Source: Paracoccaceae bacterium (GTDB lineage Bacteria; Pseudomonadota; Alphaproteobacteria; Rhodobacterales; Rhodobacteraceae). Taken from it: a stretch of 64,000 nucleotides of DNA. The stretch lies in NCBI GenBank assembly GCA_027486345.1, contig JAIXPH010000061.1, positions 1-64,000 of the forward strand, given 5' to 3'. The notes beneath the pieces are model-generated. The model did no database searches. It was not told the origin of the DNA and saw only the letters and a list, made by a program, of their open reading frames with translations. The translations under genes and the position numbers were made by a program. Positions 1 through 64,000 of this stretch are shown piece after piece. Each line of letters starts with the position of its first letter. Position 1 is the first letter of the stretch.

Positions 1-54
1 GAAGGGTTGAAGACGGGCCATCTGCACGTCGGTCAGCCAGAAAAGGTTGCTCAT
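1..54 (-). CDS. IS5-family transposase, N-terminal fragment (runs off left edge)
   Basis: The minus strand from the ATG at 52-54 reads MSNLFWLTDVQMARLQPF and remains open to the window edge. This opening closely matches the start of IS5-family DDE transposases common in Rhodobacteraceae, whose N-terminal domain begins with a W-L-T-D-x-Q-x-x-R-L-x-P-F pattern. The catalytic DDE residues lie outside the window, so whether the transposase is functional cannot be judged. The purine-rich stretch GGAGACC lies just upstream of the ATG. Confidence 0.8.
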   Translation of the reverse strand, partial: MSNLFWLTDVQMARLQPF

Positions 55-116
55 TGATCGGTCTCCTTGCGGAGGCTGAATCATGCCGCAACAGCAAGAT
101 CAATAGGTCCTGACCC
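1..116 (-). mobile_element. End of an IS5-family (IS427-like) insertion sequence, cut by the window edge
   Basis: Only the transposase start and the upstream terminal segment of the element are visible. Read on the minus strand, the terminal sequence begins GGGTCAGGACCTATTG at about 116, which looks like the terminal inverted repeat I associate with IS427-group IS5 elements (from memory, not aligned). A TA dinucleotide at 117-118 would fit the TA target typical of that group. The other end lies outside the window, so element length and target duplication cannot be checked. Confidence 0.7.
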
Positions 117-121
117 TAAGC

Positions 122-634
122 GTGGTTGCTGTTCGCTGGTATGGTCACGTTTTGTCAGACGAGCCTTGCGGTTGGCGTCCCGTCGTTCGGTTTGACCGTG
201 TTTACGCACATTCTTTGGCCCTTATCGCGGTGGTCGTCGTCTCGGGCCTTTTGGTTGTTCTGGCGGTCTGGCTGATGTCGTGGGTCGGGCTGACATCGTT
301 TGGCTGGGCCGGGTTGGGCGTGATGTTCGTCATCGTTTTCGGTCTGTCGTCGCAGCTCCTGCGCTTTGCGCTTATCTTGCCGGGGGCGGCCATCGGAGAC
401 GAGCGCGATTTGGATGCCATACTGCCCATGACCGATAATGCGGCGGGGGCGATGTTTGTGGTTGCAGCTCTTTACGGGGTGTGCAGCTTGGCGCTGGGCA
501 TCCCCGCGACGATGTTCGTGGGCGTTTGGACAGAAGTTTTCGATCTTGTCCTCACGTGGCTTTCCTTTGCCTTGACACTTGCCATTCTGAGCACCCTTTA
601 CCGCCACTATATCGCTGGCAGCGGCCCAGCCTGA
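122..634 (+). CDS. Small polytopic membrane protein, 5' end possibly removed by the adjacent IS
   Basis: The frame encodes 170 residues with four strongly hydrophobic stretches, roughly residues 30-55, 62-80, 107-127 and 137-160, so it should be an inner-membrane protein of the YIP1-like size class; I do not recognise a family. The GTG at 122 has no Shine-Dalgarno sequence, begins only five bases from the presumed IS end, and the frame is open upstream to that junction. The simplest reading is that the native start was separated from the gene by the insertion and only the 3' part remains. It may equally be an intact short gene with a non-ATG start. The stop lies 37 bases before ilvA. Confidence 0.55.
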   Translation: MVAVRWYGHVLSDEPCGWRPVVRFDRVYAHSLALIAVVVVSGLLVVLAVWLMSWVGLTSFGWAGLGVMFVIVFGLSSQLLRFALILPGAAIGDERDLDAILPMTDNAAGAMFVVAALYGVCSLALGIPATMFVGVWTEVFDLVLTWLSFALTLAILSTLYRHYIAGSGPA

Positions 635-671
635 CCTTGCCTTCCGGCGTCCCACACGCATTATCCCCCGC

Positions 672-1919
672 ATGGCCCAATTCATCCAAGACGCCCGCCT
701 TGCGACCGAAGCGCTTCGTGATCTGTTTCCGGAGACGCCGCTTCAGCGCAATGAGCACCTTTCGCAGCGCTATGACGCCGATATCTGGCTGAAGCGTGAG
801 GATTTGACCCCTGTCCGCAGTTACAAGCTGCGCGGGGCCTTTACCGCAATGCGAAAGCTGCGGCTCAGCCACCCGGAGCGGACGCAATTCGTCTGCGCCA
901 GCGCGGGCAATCATGCGCAGGGGATGGCCTTTGCCTGTCGGCATTTCGGGGTGCAGGGCGTGATCTTCATGCCGGTGACCACGCCGCAGCAAAAGATCGA
1001 CAAGACCCGCGCTTTTGGGGCGGAAAACGTGCGGATCGTGCTGACCGGGGACTATTTCGATCAGACACTGGCGGCCTCTCAGGCCTATTGCACTGAACAG
1101 GGCGCGCATTTCTTGTCGCCCTTTGATGATGAGGATGTGATCCTTGGCCAATCCTCGGTCGGGGTGGAAATCATGGACCAGTTGGGCCGCGCGCCCGATC
1201 TGGTGATCTTGCCGGTGGGCGGGGGTGGGTTGTCGGCGGGGGTGACCAGCTATCTGCGTCTGGCGGCACCGGAGACGGAGTATCGCTTTGTCGAACCTTT
1301 GGGCGGGGCCAGCCTGACCGCCGCTTTGCGCGCGGCGGAACCGGTGAAACTGCCGCGGGTGAATTCCTTCGTTGACGGGGCCGCCGTGGCCCGGATGGGC
1401 AACCGCACCTTTGCGCGGCTGGATTGGGTGCTCCCGGAACAGGTGCTCTTGGCACCTGAAGACCGCATCTGCGTGACGATGCTGGAAATGCTGAACGTCG
1501 AAGGCATCGTGCTGGAACCGGCGGGGGCCTTGTCGGTGGATGTGCTGCCCGAACTGGCCAACACGATCCGGGGCAAGACGGTGGTCTGTGTCACCTCTGG
1601 CGGGAATTTCGATTTTGAGCGGTTGCCCGAGGTCAAGGAACGCGCGCAACGCTATTCCGGGGTGAAGAAATACTTCATCCTGCGCATGCCGCAGCGCCCC
1701 GGTGCCCTGCGCGAATTCCTTGAGATGCTCGGCCCCGATGATGACATCGCCCGGTTTGAATACCTGAAGAAATCCGCGCGGAACTTCGGCTCGGTCCTGA
1801 TCGGGATCGAGACGAAAAGCCCGCAGAACTTTACCGCGCTGGGCGAAAAGCTGGACGCGCAGGGCTTTGCCTACCGCGACATCACCAATGATGAGCTGTT
1901 GGCCGAATTCCTGATCTGA
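672..1919 (+). CDS. ilvA: Threonine ammonia-lyase (threonine dehydratase)
   Basis: This PLP enzyme deaminates threonine to 2-oxobutanoate, the first step of isoleucine synthesis. The 415-residue product has the PLP-lysine motif S-Y-K-L-R-G-A (Lys52), the S-A-G-N-H-A-Q substrate loop around residue 78 and the glycine-rich phosphate loop P-V-G-G-G-G-L near residue 180. After about residue 325 comes a single ACT-like regulatory segment (YFILRMPQRPGALREF), giving the short biosynthetic form rather than the two-ACT E. coli form, so feedback control by isoleucine/valine is plausible but not shown. ilvE, the last enzyme of the pathway, is at the other end of the window. The 3' end overlaps the convergent Hpt gene by 49 bases. 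Confidence 0.95.
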   Translation: MAQFIQDARLATEALRDLFPETPLQRNEHLSQRYDADIWLKREDLTPVRSYKLRGAFTAMRKLRLSHPERTQFVCASAGNHAQGMAFACRHFGVQGVIFMPVTTPQQKIDKTRAFGAENVRIVLTGDYFDQTLAASQAYCTEQGAHFLSPFDDEDVILGQSSVGVEIMDQLGRAPDLVILPVGGGGLSAGVTSYLRLAAPETEYRFVEPLGGASLTAALRAAEPVKLPRVNSFVDGAAVARMGNRTFARLDWVLPEQVLLAPEDRICVTMLEMLNVEGIVLEPAGALSVDVLPELANTIRGKTVVCVTSGGNFDFERLPEVKERAQRYSGVKKYFILRMPQRPGALREFLEMLGPDDDIARFEYLKKSARNFGSVLIGIETKSPQNFTALGEKLDAQGFAYRDITNDELLAEFLI

Positions 1920-2227
1920 TCCTGTTCCAGCGTCTGCAGGAACGCCGTCCGCGTGGCGTGATACAGCGCCACAATTGGGGCCGGATCAACCGATCCTTCG
2001 GCATCGCGCAGGGCGTCCTCTCCCTGCCCGCAGCGCTGCGCCAGCGCGCGAAAGCCAAGGTTCAGCGCGCTGCCTTTCAGGAAATGCAGATCGGCCCGCA
2101 ATCCGGGGCCTGCAGTCATACGCGCCGCCACCTCATCGGTTTCTTCCAAGAAGAGCGCCACAACCTCGGCAAAATCGGTTGGTCCGATTTCCTGCCGCAG
2201 GTTTTCCACCCGGTCCCAATCAATCAT
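1871..2227 (-). CDS. Hpt-domain histidine phosphotransfer protein
   Basis: The 118-residue product is essentially one Hpt four-helix domain. The phospho-acceptor motif is at residues 46-54, with His48 in D-L-H-F-L-K-G-S-A, followed by N-L-G-F, as in standalone phosphotransfer proteins. The start at 2227 (MIDWDRVENL) is preferred because the domain begins there; a longer frame from 2266 adds 13 unconserved residues. It diverges from the receiver-phosphatase gene that begins about 170 bases away, and the pair probably exchange phosphoryl groups; no kinase is nearby. Its last 16 codons overlap the convergent end of ilvA. Confidence 0.85.
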   Translation of the reverse strand: MIDWDRVENLRQEIGPTDFAEVVALFLEETDEVAARMTAGPGLRADLHFLKGSALNLGFRALAQRCGQGEDALRDAEGSVDPAPIVALYHATRTAFLQTLEQDQIRNSANSSSLVMSR

Positions 2228-2397
2228 GCTGCATCCCCTGACATTCGCATGCCGTGACGCCCCCAAGGCCCGTTCTGGCGCAGCAAGGTGAAGAGGCGGT
2301 TACTGCGGCCCCACGGAACGCGCGGCATTTTAGCCTTCACCCGCGCTTAACCCCGCTGGCCCAGTCTGGCCGCAGGAAAGGGGGCCGCTTGCGCGAT

Positions 2398-3603
2398 TTG
2401 GCCACAGATTCTGTGTCACGACGGGTGCTGGTTGTCGATGACAGCCGGGCTCAGCGGCATTTGCTGGCGGTGCAACTGGCCCGCTGGGGCTATGCGGTGA
2501 CAGAGGCGGCGACCGGGGTCGATGCGCTGGCCCTCGCGCGGGGGCAGGATTTCGATCTGGTGATCTCGGACTGGATGATGCCGGGGCTGACGGGGCCTGA
2601 GCTTTGTCAGGCCTTCCGTGCCCTTCCGCGCGATGGCTATGGCTATTTCATCCTGCTCACCTCGAAATCGGGGCAAGAGGCGATTGCAACGGGCTTGGAT
2701 GGCGGGGCGGATGACTTCCTGACCAAGCCGGTTTCCGCGCTGGAACTGCGCGCCCGTGTGCGCGCGGGCGAGCGTATCCTTGGCATGCAGGCGGAACTTC
2801 TGGCCAAGAACCACGCCCTGCGCCGCGCCCATGACGCGATGGAGGCGGACTTGTCGCAAGCCCGGCGCCTGCAGCAATCGCTGATCCGTGACCGCCACCG
2901 CGATTACCCGGCGGGGGCGGTGGCGCTGATGATGCGGCCCTCGGGTCATGTCGGGGGGGATCTGGTGGGGATGGTGGACCTGATGCCGGGGCGGATCGGG
3001 CTTTACGCCGTCGATGTGGCGGGCCATGGCGTGGCAGCGGCGTTGATGACGGCACGGTTGGCGGGCTTGCTGTCCGAGGCGTCGGGGGATCGCAACATCG
3101 CGCTGGAGGTGGGTTTGGACGGCCGCCGCCAGATCGTGCCCCCCGATCAGGTGGCGCAACGCCTGAACCGCCTGATGGCCGAAGAATTCGGGGTGGAGCA
3201 GTATTTCACCCTGATCTGGGCCGAGTTGGACCTTGCCACGGGTCAGGTCACCCTTGTGCAGGCCGGGCATCCCCACCCCCTGATCCTGCGCGCGGGGGGC
3301 CGGGTCGAGGTGGTGGGGCAGGGCGGCTTTCCCATCGGCCTGTTGCCCGATGCCGATTGGCACCCCGTGGATTTCATCCTGAACCCCGGCGACAGGCTTC
3401 TGATCCCGTCGGATGGCCTGACCGAATGTCCCGGCGCGGAGGGCGAACTTGGCCTGTCCGGCCTGTCGCGCCTGTTGCGTCGCACCGCCGATCTGGATGG
3501 GCGGGCGGCACTGGCGGGGATCGAATCAGCGCTGGCGGCCTATGCCGGGGCAGAATTTCCCGATGACCTGTCGGCGATCCTGTTTGACCGCCGCGCCTAT
3601 TGA
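2398..3603 (+). CDS. Response regulator with receiver domain and PP2C-type (SpoIIE-like) phosphatase domain
   Basis: The protein starts with a CheY-like receiver: acidic pair in V-V-D-D-S, phospho-acceptor Asp58 in I-S-D-W-M-M-P-G, conserved Lys in F-L-T-K-P. A helical linker follows, then a PP2C domain with the metal-binding patterns G-G-D-L (near residue 185), D-V-A-G-H-G-V and P-S-D-G-L-T-E, ending in P-D-D-L-S-A-I-L. Such RsbU/SpoIIE-like proteins dephosphorylate anti-sigma-factor antagonists in partner-switching stress pathways. No ATG precedes the receiver. TTG at 2398 follows the purine run AGGAAAGGGGG; GTG at 2413 and GTG at 2254 are alternatives. The divergent Hpt protein is the likely phosphodonor. 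No antagonist or anti-sigma gene is adjacent. Confidence 0.85.
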   Translation: MATDSVSRRVLVVDDSRAQRHLLAVQLARWGYAVTEAATGVDALALARGQDFDLVISDWMMPGLTGPELCQAFRALPRDGYGYFILLTSKSGQEAIATGLDGGADDFLTKPVSALELRARVRAGERILGMQAELLAKNHALRRAHDAMEADLSQARRLQQSLIRDRHRDYPAGAVALMMRPSGHVGGDLVGMVDLMPGRIGLYAVDVAGHGVAAALMTARLAGLLSEASGDRNIALEVGLDGRRQIVPPDQVAQRLNRLMAEEFGVEQYFTLIWAELDLATGQVTLVQAGHPHPLILRAGGRVEVVGQGGFPIGLLPDADWHPVDFILNPGDRLLIPSDGLTECPGAEGELGLSGLSRLLRRTADLDGRAALAGIESALAAYAGAEFPDDLSAILFDRRAY

Positions 3604-3607
3604 CCGT

Positions 3608-4051
3608 TCACCGCCGCACAGCCATTGCGCGCGCCAGCATCGCGCGGTCGCCTTCGTTGTCCAGCATCTGCAGGCCGTCCGTCGCCGACATCCACACTGC
3701 CGTATGCCCCGCCTCCAGCGGCGGACCAAGGCGCAGGACAGGACGGGCAAGGTAGATGGAACACACCTTTTCGGCCCATTTGTCGTATTCCGGCATATAG
3801 GTGAACCGCCGGTAAACCCCCAGTTTCCGGGCAATTTCCACCCGCCAGCCGGTTTCCTCGTAAATCTCGCGGTGCAGGGCGGGCAGCGGGTGTTCGCCCG
3901 GATCAATGCCGCCGCCGGGCAGTTGATATTCCGGCACGGGCTCCATTTGATGCGTGGTCAACAGCGCGTCGCCGTCGAGGATCACCGCATAGGCGCCGGG
4001 CCGCAGGCGATAGCGTTGACCGCTCTTGACCGCTTCACCATACCGTCTCAT
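3608..4051 (-). CDS. Nudix hydrolase
   Basis: The 147-residue protein is a single Nudix domain. The Nudix box is complete: G-G-G-I-D-P-G-E followed by R-E-I-Y-E-E-T-G-W (GX5EX7REUXEEXGU), so it should hydrolyse a nucleoside diphosphate linked to another moiety using Mg or Mn; the substrate cannot be read from the sequence. I chose the start at 4051 (MRRYGEAVKS) because the Nudix fold starts soon after; a longer frame to 4144 would run over the divergent hslO start and adds basic, low-quality sequence. It converges on the PP2C gene with a 4-base gap and shares a 91-base divergent promoter region with hslO. Confidence 0.88.
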   Translation of the reverse strand: MRRYGEAVKSGQRYRLRPGAYAVILDGDALLTTHQMEPVPEYQLPGGGIDPGEHPLPALHREIYEETGWRVEIARKLGVYRRFTYMPEYDKWAEKVCSIYLARPVLRLGPPLEAGHTAVWMSATDGLQMLDNEGDRAMLARAMAVRR

Positions 4052-4142
4052 ACCGCTGCCCTCACTTTGCCGCCCCTTGGTCCGCCGGTTGCCCCGCCTA
4101 TATAGTCGCGGTATGCCAAGATGGGCACAATCAGGAAACCCC

Positions 4143-5141
4143 ATGACTTTCGGTTCTCAACTCGCCTGGGACGATACCGTCCTGCCGTTTCAGCTTGACC
4201 GGTCCGACATCCGTGGCCGGGTGGCGCGTCTGGATGGCGTGCTGGAACAGGTGCTGAAGCAGCACGCCTATCCGCCGCAGATCGAAGCGCTGGTCGCTGA
4301 GGCCGCGCTTTTGACCGCGCTGATCGGTCAGACCATCAAACTGCGCTGGAAACTGTCCTTGCAGGTGCGGGGCAAGGGTCCGGCGCGGCTGATCGCGACG
4401 GATTACTACGGCCCGACCGAGGATGGCCAACCCGCGCGCATCCGCGCCTATGCCAGCTTTGACAAGGATCGTCTGGATGCGGATGCCGATCCCTTCAGCC
4501 AGATCGGCGAAGGCTATCTGGCCGTGCTGATCGATCAGGGCGAGGGCAATGTGCCCTATTCCGGCATCACCCCCATCGCGGGCGGGTCGCTGTCGTCTTG
4601 CGCGGAAACCTATTTCGCGCAGTCCGAACAATTGCCCACGCGCTTTGCCGTCAGCTTTGGCCGCAGCCAGACCCCCGGCGAACAGCCGCATTGGCGTGCA
4701 GGTGGCGTGATGTTGCAGCACATGCCGCGCGTCGGCATGTCCGTCGCGGCTGCCGAAGGCTCGGGTGAGGGCGGGTTGCTGACCCATGCCGACATCCTTG
4801 GCGGGGAAGAGGGAGAAAACTGGATTCGTGCCAACGCCCTGTTGGACACGGTCGAAGAGATCGAGTTGATCGGCCCGTCGGTGCATCCGACGGATCTGTT
4901 GGTGCGTCTCTTCCACGAAGAAGACCCGCGTGTGTTCGATGCCCAGCCGGTGCGCTTTGGCTGTTCCTGTTCCGAAGACAAGGTGCGCAATTCCCTGTCG
5001 ATCTATTCGGCCAAGGACATTGCCTATATGACCACGCCGCAAGGCACGGTGACGGCGGATTGCCAGTTCTGCGGCGCGCATTACGTGCTGGACCCCAAGA
5101 CCGTGGGGTTTGAGGCGGTGAAAGCCCCGAATGCGGAATGA
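4143..5141 (+). CDS. hslO: Redox-regulated chaperone Hsp33
   Basis: Hsp33 is a cytoplasmic holdase activated by oxidation of a C-terminal zinc centre. The 332-residue product has the family fold start (DDTVLPFQLD) and all four zinc cysteines: C-S-C near residue 277 and C-Q-F-C near residue 314. The ATG at 4143 is used because similarity to the family begins at once; an upstream in-frame start at 4026 would add 39 arginine-rich residues and overlap the divergent Nudix gene. It overlaps the following Nudix gene by 11 bases, so hslO, the CoA-pyrophosphatase-like gene and cca are likely cotranscribed and partly translationally coupled. Confidence 0.95.
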   Translation: MTFGSQLAWDDTVLPFQLDRSDIRGRVARLDGVLEQVLKQHAYPPQIEALVAEAALLTALIGQTIKLRWKLSLQVRGKGPARLIATDYYGPTEDGQPARIRAYASFDKDRLDADADPFSQIGEGYLAVLIDQGEGNVPYSGITPIAGGSLSSCAETYFAQSEQLPTRFAVSFGRSQTPGEQPHWRAGGVMLQHMPRVGMSVAAAEGSGEGGLLTHADILGGEEGENWIRANALLDTVEEIELIGPSVHPTDLLVRLFHEEDPRVFDAQPVRFGCSCSEDKVRNSLSIYSAKDIAYMTTPQGTVTADCQFCGAHYVLDPKTVGFEAVKAPNAE

Positions 5142-5724
5142 CGAAGACAGGCTGCGCGCGGCACTGACCCGCCCCGCGCGGCCTTCGTCGGATTTTGACC
5201 TGAACCCTGCGATTGCCCTGCCCCCCGGCCGCGTCTTGCGCCCGGCGGCGGTGCTGGTGCCGGTCTGGCTGCGCCCGGATGGCGCGCGGCTGATCCTGAC
5301 CAAGCGCGCCTCGCACCTGAAACACCACCCCGGTCAGATCGCTTTTCCCGGTGGCAAGGTGGATGCCGGGGATGATGGTCCGGTGGGGGCGGCCCTGCGT
5401 GAGGCGCGGGAGGAAATCGGCCTTTCCGCCGATTTAGTGACTGTTTTGGGCACGCTGCCGACCCATGAAACCGTCACAGGTTTCACCGTGACCCCGGTTC
5501 TGGCGCTGGTGCGCGGTGCGTTTACAGCGGTGCCAGAGGCGGGTGAGGTCGAAGAGGCCTTCACCGTCCCGCTGTCGCATGTGCTGGACCCCGCACGCTA
5601 TCACATCGAACGGCGGCGGTGGCGGGGGGAGTGGCGGCGCTATTACACCGTGCCTTACGGTCCCTATTACATCTGGGGCGCGACCGCCCGCATTCTGCGC
5701 GGCTTGGCGGACCGGGTGGCGTGA
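5131..5724 (+). CDS. CoA pyrophosphatase-like Nudix hydrolase
   Basis: The 197-residue product carries a UPF0035-type N-terminal extension before a Nudix box: F-P-G-G-K-V-D-A-G-D followed by A-L-R-E-A-R-E-E-I-G-L. The preceding L-T-K-R-A-S-x-L-x-x-H-x-G-Q-I-A segment is the hallmark of the NudL/CoA diphosphatase subgroup, which cleaves CoA and derivatives to 3',5'-ADP and phosphopantetheine. The start overlaps the hslO end by 11 bases, and its TGA overlaps the cca ATG by one base. Function is assigned by family; activity on CoA is inferred. Confidence 0.88.
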   Translation: MRNDEDRLRAALTRPARPSSDFDLNPAIALPPGRVLRPAAVLVPVWLRPDGARLILTKRASHLKHHPGQIAFPGGKVDAGDDGPVGAALREAREEIGLSADLVTVLGTLPTHETVTGFTVTPVLALVRGAFTAVPEAGEVEEAFTVPLSHVLDPARYHIERRRWRGEWRRYYTVPYGPYYIWGATARILRGLADRVA

Positions 5725-6857
5725 TGCGGATCACAGGCGATTGGTTGACCCATCCCGGCACGCAGGCGCTGTGCGCGGTGCTGGAAGGGGCTGGATATCA
5801 GGCGCTGTTTGTCGGCGGTTGCGTGCGCAATGCCCTGCTGGGCGCGCCGGTGGCGGATGTGGATATCTCGACCGATGCCACGCCCGAAACAGTCACGAAC
5901 CTAGCGGAAAACGTCGGTTTCAAGGTGGTGCCGACGGGCATCGACCACGGCACGGTGACGGTCATTGCCCAAGGGCGACCGCATGAGGTGACGACCTTTC
6001 GCCGTGATGTGGAAACGGATGGCCGCCGCGCGGTGGTGGCTTTCTCGACCGACGTGGCAGAGGATGCACAGCGCCGTGATTTCACGATGAACGCGCTTTA
6101 TGCGGATGCGCGGGGCGATGTGATTGACCCACTCGGTGGCCTGCCAGACCTGTTGGCGCGCCACCTGCGCTTTGTCGGCGATGCCGAAACCCGCATCCGC
6201 GAGGATTACCTGCGTATCCTGCGGTTCTTCCGCTTTCACGCGTGGTATGCGGACCCGGAGGGCGGGATCGATGCCGAAGGCTTGGCCGCCTGTGCCGCGT
6301 TTTCCGCCGGAATAGAGACGCTTTCCGCCGAACGCGTGGGGGCAGAGGTCAAGAAACTGCTGACCGCGCTGGACCCCGCGCCTGCGGTGGCGAGCATGGC
6401 GCAGGCCGGGATTTTGGCGATGGTTCTGCCGGGAGCAGAGGCGCGCGCGCTGGCCCCCTTGGTGCATCTGGAAGCGGACACCCCGCCCCGCCCCCTGCGC
6501 CGTCTGGCGGTTCTGGGGGGTGAGGTGGACGGTCTGCGCCTGTCCCGGGCCGAGGCGCGCGATCTGGCCGCGCTGCGCGAGGCGATGGGCGACATGGCCT
6601 CGCCCGCCGTGCTGGGCTGGCGGTTGGGCGGCGACCTTGCCACCGATGCGATGCTGGCGCGCTCTGCCGTGCTGGAAACCCCGCTGCCGCAAGGCTGGAA
6701 GGCGGACATCGCGCGCGGTGCGGCGGCACAATTCCCCGTCCGTGCGGCGGACCTGCCTGCCTGTTCCGGCCCTGCCTTGGGCGCTGAATTGAAACGGCTG
6801 GAGCGGCTGTGGCTGTCCGCCGATCTTCGCCTGTCGCGCGAGCAGCTTTTGCGCTGA
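5724..6857 (+). CDS. cca: CCA tRNA nucleotidyltransferase / poly(A) polymerase family protein
   Basis: The 377-residue protein is a class II nucleotidyltransferase that adds or repairs the tRNA 3' CCA end. The head motif is G-G-C-V-R-N-A-L-L-G with the catalytic D-V-D at residues about 46-48, followed by the T-x-R-x-D and R-R-D-F-T-M-N-A motif near residue 117 and the nucleotide-selecting E-D-Y-L-R-I-L-R-F-F-R-F near residue 160. The start ATG at 5724 overlaps the TGA of the upstream Nudix gene, a typical coupled junction; a longer frame from 5619 lies inside that gene and is not used. A 75-base gap separates it from the ABC exporter cluster. Confidence 0.93.
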   Translation: MRITGDWLTHPGTQALCAVLEGAGYQALFVGGCVRNALLGAPVADVDISTDATPETVTNLAENVGFKVVPTGIDHGTVTVIAQGRPHEVTTFRRDVETDGRRAVVAFSTDVAEDAQRRDFTMNALYADARGDVIDPLGGLPDLLARHLRFVGDAETRIREDYLRILRFFRFHAWYADPEGGIDAEGLAACAAFSAGIETLSAERVGAEVKKLLTALDPAPAVASMAQAGILAMVLPGAEARALAPLVHLEADTPPRPLRRLAVLGGEVDGLRLSRAEARDLAALREAMGDMASPAVLGWRLGGDLATDAMLARSAVLETPLPQGWKADIARGAAAQFPVRAADLPACSGPALGAELKRLERLWLSADLRLSREQLLR

Positions 6858-6932
6858 CCATTTCCCAAGACCAGCATCCGTCCTATACCTTTGGCAAAGG
6901 CTTCGATCCGAAGCACAAAAAGGCGGCCCCCC

Positions 6933-8777
6933 GTGTTCAAGTTCTTCGAAAACCTCGTGGACCCTTACGGTCCTTACGAGCAGACAGATACCCCGCCGCG
7001 TCGGCTGTGGCCGTTCCTGAAGGAATACATCCAGCCGTTCCGCGGCGTCTTTGCCGTCACCGCGGCGCTGTCGGTCGTGACCGCGTTCGCCGATGTGGCG
7101 CTGATCTGGTATGTCGGGCGGTTGGTGGATCTGTTGTCGCAGAATGGTCCGGTGCAGGCCTGGGCCTTACATGGGCGTGAGTTTATCGCCGTGGGTCTGG
7201 CGATCCTGATCCTGCGGCCGATGCTGCTGGTCGGGCAGGTGGCGCTGTTGCACAATACCATCCTGCCGAACTTTGGCACCATGATCCGCTGGCGCGCGCA
7301 TGCCCATGTGATCCGCCAACCCGTGGGCTGGTTCGAATCCGATTTCGCGGGGCGGATCGCCAACCGCATCATGCAGACCCCGCCCGCCGCCGGGGATGCC
7401 GTGTTCCAGACCTTTGACGCGGTCGCCTTTGCCTCTGTCACGGTGGTCGGCGCGGCAATCATGCTGGCCGAGGCGGACCCCCGGCTTTTGGTTCCGCTGG
7501 TGGTCTGGTTCGCGCTTTACGCCGCGCTGGTGCGCTGGACGATCCGCCGTGCCGGGCCTGCGGCCAAGGCGGCGTCGGATGCACGCTCTGCCGTGACGGG
7601 GCGGGTGGTCGATGCCTATACCAACATCCATTCGGTCAAGCTCTTCGCCCATCACGACAGCGAGCTGAACTACGCCAAGGAGTCGATCGAACACGCCCGC
7701 ACGACCTTTATGCAAGAGATGCGGATCGTCACCAAGATGGACCTTGGCCTGACCGGGCTGAACGGCTTCCTGATCGTGGCGACCATCGGTTGGGCTATCC
7801 TCTTGTGGTATCAGGGTGTGGCGACGGTGGGGACGGTTGCCGCCGCCTCGGCCCTCGTCCTGCGGCTGAACAACATGACCTATTGGATCATGTGGGCCTT
7901 TACCTCGCTGGTCCAAGCGCTGGGCGTGGTGCAGGAAGGGATGGAGACGATTGCCCATCCCATCGGTCTGGTCGATGTGCCGGGGGCCAAGCCTTTGGCG
8001 TTCCGCGATGGGTTGATTGAGATTGACGGGATCAGCCACCATTACGGGCGTGGGTCGGGCGGTTTGGATCGGCTGTCGCTGACCATCCGTCCGGGCGAAA
8101 AGATCGGGGTCGTCGGGCGGTCGGGGGCGGGGAAATCCACCCTCGTGAAGCTGATGCTGCGGTTTTACGACACCGAGGATGGCCGCATCCTGATCGACGG
8201 TCAGGACATCGCCAAGGTCACGCAAGACAGCCTGCGCCGCCAGATCGGCATGGTGCAGCAAGACAGCAGCCTGATGCACCGGTCGGTGCGGGACAACATC
8301 CTCTATGGTCGCCCCGACGCCACTGAGGCGCAGATGATCGCCGCCGCGAAACAGGCCGAGGCGCATGATTTCATCCTGACGCTGGAAGATCCGCAGGGCC
8401 GCAAAGGCTATGACGCGCATGTGGGCGAACGTGGGGTGAAGCTGTCCGGCGGCCAGCGGCAGCGGGTGGCCTTGGCGCGGGTGATCCTGAAGGACGCGCC
8501 GATCCTGATCCTGGATGAGGCGACGAGTGCCCTCGATTCCGAGGCTGAGGCGCTAATCCAAGACGCGCTGTACGGCGTGATGCAGGGCAAGACGGTCATC
8601 GCCATCGCGCACCGCCTGTCCACCATCGCGGCGATGGATCGCATTGTGGTGCTGGAGGATGGGCGCATCGCCGAACAGGGCAGCCATGCCGAGTTGCTGG
8701 CCAAGGGCGGGCTTTATGCGCGGTTCTGGTCGCGGCAATCGGGCGGCTTCATCGGGCTGGAGGATGCCGCCGAATGA
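6933..8777 (+). CDS. ABC exporter half-transporter (TMD-NBD), first of three in tandem
   Basis: The 614-residue protein has an N-terminal six-helix exporter domain (about residues 20-320) and a C-terminal ATPase with Walker A G-R-S-G-A-G-K-S-T near residue 395, signature L-S-G-G-Q-R-Q-R, Walker [13 protein letters not shown] and an H-loop I-A-H-R-L-S-T. This is the MsbA/Atm1 class, which acts as a dimer; the substrate is unknown. I chose GTG at 6933 (MFKFFENLVDPYGPY) because the conserved start is there and AAAAAGGCGG precedes it; a TTG at 6891 lacks a ribosome site. Its stop overlaps the next ABC gene in an ATGA junction. Confidence 0.9.
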   Translation: MFKFFENLVDPYGPYEQTDTPPRRLWPFLKEYIQPFRGVFAVTAALSVVTAFADVALIWYVGRLVDLLSQNGPVQAWALHGREFIAVGLAILILRPMLLVGQVALLHNTILPNFGTMIRWRAHAHVIRQPVGWFESDFAGRIANRIMQTPPAAGDAVFQTFDAVAFASVTVVGAAIMLAEADPRLLVPLVVWFALYAALVRWTIRRAGPAAKAASDARSAVTGRVVDAYTNIHSVKLFAHHDSELNYAKESIEHARTTFMQEMRIVTKMDLGLTGLNGFLIVATIGWAILLWYQGVATVGTVAAASALVLRLNNMTYWIMWAFTSLVQALGVVQEGMETIAHPIGLVDVPGAKPLAFRDGLIEIDGISHHYGRGSGGLDRLSLTIRPGEKIGVVGRSGAGKSTLVKLMLRFYDTEDGRILIDGQDIAKVTQDSLRRQIGMVQQDSSLMHRSVRDNILYGRPDATEAQMIAAAKQAEAHDFILTLEDPQGRKGYDAHVGERGVKLSGGQRQRVALARVILKDAPILILDEATSALDSEAEALIQDALYGVMQGKTVIAIAHRLSTIAAMDRIVVLEDGRIAEQGSHAELLAKGGLYARFWSRQSGGFIGLEDAAE

Positions 8778-10626
8778 GGCTGATCCCCCGCCGTCTCTTC
8801 GCCTTCGTCGAAGGGCTGTCGGACCCTTTCGCCGCTGTTCCGCCGGGCACGCCGGTCAACGCGCCCTTGCGCTTCCTCTTCGGGCAGATGCGCCCCTTTG
8901 GCCGGGTGATGGTGCTGGCCGGGGTCATGGGCATCGGCGTTGCGGCGTTGGAACTGGGGCTGATCTGGTATGCGGGGCGACTGGTCGATCTGATGGCCTT
9001 GGGGCCAGAGGCGTTCTGGGCCGCGCATGGGACAGAGGTTGCCTTGGCGGCGCTGGTGCTTCTGTTGTTGCGCCCCTTGGTGGTGGCGGTGAATGCGGCG
9101 GTGCTGTTTTCGGGCATTTCCACCAATATGATCGCGCAGGCGCGCTGGCGGTCGCATCGGCACATGATGGGCCAGCCGGTCGGGTTCTTTCAGAACGATT
9201 TCGCCGGGCGTCTGGCCAACCGGGTGATGAACACCGGCCACGCCGCCGAGGATAGCGCCTTTCTGGTGTTTGAGGCGTTCTGGCAGGCCACTGCCTTTGC
9301 GCTGGCGACGTTGGTGCTCCTGATGGGGATGGATTGGCGGCTGGCCTTGCCGCTGGCGCTGTGGATTGCGGGCTTTGTCGGCTTTGTGCTGTGGTTTGCG
9401 CCACGGGCAGGGCTGACGGCGGAAAAGGTCAGCACCGCCAATTCGCGGGTGACGGGCCGGATCGTCGACAGTTACGCCAATATCGAGACGGTGAAGCTGT
9501 TCGCCCATTCGCAGCGCGAGGAACGGTTTGCCCAAAGCGCCATGCGCCGTCACCGCCTGCGCTTTGGCGCGCTGATGCGGCTGTTTGCGGATCAGCAGGC
9601 GGCGATGGCGCTGTTCAACTCTGCCGCCATGGCCTTGGTCATCGGGCCTGCGCTGTGGGTCTGGTCGCAAGGGGCGCTGACGGTGGGGGAAGTGGCCGCC
9701 GCCATCGCGATGGCGCTGCGGCTGAACACCATGACCGGCTGGATCATGTGGATGACGGTGCGGACGTTTGAACATCTGGGCACCATCCGCGAAGGGCTGC
9801 AAAGCATCGCCGTGCCGCAGACGGTGACGGACCGCGCGGGGGCTGTGCCATTGCAGGTGACCGGTGGGCGGATCGAGGTGCAGGGCCTGACGCACCATTA
9901 CGGGAAAGGACGCGGCGGTCTGGCCGGGGTTGATCTGACCATCGCGGCGGGGGAGCGGATCGGTGTTGTGGGGCCATCGGGGGCGGGGAAATCGTCTCTG
10001 GTGAACCTGATCCTACGGCTGCGGGACCCCGAAGGGGGGCGCATCCTGATCGACGGGCAGGACATCGCCGGGGTGACGCAGGACAGCCTGCGCGCGCAAA
10101 TCGGCATGGTGACGCAGGATTCAAGCCTTCTGCATCGGTCGGTCCGGGACAACATCCTTTATGGTCGCCCCCAAGCGACAGAGGCGCAGTTGATCGCCGC
10201 CGCCAAACGCGCCGAGGCGCATGAATTCATCCTGACGCTCCGCGATACCGCAGGCGGCAGGGCTATGACGCGCTGCTGGGCGAACGCGGGGTGCGGCTGT
10301 CCGGCGGGCAGCGGCAACGCATCGCCTTGGCGCGGGTGATCCTGAAGGACGCGCCGATCCTGATTTTGGATGAGGCGACCTCGGCACTGGATTCGGAGGT
10401 TGAGGCCGCCATCCGCGACACGCTGTATGGCATGATGGAGGGCAAAACCGTCATCGCCATCGCGCACCGCCTGTCCACCATCGCGCAGATGGACCGGATC
10501 GTGGTGCTGGACGGGGGCCGGGTGGCGGAACAAGGTGCCCATGCCGCATTGTTGAACAACGGCGGGCTTTATGCCCGGTTCTGGGCGCGCCAATCTGGCG
10601 GGTTCATCGGATTGGAAGAAGAATGA
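8774..10626 (+). pseudogene. ABC exporter half-transporter, second of three, interrupted by a -1 frameshift
   Basis: The first frame runs 8774-10339 and matches its neighbours through E-A-H-E-F-I-L-T-L, then turns into unrelated sequence after about 10250. The remaining ATPase part (signature L-S-G-G-Q-R-Q-R, Walker B, H-loop) continues in another frame up to 10626. Inserting one G in the GCAGGCGGCAGGG stretch at about 10250-10262 restores [10 protein letters not shown], the sequence expected from the paralogues. Everything else is intact: exporter domain, Walker A G-P-S-G-A-G-K-S-S near residue 400. The lack of other decay suggests a sequencing error or a very recent mutation. It overlaps both neighbours by ATGA junctions. 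Confidence 0.9.
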
Positions 10627-12473
10627 CCCTGTCAGACCGCCTTGGTGCCACGATTGATGCCTTTCGCCCCGCTGATGGGCCGCCGCCGCAGACGCTCGGG
10701 CGGTTCTTCAACTGGGCGCTGGCGGGCAGTTGGCCGATGCTGGCGGTGGCGGGGGTGATCTCCTCCATCGCCGGGGTGACAGAGGTGGTGTCGGCCCTGA
10801 TCCTTGGCTGGGTGATCGATGCCACCATCGCGGCGGGGCCGGAGGCGTTTTTCCGGGAACATGCGGCTCTGTTATTGGGGTTTTTGGCGTTTTACCTGAT
10901 CCTGCGCCCCTTGGCCTTTGGCATTTCGGCAGCGTCGAACAGCATCATCGTCGGGCCGAATGTGATGCCCCTTGTCCTGTCGCGGCTGCATCGCTGGACG
11001 CTGGGGCAGGCGGTGACCTTCTTTGACAACGACTTTGCCGGACGCATCGCGCAAAAGCAGATGCAGGCGGCGCGGGCGGTCACGGATGTGGCGACGGAAG
11101 TCATCAACACAGTCTGTTTCGCCTTAGCATCGGTCATCGGGTCGGTCGTCGTCCTGATCGCGCTGGATCTGTGGATCGCGGCAGGGATGGCGGTTTGGCT
11201 GGTGGCCTATGTCCTGTTGATCCGGTTCTTCATGCCGCGCGTGCGGGTGAATTCCGCTGCACGGGCCAGTGCGCGGGCGATGGTGTCGGGGCAGGTGGTC
11301 GATACGATCACCAATATCAAGACGGTCAAACTCTTCGCCCATGCCGCGTTCGAGGATCGCGTCGCGCTGAAGTCGATGGAGGTGTTCCGGACCCGGTCGC
11401 TGGAGTTCGGCGTGATCTCCACCTGGTTCCGTCTGTCGCTGATGACCTTGGCCGGGGTGTTGCCGGTGATGTTGATCGGCGGGACGGTGCTGCTCTGGCA
11501 ACAGGGGCAGGCAACCGCAGGCGCGATTGCGGCGGCGGGGGCGATTGCCATGCGCGTGGCGCAAATGTCGGGCTGGGTCAGCTTCACCCTGATGTCAATC
11601 TATACATCGGTGGGTGAGGTTGAGGATGGCATGAAAACCCTGTCCGGGCCGCATCAACTGGCCGATGCGCCGGATGCCGTGGACCTGCCGCGCGTTACAG
11701 GTAAGGTGCGGTTTGACCACGTGTCCTTCGCCTATGGCCGCCAGCGCAGCGGGGTTGAGGGGATCGATCTGACCATCCGCGCGGGCGAACGGTTGGGGAT
11801 CGTGGGGGCATCCGGGGCGGGGAAATCGACCTTGGTCGCGCTGCTTTTACGGCTCTATGACAGCGAAAAAGGGCGGGTTCTGGTCGATGGCCATGACGTG
11901 CGGGCGGTGACACAGGAATCCCTTCGCCGTCAGATCGGCATGGTCACGCAGGAAACCGCGATGTTCAACCGAAGCGCCCGCGACAACATCGCCTACGGCA
12001 AGCCCGACGCGACCGAAGCCGAGATCATCGCCGCCGCCAAGGCCGCCGAGGCGCATGACTTCATCCTGCGGATGGTCGATCACAAGGGCAACAAGGGCTA
12101 TGACGCCTTCCTGGGGGAGCGGGGGGTCAAGCTGTCAGGCGGGCAGCGGCAACGCATCGCGCTGGCCCGCGCCTTTCTGAAAGACGCGCCGATCCTTGTG
12201 CTGGATGAGGCGACGTCGGCACTGGATTCCGAGGTTGAAGCCTCGATCCAATCCGCACTGGGCCGGGTGATGCAGGGCAAGACCGTGCTGGCCATCGCGC
12301 ACCGGCTGTCGACGATTTCGGAAATGGACCGGATCGTGGTGCTTGACGACGGGCGCATCGTGGAACAAGGCACGCATGACGAATTGCTGACCCAAGGCGG
12401 GCTTTACGCGCGCTACTGGAGCCGCCAGTCCGGTGGCTTCATCGGGACAGAAGACCAACAAGCGGCGGAATGA
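10623..12473 (+). CDS. ABC exporter half-transporter (TMD-NBD), third of three in tandem
   Basis: This 616-residue protein repeats the architecture of the two preceding genes: membrane domain to about residue 330, then an ATPase with Walker [10 protein letters not shown], signature L-S-G-G-Q-R-Q-R, Walker [13 protein letters not shown] and H-loop. It is the most divergent of the trio; for example, the segment after the Q-loop reads [12 protein letters not shown] where the other two read L-H-R-S-V-R-D-N-I-L-Y-G. It starts in an ATGA overlap with the second gene. Homodimers or any pairwise heterodimer are possible; the substrate is unknown, with lipids or peptides typical for the class. Confidence 0.92.
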
Positions 12474-12492
12474 TCCGCCAAGGGGGGCGGAG

Positions 12493-12915
12493 ATGGATTA
12501 CGCCACGGTGGGGGGTGCGGCGCTTGGCCGGTCTTTGACTGGTGTGGGGTTGAACATCCTGACGCGGGACGCTGGGGCCTTGGCCCGGTTTGTGTCCGAG
12601 GTGTTCGGTCTGACGCTGCTGCGCGAGTCGCGGGATTTCGCCTTGGTCCAGCATCAGGGGCAGATCATTCAGTTCCACTCTGACGCCGCCTTTGCCGGTC
12701 ATCCACTATATGCCCTGTTGCCGGAGAACCCGCCACGCGGAACGGGGGTGCAAATCTACCTGTTCAACACCGACCCTGATGCGTCTGCCGTGCGGGCGGA
12801 AGCGCTGGGCGGCAGTCTGTTGGAACTGCCGCGTGATAAGCCGCATGGCCTGCGGGAGGCCACGATTCTATCGCCCGAAGGCCATGCCTTCACCTCGGCA
12901 AAGATATTGGAATAA
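12493..12915 (+). CDS. VOC-superfamily (glyoxalase/bleomycin-resistance-like) protein
   Basis: The 140-residue protein has the paired beta-alpha-beta-beta-beta pattern of the vicinal-oxygen-chelate fold: L-T-R-D-A-G-A-L-A-R-F-V-x-x-V-F-G-L near residue 25 and a second half ending in A-T-I-L-S-P-E-G-H-A-F. A possible metal histidine lies in Q-F-H-S-D and a glutamate near the C-terminus, but I cannot name a substrate. ATG 12493 has an immediately preceding AGGGGGGCGG ribosome site, so the longer frame from 12433 that overlaps the ABC gene is rejected. Four bases separate it from the downstream methyltransferase, suggesting one operon. Confidence 0.8.
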   Translation: MDYATVGGAALGRSLTGVGLNILTRDAGALARFVSEVFGLTLLRESRDFALVQHQGQIIQFHSDAAFAGHPLYALLPENPPRGTGVQIYLFNTDPDASAVRAEALGGSLLELPRDKPHGLREATILSPEGHAFTSAKILE

Positions 12916-12919
12916 AAGC

Positions 12920-14140
12920 ATGAAACTTCTGATCGAACGGCTGGGCCATCTGGGCGACGGGATCGCGCAGGGACCGACGGGGCAGGTCTATGTTCCGCAA
13001 ACCCTGCCGGGCGAAGAGGTTGAAGGGGAGTTGGCGGGCGACACGCTGACGGGGGTGCGGATCGTCACGCCCTCGGCGGATCGCAAGCGCCCGCCTTGTG
13101 CCCATGCGCGGACCTGTGGCGGGTGCCTGATGCAGCACGCCAGTGATGATCTGGTGGCGGGTTGGAAACAGGGCATCGTGCAGGGGGCGCTGTCCGGGCA
13201 GGGGCTGGAGGCACCGTTCCGCCCCATCCTGACCAGCCCGCCGCAATCGCGCCGCCGGGCCACGCTGTCGGGGCGCAAGACCAAGGGCGGGGCGTTGATC
13301 GGCTTTCACCAGCGCGGGTCGGATGTGCTGATCCCGGTGCCGCAGTGCCAGCTTTTGCACCCCGACCTGATCGCCACCTTCCCCGCGCTGGAGGCGTTGA
13401 CAAAGCTGGGCGGAACTCGGACCACGGCGATTGATCTGACGGTGACACGCTCGCTCGCCGGGGCAGAGGTGGTGGTGAAGGGCGGCAAGGCGCTGGACAG
13501 TGCCCTGCTGCTCGATCTGGCGCGGGTGGCGGAAACCTTTGGTCTGGCGCGGCTGACATGGGGGGATGAGACCGTTGCCCTGCGCGCGATGCCAATGCAG
13601 CGGATGGGGCGGGCCTTGGTGGCCCCGCCGCCCGGGGCCTTCCTGCAAGCGACCGAACAGGGAGAGGCCGCCTTGCTGGCCGGGGCCCGCGATTCCGTGG
13701 GCGAGGCGCGGCGGGTGATGGACCTGTTCGCCGGATGCGGCACCTTTGCCCTGCCCTTGGCCGAAACGGCCGAGGTGACCGCGGTGGAGGGTGAGGCCGC
13801 GATGACATCGGCCCTGGAAAAGGGCTGGCGTCAGGCACAGGGGCTGAAGAAACTGGTGGTGCAGACGCGCGACCTGTTCCGCCGCCCGATGGAGCCGGAC
13901 GAATTGCGCGGCTTTGACGCCGTGGTGATCGACCCCCCGCGCGCCGGGGCCGAGGCGCAATCACACGCCCTTGCGGCATCCAAAGTGCCTGTGATTGCGG
14001 CGGTGTCCTGCAACCCGGCCAGCTTTGCCCGCGATGCCCGGATTCTGGTCAATGCGGGCTATCGGCTGGACTGGGTGCAAGTGGTGGATCAGTTCCGCTG
14101 GTCCGCCCATGTCGAGCTGGTTGCCCGGCTGTCGCGCTGA
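12920..14140 (+). CDS. RNA 5-methyluridine methyltransferase of the RlmD/TrmA family
   Basis: The 406-residue product belongs to the TrmA/RlmC/RlmD class I SAM-dependent enzymes that methylate C5 of uridine in rRNA or tRNA. It has the Fe-S cluster cysteines (C-A-H-A-R-T-C-G-G-C near residue 55, plus C in V-P-Q-C-Q near residue 140), SAM motif D-L-F-A-G-C-G-T-F, the V-I-D-P-P-R-A-G motif and the nucleophile in S-C-N-P-A-S. Alphaproteobacterial members of this length often lack a full TRAM domain; the first 50 residues here resemble a short one. ATG 12920 directly follows the VOC gene; a longer upstream frame lies within that gene. Which uridine is modified cannot be told. Confidence 0.88.
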   Translation: MKLLIERLGHLGDGIAQGPTGQVYVPQTLPGEEVEGELAGDTLTGVRIVTPSADRKRPPCAHARTCGGCLMQHASDDLVAGWKQGIVQGALSGQGLEAPFRPILTSPPQSRRRATLSGRKTKGGALIGFHQRGSDVLIPVPQCQLLHPDLIATFPALEALTKLGGTRTTAIDLTVTRSLAGAEVVVKGGKALDSALLLDLARVAETFGLARLTWGDETVALRAMPMQRMGRALVAPPPGAFLQATEQGEAALLAGARDSVGEARRVMDLFAGCGTFALPLAETAEVTAVEGEAAMTSALEKGWRQAQGLKKLVVQTRDLFRRPMEPDELRGFDAVVIDPPRAGAEAQSHALAASKVPVIAAVSCNPASFARDARILVNAGYRLDWVQVVDQFRWSAHVELVARLSR

Positions 14141-14169
14141 ACACGCATCCGTGAGGGTAGGGAACCAAA

Positions 14170-14189
14170 CCGCGTCTTTGCAGACGCGG
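14170..14189 (+). terminator. Perfect 8-bp hairpin after the methyltransferase gene, no U-tract
   Basis: CCGCGTCT at 14170-14177 pairs exactly with AGACGCGG at 14182-14189 around a TTGC loop. It sits in the 102-base gap before the lipoprotein transpeptidase gene. There is no run of T after it, so it may be a weak terminator, an mRNA-stabilising hairpin or a processing site. Confidence 0.4.
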
Positions 14190-14242
14190 CGAAATTCTGT
14201 ATCGGCAAGGGAAAACCAGACCAACAAAAACGGCGGGCAGTG

Positions 14243-14746
14243 ATGCGGTTCGGGCAAGTCTTCCTTTTCATCGCGGCGATGCTGCTCTTGGTCTCTTGCG
14301 GGACCAAAGAGCAAAGCAAGTTCCGCAGCTATCGCGGGCCAGCGGTCACGGCCATCATCGTGGACAAGTCGGACCGGCAGATGTTCTTGCTACACAACTC
14401 CAAGGTGCTGGAGACCTTCACCGTCCACCTTGGTGGCAATCCGGTCGGGCACAAGCAGTTCGAGGGTGACGGCAAGACGCCCGAGGGACAGTACCGCATC
14501 AGCCATCGCAATCCGAAGTCGCAATATCACCTGTCGCTCGGGATTTCCTATCCCAACGACCGCGACCGCGCCTTTGCAGAGGCGGCGGGCAAGCCGCCGG
14601 GGGGCGACATCTTCATCCACGGCGGGCCGCCGCGCCCGGTGGACAAGCATGACTGGACAGCCGGTTGCATCGCCGTCAGCGATGAGGAAATGGAACTGAT
14701 CTACGCCATGGTCAAACCGGGCACGCCGATCTTCATCCGGCCCTGA
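14243..14746 (+). CDS. L,D-transpeptidase (YkuD family) lipoprotein
   Basis: The 167-residue protein has an N-terminal lipoprotein signal with lipobox L-L-V-S-C at about residue 19, so it should be anchored on the periplasmic side. The YkuD domain follows: V-D-K-S-D-R-Q-M-F-L near residue 40, the active-site H-G-G near residue 130 and catalytic cysteine in D-W-T-A-G-C-I-A-V near residue 146. Such enzymes make 3-3 peptidoglycan cross-links or attach or release outer-membrane proteins at meso-DAP. ATG 14243 is used; a GTG directly before it is an alternative. A strong terminator follows, shared with the convergent CAP-domain gene. Confidence 0.9.
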   Translation: MRFGQVFLFIAAMLLLVSCGTKEQSKFRSYRGPAVTAIIVDKSDRQMFLLHNSKVLETFTVHLGGNPVGHKQFEGDGKTPEGQYRISHRNPKSQYHLSLGISYPNDRDRAFAEAAGKPPGGDIFIHGGPPRPVDKHDWTAGCIAVSDEEMELIYAMVKPGTPIFIRP

Positions 14747-14763
14747 TCCGGACATCAGGCATG

Positions 14764-14799
14764 AAAAAACCGCCGGTCCCGCAGGACCGGCGGTTTTTT
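14764..14799. terminator. Bidirectional rho-independent terminator
   Basis: A perfect 16-bp inverted repeat (14764-14779 with 14784-14799) with a CGCA loop is flanked by six A on one side and six T on the other, so it can end transcription from the L,D-transpeptidase gene on the plus strand and from the CAP-domain gene on the minus strand. Confidence 0.93.
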
Positions 14800-14810
14800 C
14801 ATGGGTCAGA

Positions 14811-15458
14811 TCAAAGCGTGCCGCCGATGACCGCCCCGGTTCCGGGCTCAATTCCGGCCCCGGCAGGCGCAAAGGCGCCCGGTGCGGGGGCCACGCCAAA
14901 GGCCGGTGCGCCCATGCCCGCCATCGCCGCGCCCGGCAGGCCAGCGCCGGTCACCAGCGTCCACCAGATCTTGCCGTTGGATTCCTGATACCACGACAGG
15001 CCGATCTCGGTCATGCGGGGGTCCAGCAGCACCTGCCGTTGGTCGGGGGATTGCATCCAGACCGACAGGGTTTCAATCTCGGTCTCATAGGTCTCAGAGA
15101 TCAGCTCGCCCAGCAGGGTGCCGGTGTAGCCCACGCGCTGCACGCGCAGAAGCGGCGACGACCCGTCCGAGCCGAAGTGCCACGGCCGGTTTTGCACCGC
15201 CATGTCCCGCGCATGGGTCGCGGCAGCGGCGTTCAGCGCGGCGTTCAGCACCACGGGGGGTGCCCCGCGCGCCTGCCGCAGCGTGTTGAGCGAGTCGAGG
15301 AAGCGGTATTCCACCACGCCCGACCCTTGCTCTGCGATGGGATAGACCTGCGGCAGGGGTTTGCCGTCGGGACCAAGTTGCACGGTGGGTCCGCCAACCG
15401 AACATCCCGCGACCAGCAGCGTCGCGCCGCCAGCGATCAGCAGAGTGCGTCTGTCCAT
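14811..15458 (-). CDS. CAP-domain (SCP-like) lipoprotein
   Basis: The 215-residue protein begins with a twin-residue R-R signal and a lipobox L-L-V-A-G-C near residue 19, predicting a lipid-anchored periplasmic or outer-membrane protein. Residues about 55-175 form a CAP/SCP domain: L-N-x-L-R-x-x-R-G-A-P-P-V, then A-T-H-A-R-D-M-A and the W-H-F-G-S-D-G-S segment, and later I-G-L-S-W near residue 150. The C-terminal 45 residues are Ala/Gly/Pro-rich and low complexity. CAP proteins are secreted and may bind sterols, peptides or cell-wall components; the role here is unknown. Placement between two L,D-transpeptidases hints at the envelope. Confidence 0.85.
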   Translation of the reverse strand: MDRRTLLIAGGATLLVAGCSVGGPTVQLGPDGKPLPQVYPIAEQGSGVVEYRFLDSLNTLRQARGAPPVVLNAALNAAAATHARDMAVQNRPWHFGSDGSSPLLRVQRVGYTGTLLGELISETYETEIETLSVWMQSPDQRQVLLDPRMTEIGLSWYQESNGKIWWTLVTGAGLPGAAMAGMGAPAFGVAPAPGAFAPAGAGIEPGTGAVIGGTL

Positions 15459-15667
15459 GCTCTGTCCTTTGAAGGGGCCTCAAGTTTCGGCATATGCCCG
15501 GGCGGTTTCGCCCTTGTTGGCGGCGTGTTTATCGAAAGCCCCGCCGCAGTTCAAACCCAACTCTGCGTGAAAGGGCCAAAACCCGCCGGTTACGGGGCTT
15601 TGATTTGCCGTTTGTGCCGGAAAGGCGTAAACCCCCTGAAAAATGCGACTTGAAAGGAGTCAAGCGG

Positions 15668-16276
15668 ATGACCGAGGCAAGCAGCAAGATCCTGAACCGC
15701 CGTCTGTTCGTCGCAGGCGCCGGCCTTGCGATGGGGGCAGCGGCCCTGCCCGCCCATGCCCAAAGCATGGAAGGCTCCACCGAGATGGAGACTGGGGCAT
15801 CGTCGTCGGTGCGCCACAACGCGTCCAGCTTCCGGATGCTGAACTGGCAGGATTACTTCGAGAACACCCGCAACGGCGCGATCCTGTGTGACCTCACCTC
15901 ACGCGCGCTGCATTTCTGGACCGAGGACCAGTCGGTTTACAAGCTTTACCCCACATCGGTGCCGCTGTCGGACGAACTGACCCGCCGTGGCAAGACCGAG
16001 GTGATCCAGAAAGTGGTCGCCCCGCCATGGCGCCCGACCGCGTCGATGAAGGAGCGCCATCCGGAATGGCCGGACATGGTGCCGGGCGGATCGCCCGACA
16101 ACCCGCTGGGGACGCATGCGCTTTATCTGGGATGGCCCGCGTACCGCATCCACGGCACGCATGACACGCGCAAGATCGGGCGGCGTTCATCGAATGGTTG
16201 TGTCGGCCTTTACAATGAACACATCCAAGAATTGTTCGCCTTGGCGAAAGTTGGCACACAAGTGTTGCTAATTTGA
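15668..16276 (+). CDS. L,D-transpeptidase (YkuD family), exported
   Basis: The 202-residue protein starts with a signal peptide containing N-R-R-L-F-V-A-G-A-G (Tat-like twin arginine) and a cleavage site after A-H-A near residue 31. The catalytic YkuD core includes the H-G-T-H motif near residue 166 and S-N-G-C-V-G-L with the active cysteine near residue 181. It is the larger ErfK/YbiS-like type that often attaches lipoproteins or makes 3-3 cross-links. ATG 15668 follows GGAGTCAAGCGG; the upstream frame from 15494 lacks a signal peptide and is rejected. It diverges from the CAP gene and precedes the two mini-protein genes. Confidence 0.88.
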   Translation: MTEASSKILNRRLFVAGAGLAMGAAALPAHAQSMEGSTEMETGASSSVRHNASSFRMLNWQDYFENTRNGAILCDLTSRALHFWTEDQSVYKLYPTSVPLSDELTRRGKTEVIQKVVAPPWRPTASMKERHPEWPDMVPGGSPDNPLGTHALYLGWPAYRIHGTHDTRKIGRRSSNGCVGLYNEHIQELFALAKVGTQVLLI

Positions 16277-16423
16277 CGACATGAAGGTCAAGCGCACCAG
16301 ACACGGATGCTGCAAGTTGCATTCCTTGGCGGTTGCTGCTTAACAAGGCCCACGAGGTAATATCTTGGGTGCATGCCGTCGCCTCTGCAACATCCGGCGG
16401 CTTGCAAAAACTGGAGGTTAACT

Positions 16424-16606
16424 ATGAAGAAAATCGCGCTCGCTGCCGCTCTGTCGGTCGCCGCTTCGTCCGCTTTCGCCGGTGGCGTTGCTGAACCCGT
16501 CATGGAACCGGAAGTGGTTGCCGCCGAGACGTCGTCGTCGGCTGGTGGCATCGTTGTTCCGCTGCTGCTCCTGCTCGTGATCGCTGCTGCTGCTGCGAAC
16601 AAGTGA
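16424..16606 (+). CDS. Small exported/membrane mini-protein, copy 1 of a tandem pair
   Basis: The 60-residue product starts with a clear Sec-type signal (M-K-K then a hydrophobic run, cleavage after A-F-A near residue 19). The mature part has a short acidic Pro/Glu/Val linker and then T-S-S-S-A-G-G-I-V-V-P followed by a leucine/alanine-rich hydrophobic segment ending in A-N-K, long enough for one membrane span. The start has a strong GGAGG site six bases upstream. No function is known to me; similar small proteins occur in Rhodobacteraceae, from memory. A terminator follows, so this copy has its own transcription unit. Confidence 0.8.
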   Translation: MKKIALAAALSVAASSAFAGGVAEPVMEPEVVAAETSSSAGGIVVPLLLLLVIAAAAANK

Positions 16607-16623
16607 TCTTTTGATCAATTTGG

Positions 16624-16660
16624 AAAGGGACGGCAGCCATGCTGCCGTCCCTTTTCTTTT
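16624..16660 (+). terminator. Rho-independent terminator of mini-protein copy 1
   Basis: AAAGGGACGGCAGC (16624-16637) pairs with GCTGCCGTCCCTTT (16641-16654) across a 3-base loop and is followed by TTTTCTTTT-like sequence. It separates the two paralogous mini-protein genes. Confidence 0.92.
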
Positions 16661-16844
16661 GGGCGGTTTCGCCACCTTTTTGCCATAATGTGTTGCGGGG
16701 TTACTGCAACCTGCGGGGTTTGCGGCAGAGTTTGCCGTATACCGCCGGTTTTTCGTTGTTCTCAAACGGGAAACGGCCGACATATGGCCCGCCTGCCCAT
16801 GTTGGTCAGGTGACTACAGGCCAATTCACCCCCAGGAGGTTGAA

Positions 16845-17042
16845 ATGAAAAAAGTTGCTCTCGCCGCCGCTCTGTCCCTTGCGGCAACCCAGGTTTTCGC
16901 TGGCGGCATGGCTGCCCCGGTGATCGAAGAACCGACCATGGCCCCGGCTGTTGTCGAAGCCCAGACCTCGTCCTCGGCTGGCGGGATCGTCGTTCCGCTG
17001 CTGCTGCTGCTGGTGATCGCGGCCGCTGCTGCGAACAAGTAA
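16845..17042 (+). CDS. Small exported/membrane mini-protein, copy 2 of a tandem pair
   Basis: The 65-residue paralogue of the preceding gene has the same plan: M-K-K signal peptide, acidic Pro/Glu/Val-rich linker and a C-terminal segment that from T-S-S-S-A-G-G onward is identical residue by residue to copy 1, although codons differ. The linker is five residues longer and more diverged. The start has a strong AGGAGG site. The conserved C-terminus against a variable linker argues that the hydrophobic tail is the functional element. It has its own leader of about 185 bases and its own terminator. Confidence 0.82.
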   Translation: MKKVALAAALSLAATQVFAGGMAAPVIEEPTMAPAVVEAQTSSSAGGIVVPLLLLLVIAAAAANK

Positions 17043-17066
17043 GAATTCCTGCCCTTGGGCAGTCGG

Positions 17067-17091
17067 GGGCGGCGCACTGCGCCGCCCTTTT
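17067..17091. terminator. Terminator between mini-protein copy 2 and hemH
   Basis: GGGCGGCG (17067-17074) pairs with CGCCGCCC (17080-17087), followed by TTTT. It ends transcription of the plus-strand mini-protein gene just before the convergent hemH stop. Confidence 0.85.
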
Positions 17092-17099
17092 GCATGCGC

Positions 17100-18185
17100 C
17101 TAGCGCAGCCAGCCCGCCAGATTTTCCTCGATCACGGCGACGAGGGCTGCCACATGGGCCGGATCGTCGTTCAGGCAGGGGATGTAGGTGAAGGTCTCAC
17201 CCCCCGCATGTTCAAACGACTCGCGGATTTCGCCGTTGATTTCCTCAAGCGTCTCGATGCAATCGGCGGAAAAGGCGGGGGCGATGACGGCGATGTTCTT
17301 CTTGCCCTGCTTGGCCAGCTCGGCCACATGCTCCACGGTGTAGGGGCGCAGCCACTCTTCGCGACCAAAGACCGATTGGAAGGTGGTGTCGATCGCGCCC
17401 TTTTCCCAGCCCAGCCGTTCGCGCAACAGGCGCGAGGTCTTGGCGCAGAGGCAATGGTAGGGATCGCCCGACATCAGATAGCGCTTGGGCATCCCGTGAT
17501 AGCTGGCCACCAGCACATCAGGCTTCACCTCCAGCCCCGCATAGACCCGTTCGACCGACTGGGCGAGCGCGTCGATGTAAAGCGGATGGTCAAAATACTC
17601 CGGCACCGTCCGCGCGGCGGGCTGGCGCTTTTCCTTCATCAAGGCGCGGAAAAACGCGTCATTCGCGGTGGCAGAGGTCGCCCCCGCGTAATGGGGATAC
17701 AGGGGGAAGAACAGGATCTTCTCACACCCGGCCTCCACCATCGCGCGCACCTTCGAATCGGTCGACGGGTTGCCGTAGCGCATGCAGAAATCGACCATCA
17801 CCTCGGTTCCATATTTCTGCGCCAAGACGGCGGAAATCGCGGCGGTCTGGTCCTTGGTGATCGTCATGAGCGGGCTTTCGTTCCGCTCTTCATTCCAGAT
17901 CAGCTTGTAGTTCGCGCCCGAGGTGAAGGGGCGCTTGGTCAGGATCACCAGTTGCAGCAGGGGCTGCCACTTCCACGCCGCGATGTCGATCACGCGCTTG
18001 TCGGACAGGAATTCGTTCAGATAGCGCCGCATCGACCAATAGTCATAGCCATCCGGCGTGCCCAGATTGGCCAGAAGCACCCCGATCTTGGCGCGCCGCA
18101 CGGGCGGGTGTTCCGCCGGGGCATGGGCCAGACGACCCTGTCCCGGATGCACCTGTCCGTCGCTGTGGCTGTTGGCGTCCAGCAT
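17100..18185 (-). CDS. hemH: Ferrochelatase
   Basis: Ferrochelatase inserts ferrous iron into protoporphyrin IX, the last step of protoheme synthesis, at the cytoplasmic face of the membrane. The 361-residue product has the family start V-L-L-A-N-L-G-T-P-D, the R-Y-L-N-E-F-L-S-D segment, F-F-P-L-Y-P-H-Y near residue 168, the active-site histidine in S-Y-H-G-M-P near residue 224 and the late P-A-F-S-A-D-C-I-E-T-L-E-E motif. The first 30 residues are a non-conserved extension, so the true start could be slightly internal. No other heme gene is adjacent. Confidence 0.96.
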   Translation of the reverse strand: MLDANSHSDGQVHPGQGRLAHAPAEHPPVRRAKIGVLLANLGTPDGYDYWSMRRYLNEFLSDKRVIDIAAWKWQPLLQLVILTKRPFTSGANYKLIWNEERNESPLMTITKDQTAAISAVLAQKYGTEVMVDFCMRYGNPSTDSKVRAMVEAGCEKILFFPLYPHYAGATSATANDAFFRALMKEKRQPAARTVPEYFDHPLYIDALAQSVERVYAGLEVKPDVLVASYHGMPKRYLMSGDPYHCLCAKTSRLLRERLGWEKGAIDTTFQSVFGREEWLRPYTVEHVAELAKQGKKNIAVIAPAFSADCIETLEEINGEIRESFEHAGGETFTYIPCLNDDPAHVAALVAVIEENLAGWLR

Positions 18186-18242
18186 TTGGGGGGTTCCTTA
18201 TTTTCCGCGCTGCGGCGTGAGATATAGCCTGTAGCGCCGGGG

Positions 18243-19064
18243 TCAACCTTCCGTCTTGTGATCAGGCAGGGGCAATTCGCGCGTTTTCAGCACATCTGCC
18301 AGTCTTTGGGCGGCCGAACCGGGGCGCAGCGGCTTTTGTTGGCTGGAATCGGGGGCCCAGCCGGTAAGGCAGATCACCTCGAATGTCGCCGGGATGCGGC
18401 CATCGGGCAGGGCGTAGGTGTCCGAATAGAGCATCGCCGCCCGGGCAAGCACGGCGCGGCGGGTGGGGCGGCGCAGGCGGTCCATCAGCGCATTGCCTTC
18501 GCCCATCGCGCGCAGGTCACGCATCAGATGCAGCGCGTCACGGTACTGCACGGTCTTGGTAAAGCTGTCGGCAACCGGCAGGGCAAAACCCGCGCGTTGC
18601 AGCAACCCGCCCAGATCGCGAATCTCTCCCATCGGCAGGACGCGGGGGGAGAGGCCGCCGGTCAGTTCCGACTCCGCCTGCGCCAGACAGGCGCGCAGCT
18701 CATGCAGGGTCTGACCGCCATAGAGGAAGCCAAGGAACAGCCCATCCGGGCGCAGCGCATGGCGGGCCTGCACCAACTGGCCGATGGGATCATTGGCCCA
18801 ATGCAACGAAAGCGCATGGATCACCACGTCATGGGCTGCGGGATGCAGGGGCAGGATGTCCTCATCCGGCACCACCACGGGGTATTCCTGCCACAGGGCG
18901 GGAAAACCCGTCACCACGGCGGGGGCGGTAAAGGTTCTGTTAACCTCGGCCAGTCTCTCCTCCACCTCGGCCCCCACTTCGGCATGAAGGAACAGGGCGT
19001 CGGCGGTGGCGCGGGCGCGGTGGCGCGTCAGGGCGGCGCGGTCGGTCAGGATCGGGGTCTGCAT
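18243..19064 (-). CDS. SAM-dependent methyltransferase of the BioC/NDUFAF5-like group
   Basis: The 273-residue product has the class I methyltransferase layout of the NDUFAF5/BioC-like group: an N-terminal D-R-x-A-L-x-R-H-R-A-R-A segment, a short SAM-binding region, then A-L-S-L-H-W-A-N-D-P and a C-terminal sequence rich in M-R-D-L-R-A-M-G-E-G-N-A, a feature of that family. In mitochondria NDUFAF5 modifies a complex I subunit; whether this bacterial protein has that role is inference. The usual glycine-rich SAM motif is weak (V-V-T-G-F-P), which is notable. Start 19064 is chosen; 19076 is also possible. It diverges from comF across about 25 bases. Confidence 0.75.
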   Translation of the reverse strand: MQTPILTDRAALTRHRARATADALFLHAEVGAEVEERLAEVNRTFTAPAVVTGFPALWQEYPVVVPDEDILPLHPAAHDVVIHALSLHWANDPIGQLVQARHALRPDGLFLGFLYGGQTLHELRACLAQAESELTGGLSPRVLPMGEIRDLGGLLQRAGFALPVADSFTKTVQYRDALHLMRDLRAMGEGNALMDRLRRPTRRAVLARAAMLYSDTYALPDGRIPATFEVICLTGWAPDSSQQKPLRPGSAAQRLADVLKTRELPLPDHKTEG

Positions 19065-19087
19065 GGGCGGGACCATAGGGGGACGGA

Positions 19088-19825
19088 ATGGGATTGCAAG
19101 CCGGGGGGATGCAAGCGGCGCTGCATCTGGTCTATCCGCCGCGCTGTGTCGCCTGTGCTGCCCCGGTCGGCAGCGACTTTGGCCTGTGCCCCACCTGCTG
19201 GCGCGACACGCCCTTCACCGCCGGACTGGTCTGCGATCTGTGCGGCGTGACCCTGCCCGGCGATGATCCCGGCCATGCCGTGGCCTGTGACGACTGTCTT
19301 GCCATTGCCAGACCGTGGGACCGGGGGCGGGCCGCGTTGATCTACCGCGATGGCGCGCGGGCACTGGTGTTGAAGCTGAAGCACGCCGACCGCACCGACC
19401 TTGCCCGCCCGATGGCCGACTGGCTGCACCGCGCGGCAAAGCCGATCCTGACGCCGGGGATGCTGGTGGCGCCTGTGCCGCTGCATTGGTGGCGGCTGTT
19501 CCGGCGGCGTTACAATCAGGCGGCGCTGTTGGCATGGGGCCTCGCGCGGGGGGCGGGGCTGGGCCATTGCCCGGACCTGCTGGTGCGCCGCCGCGCCACC
19601 GGCACGCAGGACGGCCGCAGCCGGGACGGGCGCTTTGCCAACATGCAGGGCGCGTTGCGGCTGCATCCAAGGCGGCAGGCGCTGGTGCAGGGGCGCGAGA
19701 TCCTGCTGGTCGATGATGTGATGACTTCGGGTGCCACCCTGTCCGTGGCGACAGAGGCGCTGCTGGCCGCCGGTGCAAAGCGGGTTTGCGTTGCGGTGTT
19801 GGCCCGCGTTGCGAAGGATGCCTAA
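19088..19825 (+). CDS. ComF family phosphoribosyltransferase-like protein
   Basis: The 245-residue protein has an N-terminal double zinc finger (C-V-A-C, C-P-T-C, then C-D-L-C and C-D-D-C at residues about 20-75) followed by a phosphoribosyltransferase fold with the PRPP-binding motif V-D-D-V-M-T-S-G-A-T near residue 212. The R-R-Y-N-Q-A segment near residue 140 is typical of ComF. The family is linked to DNA uptake in naturally competent bacteria but is widespread in others, so no competence is implied. A methionine at residue 8 with a GGGGGG tract before it is an alternative start. Confidence 0.9.
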   Translation: MGLQAGGMQAALHLVYPPRCVACAAPVGSDFGLCPTCWRDTPFTAGLVCDLCGVTLPGDDPGHAVACDDCLAIARPWDRGRAALIYRDGARALVLKLKHADRTDLARPMADWLHRAAKPILTPGMLVAPVPLHWWRLFRRRYNQAALLAWGLARGAGLGHCPDLLVRRRATGTQDGRSRDGRFANMQGALRLHPRRQALVQGREILLVDDVMTSGATLSVATEALLAAGAKRVCVAVLARVAKDA

Positions 19826-19861
19826 ATCCTTATAGTTCCGCCGAACCAAAGGATTCCCCTG

Positions 19862-20119
19862 ATGAAACCTGTTGAAATCTACACCACCCCGACCTGCGGC
19901 TATTGCGCCGCTGCCAAGCGCTTGCTGAAAACCAAGGGCGTCGCCTTCACCGAGACCGATGTCAGCATCGACCCCGCCCTGCGCGCCGCGATGGTGGACC
20001 GTGCCGGGGGCCGCCGCACCGTGCCGCAGATTTTCATCGGGGGTGCCCATGTCGGCGGCTGCGATGATCTGTACGGGTTGGATGACGCGGGCAAGCTTGA
20101 CACGATGCTGGCCGACTGA
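19862..20119 (+). CDS. grxC: Glutaredoxin 3
   Basis: The 85-residue protein is a dithiol glutaredoxin with active site C-G-Y-C at residues 12-15 and the GSH-binding T-V-P-Q-I-F-I-G and G-G-C-D-D motifs. It reduces disulfides and glutathione-mixed disulfides using GSH. Its TGA overlaps the ATG of the downstream carbon-nitrogen hydrolase by one base, so the two are coupled. The neighbour is probably a deaminated-glutathione amidase, which gives this small operon a glutathione theme. Confidence 0.95.
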   Translation: MKPVEIYTTPTCGYCAAAKRLLKTKGVAFTETDVSIDPALRAAMVDRAGGRRTVPQIFIGGAHVGGCDDLYGLDDAGKLDTMLAD

Positions 20120-20949
20120 TGCGCGCAGGACTGGTGCAACTGACGGTCGGGGATGACCCGGCTGAGAACCTGCCCGAAACGCTGGCCTTGATCCGCGCGG
20201 CGGTGCAGGGCGGCGCGGGCTTTGTGCTGACGCCGGAATGCACCAACGCGCTGTCGTCCAACCGCGCCCGCCAACGGACGCTGTTCCGGGCCGAGGATCA
20301 GGACCCAACCCTCGCCGCCCTGCGGGATGAGGCTGCGCGGGCGGGCATCTGGCTACTGATCGGGTCTTTGGGCGTACTGAGCGACGATCCCGATGGCCGG
20401 TTCGCCAACCGGTCCTTCCTGATCGGTCCGGATGGCGCCATCGCCGCGCGCTATGACAAGATCCACATGTTCGATGTGAATGTCTCGGACACCGAGGTCT
20501 ATCGCGAATCCGCGGGCTACCGTCCGGGCCATCGCGCCGTGCTGGCCGAAACACCCTTTGCCCGGATCGGGATGACGGTCTGTTATGACGTGCGATTCCC
20601 CCATCTTTACCGCCATCTGGCCAAGGCCGGGGCCGAGGTGATCACTGTTCCCGCCGCCTTCAACCACATCACCGGGGCGGCGCATTGGGAAATCCTGCTG
20701 CGCGCGCGGGCGATCGAGACGGGGTGCTATATCCTCGCCCCGGCGCAGACTGGGTTCCACCCGGAGCGTGAGGGGAAGGGTCGCCGCACGCATGGCCATT
20801 CGCTGGTCGTGGCACCTTGGGGAGAGGTTCTGTCCGACGCAGGCACCGAACCGGGCGTGACCTTCGCCGATATTGATCTGGCCGAGGTGGCAAAGGCCCG
20901 TGACCGCGTCCCGTCGCTGTCGCATGACCGGGACTTCGCCGGTCCATGA
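20119..20949 (+). CDS. Carbon-nitrogen hydrolase (Nit1-like, probable deaminated-glutathione amidase)
   Basis: The 276-residue nitrilase-superfamily protein shows the complete Glu-Lys-Cys triad: Glu40 in T-P-E-C-T-N, Lys114 in D-K-I-H-M-F-D-V and Cys155 in T-V-C-Y-D-V-R-F-P. The D-K-I-H-L/M-F-D-V and Y-D-x-R-F-P contexts match the Nit1/Nit2 branch, whose members hydrolyse deaminated glutathione or omega-amides of 2-oxo acids. Coupling to grxC supports the glutathione-repair assignment, which remains inference. Its stop overlaps the start of the MarR gene (ATGA). Confidence 0.88.
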   Translation: MRAGLVQLTVGDDPAENLPETLALIRAAVQGGAGFVLTPECTNALSSNRARQRTLFRAEDQDPTLAALRDEAARAGIWLLIGSLGVLSDDPDGRFANRSFLIGPDGAIAARYDKIHMFDVNVSDTEVYRESAGYRPGHRAVLAETPFARIGMTVCYDVRFPHLYRHLAKAGAEVITVPAAFNHITGAAHWEILLRARAIETGCYILAPAQTGFHPEREGKGRRTHGHSLVVAPWGEVLSDAGTEPGVTFADIDLAEVAKARDRVPSLSHDRDFAGP

Positions 20950-21386
20950 GCGATAAGACCGATGACATCGCGGTGGCCCTGTTTGGTGAGCTGTTCATGG
21001 CCGACCAACTCGCCCGCAACCGCATCTCCAAGGTGCTGCCCAAGGGGATGGAGCTGTCGCATTTCTCGGTCCTGAACCATCTGGCGCGGATCGGGGATGA
21101 ACGGACGCCCGCGCAACTGGCGCGCGCCTTCCACGTCACGCGCGGCGCGATGACCAACACCTTGGCGCGGCTGGAATGGGCAGGCCATGTCCACATCCGC
21201 CCCGACTGGGACGACGCCCGCCGCAAATTCGTGGCGATCAGCCCCTCGGGCCGCGCCGCCCGCGACGCCGCCGTGCAGGCGGTCACGCCCCTGATCGGTG
21301 AGGTCGTGCAGGCATTGGGCGCGGACCGGGTCAAGGCCGTGCTGCCAGTGCTGCGCGAACTGAGGGTGCGGTTGGAGGGGGAGTGA
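20946..21386 (+). CDS. MarR-family transcriptional regulator
   Basis: The 146-residue protein is a single winged helix-turn-helix domain of the MarR type: L-S-H-F-S-V-L-N-H-L near residue 37, recognition region R-A-F-H-V-T-R-G-A-M-T-N-T-L-A-R-L-E near residue 60 and the wing D-D-A-R-R-K-F-V near residue 92. It is joined by ATGA overlap to the carbon-nitrogen hydrolase and is the third gene of a grxC-nit-marR operon. Targets are unknown; autoregulation and response to thiol-reactive or phenolic ligands would be usual for the family. Confidence 0.9.
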   Translation: MSDKTDDIAVALFGELFMADQLARNRISKVLPKGMELSHFSVLNHLARIGDERTPAQLARAFHVTRGAMTNTLARLEWAGHVHIRPDWDDARRKFVAISPSGRAARDAAVQAVTPLIGEVVQALGADRVKAVLPVLRELRVRLEGE

Positions 21387-21405
21387 TTTTGGTTCGCAAA
21401 GGTGA

Positions 21406-22101
21406 ATGATGGCCCTTCCTTTATCAATAGAGTCACAGTTTCGGCGTCTAGATAAGTTTCTCAGCGACCTGAAGTTGGCGACCGCTGACGGTAACCAACA
21501 TGACATCGCGGTAGTTACAGGTGATATCTGTAACGCGTGTGTACTCTTGTTGGACAAGTCAATGAACGCTATTTGGGAAGTGTACGCCGAAACTGGTAAA
21601 TCTAAGCCTAACATCTACTTTCCACTTCGATGCGAAAGTCCCGAAAAGCTTATGAACAAGCTGACACAGTATCAGATGCCAAAATTACACGAAAAGGCTC
21701 CACGCTTATTTGCTTTGTTGGAGTCTATACAACCATACCTCGGCTGCTCTTGGTCATCGCAACTTTCCAAGCTTTCGTCTATTCGACATGAAAGTTTCCC
21801 AGAGACTGAACACAGAAAAGCTGTTGTTGGGGTGGGGATTGGTAGGGGTCAAAATCTTTATATTGATAGTTTGACTATCGACTCCTTTGGAAAGATAGAT
21901 TTTAAAGGAATCGCTACAAACAGCCTGACAGGTAAAGAAGAGCCAGTGAACTTCTCACCAGTTGAGGAAATAATCTTCATCTTGAAGGAAAATGGAGAGG
22001 AGCCATATCATTTTTGTCGTAAGCTTATTAGCCACGTAAGGTATGTATGTAGTCAAGTTTACTTTCAAGTTGCCACCCAAAAAAGAAATATGAAGAATTG
22101 A
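21406..22101 (+). CDS. AT-richer orphan protein of unknown function
   Basis: The 231-residue product matches no family I recognise. It is soluble in appearance, with a helical N-terminal half and a hydrophobic V-V-G-V-G-I-G strand followed by alternating beta-like sequence and an I-F-I-L-K-E-N-G helix. Base composition stands out: a sample 60 bases (21601-21660) has 25 G+C, against 37 in 20581-20640 just upstream, and codons such as AAA, TTA, ATA and AGA are common, unlike neighbours. That suggests recent horizontal acquisition. AAAGGTG precedes the ATG. It lies between marR and the amidase with no visible mobility gene. Confidence 0.75.
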   Translation: MMALPLSIESQFRRLDKFLSDLKLATADGNQHDIAVVTGDICNACVLLLDKSMNAIWEVYAETGKSKPNIYFPLRCESPEKLMNKLTQYQMPKLHEKAPRLFALLESIQPYLGCSWSSQLSKLSSIRHESFPETEHRKAVVGVGIGRGQNLYIDSLTIDSFGKIDFKGIATNSLTGKEEPVNFSPVEEIIFILKENGEEPYHFCRKLISHVRYVCSQVYFQVATQKRNMKN

Positions 22102-22164
22102 TTTCATTTTTCCTTCTTTATTCGAAATGCGGCAGTCTGAAAGCTTAGGTGACCTAACGATGTT

Positions 22165-23850
22165 CTACCCACACCGCCCCGGCGCTCGCCGATAACTCCC
22201 CGTCGCCTCAAACGCGCAACCGAGTTGCAGCAGCGCCTTGTCGTCCCATCCCTTGCCCGCAAAGGTCAGACCGGCGGGCATTCCCGTATCGGGCATGATC
22301 CCCATCGGGACGGTGACGGTGGGGATGCCCAGATGGCGGATGGCCAGATTGCCGTTCGCCACCCAAACCCCGTTGCGCCATGCCAGATCGGCAGAGGCGG
22401 GGGTCACATCGGCATCCGATGGCCCGATATCGGCCAAGGCGGGAAAGGCCACGGCGTCCAGACCGAGGGCGTCCATCCAATCTTCCAGATCCGCTTTACG
22501 GGTGGCCTCCAGCCCCCGCAAGCCATCCGCAAGATGCGGGATGTCGCGGAAGTCGCTGGGGGGATTGGCGCGGGCATGGGCGGGGTAATGCGCGATGTCG
22601 TCGTCAAAGCCGGTATAGCGGTCTGGCACGGCCCCCGGTGGCTGCGGGAAAATCCTTGCGCCGTCGATCAGCGCAAGACGGTCCAACCCCGGCTGAGCAT
22701 TGGCGCGCAAGAAGTCATCCCAGGCCCAGACCGACAGATCGACAATCTCTCGCTTCAGGTAGTCGGCGCTGACCAAGCCACGGGAATGGAGTTTCGGCGC
22801 ACCCGGGCGGTCGCCTTCGTAATTGGTGATCACCGGGAAATCGGTCACCACCACCTCTGCCCCTGCCGCCTGCATTGCCGCCATCGCGGTTTGCATCAAG
22901 GTCAGGACCGACGGACGCGTGTCGATGCGCTGCCCGGTCGGCCCGCCGATGCCGGGATGCTCTGCCGTGCCTGCCAAGGGGTCTGCGTTGAGATACATCG
23001 CCGGAACCCCGATCCGCTTGCCCGCCAAGGTGGCGGTGTCGGCCAGCGCCGGATAGGACGGCGGGCGGTGCTCGGACGGTTTCGGGATCGCCACCCAGTC
23101 CTGCATCCGCCACAGATCGCCGCGCGGGTTGGGATCGTCGGCGACGATCAGCTCCAGAACCTCCAGCATATCCGCCATGCTACGGGTATGCGGCACCACT
23201 ACATCCATCGTCGGCACCAAGGGCCAATTGCCCCGGACCGAGATCACCCCGCGCGACGGGGTATAGGCGCAGAGCCCGTTGTTCGCCGCCGGGGCGCGGC
23301 CAGAGGACCATGTTTCCTCGGCCAGTCCAAATGCGGCGAAACTGGCGGCGGTGGCCGTGCCTGACCCGTTGGAGGAACCTGAGGCAAAGGCTGCCGTCAG
23401 CCAATCGGCGGAATAGGGGCTTTCGGCCCGGCCATAAAGCCCGCGTTGCATGCCGCCATTGGCCATCGGCGGCATGTTGGTCAGACCGACCAGAACCGCC
23501 CCCCCGGCGCGCAGACGGGCGATGGCAAAGGCGTCATCGCTGGCCACCAGATCGGCAAAGGCGGGCGAGCCTGCGGTGGCGGGCAGGCCACGCACCTTGT
23601 AGCTGGCCTTGGCGGTATAGGGGATGCCGTCGAGCGGCCCCAGAGTCTCACCCCGCGCGCGGCGGGCGTCTGACGCCTGCGCCTCGGCCTCGGCCAAGGG
23701 GTTCAGGACGGGGACCGCGTTCAGCATCGGCCCCGCACGGTCATAGCGCGCGATCCGGTCCAGATAGGCGCGCAGCAGCGACAGGCTGGTTTCCCGCCCC
23801 GCTTCCAAGGCCTCGCGCAGACTGGCGATGCTGGCCTCAACCACCGTCAT
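22165..23850 (-). CDS. Amidase (amidase-signature family)
   Basis: The 561-residue enzyme has amidase-signature landmarks: the general-base lysine region I-P-Y-T-A-K-A-S-Y-K near residue 80 and the Ser-rich G-S-S-N-G-S-G loop near residue 163. The usual T-G-G-S nucleophile segment reads E-E-T-W-S-S-G-R-A-P-A here, a variant I associate with one amidase branch, so the catalytic serine should be in that S-S-G. ATG 23850 overlaps the stop of the upstream agmatine-deiminase-like gene (ATGA), so the longer frame to 23880 is rejected. The coupled pair suggests degradation of an amide- or guanidine-containing compound. Confidence 0.85.
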   Translation of the reverse strand: MTVVEASIASLREALEAGRETSLSLLRAYLDRIARYDRAGPMLNAVPVLNPLAEAEAQASDARRARGETLGPLDGIPYTAKASYKVRGLPATAGSPAFADLVASDDAFAIARLRAGGAVLVGLTNMPPMANGGMQRGLYGRAESPYSADWLTAAFASGSSNGSGTATAASFAAFGLAEETWSSGRAPAANNGLCAYTPSRGVISVRGNWPLVPTMDVVVPHTRSMADMLEVLELIVADDPNPRGDLWRMQDWVAIPKPSEHRPPSYPALADTATLAGKRIGVPAMYLNADPLAGTAEHPGIGGPTGQRIDTRPSVLTLMQTAMAAMQAAGAEVVVTDFPVITNYEGDRPGAPKLHSRGLVSADYLKREIVDLSVWAWDDFLRANAQPGLDRLALIDGARIFPQPPGAVPDRYTGFDDDIAHYPAHARANPPSDFRDIPHLADGLRGLEATRKADLEDWMDALGLDAVAFPALADIGPSDADVTPASADLAWRNGVWVANGNLAIRHLGIPTVTVPMGIMPDTGMPAGLTFAGKGWDDKALLQLGCAFEATGSYRRAPGRCG

Positions 23851-24872
23851 TTGCAGGACGGTTGCTGTTGGGTGATGCAATGCACCCCGCCACCGCGTGC
23901 GAAGAGTTCCCGCGCGTCAACGGTGACCACCCGTCGCCCCGGATAGGCGGCGGAAAGGATATCACGGGCGCGGGCGTCGGCGTGGTTCTCACCAAAGCCG
24001 CAGGCGATGACGCCACCGTTGACGACCAGGTGGTTGATGTAGCTGTAATCGACAAAGCCATGCGCGTCGCGCTGCACCTCTGGCGCGGGGACGTCGATGA
24101 TCTGGAACCGCCGTCCTTTGGCATCCGTCGCCTGTTCCAGTTGCGCGCGGATTGCCTTCATCACGGCATGGTCGGGATGGCCGGGGTTGGGCTGGTCATG
24201 CAGCAGGATCACCCCCGGTGACGGAAAGGTGGCGACGATATCGACATGGCCGCGCGTGCCGAAGGGTTCGTAATCCCGCGTCAGACCCTGCGGCAGCCAT
24301 ATCGCCTTTTCAGTGCCGAGGGTACGGGTCATCTCTGCATCGACGCGCGCGCGGTCGGCATGGGGGTTGCGGTTGGGGTCCAACTGCACCGTCTCGGTCA
24401 GCAGGATCGTGCCCTGCCCATCGACATGGATGCCACCGCCTTCGTTGACCAAAAGCGACGGGATCACCGGCACGCCGATCACTCCGGCAATAAAGCCGGC
24501 AAGCCCCCGGTCATGGGTGGCGCTGGTCCAATCGCCACCACCCCAGCCGTTGAAAATCCAATCCACCGCCGCCAGATCGCCCTTGGCATCATGCACAAAG
24601 GTCGGCCCGGAATCGCGCATCCAGAAATCGTCGATCACGCGGGGGATGATCTCGATCCCCGCCCCAAGCATCCGCTTGGCGCGGTCAACCTCGGTCGGGT
24701 CCACGATCATGCTGACGGGTTCAAACTCTGCCACCGCATGGGCCACGGCGGTCCAAGCGGCATAGCCCGCCTCACGTTCCGCCGTTGCCGCCCCAAGCGT
24801 GGCGCCTTCCCGCGGAAAGGCCATCCAGATGCGGTCTTGCGGGGCCGTCTCCGGCGGCATGGTGAAGGTCAT
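23847..24872 (-). CDS. aguA: Agmatine deiminase family protein
   Basis: The 341-residue protein belongs to the peptidyl-arginine-deiminase-like/agmatine deiminase family, which converts agmatine to N-carbamoylputrescine and ammonia. Family motifs are visible: W-M-R-D-S-G-P near residue 85, N-G-W-G-G near residue 108, the N-E-G-G-G-I-H segment near residue 145, H-V-D near residue 200 and the catalytic cysteine in G-G-G-V-H-C-I-T-Q-Q near the C-terminus. AGAGGA lies before the ATG. The following coupled amidase might act next on a carbamoyl or amide product, but no N-carbamoylputrescine amidase of the nitrilase type is adjacent. Confidence 0.88.
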   Translation of the reverse strand: MTFTMPPETAPQDRIWMAFPREGATLGAATAEREAGYAAWTAVAHAVAEFEPVSMIVDPTEVDRAKRMLGAGIEIIPRVIDDFWMRDSGPTFVHDAKGDLAAVDWIFNGWGGGDWTSATHDRGLAGFIAGVIGVPVIPSLLVNEGGGIHVDGQGTILLTETVQLDPNRNPHADRARVDAEMTRTLGTEKAIWLPQGLTRDYEPFGTRGHVDIVATFPSPGVILLHDQPNPGHPDHAVMKAIRAQLEQATDAKGRRFQIIDVPAPEVQRDAHGFVDYSYINHLVVNGGVIACGFGENHADARARDILSAAYPGRRVVTVDARELFARGGGVHCITQQQPSCK

Positions 24873-25082
24873 CGCGTCCTCTGGGATTTGATCAAATCAA
24901 GAGGAAGTTTTGGCCAAGACGCGATGAAAAGGGAAGCCCCTTTCCCACAGCGTCAAGATGGGGCGGCCGGGTTTCCTGTATGGGTGGGAAACCGCGGGTC
25001 CCGTTTGCCCTTTGGTAATCCTCGCTTTCCTCCAAGCCATCACCCTTGCTATCCTTCCCTTCCCCAAGCCAGCGAGTCCCCC

Positions 25083-25907
25083 ATGCGGTTCGGCCTTCTT
25101 CGTGATCTCTGGACCCTCTCGGATGAGAAGGAGTTGGACATCATGGCGGCGGGGATTGCGTTCTATGGGTTCCTTGCGCTGTTTCCCGCCGTGGCGGCGG
25201 TGATCGCGATTTCGGGGTTCTTTGCCGATGCCAGCTATATCCGGGCCGAGTTGGAACTGGCCCGCGATTATCTGCCTGCGGACAGCTATACCCTGATCTC
25301 GCAACAGGTTGAGGCGTTGCTGGCCCTGAACAACAACGACCTTGGGTTGGCGACGATCCTGTCCCTGACGCTGGCCCTGTGGTCGGCGCGGGCGGGGGCG
25401 GCGGCGCTGATCCGGGCGCTGAATGCCATCCATGGGCTACCCAACCGCTGGGGCCATTGGCACCAGCTGCGGGCGCTGGTGCTGACAGGGGTGATGGTGG
25501 GGCTGGCGCTGGCGGGGATGATCGCGGGGATCGCGGTGCCCTTGGCGCTGGGCTTTCTGCCGCTGGGCCCCTTTGCCGCGCTGGCGCTGGAGGGGGTGCA
25601 GATCCTCTTCGCGCTGGGCTTTGTCGCCATCGGGATGGCGCTGATGTATCGCATCGGCCTGAACCGAGAGGTCTATCACCCGCTGTTCACGCGCGGGGTG
25701 CTGGTGGCGGTGGTGATCTGGGTCGCGGCGTCGCGGGGCTTTGTGATCTATCTGAACAACTTTGACGCCTATAACCGGATTTACGGCTCCATCGGGGCCG
25801 TGGTGGCCTTGCTGTTCTGGCTGTACCTGTCGGGCTACGCCATCCTTCTGGGCGCGGCGGTGGATGCGGCGCGGGCGCGTGCCAAGGCGCGGCTGGGGCG
25901 CAGGTGA
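25083..25907 (+). CDS. YihY/BrkB-family inner-membrane protein
   Basis: The 274-residue integral membrane protein shows about six hydrophobic segments and the family pattern: an early A-A-G-I-A-F-Y-G-F-L-A-L-F-P segment near residue 20, W-S-A-R-A-G near residue 100, and a late Y-x-x-N-F-x-x-Y-N-R-I-Y-G-S-I-G-A motif near residue 225 before the last span. This family was once misannotated as ribonuclease BN; its function is unknown. ATG 25083 starts the conserved region; the frame is open much further upstream but across the antisense strand of aguA. It converges on tamB with four bases between stops. Confidence 0.88.
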   Translation: MRFGLLRDLWTLSDEKELDIMAAGIAFYGFLALFPAVAAVIAISGFFADASYIRAELELARDYLPADSYTLISQQVEALLALNNNDLGLATILSLTLALWSARAGAAALIRALNAIHGLPNRWGHWHQLRALVLTGVMVGLALAGMIAGIAVPLALGFLPLGPFAALALEGVQILFALGFVAIGMALMYRIGLNREVYHPLFTRGVLVAVVIWVAASRGFVIYLNNFDAYNRIYGSIGAVVALLFWLYLSGYAILLGAAVDAARARAKARLGRR

Positions 25908-25911
25908 GCCG

Positions 25912-28900
25912 TCAGTAGTCCTTCTCGAAGAACACGCCCAGACCGGTGGAGCCGTCATTTCCCGCCCGCCCGCGTACGGTGATGCTGTCGCTGACGTCTA
26001 GGTTCAGGTTGATCTCGGTCTTGCCTTCGGAACCCACCACAACCTCGGTATAGACATTCTCGGACAGGTATTTGCCCGCCGTGACTGCCGCGCCGCCGGT
26101 ATCATCGGTGCGCAGGTCAAGGTCATCCAGACCAAAGCCCTGCCGCAGCCGCCCCACCACACCCTGACCGCCGCGCCCGGAGAGGGTGGCAACGGCATTA
26201 GCCAGTTGTGCCGCTTGCAGCGGGGAAAGCGAGGTCAGATCACGCCCGAACAGCAGGCGGGACAGGATTTCCTCTTCCGGCAGGTCGGGAGAGGAGGTGA
26301 AGCTGACCACCGGGTCCGTCGCCGGACCGTCGATGCGGATGGTTGAGGTGACGCCGTCGCTTTCCGTCGATGCCGCGATGGCGACGGTGGGGATCAGGTT
26401 GCCCTCCATCGCCATCTGCGCCTCGGTCAGGGTGAGGCGGCGGCCAAGGATGTCCAGCCGCCCGCGCAGCAGGGAAAAGCCACCGTTCGGGACGACCACG
26501 GCGGTGGTGCCGCGCAGGGTCAGAGAGCCGCCCAGTTCGGCATCCAGACCGCGCCCCCGGATGAACAGCCGGTTCGGGGCCGACACCGTGATGTCCAGCG
26601 CAAAGGGCGCGGCGCGGGTTGCAGAGGCGGCTTTTTCCACCCCCAGCAGCCCGGCGCGGGCGCGGGTGTCGCGCACGGCGGCGGGTTCGTTCAGGTGGGT
26701 CAATCCCGGCAGGTCCGCCGCACCCCCCAGCCCGGTGGAGGGGATCTGCACCTCGGTTTCCGACAGGGTGATCTGGCCGCCGATGCTGGCGCCACCGGTC
26801 AGCGGGCCTTGCAGGCGGAGGCTGCCGTTGGCGGTGGTCTCAAACAGTTGCGGGTCGCGCAGCAGGGCGTTTTGCACCGTGATGTCCAGCCCGGCGGTGA
26901 AGGGCGCGGACAGGCCCACGGTTCCGGTGACGGCCAGACGGCCCCGGGTCGACAGCGCGGCATCAGCCGTAACTGTGGCCGATGCGCCAGTCAGCCGGGC
27001 GGTGGCGTTGACGTCTTGCAAGGCCATGAACAGCGCGGGGTCCGCGATGCGTCCGCCAGACAACGCCACGGTGCCGGACAGTGACGACAGCGCCAGCGGC
27101 CCCCTAAGCCCAAGGTCAAAGGACAAGGGGCCAGAGATCAGCCGTCCGGACAGGAAGGGATTGGCCAGCGCCGCCAAGGCGCGGCCCCGGATGGACAGGT
27201 CGGCGCGGTCGAAGGTTTGCGAGAGGTTGCCTTTGACGGCCGCATCAATGCCGCCCGGTCCTTGGGCGGCCAGCGACAGGTCGTAGCCTTGCCCTGCGTC
27301 GGACGCCGTGCCCGCCATTGTCACCGGTCCGGGGAAATCCGGCACGAAGAGGCCAAGGTTGGCCAAGCGCGCCTGCAAGGTCAGGTCGCGCTTGGTGGCG
27401 CTGGCCGATCCGGTGGCATCCAGCGCCAGTTGCGGGTTGCGCAGGCGGGCGCTGTCCAGTTGCAATGTCCCATCCGCCAGCCGCAGCACAAGCGACAGGT
27501 CAGACACGCCGGCGAGCAATTTGTCGGCCTCAGGCTGCCCCAAGGCCACGCTGCGGGTCTGGCCGTCCAGCGTGATGCGGGCAGCCTCCGCCGGGCCGGT
27601 CAGGGTGACATCGGCCCCGATGGCCCCGCGCCATGCGGGGTCAAGGCGGCCAAGATCGGTCAGGTCCAGCCGCGCGGTCAGATCATTGCCGGTGCTGGTC
27701 AGGGTGCCGGATGCCTGTGCCGTCAACGGCCCTGCCGTCACGTCCAGCGCGCGCAGGGTGGTGCCGGTGGCGTCGCGCTTGGCATCCAGCGCCACGCGCG
27801 AGGTGCCGGACAGCAGCCGGTCCACCTGCGCTTGCCCCACCCGCAAATCCTGCGCGGTCAGGGTGGTTTGCAGGTCGAAATCCCCGCCCAAGGATCCGTT
27901 GCCGGTCAGCCGCACCTCTGCCGCGCCGCCCAGATCCTGCCCGGTCAGAGCAGACAGGCGCGAGAGGTCTGCCACCTGCGCCTCTGCGCGGCCAGAAAGG
28001 CGGAAGGCATCCGACAGACCCGCCACCGAAGCCGAACCCGTCAGGCTGTAGCCATCGCCCCGCAGCATCAGGCGCGGCAGGCGCAGGGCGTCGGTGCCCT
28101 GTTGCGCCGACAGCAGGACGCGGCCTGACACATCCGCCCCCAACGCCTGCGCCAAGGCGGGATCGGCCGGGCGCAGGCCGGTGGCCGCGAAATCCAAGGC
28201 GGCGGTGAAGGTCGCCAACCCGGCAGGCCGGGCGATGCGGCCCGATCCGGTCAGCGCCAGACGGTCAGCGTCAAAGTCATCGCGGTCCAGACCCGTCAGC
28301 GTGATCGCGCCGCGCCAGCCCTCGTCGGTCGTGGCGTCAAAGGCGAGGGTCAGGTCGGCGCGGTCAATCTCGATCCGGTCAGAGGTCGGAAGCAGCACGC
28401 GCGACCCATCCGGCGCGGCAATCTGGCCGGTGACGTCAAAGCGCGTCGGCAGGCCATCGGGGGCAAGGTCCACCGCCCCTTGCAGCGACAAAGACCGGGC
28501 AGAGAGATCGAGGTTGGTCAGCGACACGCCCCCGGCAGGCGTTTGCCGCCCGCTCGCCTTCAGCGCCACCGAAGTGCCAAAGAATTCCGCGTAATCGGGC
28601 AGGAACAGCGGGGCCACATCGCCCGACACATCGACGGCAAAGCTTTCAGCCTTGACCGCCACGGTTCCCGCCAGACGGTCCTGCCCATCGGTGGCCAAGC
28701 GCAGACGGGCGGTGAAATCGTCCACCGGACCCGACCCTTCTACCGTCAGGTCTGTGGCGGGCGTGCCGGGAATGCCGATCATCCGCGCCGCGATGCCGCC
28801 CTGACCCTCGGATGCTGACAGGTCCAGCACCAATTGGCGCGAGGCGTTGGCGTATGATCCTTTCAGCGCAATCTCGGCCGCCGGACCATCGTCGATGCGG

Positions 28901-29415
28901 GTCAGGCGGGCGTCAACGACGCCTTCGCCCCCCGCCAGCACCATCGAGGCATTCAGCGTGGCGGCGAAATCCTCGCCCAGAATATCGGGGCCAAGCGTGA
29001 TCCGCCCCGCCGCCAGCTTGCCGATGGTGATCGACACCGGCAGTTCGGGCAGGCTGAAGCCGCCTGCCTCGGGCGCGGGGGTATCGGCGGGGACCACGGG
29101 TTTGCGGGCGACGATGATCTCATCCGCGGTCAGTTCGTTGACCGACACCTCGCCTGCCAGCAGGGCAGAGCGGCTCCAGTCCAGACGGATCCCGTTCAAG
29201 GTCAGCCAGACGCCCTGACCGTCGGCAATCGTCAGGCGCTGGATCGCCGCGCGGGACGACAGCGCGCCGGAAAAGCCGTCAATCGTGACGGTGCGGCCCG
29301 CGCCGGACAGGTTTTCTTCCAGCAGGGTGGCAAGATAACCCTTGTCCTCGTCCTGCGCAAAGGCGGCGAGGGGGGTCAGGATCAGGGCGGCGGACAGGGC
29401 AATGGCGCGCAGCAT
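25912..29415 (-). CDS. tamB: Translocation and assembly module subunit TamB
   Basis: The 1167-residue protein begins with a signal-like hydrophobic stretch (to A-F-A near residue 20) and continues as a very long, repetitive beta-rich chain typical of AsmA-like bridge proteins. The final 300 residues form the conserved TamB C-terminal domain, including P-D-L-P-E-E-E-I-L-S-R-L-L-F-G-R and the ending G-V-F-F-E-K-D-Y. It spans the periplasm, anchored in the inner membrane, and works with TamA to insert outer-membrane proteins or move lipids. The start overlaps the tamA stop by one base, so the pair is an operon. Confidence 0.93.
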   Translation of the reverse strand: MLRAIALSAALILTPLAAFAQDEDKGYLATLLEENLSGAGRTVTIDGFSGALSSRAAIQRLTIADGQGVWLTLNGIRLDWSRSALLAGEVSVNELTADEIIVARKPVVPADTPAPEAGGFSLPELPVSITIGKLAAGRITLGPDILGEDFAATLNASMVLAGGEGVVDARLTRIDDGPAAEIALKGSYANASRQLVLDLSASEGQGGIAARMIGIPGTPATDLTVEGSGPVDDFTARLRLATDGQDRLAGTVAVKAESFAVDVSGDVAPLFLPDYAEFFGTSVALKASGRQTPAGGVSLTNLDLSARSLSLQGAVDLAPDGLPTRFDVTGQIAAPDGSRVLLPTSDRIEIDRADLTLAFDATTDEGWRGAITLTGLDRDDFDADRLALTGSGRIARPAGLATFTAALDFAATGLRPADPALAQALGADVSGRVLLSAQQGTDALRLPRLMLRGDGYSLTGSASVAGLSDAFRLSGRAEAQVADLSRLSALTGQDLGGAAEVRLTGNGSLGGDFDLQTTLTAQDLRVGQAQVDRLLSGTSRVALDAKRDATGTTLRALDVTAGPLTAQASGTLTSTGNDLTARLDLTDLGRLDPAWRGAIGADVTLTGPAEAARITLDGQTRSVALGQPEADKLLAGVSDLSLVLRLADGTLQLDSARLRNPQLALDATGSASATKRDLTLQARLANLGLFVPDFPGPVTMAGTASDAGQGYDLSLAAQGPGGIDAAVKGNLSQTFDRADLSIRGRALAALANPFLSGRLISGPLSFDLGLRGPLALSSLSGTVALSGGRIADPALFMALQDVNATARLTGASATVTADAALSTRGRLAVTGTVGLSAPFTAGLDITVQNALLRDPQLFETTANGSLRLQGPLTGGASIGGQITLSETEVQIPSTGLGGAADLPGLTHLNEPAAVRDTRARAGLLGVEKAASATRAAPFALDITVSAPNRLFIRGRGLDAELGGSLTLRGTTAVVVPNGGFSLLRGRLDILGRRLTLTEAQMAMEGNLIPTVAIAASTESDGVTSTIRIDGPATDPVVSFTSSPDLPEEEILSRLLFGRDLTSLSPLQAAQLANAVATLSGRGGQGVVGRLRQGFGLDDLDLRTDDTGGAAVTAGKYLSENVYTEVVVGSEGKTEINLNLDVSDSITVRGRAGNDGSTGLGVFFEKDY

Positions 29416-31232
29416 CAGAACGCCTGCCCCAGACCGACATAGACCTGCACGCCATCGCCCGTGGTGCCGCCCACCGGGGTGGCGACATCCAGACGGATCG
29501 GCCCCACGGGCGTGTCGTAGCGCAGGCCCAGACCCGCGCCGGAATGCCAGCCGCCGATATCGTCGGTGAAATTGTCCAAGCCGATGCGCCCCATGTCAAA
29601 GAACCCCACCAAACCCATCTTGCGGCTGACCTTCACCCGCGCCTCAACCGAGGTGCCAAGGAAAAAGCTGCCGCCGGTGCGGTAATCATCGGTGATCGCG
29701 CGCAGCACGTTGACCCCCAGCGATTGATAGGGTTGTCCGCGCACCGTGCCGCCGCCACCGGAATAGAACAGGAAATCGCGCGGGGTGTTCAGCAACTCCG
29801 CACCGTAGATCGCGCCCGCCTGCACTCGGCCCGCCAGCACGAAGCGCCCTTCGCCAAAGCCGCGATAGCCGCGCGCGTCCACGGTCAGGCGGACGCCGCT
29901 GTCTGTGGTGCCAAGGCCGTAGAAGGGCTTGGCCTCTGCATCGACATAAATGCCCTTGGTGGCGTTCGTGCTGCTGTCGCGGTTGTCCCATGTCGCGCCG
30001 ATGGGCAGGGATAGGTTGCGATAGAGGAAGGGGCGTCGGGTGTCGGCGCCTTCGGAATATTCATAGGCCAGCGCCACCGATCCGCTCAGCTTTGGCGAAA
30101 ACACATGCGACACCCCCGCCGAGACGGAGGCGCTATCGTAGCTTTCCCACACATCCGCCACATGTCCCACCTTCGCGGCAAGGCTGAGCGTGGTGTCGGT
30201 GGTGAAGGTCGCCGGACGGTCCAGCGTGACGCCAAGGGAATAGTCCAGACCGCTGGTGTCGGCCCCGATGTTGGTGACTGCGCCATCCACGCGCAGACGT
30301 TCAGCCCCGCCCAGCAGGTTGCGATGCAGCCAATAGCCGGTCAGGGCAAAGCCTTCTTCTGTCGCGACCTCGGCCCCTACGGAGTAACGGTGCAGCCGTT
30401 CTTCGACCACCGTGGCATCGATGTCCAACAGGTCGGGGGCTCGGATCGTCTCTGCCTCTGACAGGGCCACGGATTGGAACACACCGCTGCGGCGCAGGCG
30501 GTCTGCGGCGCGGTTCAGGGCGTCGGGCGAATAGACCTGACCCTCCGGCAAACCGGCGATGGCGCGGATGCGGTCCGGTTTCATCCGGTCCGCGCCCTGC
30601 ACCGACAAGCGGCCAAAGCGCAGGCGGGGGCCGGGGTCCAGCGTGATGGCGGCGGACAGTCGCCGGGCGGCATGGTCGGCGGTGATGGCCTGAGCCGCCA
30701 CCTGCGCCTTGGCATGGCCCGCGTCGCGCCATGTCGCGATCCCCGCCTGCGTGGCATCCAGCACGGCCCCGGACCGCGCCACCTGACCGGCGGCGAATTC
30801 GGGCGGCAGCTTTGAGCGATCCGCGACGGGATCAATCGTGGCCTCGGCGAACAGGAATTGCGGGCCGGGATCGACACGAACGTCGATCCGGTCAATCCGG
30901 GCAGGCGCGTCGAGGGGCGGGATTGATGCCGCCTCGCGTCCGTCGATCAGCACGCGGATGGTGCCAGAGTAATGCCCCGCCGCATAAAGCGTGCCCAAGA
31001 GCCGCCCATATTCCGCCCGCGCCGCCGCGAACAGATCCTGCGCGTCGGTCTGCTTTTCCGCCTGCGATGTCAGCAAGAGCGAAGCCCCCTGAAGGGCCGC
31101 GCGCAGATCCTCGGACGCGCCGGGCGTGTCAAAACCGATCGTTTCCAGCGCCCCGGCTTGCGGTCCGGGGGCCAGAAGCAGCGCCGCGATCAGGGCAAGG
31201 CGGCGCAGCGTGGCGCGGGACTGGCGGGGCAA
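29415..31232 (-). CDS. tamA: Outer-membrane assembly protein TamA (Omp85 family)
   Basis: The 605-residue Omp85-family protein has a signal peptide, POTRA-like domains (to about residue 270; for example F-G-R-L-S-V-Q-G-A and G-Q-V-Y-S-P-D-A-L-N) and a C-terminal 16-stranded barrel with the lid-lock motif G-G-G-T-V-R-G-Q-P-Y and terminal phenylalanine. The start codon is TTG at 31230-31232, supported by a well-spaced GGAGG; no ATG is available there. It pairs with tamB, which overlaps its stop. Role: outer-membrane component of the TAM envelope assembly machine. Confidence 0.92.
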   Translation of the reverse strand: MPRQSRATLRRLALIAALLLAPGPQAGALETIGFDTPGASEDLRAALQGASLLLTSQAEKQTDAQDLFAAARAEYGRLLGTLYAAGHYSGTIRVLIDGREAASIPPLDAPARIDRIDVRVDPGPQFLFAEATIDPVADRSKLPPEFAAGQVARSGAVLDATQAGIATWRDAGHAKAQVAAQAITADHAARRLSAAITLDPGPRLRFGRLSVQGADRMKPDRIRAIAGLPEGQVYSPDALNRAADRLRRSGVFQSVALSEAETIRAPDLLDIDATVVEERLHRYSVGAEVATEEGFALTGYWLHRNLLGGAERLRVDGAVTNIGADTSGLDYSLGVTLDRPATFTTDTTLSLAAKVGHVADVWESYDSASVSAGVSHVFSPKLSGSVALAYEYSEGADTRRPFLYRNLSLPIGATWDNRDSSTNATKGIYVDAEAKPFYGLGTTDSGVRLTVDARGYRGFGEGRFVLAGRVQAGAIYGAELLNTPRDFLFYSGGGGTVRGQPYQSLGVNVLRAITDDYRTGGSFFLGTSVEARVKVSRKMGLVGFFDMGRIGLDNFTDDIGGWHSGAGLGLRYDTPVGPIRLDVATPVGGTTGDGVQVYVGLGQAF

Positions 31233-31362
31233 GTCAACCTCCGGTTAAACATTGTTGCGATTATCGCAACCTTCAGACGCCGGTGCAATGCACAGGCGCG
31301 CGTGCCGGAGTGTCACCGGCAGAAAAACGGCCTGTCTGAAACATGGCGTGACCGCCCGGCGA

Positions 31363-32643
31363 TCACTGCGCCGCGATATCGCTGCGCGCCGGGCTGAGCA
31401 GGCCTTCGCTGACAAAGGACAGCGCCAGCGCCGCCGCGCCATGCGCCCAAAGCAGGTCTCCCCATGCGTGGATTTCGATGGGCGGGCGCGGGCGGCCGGT
31501 CTGGATGGCGAGGTTCTCCATCTCGGCCAGCGTCTCTTGCGCATAGAGGTAGTCGTAGCGCATCCGCTCGCCGCTCAGGATGATCAGCGCGGGGTCGAAG
31601 AGGTTGATCACATTGGACAATCCGACCGCCAGATACCGCCCCGCCCGCCGGAAGATCGAGCGCGCGGCGGTGTTCCCGGCCTTGGCATGGTCATAAAGGC
31701 TTTCGAGCAGGACAGAGATCGACTGCCCTTCGCGGTGGGTCCAGTTCAGCGCCGTCGTCGCCTCGCGCGCCAAGGCATAGTCAGCGATATAGGCCTCAAG
31801 GCAGCCGCGCTGGCCACAGCGGCACAGCGCGCCGTCGAGTTGCACTTTGGTATGCCCAAGCTCCATCCCAAGGCCCTGGGCGCCGCGATAGATGCGGTGG
31901 TTGATGACATATCCCATGCCGACGCCGTGTTCGATGGTGACAACGGCGAAATCGGCCAGCCGCCGCCCCGCCCCGAACCACAGTTCCGCCAGCGTCACGA
32001 GGTTCGCGTCATTGTCGATGGCGACCGGCAATCCCACCCGCGCCTGCGCGGCGGCGGCCAGCGGCACGGCCCGGTCGGTCAGAACCGAGGACCACATCAC
32101 CTTGCCCGAGGTGGTGTCGACAAAGCCCGGCAGGCCGATGCCCACGGCGGACAGGTCCGACCGCGCGATCCCGGCCTTGGCACAGACCCGGTTCAGCAGC
32201 GTTTCGACGGCATCGAGGAGTTCCGATGTGCTCATCGGTCCCGGTCGGCGCGGCACAACGTCATCGGCGATCAGGTTTCCCGCGAAGTCCACGATCACGG
32301 CGGTATGTTCGCGGTCCGACAGTTTCATCCCCGCCACGCGATGCGCCTGTGCGCGCACGCCCAGCAAGACGGCCGGCCGACCCCGGCCCTGTTCCGCCTC
32401 GCGGGGGGCGGCGACCTCTTCGATCAGACCGGCTTCGATCAGTTCCGAGGTCAGGGTGGTGACGCTGGCCGGGCTGACGCCCAGATCCTTGGACACCTGC
32501 ACGCGGGAAATCAGCCCGGCAGAGCGCACACGTTCGAACACCTGCTGCCGCAGGGGGCGCAGCGTGTCGGACAGGGGCGGAATCAGCGGCCCGCATCCCA
32601 GCCGGCCTTCCGTTCCGATCTCGGCGCTGTGCTGCCGCAACAT
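31363..32643 (-). CDS. xylR: ROK-family repressor of xylose genes (XylR)
   Basis: The 426-residue protein joins an N-terminal winged helix-turn-helix (I-S-R-V-Q-V-S-K-D-L-G-V-S-P-A-S-V-T near residue 45) to a ROK sugar-kinase-like domain with the zinc motif C-R-C-G-Q-R-G-C-L-E near residue 290 and V-G-I-G-L-P-G-F-V-D. It is divergent from the xylFHGBA operon and is therefore the likely xylose-responsive repressor. The start at 32643 has GGAG and AAGGA upstream; a longer in-frame extension to 32727 reaches into the control region and is less likely. Kinase activity is not expected of this class. Confidence 0.9.
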   Translation of the reverse strand: MLRQHSAEIGTEGRLGCGPLIPPLSDTLRPLRQQVFERVRSAGLISRVQVSKDLGVSPASVTTLTSELIEAGLIEEVAAPREAEQGRGRPAVLLGVRAQAHRVAGMKLSDREHTAVIVDFAGNLIADDVVPRRPGPMSTSELLDAVETLLNRVCAKAGIARSDLSAVGIGLPGFVDTTSGKVMWSSVLTDRAVPLAAAAQARVGLPVAIDNDANLVTLAELWFGAGRRLADFAVVTIEHGVGMGYVINHRIYRGAQGLGMELGHTKVQLDGALCRCGQRGCLEAYIADYALAREATTALNWTHREGQSISVLLESLYDHAKAGNTAARSIFRRAGRYLAVGLSNVINLFDPALIILSGERMRYDYLYAQETLAEMENLAIQTGRPRPPIEIHAWGDLLWAHGAAALALSFVSEGLLSPARSDIAAQ

Positions 32644-32774
32644 TCCTTCGGTCTCCAAATAAATAGTGGTGTGTTTCAAGCGGCTGTCGCGCCGTCTGTA
32701 CCCTACGGTGCCATGTTTTTGCTGCATTGCAGCGTAAAGACGCGTGCTTTTCGGTCAGGGCTAGCTTCCCAAAT

Positions 32775-32813
32775 CAAATTTATTTTGACAACTGAAATTA
32801 TTCACGGCATTTT
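32775..32813 (+). promoter_or_regulatory. Probable xylF promoter overlapping a candidate XylR operator
   Basis: A perfect -35 hexamer TTGACA at 32785-32790 is followed after 17 bases by CATTTT at 32808-32813 as a weak -10. The imperfect palindrome CAAATTTATTTTG at 32775-32787 overlaps the -35, where a repressor would block transcription, and a related CAAATAAAT lies close to the xylR start near 32658. The AT-rich character of this stretch contrasts with its surroundings. Operator identity is inferred only from position and symmetry. Confidence 0.5.
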
Positions 32814-32876
32814 TCGCGCCGTACCGACGAATCTGTCGGACCGGTCATGCATTGGCCGCATCTTGGGAGGATAACA

Positions 32877-33902
32877 ATGCGCAACGCACTTCTGGCCGCC
32901 ATCGTGGCGGTCACCGGCTTCTCGTCGGCGGCACTCGCGGAAGGCAAAGTCATCGGCGTGTCCTGGGCCCAGTTCCAGGAAGAGCGCTGGAAGATCGACG
33001 AAGCGGCGATGAAGGCCGCGATCGAAGCGGCTGGCAACACCTATGTCTCGGCTGACGCCCAGTCGTCGGCTGAAAAGCAGCTGTCGGACATCGACGCGCT
33101 GATCGCACAGGGCGTGGACGCCCTGATCATCAACGCCTGGGACAAGGACGCCATCGGGCCGGCCATCGAGAAAGCCGCCGCCGAAGGTATCCCGGTCGTC
33201 GGCTATGACCGTCTGATCGAAGACAACCGCACCTTCTACCTGACCTTCGACAACGTCGGCGTCGGCCGCATCATCGCGGAATCGGTGTTCGCTGTCGCCC
33301 CGAAGGGCAACTACGCGATCATCAAGGGTGACCCGGGTGACCCGAACGTTGGCTTCCTGCGTCAAGGCATGGAAGAAGTCATCGGTGCTGCTGTTGCCGC
33401 TGGCGACATCACCATCGTCGGCGAAGCGAACTCGGACGGCTGGAAGCCCGAGAACGCCCAGAAGAACATGGAACAGATCCTGACCGCCAACAACAACGCC
33501 GTTGACGCCGTTCTGGCGCAAAACGACGGTATGGCCGGTGGCGCTGCCGCCGCGCTGGCGGCACAGGGCCTGAACGTTCCGCTGGGTGGTCAGGACGGCG
33601 ACCTCGCTGCGATCAACCGTGTGGCCCGTGGCACCCAGACCGTTTCGGTGTGGAAAGACGCGCGTCAACTGGGCAAGGCCGCTGGCGAAATCGCCTCGGC
33701 TCTGGCTGACGGGGCGGCTCTGGACTCCGTCCCGGGCGCGACCAAGTTCTCGGGCGGTGAGAAGGGCGTTGAAATGAACGCGATCCTTCTGAACCCGACC
33801 GCGATCACCAAGGACACGCTGAACCTGGCGATCGACGCGGGCCACATCACCAAGGAAGCCGCCTGCGAAGGCGCGCTGCCCGACGTCGCTGCTTGCCAGT
33901 GA
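32877..33902 (+). CDS. xylF: D-xylose ABC transporter substrate-binding protein
   Basis: The 341-residue periplasmic protein has a signal peptide ending A-L-A-E near residue 21 and the type I sugar-binding fold: G-V-S-W-A-Q-F-Q-E-E-R-W near residue 27, G-Y-D-R-L-I near residue 120 and the G-Q-D-G-D motif near residue 238. It delivers xylose to XylH-XylG. ATG 32877 has the GGGAGG ribosome site; an upstream in-frame ATG at 32847 does not. Its codon use is visibly biased toward preferred codons, fitting high expression, and a hairpin terminator follows before xylH. Confidence 0.95.
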   Translation: MRNALLAAIVAVTGFSSAALAEGKVIGVSWAQFQEERWKIDEAAMKAAIEAAGNTYVSADAQSSAEKQLSDIDALIAQGVDALIINAWDKDAIGPAIEKAAAEGIPVVGYDRLIEDNRTFYLTFDNVGVGRIIAESVFAVAPKGNYAIIKGDPGDPNVGFLRQGMEEVIGAAVAAGDITIVGEANSDGWKPENAQKNMEQILTANNNAVDAVLAQNDGMAGGAAAALAAQGLNVPLGGQDGDLAAINRVARGTQTVSVWKDARQLGKAAGEIASALADGAALDSVPGATKFSGGEKGVEMNAILLNPTAITKDTLNLAIDAGHITKEAACEGALPDVAACQ

Positions 33903-33916
33903 TCTGATCTGACCAA

Positions 33917-33957
33917 CCGGCGCCGCCTGCTGAAAGGCGGCGCCGGACCTTTTTTTT
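33917..33957 (+). terminator. Intercistronic attenuator/terminator between xylF and xylH
   Basis: CCGGCGCCGCCT (33917-33928) pairs perfectly with AGGCGGCGCCGG (33935-33946), followed by ACC and a run of eight or nine T. As xylH follows in the same direction with no obvious new promoter, this probably causes partial termination so the binding protein is made in excess of the membrane subunits. Confidence 0.88.
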
Positions 33958-34055
33958 CCGGGCGGGTGGCACCCGTGCCCCGAGGGGCATGGCAAGCGCG
34001 CAGTTGACGCGCGGTTTCGGCACAGCCCGATCCCTCTCTCATGTTGGATGAGGAC

Positions 34056-35447
34056 ATGACCGATACACCCCAATCACCGTCTGCCCCGACCCAAGGCGAA
34101 AGCGGCTTTGGCCGTTTCTTGCGGGCAACCGAAATCGACCCCCGCCTTCTGGGTATGATCGGTGCGCTGCTGCTGATCTGGCTGGGCTTCGAGATCTACT
34201 CGACCGCCGTTCTGGGCCGCCCGTCGATGTTGTTCGGCGCCGCGCAGGCCGATGCGAACGGCTTTCTGACTCCGCGCAACCTGTGGAACCTGTCGGTCCA
34301 GACCGCCTATATCGGCATCATGGCGACGGGGATGGTGCTGGTCATCATCACCCGCAACATCGATCTGTCGGTCGGATCGATCATGGGCATGGTCGGCATG
34401 TACATGGGCCTGTTGCAGGTCGAATACCTGACGCCCGCCCTCGGCCTGGGCCATCCGTCGATCTGGATCATCACGGTGATCTTCGGCATCGCCATGGGGG
34501 CGCTGATCGGGGCGCTGCAAGGCAGCATGATCGCCTATATGAACATCCCGTCCTTCATCGTCACGCTGGGTGGTTTGCTGGTGTGGCGCGGGGCGGCTTT
34601 CCTTGTGGCCGGTGGCAAGACCATCGCGCCGCTGGATGACACCTTCGCGCTGATCGGCGGCGGGTCCTTCGGCGCGCTGGGGCAGACCGGAAGCTGGATC
34701 TTCGGCGGCATCGCCTGCGTCGCCGTGGTCTGGGCCATCCTGAATGGCCGCAAGTCACGCATCAAGCACGGCTTCCCGCTGCGTCCGGTCTGGGCGGAAT
34801 GGACCGTCGGCGGGATCATCATCGCAGCCATCCTTGGCACGACGGCGATGGTCAACTCCTACATCTGGCCGCTGGGCAACATTCAGAAATACTATCAGGC
34901 CCTTGGCCAAGAGGTCCCGGCCTGCGCCCAGAAGGGCGGCGACATCTACAGCGACGTCTGCGCCAGCTTTGGCCATGGCTACGCCTATCCGGTGCTGATC
35001 ATGATCGTCGTCGCGATTGTCATGACCGTGCTGATGACCCGCACCCGCTTTGGCCGCTACGTGTTCGCCATCGGTGGCAACCCCGAAGCGGCTGCCCTGT
35101 CGGGCATCAACACCCGCGTGATGACGGTCAAGATCTTCACCCTGATGGGTGGTCTGGCCGGCATCGCGGCGGTGATCGGGGCCGCGCGCCAGAACTCTGC
35201 CACCAACGCGATGGGCAACCTTGACGAACTTTACGTCATCGCCGCCGCCGTGGTGGGGGGGACTTCGCTGGCCGGGGGTGTGGGCACGATCTACGGCGCG
35301 ATCATCGGCGCGCTGATCCTGACCTCGCTTCAGACCGGGATGGTGCTGATCGGCTTCGGCGACGGGTCCTATCAGCGCATCGTGATCGGCATCGCCCTCG
35401 TCCTCGCCGTGTGGCTGGACATCGTTTACCGCAAGCGCATCAAGTAA
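34056..35447 (+). CDS. xylH: D-xylose ABC transporter permease
   Basis: The 463-residue membrane protein is of the ribose/xylose permease family with about ten to twelve spans. Family signs are [11 protein letters not shown] near residue 105, the [12 protein letters not shown] segment near residue 170, and A-I-G-G-N-P-E-A-A-x-L-S-G-I near residue 340 followed by [13 protein letters not shown] 34056 has GGATGAGG just upstream; an in-frame ATG at 34041 lacks one. It forms the membrane channel for xylose with XylG as ATPase, 13 bases upstream of xylG. Confidence 0.93.
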
Positions 35448-35460
35448 GGGGAGAAAGACG

Positions 35461-36222
35461 ATGGTGGACAGAACCGGAACCCCGCTTGTCGAATTGCGGG
35501 ACATCTCGATCTCCTTCGGCGGGATCAAGGCGGTGGACCATGTGACGGTCGACCTCTATCCCGGCGAAGTGGTTGGCCTTCTGGGCCACAACGGCGCGGG
35601 CAAATCGACGCTGATCAAGTGCCTGTCGGGCGCCTACAAGGCCGATCAGGGTGAAATCCTGATCAACGGCGAAAAGGTCGAGATCAACAATCCCCGCGAC
35701 GCGCGGTCCCACAACATCGAGACGATCTACCAGACGCTGGCGCTGGCGGACAACCTCGATGCCGCGTCGAACCTGTTCCTTGGGCGGGAGCTGGTCAACA
35801 GCCTCGGCTTCGTCGACGAGACGAAGATGGAGGCCGAGACCCGCAAGATCATGGCGCGTCTGAACCCCAATTTCCGCAAGTTCAACGTGCCGGTGTCGGC
35901 GCTTTCGGGCGGTCAGCGCCAGTCGGTCGCCATTGCGCGCGCGGTGTATTTCAACGCCAAGATCCTGATCATGGATGAACCGACCGCCGCGCTGGGCCCG
36001 CATGAGACCCAGATGGTGGCCGAACTGATCCAGGAGCTGAAGCGTCAGGGACTGGGCATCTTCCTGATCGAGCATGACATCCATGCCGTGATGGACCTGT
36101 GCGACCGCGCTTCGGTGATGAAGAACGGTCAGTTGGTCGGTACCGTGAATGTCGATGAAGTCACCGACGATGACATCCTCGGGATGATCATCCTTGGGAA
36201 GAAACCCGCAAAGGCCGCATGA
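35461..36222 (+). CDS. xylG: D-xylose ABC transporter ATP-binding protein (single-domain)
   Basis: The 253-residue ATPase has Walker [10 protein letters not shown] near residue 43, signature L-S-G-G-Q-R-Q near residue 144, Walker [13 protein letters not shown] near residue 168 and switch histidine in I-E-H-D-I. It contains one nucleotide-binding domain, unlike the two-domain XylG of E. coli, so it must dimerise on XylH; this short form is usual in alphaproteobacteria. A GGGGAG site precedes it, and its stop overlaps the xylB start. Confidence 0.92.
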
Positions 36223-37658
36223 TGTATATCGGGCTCGATCTCGGGACGTCCGGACTGAAGGGCATCCTGATCGATGACACGCAGGGGGTGCTGGCAGAGG
36301 CCAGCGCCCCCCTTTCCGTCTCCCGTCCGCATGAGGGCTGGAGCGAGCAATCCCCCGCCGACTGGATTTCGGCGGCGGAACAGGTGTTGCAGCAACTGGC
36401 GGCGCATGGCCTGGGCAAGGTGCGGGGCATCGGCCTGTCGGGCCACATGCACGGCGCGACCCTGCTGGACCACAGCGATGAGGTGTTGCGTCCCTGCATC
36501 CTGTGGAACGACACCCGCAGCCATGAGGAAGCGGCCGAGTTGGACGGCGATCCGCTGTTCCGCCGCGTGACCGGCAACATCGTCTTCCCCGGCTTCACCG
36601 CGCCCAAGTTGATGTGGGTCCGACGGCATGAGCCCGCGGTCTGGGACCGTGTGGCCAAGGTGCTGCTGCCCAAGGATTACCTGCGCCTCTGGCTGACGGG
36701 CGAGCATGTGGCGGAAATGTCCGATGCCGCCGGGACCAGTTGGCTGGACACCGGGGCGCGAGATTGGTCGGATGATTGTCTGGCCGCCTCGGGACTGTCG
36801 CGGTCGCACATGCCGCGTCTGGTCGAAGGGTCTGACGTGTCGGGCACGCTGCGTGACGCCTTGGCGTCCCGTTGGGGTCTGCCCAAGGGCGTGGTCGTGG
36901 CCGGGGGTGGCGGGGACAACGCCGCCTCGGGCGTGGGCGTCGGTGTGGTGCGGGCGGGGGATGCGTTTGTGTCCCTTGGCACATCGGGCGTGCTGTTTGC
37001 GGCGAATGACGGCTATCAGCCCGCGCCGGAAACCGCAGTGCATACCTTCTGCCACGCCTTGCCGAATACGTGGCACCAGATGGGCGTGATCCTTGCCGCG
37101 ACTGATGCGCTGAACTGGTTTGCCGGGATGGTGGGCGACACCGCTGCCCATCTGACCGGGGCCTTGGGCGGTCTGCAAGCGCCGGGGAAAACGCTGTTCC
37201 TGCCCTATCTGGGTGGCGAACGCACCCCTCTGAACGATGCCGCCATTCGCGGGGCCTTCCTTGGTCTGGAACATGCGACCGACCGCGCCGCCGCAACCCG
37301 TGCCGTGCTGGAGGGCGTCACCTTCGCCATCCGCGACAGCCGCGATGCGCTGGCCGCGACGGGGACCAAACTGGAACGCCTGATCGCCGTCGGTGGCGGC
37401 ACGCGGTCCGACTATTGGCTGCGCGCCATTGCCACAGCGCTGAACGTGCCGGTGCAACTGCCCGTGGCGGGGGATTTCGGCGGCGCCTTTGGCGCGGCGC
37501 GTCTGGGCCTGATGGCCGCGACGGGCGCCGGTGCCGAAGTCTGCACCCTGCCGCCCATCGCGCGCGTTGTGGAACCCGACGCCACCCTGACCCAAGCCTT
37601 CGACGCGGGCCACGCCCGTTATCGTGCCGCCCAAACCGCCATCCGAGGATTGAAATGA
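36219..37658 (+). CDS. xylB: Xylulokinase
   Basis: The 479-residue FGGY-family kinase phosphorylates D-xylulose to xylulose 5-phosphate. It has the N-terminal [10 protein letters not shown] phosphate loop, the substrate motif S-G-H-M-H-G near residue 73, the catalytic aspartate in G-G-G-G-D-N-A-A near residue 230 and the FGGY C-terminal motif G-G-G-T-R-S-D-Y-W near residue 392. Two methionines in tandem start the gene in an ATGA overlap with xylG, and its stop overlaps the xylA start, so xylG-xylB-xylA are translationally coupled. Confidence 0.95.
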
Positions 37659-38956
37659 CCGATTTCTTCAAGGGCATCCCCCAGATCAAATATGAGGGGC
37701 CCTCCAGCACCAATGAATTCGCCTTCCGGCATTACAACCCGGATGAGGTTCTGATGGGCAAGCGCATGGAGGATCACATGCGCTTTGCCGTCGCCTATTG
37801 GCACAGCTTTGCCTGGCCGGGCGGCGACCCCTTCGGCGGTCAGACCTTTGACCGCCCGTGGTTCGGCGACACCATGGCGCTGGCCAAGCTGAAGGCCGAT
37901 GTGGCGTTCGAGATGTTCGATATCCTCGGCGCGCCGTTCTATTGCTTCCATGACGCCGATGCGCGGCCGGAAGGGGCGACCTTTGCCGAAAGCCTGCGGA
38001 ACCTGAACGAGATCGTCGATTACCTTGGCGAAAAGCAGGCCAGCCACAAGACGCAGCTTTTGTGGGGCACGGCGAACATGTTCAGCCACAAGCGATGGAT
38101 GTCGGGCGCCGCGACCAACCCTGATCCGGATGTCTATGCCTATGCCGCCGCCAACGTGAAGGCGAACATGGACGCGACGCACAAGCTGGGTGGGGCGAAC
38201 TACGTCCTGTGGGGCGGGCGTGAGGGATATGAGACCCTGCTGAACACCGACCTGAAGGCCGAACGTGAACATGCGGGCCGCTTCCTGCAACAGGTGGTCG
38301 AATACAAGCACAAGATCGGCTTCAAAGGCACGATCCTGATCGAACCAAAGCCGCAGGAACCCTCCAAGCACCAGTATGAATACGATGTGGCCACGGTTTA
38401 CGGCTTCCTCGTGCAGTTCGGGCTTGAGAAGGAAGTGAAGGTCAACATCGAACAGGGCCACGCCATTCTTGCCGGCCACTCGTTCGAGCATGAGATCGCC
38501 ACCGCCGCCGCCTTGGGCATCTTCGGCTCCATCGACATGAACCGGAACGATTACCAGTCCGGCTGGGATACCGACCAGTTCCCGAACAACCATGCGGAAA
38601 AGGCGCTGGCCTTCTACGAAATCCTGCGCGCGGGTGGCTATACCACCGGCGGCACCAACTTTGACGCCAAGGTGCGCCGCCAGTCGCTGGACCCCGAGGA
38701 CCTGATCCTTGCCCATGTCGGCGGGATGGACACCTGCGCCCGCGCCCTGAAAGCCGCCGCCGCCTTGCTGGAGGATGGCGCGTTGGAGGCCAACCGCAAG
38801 GCGCGCTACGCCGGATGGGAGTCGGACAAGGCGAAAGCCATGCTGAAAGGCGGGCTGGAAGGGGCCGCCGCGCGTGTCACCACCGAAGGGCTGGAACCGC
38901 AGCCGAAGTCCGGGCGTCAGGAACGGCTGGAAAACCTCTGGAACCGCTTCATCTGA
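37655..38956 (+). CDS. xylA: Xylose isomerase
   Basis: The 433-residue class II xylose isomerase converts D-xylose to D-xylulose. Catalytic H-D pair is in Y-C-F-H-D-A-D near residue 98, the metal-binding [13 protein letters not shown] near residue 228, and further ligands in N-I-E-Q-G-H-A near residue 265 and G-S-I-D-M-N-R-N-D near residue 290. ATG 37655 overlaps the xylB stop (ATGA); a longer frame from 37415 lies within xylB. Together with XylB it feeds xylose into the pentose phosphate pathway. Confidence 0.96.
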
Positions 38957-38978
38957 GACGGTTCAGGATTGCACAATC

Positions 38979-39007
38979 AGGCGGCGGTGCCACGCATCGC
39001 CGCCTTT
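38979..39007 (+). terminator. Weak terminator-like hairpin between xylA and the aldo/keto reductase gene
   Basis: GGCGGCG (38980-38986) pairs with CGCCGCC (38998-39004), extended by an A-T pair and followed by only three T. It sits in the 70-base gap and might reduce read-through into the next gene. Confidence 0.45.
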
Positions 39008-39026
39008 GCCATGAAGGGAGGACACC

Positions 39027-40055
39027 ATGACCTATACCCCCGCCGAAGACCGTTATTCCAGGATGGTCTACCGCCGCTGTGGCAAATCCGGCCTGAAACT
39101 GCCTGCCATCAGCCTTGGCCTGTGGCACAACTTCGGCCACGACACCCCGCATCAGGTGAAGCGTGACATCTGCCGCACTGCCTTTGACCTTGGCATCACC
39201 CATTTCGATCTGGCTAACAATTACGGCCCGCCCCCCGGCAGCGCCGAAGAGGCGTTTGGCGAGATCCTGAAAACCGATTTCGCGGGCTATCGGGATGAGC
39301 TGATCATCAGTTCCAAGGCTGGCTATCACATGTGGAACGGTCCTTACGGTGAATGGGGAAGCCGCAAGTATGTGATCGCGGCCTGCGACCAATCGCTGAA
39401 GCGGATGGGTCTGGATTACGTCGACATCTTCTATTCCCACCGCTTCGATCCCGACACGCCGCTGGAAGAAACCATGATGGCGCTGGATCATATCGTGCGG
39501 TCGGGACGGGCGCTCTATGTCGGCATCTCCAGCTACAACAGCCAGCGCACGCGTGAGGCGCATGCCATCCTGAAATCGCTGGGCACGCCGCTGCTGATCC
39601 ACCAGCCCAGCTACAACATCCTGAACCGCTGGGTGGAACATGACGGGCTGAAGGACACGCTGGCGGAACTGGGCGTCGGTTCCATCGCCTTTACCCCGCT
39701 GGCGCAGGGTATCCTGACCAAGAAGTATCTGGGCGGCATCCCGCAAGGCAGCCGCGCCGCGCAGGGCAAGTCGCTGGACCCCGCGACGATCACCGAAAGC
39801 GCGCTGGCATCGGTGCGGGCGCTGGACGAACTGGCGCAGGCGCGCGGACAGACATTGGCCCAAATGGCGCTGGCCTGGGTGTTGCGTGAAGGGCAGATCA
39901 CGACTGCCCTGATCGGCGCGTCACGCCCGGAACAGGTGATCGACTGCGCCGGTGCCGTCGGGAATCTGCACTTCACGCCAGAAGAACTGGCGTCAATCGA
40001 TCGTATCGCCCGCGAAGAGGACATCAACCTATGGGCGAAATCCTCGGCCGAGTGA
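39027..40055 (+). CDS. Aldo/keto reductase (YghZ/MgrA-like)
   Basis: The 342-residue TIM-barrel oxidoreductase has the AKR tetrad: D and Y in F-D-L-A-N-N-Y near residue 60, K in S-S-K-A-G near residue 93 and H in Y-S-H-R-F-D near residue 132. The P-P-G-S-A-E-E-x-F-G segment and overall sequence match the YghZ branch, whose E. coli member reduces L-glyceraldehyde 3-phosphate. It lies 70 bases after xylA with a strong GGGAGG site, so it may belong to the xylose regulon and act on a sugar aldehyde or ketose, which is inference. Confidence 0.9.
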   Translation: MTYTPAEDRYSRMVYRRCGKSGLKLPAISLGLWHNFGHDTPHQVKRDICRTAFDLGITHFDLANNYGPPPGSAEEAFGEILKTDFAGYRDELIISSKAGYHMWNGPYGEWGSRKYVIAACDQSLKRMGLDYVDIFYSHRFDPDTPLEETMMALDHIVRSGRALYVGISSYNSQRTREAHAILKSLGTPLLIHQPSYNILNRWVEHDGLKDTLAELGVGSIAFTPLAQGILTKKYLGGIPQGSRAAQGKSLDPATITESALASVRALDELAQARGQTLAQMALAWVLREGQITTALIGASRPEQVIDCAGAVGNLHFTPEELASIDRIAREEDINLWAKSSAE

Positions 40056-40083
40056 GGCGTGGCTGATCAAAATTTAAGCAGAC

Positions 40084-40128
40084 ATCGGGCGGCAGATCGC
40101 AAGGGATCTGCCGCCCGATTGGTTTTTT
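40084..40128 (+). terminator. Rho-independent terminator closing the xylose module
   Basis: ATCGGGCGGCAGATC (40084-40098) pairs perfectly with GATCTGCCGCCCGAT (40105-40119); TGGTTTTTT follows. It isolates the xylose genes from the flagellar block downstream. Confidence 0.94.
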
Positions 40129-40212
40129 GACCCAGTTTTCGAACCGACGACGCAAATCACTGCAAGAATTTCTACCTTTTCGTATAGTTGCAGGGTGTGG
40201 GAGGGACCGAAA

Positions 40213-41109
40213 ATGCAGCCCGGGACGACTCAGGCGTTTCGACCGATCCAGAATTTGCGGGTGATTTCCTGCACGCCCTCGGCCAGCCTGGCCCTGGGCA
40301 GCGTGAGCGCCCTTCTGAACCTGCCCCGCGCCACCCTGTCAGAATTGCTGGAACGCACGCCGGTGCTGCTTCCGGTGCCGCCCGGACAGGATGCGCGGCG
40401 GCTGCGCGGGTTTCTGATGGCCGTGGGCCTGCGCGTGGCCGATTGCCATCCCGACACCGCCGACTGCCTTGACCTGTGCCTCCAGCCCAAGCCGGGGGCA
40501 GAGGTTGACGCGCTGGTTCCCCTGCTGTCGCCGCTGCTGCAAACCGTGGTGCCCCTGTCGGATGCCGCGCTGCGCGCGGGTCTGGCCGCGCCGGACGGGC
40601 TGATCCTGCCGCTTCTGTCCGCCCCGGTGGCCGAACGGTTGAGCCGCCGCCTGCGCCGCCTGCGGCAGGTTTCCGTCTTGCACTCTCGCTGCGGCGAGTC
40701 CCTGCATGACCTGTTCGCGCCCGCTGACGGTCTTGCCGGGCTGGCTGACCATCTGCGGCTCTTGGGCTATGGCGAGGATCCCCAGACCGGGGCCGTGGCG
40801 GCGGGGCTGGACCGCCATGTCGCCGGGCATCTGGCGCGTCGGTTTCCGCAGGCGCGGGTGATCGACCGTGCCTTTCAGCGCTTTGACGTGCTCTTGTCGC
40901 GGATCACGGTGCCGGTCAGCGAGGACATCGCCGATTTCCTGACCTCGCGCTGCGGGCTGGGACGGGACCGCTTTGATCTGGTGTCCCCCGCGGCGCCCCT
41001 GCGGCTGGAGACCGGCCTGCTGCGCGCCAGTGCGTTGCGGTTCCGGCAGGATTACGCGGCCATCGGCCTGCACACTGTCCTGACCCTGTCGCATCCGCTG
41101 CCCGTCTGA
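40213..41109 (+). CDS. Protein of unknown function at the head of the flagellar block, three apparent beta-alpha-beta-alpha-beta repeats
   Basis: The 298-residue product is not a family I can name. It seems to contain three copies of one fold pattern at residues about 15-78, 86-158 and 224-296: a strand, a long helical stretch, a short V/I/L-P or leucine strand, an Arg/Ala-rich helix and a final strand. In repeat 1 the order resembles the C-terminal domain of ribosomal protein L7/L12. No signal peptide or membrane span is seen, so it should be cytoplasmic. ATG 40213 has GGGAGGG seven bases upstream. It precedes motB by about 100 bases, which contain a CtrA-like box, so it may be a separate transcript with a motility-related role. 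Confidence 0.7.
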   Translation: MQPGTTQAFRPIQNLRVISCTPSASLALGSVSALLNLPRATLSELLERTPVLLPVPPGQDARRLRGFLMAVGLRVADCHPDTADCLDLCLQPKPGAEVDALVPLLSPLLQTVVPLSDAALRAGLAAPDGLILPLLSAPVAERLSRRLRRLRQVSVLHSRCGESLHDLFAPADGLAGLADHLRLLGYGEDPQTGAVAAGLDRHVAGHLARRFPQARVIDRAFQRFDVLLSRITVPVSEDIADFLTSRCGLGRDRFDLVSPAAPLRLETGLLRASALRFRQDYAAIGLHTVLTLSHPLPV

Positions 41110-41153
41110 GCCTTCGGGGCAAAACTGCGGCAATTGCCTAAAACCGCCCGCCC

Positions 41154-41168
41154 TTAACCGACTGTTGA
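41154..41168 (+). promoter_or_regulatory. CtrA-like box upstream of motB
   Basis: TTAA at 41154-41157, seven bases, then TTGA at 41165-41168 matches the CtrA half-site arrangement TTAA-N7-TTAA with one mismatch. It lies 43 bases before the motB start. In Rhodobacteraceae CtrA activates flagellar genes, so the position is meaningful; binding is not demonstrated. Confidence 0.6.
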
Positions 41169-41211
41169 GCGTGACGCCTCACCTTGGCCGTGGGTGTGAC
41201 AGAATGGGACG

Positions 41212-42054
41212 ATGGGAATGGCCGCGCAGGGCAATGCCGCGCCGATCCTCATCAAGCGCAAGAAGATCATCAATGGCGGTGGCCATCACGGCGGGGCGTG
41301 GAAAGTCGCCTATGCCGATTTCGTCACCGCGATGATGGCCTTCTTCATGCTGATGTGGCTCTTGAACGCGACGACGGAAAAGCAACGCAAGGGGATCGCG
41401 GATTTCTTCAATCCGACGATTCCGGTGAACCGCATCTCGGGCGGGGGGGACGGGGCCTTTGGCGGGGACTCGGTCACCTCGGAACAGACCCTGGCGCAGA
41501 ATGGCACCGGGGCCAGTTCCACCGCCCCGGCCGAGGACCGGCAGGCGCGGGGCGAAACCGGGGAAAGCACCGGCCAATCCGCCGAGACAGAGGCGTTGAA
41601 GGCGCTGGAACAGGCGATGCTGGCGCGCAGCGGGGAAAGCATGACGATGGAGCGTCTGATGCGCCATGTCATCACCCGCGTCAGTGACGAAGGGCTGATC
41701 GTCGAACTCTTCGATCTGCCCGACGCGCCGCTGTTCGCAGGCGACAGCGCCGAGCCGACCGATGGCGCGCGGCAGGTGGTCGCGATGGTGGCCGATGTCT
41801 TCGCGCTGGCCACGAATGAGGTGGCGGTGAACGGCCATGTCCGGTCCTACCCCGCGCCCCTGCGCGACAACCCGGTCTGGTCGCTGTCCGCCGCGCGGGC
41901 CGAATCGGTGCGCCTGATGCTGCAAGGGGCCGGTCTGGACCCGCCGCGTCTGCAACGGGTGACGGGCTTTGCCGACCGAAAGCCCGTGACCGCCAATCCG
42001 GCCGCCGCGCGCAACAACCGGATCGAGGTGATCTTGCTGCGGCGCAGCCGCTGA
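41212..42054 (+). CDS. motB: Flagellar motor stator protein MotB
   Basis: The 280-residue protein has a short cytoplasmic N-terminus, one membrane span with the plug region (A-W-K-V-A-Y-A-D-F-V-T-A-M-M-A-F-F at residues about 29-45, including the proton-carrying aspartate in Y-A-D-F), a Gly/Ser/Glu-rich linker to about residue 140, and an OmpA-like peptidoglycan-binding domain ending A-A-A-R-N-N-R-I-E-V. It anchors the stator to the cell wall. motA is not in this window. ATG 41212 is used; a second methionine two codons later is possible. Confidence 0.93.
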   Translation: MGMAAQGNAAPILIKRKKIINGGGHHGGAWKVAYADFVTAMMAFFMLMWLLNATTEKQRKGIADFFNPTIPVNRISGGGDGAFGGDSVTSEQTLAQNGTGASSTAPAEDRQARGETGESTGQSAETEALKALEQAMLARSGESMTMERLMRHVITRVSDEGLIVELFDLPDAPLFAGDSAEPTDGARQVVAMVADVFALATNEVAVNGHVRSYPAPLRDNPVWSLSAARAESVRLMLQGAGLDPPRLQRVTGFADRKPVTANPAAARNNRIEVILLRRSR

Positions 42055-42074
42055 CATCGCTAAAATCCCCGCCA

Positions 42075-42089
42075 TTAGGGCAAAGTTAA
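42075..42089 (+). promoter_or_regulatory. CtrA-like box upstream of flgE
   Basis: TTAG at 42075-42078, seven bases, then TTAA at 42086-42089 fits the CtrA recognition arrangement with one mismatch in the first half. It lies between motB and flgE, 73 bases before the flgE start, suggesting that flgE-flgK-flgL-flgI form a CtrA-controlled operon of their own. Confidence 0.6.
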
Positions 42090-42161
42090 GCCTGCGCGCG
42101 CAGGGTGGCCGCATCACGGTCAACCCCGGCCCAGTCATGGCCGGCACCAGAAGGGCGCGCT

Positions 42162-43475
42162 ATGTCGATTTCCTCTTCCCTCAACGCGGGTGTGACGGGA
42201 CTTGCCTCCAATGCCAGTCGGCTGGCGGCAATCTCTGACAACATCGCGAATTCCGGCACCTATGGCTACAAACGCGCGGCGGCGGAGTTTGAAAGCATGG
42301 TGATCACCGGCGCTGCCGGGGGTGGCACCTACACGGCGGGCGGGGTGCGGGCCAGCACCAAGCGGATCATTGATGAAAGCGGGGCGCTGGTCGGCACGTC
42401 GAACGCGCTGGACCTTGCGGTGACCGGTCCGGGGCGCGGGATGATGCCGGTCATTCCAGAGGTCAAGATGGGTGGCAATGTCGGCGATTCGCCGATGATG
42501 CTGACCACGACCGGGGCCTTCCGCACCGATGCCAATGGCGTATTGAAGACGGATTCGGGGCTGGTCCTGCTGGGCTGGCCTGCCAATGCCGATGGCACGA
42601 TCCCGAACTTTCCGCGCGATACCGCCAATGGTCTGGAACCGGTGGTCATCAACGCCAACCAGACGGCGGGGGATCCGACGACCAAGCTGTTCCTGGGCGT
42701 CAACCTGCCCGCCACCCAGACCGCCGCCGGGGCCAAAGGGGATTCACTGCCTTTGTCGGTGGAGTATTTCGGCAATCTTGGCACCTCGGAATCGCTTGAG
42801 GTCACGTTCAAACCGACGATCCCCGCCACTGGCAGCTCCAACACCTGGACGATGGAGATCCGGGATTCCGCGCAGGACAATGCGCTGATCGGCTCGTATA
42901 GGCTGGAATTTGATTCCAGCCGCGGATCCGGCGGCACTCTGGCCTCGGTCACAACGCTTTCGGGCGGGGCCTATGATCCGGCGACGGGCGCACTGGCACT
43001 GACGGTCGCCGGGGGGCCCTTGACGGTGACGCTGGGCAAACCGGGTGATGCCGACGGGCTGACGCAACTGTCTGACAGCTTCGCCCCGGTCGCCATCAAA
43101 AAGGACGGCTCGCCCGTCGGCAATCTGACGGGGGTCGAGGTCGATGAGAACGGCTATCTGACCGCCAGCTATGACACCGGCTTCATCCGCCGGATCTACC
43201 AGATCCCGCTGGTCGATGTGCCCAACATGAACGGCCTGACCTCGCTGTCGAACCAGACCTACCAGGTCTCGCTTGGCTCGGGGTCGTTCTTCCTATGGGA
43301 TGCGGGGACCGGGCCGACCGGAAAGCTGGTGGGCTATGCCCGGGAAGGATCGGCCACCGATGTGGCGGCGGAACTGACCAACCTGATCCAGACGCAGCGC
43401 GCCTATGCCTCGAACGCCAAGGTCATCCAGACCGTGGATGAGATGTTGCAAGAAACCACCAACATCAAACGGTAA
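42162..43475 (+). CDS. flgE: Flagellar hook protein FlgE
   Basis: The 437-residue product has the rod/hook N-terminal motif (S-L-N-A-G-V-T-G-L, then N-I-A-N-S-G-T-Y-G-Y-K) and the C-terminal heptad-rich helix (Q-T-Q-R-A-Y-A-S-N-A-K-V-I-Q-T-V-D-E-M-L) that pack into the axial tube, with a variable central domain. It is exported by the flagellar type III system and polymerises as the hook. ATG 42162 begins the conserved region; an upstream frame from 42105 crosses the control region. flgK begins five bases after its stop. Confidence 0.93.
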   Translation: MSISSSLNAGVTGLASNASRLAAISDNIANSGTYGYKRAAAEFESMVITGAAGGGTYTAGGVRASTKRIIDESGALVGTSNALDLAVTGPGRGMMPVIPEVKMGGNVGDSPMMLTTTGAFRTDANGVLKTDSGLVLLGWPANADGTIPNFPRDTANGLEPVVINANQTAGDPTTKLFLGVNLPATQTAAGAKGDSLPLSVEYFGNLGTSESLEVTFKPTIPATGSSNTWTMEIRDSAQDNALIGSYRLEFDSSRGSGGTLASVTTLSGGAYDPATGALALTVAGGPLTVTLGKPGDADGLTQLSDSFAPVAIKKDGSPVGNLTGVEVDENGYLTASYDTGFIRRIYQIPLVDVPNMNGLTSLSNQTYQVSLGSGSFFLWDAGTGPTGKLVGYAREGSATDVAAELTNLIQTQRAYASNAKVIQTVDEMLQETTNIKR

Positions 43476-43480
43476 CCGCC

Positions 43481-44881
43481 ATGACCCTGTCCTCTGCCCT
43501 CTCCGCCGCTGTGTCGGGACTGTCGGCCACTGCGCGTCGCGCCGATGTGGTGTCCTCCAACATCGCGAACGCCCAGACCCCCGGTTACGTCCGCCGTCAG
43601 GTCGATCTTGCCCCCGCCGGGCCCGACTCGGGGCGAAGTGGCGTGCAGGTGCGCGGCATCCTTCGGGCGCAGGATGTGGCGCTGCTGACCGACCGCCGCC
43701 TTGCCCAGGCCGCCTCGGCCGGGGCCGAGGTTGCGGCGGGCTTCCTCAAGACGGCCGAGGCCGGCTTTGGCACGCCGGACCAGCCGGGATCACTGGCCGG
43801 TCGTCTGGCGCGATTTGACAGCGCCCTGACCACGGCCAGCGCCCAACCCGGCAACGATGCCCGTCTGGCAGAGGTGCAGGCTGCCCTCGCCAGTCTGGCG
43901 CAGGGCCTGCGTCAGGCCACCACCGCCGTCCAATCCGCGCGCCAGTCCGCCGACGCCCGCATCGGGGTTGAGGTGGGGCGATTGAACACCGCGCTGGCGC
44001 AAGTTGACGCGCTGAATCACGACATTGCCGCCGACCGCGCCGCAGGCAAGGACATCGCGCCCCTGTTGGATCAGCGGCAGGCCTTGGTGGATGGCATCGC
44101 CGCCATCGTCCCCCTGCGCGAGGTGGCGCGGGATCAGGACCGCATCGCACTCTACACCGTGGGCGGCGCGGTCTTGCTGGCGGATCGCGCTGCCCGGCTG
44201 GACTTTGACCGCTCGCCCGTGATCGGGGCCGAGGATATCGCGCTGGGCGGGATGCGCCTGAACGACCGGCCCGTGACAATGGCGGCAGGCGGCGTGCTTG
44301 ATGGCGGCAGCCTTGGCACCCTGTTCCGCCTGCGGGACGATTTGGCACCGCGGGCGCAAGAGCGGCTGGACAAGGTCGCCGCCGATCTGGCGGGGCGACT
44401 GGCCGCGACGGACAGCCACGCCGGATTGGGCTGGCTGACGGATCGCGGCCAACCGCTGGACGCGGCCCGCCAGACCGGCCTTGCCGGGCGTCTGGCCGTC
44501 AACGCGCGGCTGGACGTGGGCCAGGATGGGGCGCTCTGGCGTTTGCGCGATGGTCTGTCCGCCACGCAACCGGGACCCCTTGGCAATGGTGGTTTGCTGA
44601 CACGGCAGGCGTCGGCCCTGGCTGCGACGCAGGACGCACCCTCCCTGTCCGGTCTGATGGCCGACATGCTTGGTCTGACCGCGCAGGCCCGGCTTGAGGC
44701 CGAACAACAGTCCAGTTTCGCCACCGCCCGCACGGCGGCGCTGGAACAGGCAGAAGAGGCGCGCGGCGTCGATACCGATGCCGAACTGCAAGACCTGATG
44801 CAGGTGGAGCAGGCTTATGGCGCGAATGCCAAGGTGATCCAGACGCTGGACGATCTGATGAAACTCTTGCTGGGGATGTGA
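43481..44881 (+). CDS. flgK: Flagellar hook-associated protein 1, FlgK
   Basis: The 466-residue protein opens with A-V-S-G-L-S-A-T-A-R-R-A-D-V-V-S-S-N-I-A-N-A and ends with the axial-helix sequence A-Y-G-A-N-A-K-V-I-Q-T-L-D-D, both typical of FlgK. It forms the first hook-filament junction layer. At 466 residues it is shorter than enterobacterial FlgK (about 547), reflecting a reduced central region, which is common in alphaproteobacteria. It sits between flgE and flgL, with one base between its stop and the flgL start. Confidence 0.92.
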   Translation: MTLSSALSAAVSGLSATARRADVVSSNIANAQTPGYVRRQVDLAPAGPDSGRSGVQVRGILRAQDVALLTDRRLAQAASAGAEVAAGFLKTAEAGFGTPDQPGSLAGRLARFDSALTTASAQPGNDARLAEVQAALASLAQGLRQATTAVQSARQSADARIGVEVGRLNTALAQVDALNHDIAADRAAGKDIAPLLDQRQALVDGIAAIVPLREVARDQDRIALYTVGGAVLLADRAARLDFDRSPVIGAEDIALGGMRLNDRPVTMAAGGVLDGGSLGTLFRLRDDLAPRAQERLDKVAADLAGRLAATDSHAGLGWLTDRGQPLDAARQTGLAGRLAVNARLDVGQDGALWRLRDGLSATQPGPLGNGGLLTRQASALAATQDAPSLSGLMADMLGLTAQARLEAEQQSSFATARTAALEQAEEARGVDTDAELQDLMQVEQAYGANAKVIQTLDDLMKLLLGM

Positions 44882-44882
44882 C

Positions 44883-45875
44883 ATGGCGATGACCTCGATC
44901 GGCGATCTGGCGCAGACGCATTTCCTGCGCCGCCACACCGCCGCCACCAAATCCGACCTCGACCGTCTGGCCGCCGAGGTGGCGACCGGCAAGGCCGCCG
45001 ATCCCGGCGCGCATCTGCGGGGTGATTTCACCGCGCTGTCGGCCATCGACAGCACGCTGGCGCGGCTGACGGCCTATGGAAGCGTCACCGCCGATCTGTC
45101 CCTGCGGGCCGAGGCGCAGCAACGCGCGCTGACCCACATCGACGAGGCGGCGACCGGGGCCGGTGCCGCGCTGGTGACATCGGCCTATGGCGCGGTGCAG
45201 GGCACGGCGGCGGCCGGGGGGCAGGCGCGGCAGGCGCTGGATGTGGCGCTGTCGGCCTTGAATCAGCGGCTGGGCGACCGGGCGCTCTTTGCCGGGGCGG
45301 ACAGTGGCGGCCCCGCGATCCAGACCGCCGAGACGATGCGGGCGGCGGTGCAGGCGGCGCTGGCAGGGGCGCAGGATGCGTCCGCCGTGCTGTCGGGGGT
45401 TGATGCGTGGTTCGCCGCGCCGGACGGGTTCGCCGCCGCTTATCTGGGGGCCGCTGCGCCGCCGCCCCTTGCCATCGCGCCCGGTGAAACCGCCACATTG
45501 GGCATCATGGCCACGGACCCCGCCCTCCGTGACACGATCAAGGCGCTGGTTCTGGGGTCCTTGTTGGCGGACCCCGGCTTTGGCACGTCCGCCGCCCGTG
45601 CGACCATCGCCCAGCGGGCAGGGGAGGCTCTGGCCGGTCTGGCCACGGACCGCGCCACCTTGGCAGGCCGCCTTGGCAGCACCCAGCAACGGCTGGACGA
45701 AGCCGCCACCCGCAACCGCGCCGAGGCCTCCGCGCTGGGCATGGCACGCAATGATCTGCTGGCGGTCGATCCCTATGACACCGCCACCCGGCTGACCGAG
45801 GCCGAAACCCGGCTTGAGATGATCTATGCGATCACGGCCCGCCTGTCGCGGCTGTCGCTGCTGGACCATCTGTGA
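44883..45875 (+). CDS. flgL: Flagellar hook-associated protein 3, FlgL (flagellin-like)
   Basis: The 330-residue protein resembles flagellin at its ends: an N-terminal helix with L-A-A-E-V-A-T-G-K-A-A-D-P near residue 28 and a C-terminal helix with A-T-R-L-T-E-A-E-T-R-L-E-M-I-Y-A. The middle is Ala/Gly-rich. By position between flgK and flgI it is the second hook-filament junction protein. Its stop overlaps the flgI ATG (TGATG), indicating coupled translation. No chaperone FlgN gene is visible nearby. Confidence 0.88.
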   Translation: MAMTSIGDLAQTHFLRRHTAATKSDLDRLAAEVATGKAADPGAHLRGDFTALSAIDSTLARLTAYGSVTADLSLRAEAQQRALTHIDEAATGAGAALVTSAYGAVQGTAAAGGQARQALDVALSALNQRLGDRALFAGADSGGPAIQTAETMRAAVQAALAGAQDASAVLSGVDAWFAAPDGFAAAYLGAAAPPPLAIAPGETATLGIMATDPALRDTIKALVLGSLLADPGFGTSAARATIAQRAGEALAGLATDRATLAGRLGSTQQRLDEAATRNRAEASALGMARNDLLAVDPYDTATRLTEAETRLEMIYAITARLSRLSLLDHL

Positions 45876-46975
45876 TGCGGGTCTGGCTTTGGCTCCTTAC
45901 GTTCCTGTCCGTGGCGCTTCCCGCCATGGCAGAGCCGATCCGCCTGAAAGACCTTGTGGAATTCGATGGCGTGCGCGGCAATGACCTTGTCGGCTATGGT
46001 CTGGTGGTCGGGCTGAACGGCACTGGCGATGGCTTGCGCAATGCGCCCTTCACCGAAGAGATCATGGCCAATCTTCTGGAACGGCTGGGGGCCAATGTGG
46101 CTGGCGAGTCGTTCCGCCCGCGCAACGTGGCCGCCGTCTTCGTGACCGCCGCCCTGCCGCCCTTTGCGCGGGCCGGGGGGCGGATCGACGTGGCGGTGTC
46201 GGCGATTGGCGATGCCACCAGCCTGCAAGGCGGGACTTTGGTGATGACGCCGCTGAACGGCGCGGATGGGCAGATTTACGCCGTGGCGCAGGGGTCCATC
46301 CTTGCAGGGGGGATCAGTGCGGAAGGCGAAGGCGCGCGCGTGGTCCAAGGCGTGCCCACCGCCGGGGTGATCCCCTCCGGCGCACGGGTAGAGCGTGAGG
46401 TCGAGTTTGACTTTGCGGGTCTGACCACATTGCGGCTGGCGCTGAAAACGCCGGATTTCACCACCGCTGCGCGGATTGAGACGGCGGTGAATGCCGAACT
46501 GGGCCGGGGCGTGGCGCGGATGCTGGATGCAGGCACCGTGGCGCTGAATGTCACCGCATCCGGCGCGCGGTCGCCCGCGCATATGCTGGCGGCGCTGGAA
46601 AGCCTGCCGGTGGAGCCTGAACGCCGCGCCCGTGTGGTGGTGGATCAACGCTCTGGCACCATCGTGATGGGGTCGGATGTTCGCATCAGCCGGGTCGCGG
46701 TGGCGCAGGGCGGGCTGACGCTGCGGATCGAGGAAAACCCCTTGGTCGTGCAACCCAACCCCTTTGCCCAAGGCGAAACCATGGTTGTGCCGCGCACACA
46801 GGCCAGCATCGACCAGAACCCCGGCACCGGCTTGGCCGAAGTGACCGGCGGCACCACACTGTCTGAGGTTGTGGCCGGCCTGAACGCGCTGGGCGTGGCC
46901 CCCAATGACATGATCGACATCCTGAAAGCCATCAACGCCGCAGGCGCGCTGCATGCGGAACTTGTGGTGAATTGA
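45875..46975 (+). CDS. flgI: Flagellar P-ring protein FlgI
   Basis: The 366-residue precursor has a Sec signal cleaved after A-M-A near residue 20 and the strongly conserved FlgI body: D-G-V-R-G-N-D-L-V-G-Y-G-L-V-V-G-L-N-G-T-like segment near residue 33, V-A-A-V-F-V-T-A near residue 87, and the C-terminal T-L-S-E-V-V-A-G-L-N-A-L-G-V near residue 330. It forms the periplasmic P ring around the rod. A GTG directly before the ATG is an alternative start. It is the last gene of the flagellar block; flgA and flgH are not adjacent. Confidence 0.95.
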   Translation: MRVWLWLLTFLSVALPAMAEPIRLKDLVEFDGVRGNDLVGYGLVVGLNGTGDGLRNAPFTEEIMANLLERLGANVAGESFRPRNVAAVFVTAALPPFARAGGRIDVAVSAIGDATSLQGGTLVMTPLNGADGQIYAVAQGSILAGGISAEGEGARVVQGVPTAGVIPSGARVEREVEFDFAGLTTLRLALKTPDFTTAARIETAVNAELGRGVARMLDAGTVALNVTASGARSPAHMLAALESLPVEPERRARVVVDQRSGTIVMGSDVRISRVAVAQGGLTLRIEENPLVVQPNPFAQGETMVVPRTQASIDQNPGTGLAEVTGGTTLSEVVAGLNALGVAPNDMIDILKAINAAGALHAELVVN

Positions 46976-47253
46976 CCGCGCTGCCCGCCAGACCGCTCCG
47001 GCGGTTCAGGAGGGCGTGCCAAGACCGGGCGGCGCAAACCATGCACTGGTGGGGCCGCCCGAAAGAAAAGGTGACTCACGAAGACTTGAAACGCGGTGGA
47101 GCGTTCTTAGATAGCCGTTTGCGGGCCGGGCCCCTCTGACGATGCGTGCATCGCCATGTCGGACCGCATCGAGTGCGCTCGATGTTATGCCCGGAACACT
47201 TTGGCATGACCTCTCGGCGCTTTATTGTGAACGACAGAGAGGTCATCAGGGAA
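46976..47253 (+). other. Long leader region before terC with several small hairpins, no supported gene
   Basis: This 278-base gap holds ACCGC-TCCG-GCGGT just after flgI, a GGGCGGC/GCCGCCC pair around 47025-47064 with a long loop, GATGCGTGCATC near 47139 and a perfect ATCGAG-TGCG-CTCGAT hairpin near 47167. Some may end flgI transcription; others would lie in the terC leader. I do not see the yybP-ykoY manganese riboswitch core that often precedes terC-like genes, and no ORF with a ribosome site. Confidence 0.4.
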
Positions 47254-48246
47254 ATGGAACTCCTGACATTACTATTCTTGGGCAAGCCGGTCTGGATGTG
47301 GCTTGTGTTTGTTGGCATCGTCCTGGCGCTTTTGGTCTTTGACCTTGGCGTGTTGCACAAGGACGATCATGAAATCGGTGTCGCCGAAAGTCTGAAACTT
47401 TCGGCCATGTATATCGCGTTGGGTCTGGCGTTTTCGGGCTTTGTCTGGTGGCAAATCTCGGCCGAGGCGACGGCGCAGTATCTGACGGCCTTTGTCGTTG
47501 AGAAAACGCTGGCGATGGACAACGTCTTTGTCATCGCACTGATCTTCACCTTCTTCGCCATCCCGCGCCAGTATCAGCACCGCGTGCTGTTCTGGGGCAT
47601 CATCGGGGTGATCGTGCTGCGCGGCATCATGATCGCGCTGGGTGCGACCATCGTGGCGAATTACGCGTGGGTTCTCTATGTCTTTGCGGTCTTCCTGATC
47701 TTCACCGGCATCAAGATGCTGTTCGTGAAGGAAGGCGACCATGATCTGAGCCAGAACAAGGTGGTCCAGTTCCTGCGCAAGCGGTTCAACGTCACGGATG
47801 AGCTGCACGGCAACAATTTCTTCGTCAAGCAGGCCAACCCGAAGACCGGCAAGATCACGCGTTTCGCGACGCCGCTGTTCCTTGCGCTGGTGTTGATCGA
47901 GATTGCCGACCTTGTGTTTGCCGTCGACTCGGTGCCTGCGGTGTTCACGATCACGACCGATCCGTTCATCGTCTACACCTCGAACATCTTCGCGATCCTT
48001 GGCCTGCGGGCGCTTTACTTTGCGCTGGCCGCGATCCTGCACCGCTTTGCCTATCTGAAATATGCGCTGTCGGTTCTGCTGATCTTCATCGGCTCGAAGA
48101 TCTTCATCGCGGATGCCTTCGGATGGGAAAAGTTCCCGCCGGCATGGTCGCTGGGCATCACCTTTGCCATCCTTGGCGCGGGCGTGTTCTGGTCGCTGTG
48201 GAAAACGCGTGGCGAGCCTGCGGCGGTGGCCAAACCCGCTGAATAA
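47254..48246 (+). CDS. TerC-family integral membrane protein
   Basis: The 330-residue protein has about eight to nine membrane spans and the TerC signatures: E-K-T-L-A-M-D-N-V-F-V near residue 82, including the conserved acidic residues, and I-E-I-A-D-L-V-F-A-V-D-S-V-P-A near residue 217. TerC proteins are linked to tellurite resistance and, more recently, to manganese export during metalation of exoproteins (established for other members). ATG 47254 begins the conserved sequence with GAGAGG about 11 bases upstream; longer frames to 47146 add unconserved residues. A terminator follows. Confidence 0.9.
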   Translation: MELLTLLFLGKPVWMWLVFVGIVLALLVFDLGVLHKDDHEIGVAESLKLSAMYIALGLAFSGFVWWQISAEATAQYLTAFVVEKTLAMDNVFVIALIFTFFAIPRQYQHRVLFWGIIGVIVLRGIMIALGATIVANYAWVLYVFAVFLIFTGIKMLFVKEGDHDLSQNKVVQFLRKRFNVTDELHGNNFFVKQANPKTGKITRFATPLFLALVLIEIADLVFAVDSVPAVFTITTDPFIVYTSNIFAILGLRALYFALAAILHRFAYLKYALSVLLIFIGSKIFIADAFGWEKFPPAWSLGITFAILGAGVFWSLWKTRGEPAAVAKPAE

Positions 48247-48265
48247 GCGCGGCGTGATGAAAACG

Positions 48266-48300
48266 AAAACGCCCGGGCCGATGGTCCGGGCGTTTTGCTT
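48266..48300. terminator. Terminator between terC and aroC
   Basis: AAAACGCCCGG (48266-48276) pairs with CCGGGCGTTTT (48286-48296); A and T runs on both sides allow use from either strand, for terC and for the convergent aroC. Confidence 0.9.
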
Positions 48301-48314
48301 TGGTCTGCGGAGGT

Positions 48315-49415
48315 TCAGCCGATGCGGCCGCGTTGGCCGCCCGTCTGGCCGCGATCCAACAGAAGATGGTCAAGGATCACGCAGGCCATCATCGCCTCAC
48401 CCACCGGGACGGCGCGGATTCCGACGCAGGGGTCGTGGCGGCCCTTGGTGATCAGGTCGATCTCTTCGCCCCGCGCGTTGATGGTGCGGCGCGGCGTCAG
48501 GATCGACGAGGTCGGCTTGACCGCGAAGCGGCACACCACCGGCTGACCCGAGGAAATTCCACCCAGAATGCCGCCTGCGTGGTTGGACAGGAACTCCGGC
48601 CCGTTCGGCCCCATGCGGATCTCATCGGCATTCTCAACGCCGGTCAGGGCGGCGGCGGCCATGCCATCGCCGATCTCAACCCCCTTGACCGCGTTGATCG
48701 ACATCATCGCGGCGGCAAGGTCGCTGTCCAGCTTGCCATAAAGCGGCGCGCCCAGACCGGCTGGCACGCCTTCTGCGACCACCTCAATCACCGCACCGAC
48801 GGAGTTGTGCGACAGGCGCAACTCGTCCAGATAGGCCGCCCATTCCACCGCCGCGACGGGATCGGGGCACCAGAAGGGGTTTTCCTCGATCTGCGCCGCA
48901 TCGAAACGGGCGCGGTCGATGCCATGCGTGCCCATCTGCACCATATAGCCCGTGACCCGCAGACCGGGGACCAAGGCCGCCAGTACCTGCCGCGCGACAC
49001 CGCCCGCTGCCACCCGCGCCGCCGTCTCGCGTGCTGAAGAGCGTCCGCCGCCGCGATAATCGCGGACCCCGTACTTTTGGTGATAGGTGATGTCGGCATG
49101 ACCGGGGCGGAAGGACAGGGCGATATCGCCGTAATCCTTGGACCGCTGGTCGGTGTTTTCGATCATCAACTGGATCGGCGTGCCCGTGGTGCGCCCATCG
49201 AACACACCCGACAGAATCCGCACCTCATCGGCTTCTTTGCGCTGGGTGGTGAACTTGTTCTGCCCCGGTTTGCGCCGGTCCAGCCACGGCTGGATATCGG
49301 TCTCGCTCAGCGCCACGCCGGGCGGCACGCCATCCACCGTTGCCCCCAACGCAGGCCCGTGGCTTTCGCCCCAAGTGGTGACGCGGAAGAGATGGCCGAA
49401 GGTGTTGAAGGACAT
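48315..49415 (-). CDS. aroC: Chorismate synthase
   Basis: The 366-residue FMN-dependent enzyme converts EPSP to chorismate, the branch point for aromatic amino acids and folate. Signatures: T-W-G-E-S-H-G near residue 11 (active-site histidine), the R-P-G-H-A-D near residue 104, [10 protein letters not shown] near residue 123 and the C-terminal T-K-G-R-H-D-P-C-V near residue 330. The start at 49415 ([10 protein letters not shown]) is conserved; six more residues to 49433 are possible. It diverges from the thiamine operon across about 75 bases. Confidence 0.96.
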
Positions 49416-49491
49416 GGGCAGGCTCCGGTGCATTTGCCTTTGCCAATAAGGGAAAGCGGCGCAGGGAACAACGCCCTGCTTTGAAGCCCCC

Positions 49492-49519
49492 TTGCACCCG
49501 CCGCGCCTGCACCTATGTT
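49492..49519 (+). promoter_or_regulatory. Probable sigma-70 promoter of the thiamine operon
   Basis: TTGCAC at 49492-49497, a 16-base spacer and TATGTT at 49514-49519 form a plausible -35/-10 pair. Transcription would begin near 49526, just before the first bases of the TPP aptamer, which supports the call. Confidence 0.6.
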
Positions 49520-49527
49520 GGACAATA

Positions 49528-49622
49528 CCTCGGGGTGCCCGTCTGACTGAAACGTCCGACAGGCTGAGATGCGAAAGCGGACCCGTTGAACCTGAACCGG
49601 ATCATACCGGCGGAGGGAAGGT
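49528..49622 (+). ncRNA. TPP riboswitch (THI element)
   Basis: The aptamer core is nearly complete: 5' CTCGGGGTGCC, the GGCTGAGA segment at about 49563, ACCCGTTGAACCTGA near 49583, the CCGGATCATACCGGCGGA arm near 49597 and the closing GGGAAGG. P1 is formed by CCTC near 49529 and GAGG at 49613-49616. It lies upstream of thiBPQ, so thiamine pyrophosphate should repress the transporter. Confidence 0.95.
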
Positions 49623-49631
49623 GCATGGAAT

Positions 49632-49665
49632 CCTCCTGCCCGACCTATACCGTCGCACATGGAGG
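49632..49665 (+). promoter_or_regulatory. Anti-SD/SD pair, likely expression platform of the TPP riboswitch
   Basis: CCTCC at 49632-49636 is complementary to the thiB ribosome site GGAGG at 49661-49665 and equally to GGAGG at 49612-49616, the 3' strand of the aptamer. With TPP bound, the aptamer keeps its own GGAGG and CCTCC can mask the SD; without TPP, the aptamer GGAGG can pair with CCTCC and free the SD. This predicts translational control. Confidence 0.6.
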
Positions 49666-49670
49666 ACATG

Positions 49671-50663
49671 ATGAAAATTGCATTCCTTGGTGCGGGCCTT
49701 GCTGCGGGAGTGACCGCCCTTGCCACGATGGCAGCGGCGGAAACCCCCGTCTTGAAAGTCCTGACCTATGACAGCTTTGCCACCGAATGGGGCCCCGGCC
49801 CGGCGGTGGAAAAAGCGTTTGAGGCGGATTGCGACTGTGACCTGCAATTCGTGACCGCAGGCGACGGTGCGGCCTTGCTAAGCCGTATCCAGATGGAGGG
49901 TGCCACGTCCGAGGCGGATGTGGTGCTGGGTCTGGACACCAACCTGACCGCCGCCGCCAGTGCCACGGGTCTGTTCGCGCCGCATGGCCAGACTTGGGCC
50001 AATAGCTTGCCCGTGGCCTTTGCTGACCCGAATTTCGTGCCCTTTGATTGGGGCTGGTTTGCCTTTGTCTATGACAAGACCAAGCTCACCACGGTGCCCG
50101 CGTCGTTTGAGGAACTGGCAGCATCGGATGTGAAGATCGTGATCCAGGACCCCCGCTCAAGCACTCCCGGTCTGGGGCTGCTGATGTGGGTGAAGGCGGC
50201 TTACGGCGACAAGGCGGCAGAGATTTGGAAGGGTCTGGCCGACAACATCGTGACCGTGACGCCGGGTTGGTCCGAGGCTTATGGCCTGTTCCTTGAGGGT
50301 GAGGCGGATATGGTCCTGTCCTATACCACCTCTCCGGCCTATCACCTGATCGCCGAAAGCGATGACACAAAGGCCGCAGCGGCGTTCACCGAAGGGCATT
50401 ACTTGCAGGTCGAGGTGGCCGGGAAACTGGCCGCAACCGATCAGCCGGAGCTGGCGGACAAGTTCCTCGCCTTCATCGGGTCGGATGCGTTCCAATCGGT
50501 GATCCCGACGACGAACTGGATGTATCCCGCCACGGCGGCGGCTGTGCCCGATGGGTTCAGCACCCTGATCAAGCCGGAAAAATCGCTGCTGTTGTCGGCG
50601 GCGGATGCGGCTGCGGCACGGGATGCGGCACTGGCCGAATGGCAAGCCGCGCTGGCCAAGTAA
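49671..50663 (+). CDS. thiB: Thiamine ABC transporter substrate-binding protein
   Basis: The 330-residue periplasmic protein has a signal peptide (cleavage near A-A-A-E at residue 24) and ThiB-type features: L-T-Y-D-S-F-A near residue 32, V-V-L-G-L-D-T-N near residue 83, F-D-W-G-W-F-A-F-V-Y near residue 122 and the ligand-contacting S-Y-T-T-S-P-A-Y near residue 212. It binds thiamine or its phosphates. Of three in-frame ATGs (49659, 49668, 49671), the last is best spaced from GGAGG at 49661. It is controlled by the TPP riboswitch directly upstream. Confidence 0.94.
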   Translation: MKIAFLGAGLAAGVTALATMAAAETPVLKVLTYDSFATEWGPGPAVEKAFEADCDCDLQFVTAGDGAALLSRIQMEGATSEADVVLGLDTNLTAAASATGLFAPHGQTWANSLPVAFADPNFVPFDWGWFAFVYDKTKLTTVPASFEELAASDVKIVIQDPRSSTPGLGLLMWVKAAYGDKAAEIWKGLADNIVTVTPGWSEAYGLFLEGEADMVLSYTTSPAYHLIAESDDTKAAAAFTEGHYLQVEVAGKLAATDQPELADKFLAFIGSDAFQSVIPTTNWMYPATAAAVPDGFSTLIKPEKSLLLSAADAAAARDAALAEWQAALAK

Positions 50664-52189
50664 GGCCTGCTCTGGGCGCGGTGGCGATTGCCGCCGCGCT
50701 TGGGGGGGTGACGCTGGGCACGGCTTTCGCCGTCGCCTTGCAAGCGGGATCATTCGCACTGTCCCCCGCCGATTGGGCCGCGTTGCGGTTTACGATCCTG
50801 CAAGCCGCGCTGTCCTCGGCCCTGTCCTGCGCTTTGGCGGTGCCGGTGGCGCGGGCCTTGGCGCGACGGCGGTTTGTCGGGCGGGGGCTTTTGGTGACGC
50901 TGATGGGGGCACCCTTCTTGCTGCCGGTGATCGTGGCGGTTCTTGGGGTGCTCGCGGTCTTCGGGCGGTCGGGGCTGTTCAACGATCTTCTTGCCCTGCT
51001 GGGTTTGCCGCGCCTGTCGATCTACGGGCTGCATGGCGTGGTGCTGGCGCATGTGTTCCTGAACCTGCCCTTGGCCACGCGGATGATCCTGCAAGGCTGG
51101 CAGGCCATCCCGGCCGAGCGGTTCCGTCTGGCGCAAAGCCTGTCGATGGGGCCGGGCGCGGTGCTGCGGCATCTGGAACTGCCGATGCTGCGCGCCACCT
51201 TGCCGGGCGCGGCGGTGGCGGTGTTCGTGATCTGCCTGACGTCTTTCGCCGTGGCGCTGACCTTGGGCGGCGGGCCGGGGGCGACGACGGTGGAACTGGC
51301 GATCTATCAGGCGCTGCGCTTTGACTTTGACCCCGCCCGCGCGGCGGCGCTGTCGGCGCTGCAATTCGGGCTTTGCGCCGGGGCGGTGGCTTTGGGCTGG
51401 CGCGCCTTGCAAGCGCCGGGGTTTGGCGCGGGTTTGGGGCGGCGGCTGGCGATTCCTGCGCCGGGGGGATGGCGGCGTGCTGCGGATGCACTGGTCATCG
51501 TGCTGGCGGCGGGGTTCCTGCTGGTGCCGCTGGGGGCGGTTCTGTGGCGCGGTCTTTGGGGGCTAAGCGACCTGCCGCCCGGTCTGGGCGCGGCCTTGGC
51601 AAGGTCCGTGTCGGTGGCGCTGGCCTCGACCCTGCTGACCACCTCTGCCGCGCTGGTGCTGGCCTTGGCCGTCGCTGCGCGTGGGTCGCGGCTGATCGAG
51701 GTTGCGGCGATGCTGCCCCTTGCCGCTTCGGCGCTGGTCTTGGGGACGGGCCTGTTCCTGATCCTGCGGCCTTGGGTGCGGGCAGAAGATGTCGCGCTGC
51801 CGGTCACCATCCTTGTCAACGCCACCCTTTCGCTGCCCTTCGTCTATCGGCTGATCCTGCCGCAGGCGCAGGCGATGCAGGCGGATTTCGGGCGGCTGGC
51901 GGATAGCCTGTCGCTGACAGGCACGGCGCGGTTGCGCTGGCTGGTGCTGCCGCGCCTGTCCCGGCCCTTGGGCTTTGGCGCAGGCATTGCGGCGGCCTTG
52001 TCGATGGGGGATCTGGGGGTCATCACGCTGTTTGCCGGCGAAAGCGGGGCGACCTTGCCGCTTTATGTGCATCGTCTGATGGGGGCGTATCGCATGGATG
52101 CCGCCGCTGCCGCCGCGCTGATCCTTGTCGCCGTCAGTTTCGCGCTGTTCGCGCTGTTTGATCTGTGGGGACGCCGTGCTGCATCTTGA
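50639..52189 (+). CDS. thiP: Thiamine ABC transporter permease
   Basis: The 516-residue protein is a fused two-half permease with around twelve spans. Each half carries an EAA-type loop: residues near 165 (R-L-A-Q-S-L-S-M-G-P-G-A) and near 430 (R-L-A-D-S-L-S-L-T-G-T-A), as expected for ThiP. ATG 50639 lies inside the last eight codons of thiB, giving a 25-base overlap; later starts are possible but would shorten the cytoplasmic N-terminus. Its 3' end overlaps thiQ by 14 bases. Confidence 0.92.
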   Translation: MASRAGQVRPALGAVAIAAALGGVTLGTAFAVALQAGSFALSPADWAALRFTILQAALSSALSCALAVPVARALARRRFVGRGLLVTLMGAPFLLPVIVAVLGVLAVFGRSGLFNDLLALLGLPRLSIYGLHGVVLAHVFLNLPLATRMILQGWQAIPAERFRLAQSLSMGPGAVLRHLELPMLRATLPGAAVAVFVICLTSFAVALTLGGGPGATTVELAIYQALRFDFDPARAAALSALQFGLCAGAVALGWRALQAPGFGAGLGRRLAIPAPGGWRRAADALVIVLAAGFLLVPLGAVLWRGLWGLSDLPPGLGAALARSVSVALASTLLTTSAALVLALAVAARGSRLIEVAAMLPLAASALVLGTGLFLILRPWVRAEDVALPVTILVNATLSLPFVYRLILPQAQAMQADFGRLADSLSLTGTARLRWLVLPRLSRPLGFGAGIAAALSMGDLGVITLFAGESGATLPLYVHRLMGAYRMDAAAAAALILVAVSFALFALFDLWGRRAAS

Positions 52190-52871
52190 CCACCTGCTGC
52201 TGACCGAACCGGGATTTGCGCTGAGCGCCGACCTGACCGTGCCAAAAGGCGCGCGTGTGGCGGTGATCGGGCCTTCGGGGGCGGGGAAATCGACGCTGCT
52301 CAATGCCATCGCGGGCTTCATGGCCCCGACCGCAGGCCGCATCCTGTGGCAGGGCGCGGACCTGACCGCGCTGCCCCCCGGTGACCGCCCGCTGACGATC
52401 CTGTTTCAGGACCAGAACCTGTTCCCGCATCTGACCGTGGCGCAGAACCTCGGCCTTGGTCTTTCGCCCCGCCTGCGGCTGAGCGCGGACCAGCACAAGG
52501 CCATCGACCGCGCGTTGGACCGGGTCGGCCTCGCCACCCTCGGCCCTCGATTGCCGTCACAACTTTCCGGCGGACAACAGGGCCGCGCGGCCTTGGCAAG
52601 GGCGCTGTTGCGCGCAAGGCCGATGCTTTTGCTGGACGAACCCTTCGCCGCCCTCGGCCCGGCGCTCAAGGCAGATATGCTGGACCTCGTGTCAGAGGTT
52701 GCCGCAGAGACCGAGGCGACGGTCCTGATGGTCACGCATGACCCGACGGATGCAAAGCGGTTTGCCGATCAGACGATCCTTGTTGCCGATGGCATGGCCC
52801 GTCCGCCGCAGGACACCGCCGAGTTGTTCCAGAACCCATCACAGGCCCTTAAAGATTACCTCGGTTCTTGA
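52176..52871 (+). CDS. thiQ: Thiamine ABC transporter ATP-binding protein
   Basis: The 231-residue ATPase has Walker A G-P-S-G-A-G-K-S-T near residue 33, Q-loop in L-F-Q-D-Q-N-L-F-P, signature L-S-G-G-Q-Q-G-R near residue 128 and Walker B L-L-L-D-E-P-F-A-A-L-G-P near residue 150, with the switch histidine in V-T-H-D-P. GTG 52176 (MLHLDHLLLTEPGF) begins the conserved domain; an upstream frame to 52125 lies inside thiP. It energises ThiP; the operon ends here, facing the convergent SDR gene. Confidence 0.92.
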   Translation: MLHLDHLLLTEPGFALSADLTVPKGARVAVIGPSGAGKSTLLNAIAGFMAPTAGRILWQGADLTALPPGDRPLTILFQDQNLFPHLTVAQNLGLGLSPRLRLSADQHKAIDRALDRVGLATLGPRLPSQLSGGQQGRAALARALLRARPMLLLDEPFAALGPALKADMLDLVSEVAAETEATVLMVTHDPTDAKRFADQTILVADGMARPPQDTAELFQNPSQALKDYLGS

Positions 52872-52913
52872 CCTTCGCCCCTTCATCTTGGCCCAAATAC
52901 CCCACGGGGGGGT

Positions 52914-52936
52914 GCGGGGGGTGTGAAACCCCCCGC
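52914..52936. terminator. GC-rich intergenic hairpin without U-tract, between thiQ and the SDR gene
   Basis: GCGGGGGGT (52914-52922) pairs with ACCCCCCGC (52928-52936) around a 5-base loop. It is preceded by CATCTTGGCCCAAATACCCC, which I recall as part of a recurring intergenic element in Rhodobacteraceae genomes. It may end both convergent transcripts, but lacks T runs on either side. Confidence 0.45.
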
Positions 52937-52946
52937 TTCCGACAGT

Positions 52947-53789
52947 TCAACCTGCGCCGCCCGCCAGAAGCGCCGCTAACCCCTCCCGGTAGGTCGGGTA
53001 CAGCAACCGCACCCCCAACTCCGACTTGATCCGATCATTCCGCACCCGCTTTGACTCAGCATAGAAACTGCGGGCCATTGGGGTCATCTCGGCTTGATCG
53101 TAGGCCACAGCCGGGGGCAGGGGCAGGCCCAAAAGCTCTGCCGCATGGCCGATCACATCCTCGGGCGGTGCGGGATCGTCGTCGCAGACGTTATAGGCCC
53201 GGCCGGGGTGGGGATGCGCGATAGAGGCGGCGACGACTTGCGCGATGTCCTCCACATGGATGCGCGAAAACACCTGTCCGGGCTTGATGATCCGCCGCGC
53301 CGATCCGTCGCGCACCTTCTCGAACGGCCCGCGACCAGGGCCGTAGATGCCCGCCAACCGGAAGATGTGCAGCGGCAGGCCCAGTGCGGCCCAGTCGGCT
53401 TCGGCCCGCACCCGCGCGGCACCGCGTTCGGTCGAGGGGGTCAGGGGCGTGTCCTCATCCACCCAACCCCCTTGGTGGTCGCCATACACAGCGGTCGTGG
53501 AAAGATAGCCCGCCCAGACCGGCCGCGCCGCCGCCAGTTCCGCCGCATGGTCGCGCAGGATGGGATCGCCCGCCGCGTCCGGCGCGACAGAGGTCAGGAC
53601 ATGCGACGCCCGTGCCAAGGCCGGGGCCAAGGGGCCGGGCAGCAGCAAGGGCTCCACCCCTGCCGCGCGGAAGGCTTCGGCCCGCGCAGCGCTGCGGGTG
53701 GTGCCGATCACGGTCCAGCCTTGCGGGATCAACAGACGCGCCAGCGCCTGCGCGGAATAGCCATGGCCAATGGAAAGCAGTGTTTTCAT
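52947..53789 (-). CDS. NAD(P)-dependent epimerase/dehydratase-like SDR protein
   Basis: The 280-residue protein is an atypical extended SDR of the YeeZ/YbjT-like group. The nucleotide-binding glycine motif near the start is degenerate (G-H-G-Y-S-A-Q-A-L), the middle has L-S-T-T-A-V-Y-G-D-H near residue 97 and a conserved I-Y-G-P-G-R-G-P near residue 148, then H-V-E-D-I-A-Q near residue 178. The Y-x-x-x-K catalytic pair is not evident (the Y in A-V-Y-G-D-H is followed by G-G-W), so the enzymatic role is uncertain. It diverges from amn and converges on thiQ. Confidence 0.82.
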   Translation of the reverse strand: MKTLLSIGHGYSAQALARLLIPQGWTVIGTTRSAARAEAFRAAGVEPLLLPGPLAPALARASHVLTSVAPDAAGDPILRDHAAELAAARPVWAGYLSTTAVYGDHQGGWVDEDTPLTPSTERGAARVRAEADWAALGLPLHIFRLAGIYGPGRGPFEKVRDGSARRIIKPGQVFSRIHVEDIAQVVAASIAHPHPGRAYNVCDDDPAPPEDVIGHAAELLGLPLPPAVAYDQAEMTPMARSFYAESKRVRNDRIKSELGVRLLYPTYREGLAALLAGGAG

Positions 53790-53909
53790 GTGCCGACTAT
53801 CGCGGCCCCGACCCCGCGCTGCAAGCCCGTCGCAAAGGCTTCACTTGCCACGAGGGCAGCATTTCTGGTTGAGTGCGCGGTTATATTCAAAGCAAGAAGA
53901 AACAAAAAG

Positions 53910-55391
53910 ATGCACGACGAAACCGCACTGCCCGTCCTGACCCCCGCCCACCCCGAGGCGGAAAGCTTCACCGACGCCATCGCCGCCGTGGCCCGGCTTG
54001 AGGCCTTGTACACCCAGGCGACCACATTTCTGGCCCAGCAGTTCAACGAGGTCATCCGCAGCGGCAAGCCCGCCGCCCGCATCCGCGCCTTTTATCCCGA
54101 AATCCGGCTGACCACCCAGACCTTTGCCAAGACCGATTCGCGCCTGTCCTTTGGCCATGTGACCGGGCCGGGGGTCTATTCCACCACGGTCACCCGGCCC
54201 GACCTGTTCCGTCATTATCTGGTGCAGCAGATCGCGCTGTTGATCCAGAACCATGGCGTCCCGATCAGCATCGGCCCGTCGGCCACGCCGATCCCGGTGC
54301 ATTTCGCGCTGGCGGGCAATCCCGGCGTGTCGGTGCCGCAGGAAGGCGTGCTGGAATTCAGCCTGCGCGACGTGTTCGACGTGCCGGATCTGGCGACCAC
54401 CAATGACGACATCGTCAACGGCACGCGGCGCTTTCATCCCGACGGGTCGATGCCGCTGGCCCCCTTTACCGCGCAGCGGGTGGACTACAGCCTTGCCCGT
54501 CTGGCGCATTACACCGCGACCGATCCGTCGCATTTCCAGAACCATGTCCTGTTCACCAACTACCAGTTCTATGTGGACGAGTTCGAATCCTATGCCCGGC
54601 AGGTGCTGGCCGATCCCGCCAGCGGCTACACCGCCTTTGTCGCAACGGGAAACCAGATCATCACCGCGCCGGATGGCGTGCTGACCCCGGTCACCAAGAT
54701 GCCGCAGATGCCGACCTACCACCTGAAACGGGCGGACGGGCAGGGCATCACGCTGGTCAACATCGGTGTCGGCCCCTCGAACGCCAAGACCGCCACCGAC
54801 CACATCGCCGTCTTGCGCCCGCATGCCTGGCTGATGGTGGGCCATTGCGCGGGGCTGCGGAATTCGCAGTCGCTGGGGGATTTCGTCCTCGCGCATGCCT
54901 ATCTGCGCGAGGATCACGTGCTGGATGACGATCTGCCGGTCTGGGTGCCGATCCCGGCGCTGGCGGAAATCCAGATCGCGCTGGAAGACGCGGTGGAAGA
55001 GGTGACCCAGTTGGAAGGCTATGAGCTGAAGCGCATCATGCGCACCGGCACCGTGGCCACCATCGACAACCGCAACTGGGAGTTGCGCGACCATTCCGGC
55101 CCGGTGCAACGCCTGAGCCAGAGCCGCGCCATCGCGCTGGACATGGAATCCGCCACCATCGCGGCCAACGGGTTCCGCTTCCGGGTGCCCTATGGCACGC
55201 TTCTGTGCGTGTCGGACAAACCCTTGCATGGCGAGTTGAAACTGCCCGGCATGGCGTCCGAGTTCTACAAGACGCAGGTGGCGCGGCATCTTCAGATCGG
55301 CATCCGCGCCATGGAACGCCTGCGCGACACACCGCTGGAACGCATCCACAGCCGCAAACTCCGCAGCTTCGAAGAGACGGCCTTTCTTTAG
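53910..55391 (+). CDS. amn: AMP nucleosidase
   Basis: The 493-residue protein matches AMP nucleosidase, which hydrolyses AMP to adenine and ribose 5-phosphate and helps balance adenylate pools. An N-terminal regulatory domain (about residues 1-190) precedes a nucleoside-phosphorylase-like catalytic domain with G-V-G-P-S-N-A-K-T near residue 288, G-H-C-A-G-L-R near residue 310 and the M-E-S-A-T-I-A-A-N-G-F-R-F motif near residue 410. ATG 53910 follows an AAGAAGAAACAAAAAG tract; the long upstream frame overlaps the divergent SDR gene. Confidence 0.94.
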   Translation: MHDETALPVLTPAHPEAESFTDAIAAVARLEALYTQATTFLAQQFNEVIRSGKPAARIRAFYPEIRLTTQTFAKTDSRLSFGHVTGPGVYSTTVTRPDLFRHYLVQQIALLIQNHGVPISIGPSATPIPVHFALAGNPGVSVPQEGVLEFSLRDVFDVPDLATTNDDIVNGTRRFHPDGSMPLAPFTAQRVDYSLARLAHYTATDPSHFQNHVLFTNYQFYVDEFESYARQVLADPASGYTAFVATGNQIITAPDGVLTPVTKMPQMPTYHLKRADGQGITLVNIGVGPSNAKTATDHIAVLRPHAWLMVGHCAGLRNSQSLGDFVLAHAYLREDHVLDDDLPVWVPIPALAEIQIALEDAVEEVTQLEGYELKRIMRTGTVATIDNRNWELRDHSGPVQRLSQSRAIALDMESATIAANGFRFRVPYGTLLCVSDKPLHGELKLPGMASEFYKTQVARHLQIGIRAMERLRDTPLERIHSRKLRSFEETAFL

Positions 55392-55524
55392 GTCAGGGCT
55401 TGCCCAATCTGGGCTATCCGGGCCAAAAGGGCTTGATTTGTTCGCAAAAACCTATTTTAGCGGATGCCAGATCAAAAGTTGAAAGGCCGGTCGTCTGACC
55501 GGCCACCAGAGGAAGGGACATCCC

Positions 55525-55812
55525 ATGTCGAAACCGATGACCAAGACCCAACTCGTCGCCGCCTTGGCCGAACAAATGGGTTCGGACAAGAAGGTGGCCG
55601 GCGCCGCGCTGGACGCGATTGCCGCGGTCGTGGCCCGTGAAGTGGCCGCCGGTGGCGCCGTCACCCTGCCGGGTCTGGGCAAGGTCGTCTGCCGCGCCCG
55701 TCCCGAGCGTCAGGTCCGTAACCCGGCAACCGGCGAAACCGTGACCAAGGCCGCGGACAAGCAGGTCAAGTTCTCGATCGCCAAGGCGCTGAAAGACAGC
55801 GTCAACGCCTGA
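55525..55812 (+). CDS. HU/IHF-family DNA-binding protein
   Basis: The 95-residue protein has the HU fold: helices M-T-K-T-Q-L-V-A-A-L-A-E and D-A-I-A-A-V-V, then L-P-G-L-G-K, and the beta-arm region R-A-R-P-E-R-Q-V-R-N-P-A-T-G with the conserved R-N-P-x-T-G tip near residue 66. A short Lys-Ala-rich tail follows. It should bend and compact DNA as a homodimer. It has an AGGAAGGGA site and a leader of about 130 bases, and a terminator follows. It is one of several HU-like paralogues usual in these genomes, not obviously linked to neighbours. Confidence 0.93.
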   Translation: MSKPMTKTQLVAALAEQMGSDKKVAGAALDAIAAVVAREVAAGGAVTLPGLGKVVCRARPERQVRNPATGETVTKAADKQVKFSIAKALKDSVNA

Positions 55813-55837
55813 TCCCCGGATCACGCCGTACGCTTCG

Positions 55838-55863
55838 GGCCGTCCCCTTGGGGCGGCCTTTTT
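55838..55863 (+). terminator. Rho-independent terminator after the HU-like gene
   Basis: GGCCGTCCC (from 55838) pairs with GGGGCGGCC (to 55858) around a short loop and is followed by five T. Confidence 0.88.
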
Positions 55864-56035
55864 CGTTGGTCCTGCCCCGTACGTGGCCGCGGGGCAGGAT
55901 CGCGCGATCCCCTGCCAACGTTCTGTCATCAGGGGTTGAAATCACATCCTTTCGCCAGTTTTCCGTCAGGGACGCGTTGATTTTCCCCGCCTTCCGCGTA
56001 GAACCACGCCAGTCATTCCCAGTGTCTGGAACACC

Positions 56036-56803
56036 ATGTTGTCGCGTGAAAAACTTGCCACCCTGCTGGAAGGCCGGACCTTCAGCACCCTGATCCTTGC
56101 CATCATCATCTTCAACGCCGCCCTGATGGGGATGGAGACGTCTCCATCCCTCATGGCGCGGTTCGGCGGGGTGATCGATTTTCTGGATCAGCTTTGCCTG
56201 ATCATCTTTGTCATCGAGTTGGTCGCCAAACTCTACGCCCACGGGTTGCGCTTTTTCCGGTCGGGCTGGAACGTGTTTGACCTGATCATCATTGGCATCG
56301 CGCTGGTGCCTGCCGCGCATGGGCTGTCGGTCTTGCGGGCGCTGCGCGTGCTGCGGGTGATGCGCGTGATCTCCGTCGCGCCCAGTCTGCGGCGTGTGGT
56401 CGAAGGCTTCATCACCGCGCTGCCGGGGATGGGGTCGGTGTTCCTGCTCATGGCGATGATCTTCTATGTCGCCGCCGTGATGGCGACCCAGCTTTACGGG
56501 CCGGATTTCCCGGAAAAGTTCGGCACGCTGACCGCCTCGGCGCTGACGTTGTTTCAGGTCATGACGCTGGAAGGCTGGGCCGGGGATGTGGTGCGCCCGG
56601 TGATGGAGGTGCATCCCTATGCCTGGGCGTTCTTCCTGCCCTTCATCCTGATCACCACCTTTGCCGTGGTCAACCTGCTGGTCGGTCTGATCGTGAACTC
56701 GATGCAAGCCGCCGCCGAGGCCGACACCAAGGCCGCCGAAGAGGATCACTTCAAGAAGATCATCGCGCGGCTTGAGGCGATCGAGCAGCGCTTGCAGAAG
56801 TAA
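56036..56803 (+). CDS. Voltage-gated cation channel (BacNaV-type), selectivity filter TLEGWAG
   Basis: The 255-residue protein is a single six-span voltage-gated channel subunit that should form tetramers in the inner membrane. S1-S3 occupy about residues 17-92, the S4 voltage sensor near residues 97-121 has arginines every third residue (R-A-L-R-V-L-R-V-M-R), and S5-pore-S6 follow. The filter reads T-L-E-G-W-A-G at 177-183 with Glu179; well-studied Na-selective relatives read T-L-E-S-W-x-x. A C-terminal helix with E-D-H-F-K-K-I-I-A-R-L-E-A-I-E-Q-R heptads should be the tetrameric coiled coil. It converges on dxs with an 18-base gap. Confidence 0.92.
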   Translation: MLSREKLATLLEGRTFSTLILAIIIFNAALMGMETSPSLMARFGGVIDFLDQLCLIIFVIELVAKLYAHGLRFFRSGWNVFDLIIIGIALVPAAHGLSVLRALRVLRVMRVISVAPSLRRVVEGFITALPGMGSVFLLMAMIFYVAAVMATQLYGPDFPEKFGTLTASALTLFQVMTLEGWAGDVVRPVMEVHPYAWAFFLPFILITTFAVVNLLVGLIVNSMQAAAEADTKAAEEDHFKKIIARLEAIEQRLQK

Positions 56804-56821
56804 GCCCGTGGGTGGCGGGCG

Positions 56822-58735
56822 TCAGGCCCGCCGCCCCACCACGGCGACGTTCAAGGTTTCCAGAACCTTGGCCTCGATCTGCGCGGCGTCCATGCCTGCC
56901 ACCTGATACATCTTTTCCGGGCTGGCCTGATCAATGAAGATATCGGGCAGGACCATGCTGCGGAATTTCAAGCCGTGGTCAAAGACGCCCTCATCGGCCA
57001 GAAGCTGCGCGACATGGCTGCCAAAGCCGCCCACGGCGCCCTCTTCGACGGTGATCAGCGCCTCATGGTGCCGCGCTGCGTTCAGGATCAGGTCGCGGTC
57101 CAAGGGCTTGGCAAAGCGCGCGTCGATGACGGTGGGGGTCAGGCCCCGGCCTGACAGCGCCTCGGCGGCTTTCAGGACTTCGGACAAGCGGGTGCCAAAG
57201 GACAGGATGGCCACCCGGGCGCCTTCGCGGATCACGCGGCCTTTGCCGATCTCCAGCACCTGACCACGGGCGGGCATGTCGCAGCCCACGCCCTCGCCCC
57301 GCGGATAGCGGAAGGCGATGGGGCCGTCGTCATGAACGGCGGCAGTGGCGACCATGTGCATCAGTTCCGCCTCATCCGCTGCGGCCATGACGACGATGCC
57401 GGGCAGGTTGGCTAGGAAGGCGACGTCGAACGATCCGGCATGGGTCGCGCCATCGGCCCCCACCAACCCCGCGCGGTCGATGGCAAAGCGGACGGGCAGG
57501 CGCTGGATCGCCACATCATGCACCACCTGATCGTACCCTCGTTGCAGGAAGGTCGAATAGATCGCGCAGAAAGGGCGCATCCCCCCGGCGGCCAACCCAG
57601 CGGCAAAGGTCACGGCATGTTGTTCGGCGATGCCCACATCAAAGCAGCGCTTGGGGAAGCGGTCGGCAAACAAGTTCAGCCCCGTGCCATCCGGCATGGC
57701 GGCGGTCACGGCGACGATGCGGGGGTCAACCTCTGCCTCGGCAATCAGGCCTTGGGCGAAGACCTTGGTATAGCTGGGGGCGTTGGATTTCGCCTTGGCC
57801 TGCACGCCGGTCAGAACGTCAAATTTCGCCGTGGCATGGCCCTTGTCGGCGGCGGCTTCGGCGGGGGCGTAGCCTTTGCCCTTTTTCGTCAGGACATGGA
57901 TCAGCATCGGCCCCGTCGCCCGCGCCTTGGCGGTGCGCAGCACGGGGAGGAGTTGGTCCAGATCATGCCCGTCGATAGGCCCGACGTAGCTGAACCCCAA
58001 CTCCTCGAATAATGTCCCGCCCACGGCCATGCCTTTCAGCATTTCCTTGGCCCGCCGCGCGCCTTCTTGGAACGGTCCGGGCAGCAGGCTGACGGCCCCC
58101 TTGGCGGCTTGTTTCAGGTCTTGGAACGGGGCTTCGGCATAAAGCCGCGAGAGATAGGACGACAGCGCCCCCACCGGCGGGGCGATGGACATTTCATTGT
58201 CGTTCAGGATGACAAAGAGGCGCTTTTTCAGGTGGCCCGCATTGTTCATCGCCTCGAACGCCATGCCCGCCGACATGGAGCCGTCACCGATCACCGCAAT
58301 CGCATCGCCCGGATCGGCGCCCAGATCGCGCGCGGCGGCAAAGCCCAAGGCGGCAGAGATCGAGGTGGAGGAATGCGCCGCGCCGAACGGATCATAGGGG
58401 CTTTCCGACCGCTTGGTGAAGCCCGACAGCCCGCCTTCGGTCCGCAGGGTGCGGATGCGGTCGCGGCGTCCGGTCAGGATTTTGTGGGGGTAGCATTGGT
58501 GGCCGACATCCCAGATCAGCTTGTCGCGCGGGGTGTCGAAGACGGCGTGAATTGCCACCGTCAGTTCCACCACGCCCAGACCTGCGCCCAAGTGGCCGCC
58601 CGTCACCGACACCGCGCTGATCGTCTCGGCGCGCAATTCATCCGCCACCTGCCGCAATTCGCGGTCTGACAGGGATTTCAGGTCGGCGGGGGTGGTCACG
58701 CGGTCCAGCAGCGGGGTCTTGGGGCGGTCGGTCAT
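56822..58735 (-). CDS. dxs: 1-deoxy-D-xylulose-5-phosphate synthase
   Basis: The 637-residue TPP enzyme joins pyruvate and glyceraldehyde 3-phosphate in the first step of the MEP isoprenoid pathway. It has the transketolase-like features: G-H-L-G-A-G-L-G near residue 47, W-D-V-G-H-Q-C-Y near residue 74, the TPP motif [16 protein letters not shown] near residue 148 and the late [12 protein letters not shown] near residue 425. Start 58735 ([10 protein letters not shown]) is used. It lies 54 bases after ispA and is the last gene of the unit that begins at petP. Confidence 0.96.
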
Positions 58736-58789
58736 GCGGCCCTCCATGGGCAAAACTGGGGGCAAGGGTAGGGGGCAATCACCGGAACA

Positions 58790-59659
58790 TCAGCTTTCGC
58801 GCGAGATAACGAAACGCGCGGCGGCGATCAAGTTTGCCGCCCGGTCACCATAGGGCGACAGCGCCATTTCGGCCATGTCGATCAGGTCGGCAGCACGGGC
58901 CTTGGCGCGGTCCAGACCCAAGAGCGAGACGAAAGTGGCCTTGCCCGCATCGGCATCCTTGTTCAGCCGCTTGCCGGTCTTGGCGACATCGCCTTCGACA
59001 TCCAGCACATCGTCCCAAATCTGGAACGCGAGCCCCAGCGCATCGGCATAGGCGCGCAGGGGGGCGGGGTCTTGCTGAGCAAGGATCGCCCCGGCCTCTG
59101 CCGAAAAGCGGATCAGCGCGCCGGTCTTGCCCGCTTGCAGGCGGGTGATCTGTTCAAGTGTCAGGGGCGCAGCGGCAGTTTCCGCCGCGATGTCCAAGGC
59201 CTGACCCAGAACCATGCCTTCGGCCCCAGAGGCCTTGGCCAGCCCCGCCACCAGCGCCACCCGCACCTCGGCAGAGCCAAGCGCGGGGTCAGTCAGCAAT
59301 TCAAACGCCAAGGTTTGAAGCGCATCACCCGCCAGAACGGCGGTCGCCTCATCCCATTTCCGGTGCACGGTGGGCAGACCCCGGCGCAGGTCGTCATTGT
59401 CCATGCAGGGCATGTCGTCATGGATCAGGCTATAGGCGTGCAGCGCCTCAACCGCTGCTGCCGCACTGACAGCGGCGCTTTCCGCGATCCCAAGCATCCG
59501 CGCGCTTTCCAGCACCATAAAGCCGCGCAGGCGTTTGCCGCCCTGCACGGCGTAGCGCATGGCGTGGATCACTGGCTGATCGTCAAAGCCCGACAGCGCT
59601 GCATCCAGCCGCGCCTGCACCAAACCCGCGTCCCGGGTCAGGGTTGCCGCAAAGCTCAC
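58790..59659 (-). CDS. ispA: Polyprenyl synthetase, probable farnesyl diphosphate synthase
   Basis: The 289-residue protein has both aspartate-rich motifs of trans-prenyltransferases: [11 protein letters not shown] near residue 84 and W-D-D-V-L-D near residue 222, with G-G-K-R-L-R near residue 43. The short-chain (IspA) type is supported by length and by the xseB-ispA-dxs order standard in proteobacteria. The GTG at 59659 overlaps the xseB stop (GTGA), a coupled start; a longer frame to 59752 lies within xseB. Its product is the precursor of ubiquinone, carotenoid and, if present, bacteriochlorophyll side chains. Confidence 0.93.
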
Positions 59660-59895
59660 AGCCCCTCCGCCGGGGTGGTGCCGATAGCACGGCCCTCTTG
59701 GGCGCGGATCAGTTCGACCTTGGCTTCGGCATCCTTCAACTTCGCCTCGCAATGCGCGCGCAAGGCGGCCCCGCGTTCGTAAAGCGCGATGGATTCCTCC
59801 AACGGCACCTCGCCGCGTTCCAGACGGCCAACGACCTGTTCCAGCGCGGCCATCGCCTCTTCGAAGCTGAGGTCTGAGATTGGCTTGTCTGTCAT
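59656..59895 (-). CDS. xseB: Exodeoxyribonuclease VII small subunit
   Basis: The 79-residue protein has the whole XseB pattern: [21 protein letters not shown]-like helix near residue 8-28 and [12 protein letters not shown] near residue 35. It binds several-fold to XseA to make the ssDNA nuclease. It overlaps the upstream deacetylase-family gene and the downstream ispA, so all three are coupled. xseA is not in the window. Confidence 0.94.
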
Positions 59896-60823
59896 TGGCC
59901 CCGCTCCTTCATTGCGCCCAGATGGGCGGCCACGCTGTATTGCAACGCTTCAAGATCATATCCGCCTTCGAGTGTCGAGACGACCCTGCCGCCGCACTGG
60001 GTATCGGCAATATCCAGCAGGCGACGGGTGAGCCAAGCGTAATCCTCATCCTGCCAGTTCAGCCCGGCCAGCGGGTCATCCTCATGCGCGTCAAAACCCG
60101 CCGAGATCAGGATGAATTCCGGCCTGTAGGCCTCAAGCGCCGGAAAGACCTGCGCCTCATAGGCCGCGCGCATCGCGGCACCGCCAGAGCCCGAGCGCAG
60201 GGGACGTTGATCATCTGCCCATGCGCCCCGCGTTCCTGCGCTGCGCCAGAGCCGGGATAGAGCGGCATCTGATGGCTTGAGATGAACAGGACGCGGGACT
60301 CGTCCCACAAGAGATCCTGTGTGCCATTGCCGTGGTGGACATCGAAATCCACGATGGCGACACGGGTCAGGCCGTGGTGATCCAGCAGCCGTTTGGCCCC
60401 AATCGCCACTGTGCCGAACAGGCAAAACCCCATCGCAGTGGCGGTTTCGGCGTGATGCCCCGGCGGGCGGCCCGCGACAAAGGCATTCGACGCTGTGCCC
60501 GTCATCACCGCATCCACCGCCGCCACCATCCCGCCCACGGCCCGCAAGGCGGCGGTCAGGGACCCGGGCGACAGATGGGTATCGCCGTCCAAAGCCGCCC
60601 AGCCGCGCGCGGGAACGGCCCGTGTCACTTTGTCGATATAGGCCTGCGGATGGCAGCGCCGCACCTCGGCCATATCACCCAAAGGCGCATCAACCGGCGT
60701 CAGCCCCGCCGTTGCGATGGCACGTGCCACAGACGCCAAGCGCGCCACCTGTTCCGGATGGCCCGGCGGCGTCACATGGCCCGCGAAATCGGTATGGGTC
60801 AGGACAAGCGTGGTCAAAGGCAT
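59892..60823 (-). pseudogene. Histone-deacetylase-family (class II-like) gene interrupted by a -1 frameshift
   Basis: From the ATG at 60823 the first frame gives a deacetylase-family start (H-P-E-Q-V-A-R-L, G-R-P-P-G-H-H-A-E with His123-His124, and D-F-D-V-H-H-G-N-G-T-Q with zinc ligands Asp161 and His163) up to H-G-Q-M-I-N-V-P. The rest, L-R-S-G-S-G-G, S-A-G-F-D-A-H-E-D-D-P with the third zinc aspartate, and E-G-G-Y-D, is in another frame to 59892. One extra base at about 60198-60205 rejoins them. All catalytic residues survive, so the gene is either a sequencing error or freshly broken. Members deacetylate acetyl-lysine, acetylpolyamines or acetoin-related substrates. Confidence 0.9.
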
Positions 60824-60841
60824 GGCTCCGTCCGCACAGGG

Positions 60842-61555
60842 TCAATCTGGTTGCAGCATGTATCCTTCGCCGCGCACGGTTTGCAGATAGCGCGGCTGGC
60901 GCGGGTCTTCCTCTAGTTTGCGGCGCAGACGGGTGATCTGCACATCCACCGCCCGCTCTTGCGCGCCGGCCCCGCTGTCATCGGCGGTGCGGCCAAGATC
61001 ACCGACCAGCCTTTCGCGGGTGATCGGCGCGCCGGGCTGCGCCGCGAACAGACGCATCAGCGCAGCCTCGGTCGCGGTCAGGCGGACCAGGTCGGCGCCA
61101 CGCCACAACTCGCCGCGTTCCATGTCATAGCGCACAGGTCCCATGTGCAGCACCTTGGGCGCGGACTCCGCCGGTTTGGGCTGCGGCATCCGGCGCAGGA
61201 TGGCGTTGATCCTGAGGAGCAGCTCCTTTGGTTCAAACGGTTTGACCAGATAGTCATCCGCCCCGGCTTCCAACCCCTCGATACGGTTGGCGGTTTCCCC
61301 TTTGGCGGTCAGCAGCAGGATCGGCATCTGCGACCGCGCCCGCAGATCGCGGGTCAGGGCGATGCCATTTTCGCCGGGCATCATGACGTCCAGCACCAGC
61401 ATGTCAAACTCCAGCCCCGCCAGCAGCCGCCGCGCCTGTGCGGCATCCCGCGCGACGGAACACAAAAACCCGCTGCGGATCAGGAACTTCTGCAACAGCC
61501 CACGAATGCGTTCGTCATCGTCAACGACCAGTAGATGCGCCTGCGTCTCCGTCAT
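60842..61555 (-). CDS. petR: OmpR-family response regulator, PetR-like
   Basis: The 237-residue protein has a receiver domain with phospho-acceptor Asp56 in L-V-L-D-V-M-M-P-G, the conserved Lys in Y-L-V-K-P-F near residue 107, and a C-terminal winged helix ending V-D-V-Q-I-T-R-L-R-R-K-L-E-E-D and T-V-R-G-E-G-Y. The pair with an upstream MarR-like gene matches petP-petR of Rhodobacter capsulatus, known from the cytochrome bc1 (pet) locus. Its ATG overlaps the petP stop (ATGA). No partner kinase lies next to it. 18 bases separate it from the deacetylase gene. Confidence 0.88.
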   Translation of the reverse strand: MTETQAHLLVVDDDERIRGLLQKFLIRSGFLCSVARDAAQARRLLAGLEFDMLVLDVMMPGENGIALTRDLRARSQMPILLLTAKGETANRIEGLEAGADDYLVKPFEPKELLLRINAILRRMPQPKPAESAPKVLHMGPVRYDMERGELWRGADLVRLTATEAALMRLFAAQPGAPITRERLVGDLGRTADDSGAGAQERAVDVQITRLRRKLEEDPRQPRYLQTVRGEGYMLQPD

Positions 61556-62052
61556 ACCCCGCCCTCCCGCAGGGATTGATACTGCCGCCGCATTTCCGGG
61601 TCCATCATCGCCTCCAGCACGGTGCGGAAGCCCTGCACCGCCACCGGACCCGCCGCGCGATAGGCGGCGCGCATCCGGGCGCGCTGGGCGTCGGACAGAG
61701 CACGCTCCAACTCCGCCCCCTTGGCGGTCAGGAACAGGTTGCGCTCGCGCTTGTCACTTCGCCCGACCCGCGCCTCCACCAAGCCGTCGTCGATCAGCGA
61801 CCGCAGCACCCGGTTCAGGCTTTGCTTCGTCACGCCCAGAATGGTCAGCAGGTTGGTCACCGTCAGACCCGGAGCCCGGTGGATGAAATGGATCGCACGG
61901 TGATGCGCACGGCCGTAATCCATGCCTTCCAGAATCCGATCCGGGTCGGCGGTAAAGGCGCGATAGGCGAAGAACATCGCCTCGATGCCCTTGCGCAACT
62001 GCTCATCCGTCAGGAACAGCAGGCTTTCCCCGCCTTGGTTACTCTCGACCAT
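61552..62052 (-). CDS. petP: MarR-family regulator, PetP-like
   Basis: The 166-residue protein is a MarR-type winged helix protein: G-L-T-V-T-N-L-L-T-I-L-G-V-T-K-Q-S-L-N-R-V-L near residue 58, wing G-R-S-D-K-R-E-R-N-L near residue 96, and a long C-terminal helix. Together with petR it matches the petPR pair of Rhodobacter, although the petABC genes are not downstream here. The start at 62052 (MVESNQGGES) is used because the 29 residues upstream are not conserved. It heads the minus-strand unit petP-petR-deacetylase-xseB-ispA-dxs. Confidence 0.85.
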   Translation of the reverse strand: MVESNQGGESLLFLTDEQLRKGIEAMFFAYRAFTADPDRILEGMDYGRAHHRAIHFIHRAPGLTVTNLLTILGVTKQSLNRVLRSLIDDGLVEARVGRSDKRERNLFLTAKGAELERALSDAQRARMRAAYRAAGPVAVQGFRTVLEAMMDPEMRRQYQSLREGGV

Positions 62053-62202
62053 GACCACCCCCCTTGTTGCCCGTGAATTTACGTCAGCCTTGTTGACTTT
62101 CCAAGAACCAACTGTTAGCCAGACCCCGGTTTTGCGCAAGATTCAGTCCGCTTCGGACCCATCTGCGCAACTTTCGCAAATTTCCGCACGGGAGGCGGCG
62201 CT

Positions 62203-63069
62203 ATGGCTGGCTATGACGATCGCGACGGGTTCATCTGGATGGATGGCAAATTGGTGGAATGGCGTCAGGCCAATGTCCATATCCTGACCCATGCGCTGCA
62301 CTATGCCTCGTCGGTGTTCGAAGGCGAACGCTGCTACAACGGCAAGATCTTCAAATCGTCGGAACATTCGGCCCGCCTGCTGAAATCGGGCGAAATGCTG
62401 GACATGCCGATCCCCTACACGGTGGAACAGATCAACGCCGCCAAGGAAGCCGTGCTCAAGGCCAACAACCTGACCGACGCCTATATCCGCGCCATCGCCT
62501 ATCGCGGCGCGGGGGATGAGATGGGGGTCGCCTCGCTGAACAACCCCGTCCGTCTGGCCGTGGCCTGCTGGACCTGGGGCGCCTATTACGGCGACGCCAA
62601 GATGAAGGGCGCCAAGCTGGACATCGCCAAGTGGAAACGCCCCTCGCCGGAAACCATCCCGTGTGAGGCGAAAGCATCCGGCCTCTATATGATCTGCACG
62701 ATGGCCAAGCACGCGGCGCAGGCCAAAGGCTGCTCGGACGCGATGATGTTCGACTATCGCGGCTATGTGGCCGAGGCGACGGGGGCCAACATCTTCTTCG
62801 TCAAGGACGGCGAAGTGCACACCCCCGCCCCCGACTGCATCCTGAACGGCATCACCCGCCAGACCGTCATCGGCATGCTGCGCGACATGCAGATCAAGGT
62901 CCACGAACGCCACATCGAAGCCTCCGAGCTTGCCGGGTTCGAGCAATGCTGGCTCACCGGCACCGCCGCCGAGGTCACCCCGGTCGGCCAGATCGGCGAC
63001 TACACGTTTGAGGTCGGCGAGATCACCAAGCGCGTGGCGACGGAGTATGAGCGACTGGTCCGGGCTTGA
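62203..63069 (+). CDS. ilvE: Branched-chain amino acid aminotransferase
   Basis: The 288-residue fold-type IV PLP enzyme transaminates leucine, isoleucine and valine with 2-oxoglutarate. The early motif T-H-A-L-H-Y-A-S-S-V-F-E-G near residue 30, PLP lysine Lys157 in E-A-K-A-S-G, the Y-V-A-E-A-T-G-A-N-I-F-F segment near residue 187 and the L-N-G-I-T-R-Q-T-V near residue 217 identify it. It is the shorter, single-domain bacterial type. It diverges from petP and is followed by a hairpin and then an AT-richer gene. Confidence 0.95.
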   Translation: MAGYDDRDGFIWMDGKLVEWRQANVHILTHALHYASSVFEGERCYNGKIFKSSEHSARLLKSGEMLDMPIPYTVEQINAAKEAVLKANNLTDAYIRAIAYRGAGDEMGVASLNNPVRLAVACWTWGAYYGDAKMKGAKLDIAKWKRPSPETIPCEAKASGLYMICTMAKHAAQAKGCSDAMMFDYRGYVAEATGANIFFVKDGEVHTPAPDCILNGITRQTVIGMLRDMQIKVHERHIEASELAGFEQCWLTGTAAEVTPVGQIGDYTFEVGEITKRVATEYERLVRA

Positions 63070-63096
63070 AGTTAAGCAAGGACTATCGAAGTAGTT

Positions 63097-63124
63097 AATG
63101 GGGCCGAAGCTTGACGGCCCCATT
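63097..63124 (+). terminator. Terminator-like hairpin after ilvE
   Basis: AATGGGGCCG (63097-63106) pairs with CGGCCCCATT (63115-63124) across an 8-base loop; the following CCTCTACGCTTT is only modestly T-rich. It marks the border between the GC-rich chromosome and the AT-richer sequence to the right. Confidence 0.6.
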
Positions 63125-63172
63125 CCTCTACGCTTTAATGGTGCAACCTTTGGGTTAGTTGGTTGCAAGTTC

Positions 63173-64000
63173 ATGGCAAAGAAGCAAAAAAACAATCAGA
63201 TATCGGTTTCGTTTCATCTATTGGTGAAGCAGCTTCCAAATGAAGAAGATCCAAGGCACCCCGTCGAAGTGCCTTTTTCTCAACAAGATTTTTCTCGGTT
63301 GCTGGCGCGATTGCGGGATGATGAACAGATTAACGTTCGAGACCCAGAGGTCATCAAGAGGATAAAGTTGGGGATTGACCTTCCTTTCAGCAATTTTCAA
63401 GAGCCTGACATTGGCCTATACTTTGGAAATTTTGAAGGTGCGTACTACGGACAGAAGTACCGAAACAACGTTCATGGCGAGATTTCGGCTGAAAGCCTCA
63501 ATCTGCGGTCATTTTGTTATCTTGTGACGTTTTTGCGAGATGGGACCATCCTTCTGGGCGTTACTTACAACGGCCAGTTTGGTGACTATGAAGGTATCCG
63601 AAGATGCTTTTCTCACATACTTAGGGGAAACCATGTAGTCTCATCCCGTACGATTCGTAGCCTTGCCACAGAACTAGGCGCTGGAGATCCGATTGCGATT
63701 AAAGTGACCTATAGGCGTGCCGGTGGTCGACCGGAGCGCCGTTCTCTGTTTGGCCGAACTGGCGACATTGCGATAAGAAATGCAGAGTTTGGCGAAGGTT
63801 TCGGGGAGTATGTGCGAGACATAGCGAACCGAGCAAGAGGTGATGTGGAAGCAAGGCGGCGGGTTATTGCTGACATACTTAATGATTCAGAAATGATTCA
63901 GGTGGATGATAACGAAGTTGTAGGTTGTACGGCTATCGTCAGAGAAAACAAGCGCACAAGAACTGTCTATATCCTTGGTGAAAACAACTTTGCAACGAAG
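63173..64000 (+). CDS. AT-richer gene of unknown function, 3' end beyond the window
   Basis: From the ATG at 63173 an uninterrupted frame of 276 codons reaches the right edge. The product begins MAKKQKNNQISVSFHLLVKQ and shows mixed alpha/beta sequence with no signal peptide or membrane span; middle landmarks are I-K-V-T-Y-R-R-A-G-G-R-P and F-G-R-T-G-D-I-A-I. I recognise no family. Composition differs clearly from ilvE next door: 63421-63480 has 27 G+C in 60 bases, and AAA, GAA, ATA, TTT and AGA codons are frequent, as in a recently acquired gene. It may start an accessory or defence-type island, but no defence domain is visible. Confidence 0.7.
   Translation, partial: MAKKQKNNQISVSFHLLVKQLPNEEDPRHPVEVPFSQQDFSRLLARLRDDEQINVRDPEVIKRIKLGIDLPFSNFQEPDIGLYFGNFEGAYYGQKYRNNVHGEISAESLNLRSFCYLVTFLRDGTILLGVTYNGQFGDYEGIRRCFSHILRGNHVVSSRTIRSLATELGAGDPIAIKVTYRRAGGRPERRSLFGRTGDIAIRNAEFGEGFGEYVRDIANRARGDVEARRRVIADILNDSEMIQVDDNEVVGCTAIVRENKRTRTVYILGENNFATK

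Follow-up and report, generated by a model that had tools for sequence, protein, structure and literature searches.

We found that the pore class of a one-domain voltage-gated channel differs between species at one orthologous chromosomal place in a genus of Rhodobacteraceae, and that two members of this genus, G016 and G018, join glycine-type voltage sensors to sodium-type pores. Recombination that exchanged the pore segment appears to be the likelier cause of the conflict between the sensor and pore trees. The channel taken as the starting point lies in a stretch of 64,000 nucleotides (contig JAIXPH010000061.1), hereafter referred to as the window, and its features are as follows:

56036..56803, + strand: complete one-domain voltage-gated channel gene, NavMs/NavAb-like, 255 amino acids (open reading frame from ATG; Pfam; solved relatives; model)
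56036..56425, + strand: voltage sensor S1-S4 with the S4-S5 linker, residues 1-130 (alignment with NavAb, NavMs and NaChBac; model helices)
56324..56377, + strand: S4, with R101, R104, R107 and R110 at every third residue (invariant alignment columns)
56435..56701, + strand: pore S5-P1-filter-P2-S6, residues 134-222 (tree unlike that of the sensor)
56516..56518, + strand: Lys161, equivalent to NavAb W159 (Trp in 48/48 TLESWSM rows of the family)
56543..56545, + strand: Leu170, equivalent to NavAb Y168 (Tyr in 48/48 TLESWSM rows of the family)
56564..56584, + strand: selectivity filter TLEGWAG, residues 177-183 (Gly180 equivalent to NavAb S178, Gly183 to NavAb M181)
56702..56803, + strand: short C-terminal helical tail, residues 223-255, plus stop codon (alignment; model)
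56822..58765, - strand: dxs-like gene, convergent with the channel and a marker of the orthologous locus (open reading frame)

The product of the last gene is, judging by its sequence, presumably a 1-deoxyxylulose-5-phosphate synthase (Dxs)-like protein. Upstream of the channel lies a small gene (window positions 55525-55812) whose product we take to resemble HU-type DNA-binding proteins; since it adjoins the channel in only 3 of the 14 genus loci, it is probably unrelated to it.

The window channel shows the domain (Pfam Ion_trans, E 8.7e-43), the fold and the arginine-repeat S4 of one-domain Ion_trans channels. Among the best 60 of 140 solved-chain matches, NavMs ranks first (E 2.7e-81), followed by the human four-domain chain Cav3.3 (E 1.5e-67), whose score of 230.9 bits is the sum of four stretches, the best single one reaching 83.7 bits, and then by NavAb (5e-67, 229 bits). 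Identity by BLAST amounts to 53% with NavMs over 238 columns, 45% with NavAb over 218 and 40% with NaChBac over 255. An AlphaFold2 model built from 34 sequences has a mean pLDDT of 79 and a pTM of 0.56 (pLDDT spans 56 to 79 across the five models), and a Foldseek search of the PDB places NavMs at the top (6sxc, E 4.6e-17). The channel is thus nearest to NavMs/NavAb among solved one-domain channels, as a canonical NavAb-like BacNav should be, and resembles both in the gapless alignment of filter and P2, the S4 pattern and the fold; it differs from them in that Gly180 replaces the Ser at position 4 of the filter (TLESW), and in that Lys161, Leu170 and Gly183 stand where the TLESWSM channels have Trp, Tyr and Met. 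In a quick tree made without an AnclNav reference, its Rhodobacteraceae group (support 99) falls in a 30-row set with NavMs (86), and NavAb is found in a different open fork. The genome from which the window comes has one homologue of the channel.

Translation of the open reading frame agrees with the initial annotation in reading TLEGWAG, in which Gly180 is the fourth residue and Gly183 the last. The filter is not a chance variant, as the same string occurs in three more species of the genus (G006, G013 and G014). Compared with G006, the window channel has a dN/dS of 0.067 over the whole gene and 0.040 over the pore; compared with G014, the values are 0.097 and 0.056. These low values point to purifying selection on a gene that is not decaying. 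Together with the absence of internal stops in the 14 genus matches, they rule out an artefact or a pseudogene.

As for the distribution of such filters, a homologue was detected at E up to 0.001 in 14 of the 19 genomes of the genus, and 12 of these 14 carry glycine at position 4: six read TLEGWAD, two TMEGWAD and four TLEGWAG, the remaining two being the TLESWSM channels of G016 and G018. Across the family, a match of some kind, in part distant, is present in 272 of 394 genomes. The 29 further family loci that score best comprise 27 TLESWSM, one TLEGWAD (L023 of G259) and one that is unreadable (L040, the one such case among the 43 genus and further family loci). TLESWSM is likewise the usual filter of the named Rhodobacteraceae loci, where, among the matches listed by a scan seeded with the peptides LFQ[VI]MT[LM]E and NA[VAI][LI][LM]G[LM]ET, it is present in 78 of 80; of the other two among these matches, L062 reads TLEGWAD and comes from a record labelled as a MAG of Pseudorhodobacter antarcticus, and L099 is unreadable. 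A strict DNA pattern (FQxMTxEGW) was matched in 2 of the 394 family genomes, that of the window and G259. At class level a looser pattern was matched in 8 of 289 genomes, and at phylum level a version admitting D or E at position 4 as well was matched in 5 of 349.

In the class, 78 of 289 genomes gave a channel match at E up to 1e-30, at 85 places. We read 83 of these loci, 70 of which show T-x-E/D-x-W; the 13 without a readable motif were left out of the counts, although at least two of them (L242 and L243) read MDGW and thus have the glycine too. Serine occupies position 4 in 49 of the 70 filters (with Met at position 7 in 47, Thr in one and Val in one), glycine in 18 and another residue in three. 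Glycine at position 4 is scattered among alphaproteobacterial relatives. Position 7 of the 18 glycine filters is Asp in seven and Glu in five, with one each of Asn, Gln, Gly, Phe, Ala and Ser; as most of them keep an acid there, TLEGWAG is a sub-variant that lacks it. A tree built without the P-loop, from which 17 of the 83 loci were excluded (the 13 without a motif, and L184, L185, L204 and L266 by choice), implies at least 15 changes of the position-4 state, a rough figure in view of the many weak forks and the chance that AnclNavs are among the glycine rows.

Small residues at position 7 next to Gly4 are also found in TLDGWSG (L207, G537), TMDGWAA (L257, G675) and TLDGWAS (L261, G456). Several loci harbor more than one channel gene. 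Those of L181, L182 and L183 (G721, G778 and G757) each contain two BacNav open reading frames with the filters TMEGWPD and TTEGWPT, one of which per locus was used in the tree, and their products might form mixed tetramers. Contig G653:C198 bears adjoining channel genes at 3976-4707 (L250) and 4916-5566 (L254) with the unlike filters TLEGWAE and TFDDWIE, and neighbouring pairs of TLESWSM channels occur in two genomes of one genus (G593:C71:46985-48651 and G686:C53:7212-8869).

The filter residues do not vary alone. Our main set of Rhodobacteraceae, 62 rows of which 14 have glycine and 48 serine, was made up of the 14 genus loci, 28 of the 29 further family loci and 20 of the 80 named loci, namely L062 and 19 picked by hand. 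Six columns show no overlap between the two classes: glycine and serine rows have, respectively, R/K/Q and W at 161, L and Y at 170, G and S at 180, A and S at 182, D or G and M at 183, and V and I at 185. Among other families and reference channels, Trp at 161 is present in 46 of 49 rows with Ser4 and in 2 of 21 with Gly4, and the Ser4 rows that lack it (NaChBac, L229 and L237) are exactly those that lack Met at position 7. The link between 161 and 183 is suggestive only, as just three supported pairs lie on independent branches (p 0.25). In NavAb, Met181 is suggested to stabilise the filter, a role that the authors leave unclarified in the accessible portion of PMC12919392. The covariation raises the possibility that the sodium filter of NavAb is held by W159 and M181 acting as a coupled pair.

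We determined that the genetic context of the channel is conserved in the genus, where dxs is found within 1.5 kb in all 14 loci and is directly convergent with the channel in G016 and G018. In other family loci it lies this close in 4 of 29, and among the matches listed it is found up to 4 kb away in 20 of 80 named loci. At this shared place G016 is 94% identical to G003, G004 and G011 in the sensor and 69% in the pore, and G018 is 94-95% identical to G007 and G009 in the sensor and 73% in the pore. Nucleotide identity falls near codons 124-136. The C-terminal tail of G016 is 48-52% identical to those of its sensor partners, and that of G018 90%.

Trees of the sensor (residues 4-130) and the pore (residues 134-222) disagree accordingly. 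The sensor tree groups G016 with G003, G004, G011 and G012 (100/98) and G018 with G007 and G009 (93/94), while the pore tree unites the 14 glycine rows (100/99) and leaves G016 and G018 outside. For AU tests we used subsets of the 62 rows, 38 rows with G259 and 37 rows in each of two control runs, and clades that were named after the filters and trees had been seen. With all sites included, the pore data reject a union of G016 and its sensor partners (p-AU 8e-5), the corresponding union for G018 (0.0014) and the joint eight-row sensor clade (0.004); in turn, sensor data reject the glycine rows as one clade, at 8e-8 for the 13 rows without G259 and 4e-52 with it. The tree of dxs places G016 with G003, G004, G011 and G012 and G018 with G007, G009 and G005 (both 100/100), matching the sensor tree for G016 and G018. 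It differs from that tree for G001, G005, G013 and the G000 group, and base composition is unusual in 10 of its 18 rows, which makes dxs an imperfect guide to the species. For rpoB, the genome from which the window comes gave no match.

An assembly chimera does not account for the TLESWSM filters, since G018 has its channel with dxs adjoining in a 3.9 Mb contig of a three-contig genome, and in the 40-contig genome of G016 dxs also lies beside the channel. A recent plasmid or phage origin is not supported, as 39 of 39 plasmid records are below 60% identity and the one phage record is at 33%, in collections where the nearest relatives may be absent.

The main competitor of recombination, which we rate only a little below even, is a history in which selected convergent amino-acid changes, or the survival of an ancestral TLESWSM pore in two lineages, produced the conflict. 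The all-site rejections speak against it, and third codon positions of the pore speak for it, as they leave the sensor groupings standing (p-AU 0.17, 0.30 and 0.20), although with just 89 sites these tests are weak and have little power. It also gains from the placement of the genus together with L062 as one clade, which pore data reject with G259 (p-AU 0.0025) and allow without it (0.365). As this rejection vanishes, an origin outside the genus is not required for the sodium-type pores of G016 and G018; without G259, moreover, G018 branches beside the glycine pores (87/93). From the contrast between all-site rejection and third-position non-rejection we consider recombination likely and convergence open.

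Permutation tests on informative sites (20000 permutations; trios were picked after seeing the data and values are uncorrected) bear on the same question. With all sites, the count was 0 of 20000 in each of three G016 trios and 0, 8, 0 and 0 of 20000 in four G018 trios; a control with 60 random TLESWSM trios had 3 values below 0.01 and no value below 0.001, a contrast that counts against a history without recombination. With third positions alone, the G016 trios gave 250, 113 and 56 of 20000, and the third positions of the G016 pore are nearest to the TLESWSM row L049 (69%, compared with 58% to G003 and G004), both again in favor of exchange. The third positions of the G018 pore, on the contrary, are nearest to its sensor partner G007 (75%), and its trios gave 242 of 20000 with G009/L017 and 17453, 4278 and 6245 in the other three, so the test fails in three of four. 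Identity at conserved fourfold sites between G016 and G003 is similar in sensor (67%) and pore (69%), which likewise favors convergence or retention. We therefore read G016 as a probable case of recombination and G018 as one of short conversion tracts or selected replacement. The direction of transfer is open, as setting G003 or G009 as the mosaic instead scores likewise (0 at all sites; 112 or 23 at third positions). G013, which shares TLEGWAG with the window gene, is 89% identical to it at the DNA level in the pore, 72-73% in the sensor and 81% in dxs, and gave 74 of 20000 at all sites and 1234 at third positions; G259 was mixed (2 and 1168 at all sites, 1549 and 237 at third positions).

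As regards what such a pore would conduct, the published TLEGW filters are, in the accessible portions of the literature, those of CavMr, of NavAb mutants and of eukaryotic one-domain channels. Searches of literature text, with figures and most subscription papers outside their range, returned no related paper for TLEGWAG/TLEGWAD-type strings and no title reporting such a filter survey or a BacNav pore exchange. CavMr, which its authors assign, in the accessible text, to the AnclNav group, has the filter TLEGWVD and has Thr-Leu-Glu-Gly-Trp at positions 1-5 in common with the window channel. According to the accessible portion of PMC7041947 it requires Gly4, as G4S lowers PCa/PNa to 11.9, and can dispense with Asp7, as D7M keeps a PCa/PNa of 144. 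The initial annotation had pointed to this likeness and proposed a channel that passes calcium or is weakly selective, both of which stand as possibilities. Its further suggestion that Gly instead of Asp at position 7 may reduce calcium preference does not follow from CavMr, where the same D7M result shows that it need not. The window channel departs from CavMr in having Gly183 at position 7, where the latter has an acid, and in the segment between filter and S6, which in CavMr forms an extended, cysteine-bearing disulfide loop (accessible portion of PMC10120453). In the window channel it counts 23 residues and no Cys, as many residues as in NavAb, NaChBac and NavMs, CavMr being compared here by its description.

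In the NavAb backbone, the accessible portion of PMC12919392 reports a PCa/PNa below 0.01 and a PLi/PNa of 2.18 for S178G, and a PCa/PNa of 0.36 for M181A and of 0.47, not significantly more, for S178G-M181A, the latter two in an N49K/T206A background. The double mutant has a PLi/PNa of 0.99 and values below 0.05 for K+ and Cs+. Hence, Gly4 by itself does not imply calcium, as might be read into the initial annotation, and in NavAb it is the loss of the position-7 Met that admits calcium. The S178G-M181A mutant (LivAb series) resembles the window channel in placing small residues at positions 4 and 7 of a canonical backbone; the window channel differs in being natural, in having Gly at 7 and Ala at 6, and in the linked changes at 161, 170 and 185. 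When the filters of CavMr and NavAb were swapped, no currents could be detected (accessible portion of PMC7041947), a caution that neither precedent may transfer.

With these precedents, we give about even credence to the window gene encoding a functional, homotetrameric cation channel that is gated by voltage, has a backbone of the NavMs/NavAb kind and discriminates weakly between Na+ and Ca2+. Observed are the family, the filter, the purifying selection and the all-site conflict of sensor and pore trees; we infer the tetramer, the gating, the selectivity, the packing role of 161, 170 and 183, and recombination. In this scheme, S4 would sense depolarisation and the channel would open; Gly180 would remove the Ser178-type hydroxyl at the filter mouth, and Gly183, Lys161 and Leu170 would together remove the Met-Trp-Tyr set that seems to hold the filter in its sodium-selective shape. 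Na+ and Ca2+ would then both enter, at a PCa/PNa predicted around 0.1 to 10, making it neither a strict sodium nor a strict calcium channel. The forecast of mixed permeation follows from small residues at positions 4 and 7 on a canonical backbone, for which S178G-M181A is the closest case. Certain analogies weigh against weak selectivity: NaChBac is sodium selective (accessible portion of PMC8002053) without Met at position 7 or Trp at 161, NavAb S178G alone excludes calcium, and CavMr shows that one Glu ring with Gly4 can give high calcium selectivity.

That the channel is instead truly calcium selective, with Gly4 and co-adapted pore residues making a native Cav on a sodium-channel backbone as in CavMr, we hold to be doubtful. 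It is favored by the 'beacon' classification, in which glycine at this position of one-domain channels predicts calcium selectivity (accessible portion of PMC10120453), by the tolerance of CavMr to D7M, and by the prevalence of D/E at position 7 among Gly4 relatives (12/18); the further differences in glycine pores also make a lone NavAb mutation a poor model. Set against this are the sodium and lithium selectivity that NavAb S178G retains, the lack in the window filter of the position-7 acid that 8 of the other 11 glycine-type genus members have, and the lack of the loop described for CavMr. As the classification predicts calcium and the NavAb double mutant is permeable to sodium and calcium, selectivity is not readable from sequence.

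We consider it quite unlikely that the channel is sodium selective, perhaps with raised lithium permeability, and that the filter change reflects drift or a tuning of conductance or drug block. Its backbone is indeed nearest to NavMs/NavAb, S178G combines raised lithium permeability with low calcium, and NaChBac (TLESWAS), which like the window channel has Leu at 170, Ala at 182 and Val at 185 and differs in keeping Ser at position 4, demonstrates that Met at 7 is not needed for sodium selectivity. Yet the same change turns up in scattered lineages, mostly alongside an acid at position 7, and comes with a linked set of pore positions, neither of which is expected under drift; the dN/dS of the pore is also low.

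For the window channel itself, then, two published accounts forecast opposite selectivity, and a mixed Na+/Ca2+ conductance remains our preferred reading. Glycine filters are seen here on NavMs-like backbones in one genus and in scattered Alphaproteobacteria, some of the latter possibly being AnclNavs. Near-matched natural pairs such as G003/G016, with 94% identity between the sensors and 69% between the pores, contrast chiefly in pore class and C-terminal tail, so the choice between Na+ and Ca2+ by a filter of four-fold Glu is directly testable with natural genes. A broader and rather improbable generalisation, put forward tentatively, is that bacteria switch the ion of a channel through exchange of the S5-S6 pore while the gene keeps its chromosomal position, with W159-M181 of NavAb as the sodium lock. 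If true, one orthologous channel would be a sodium channel in some species of a genus and a calcium-admitting one in others.
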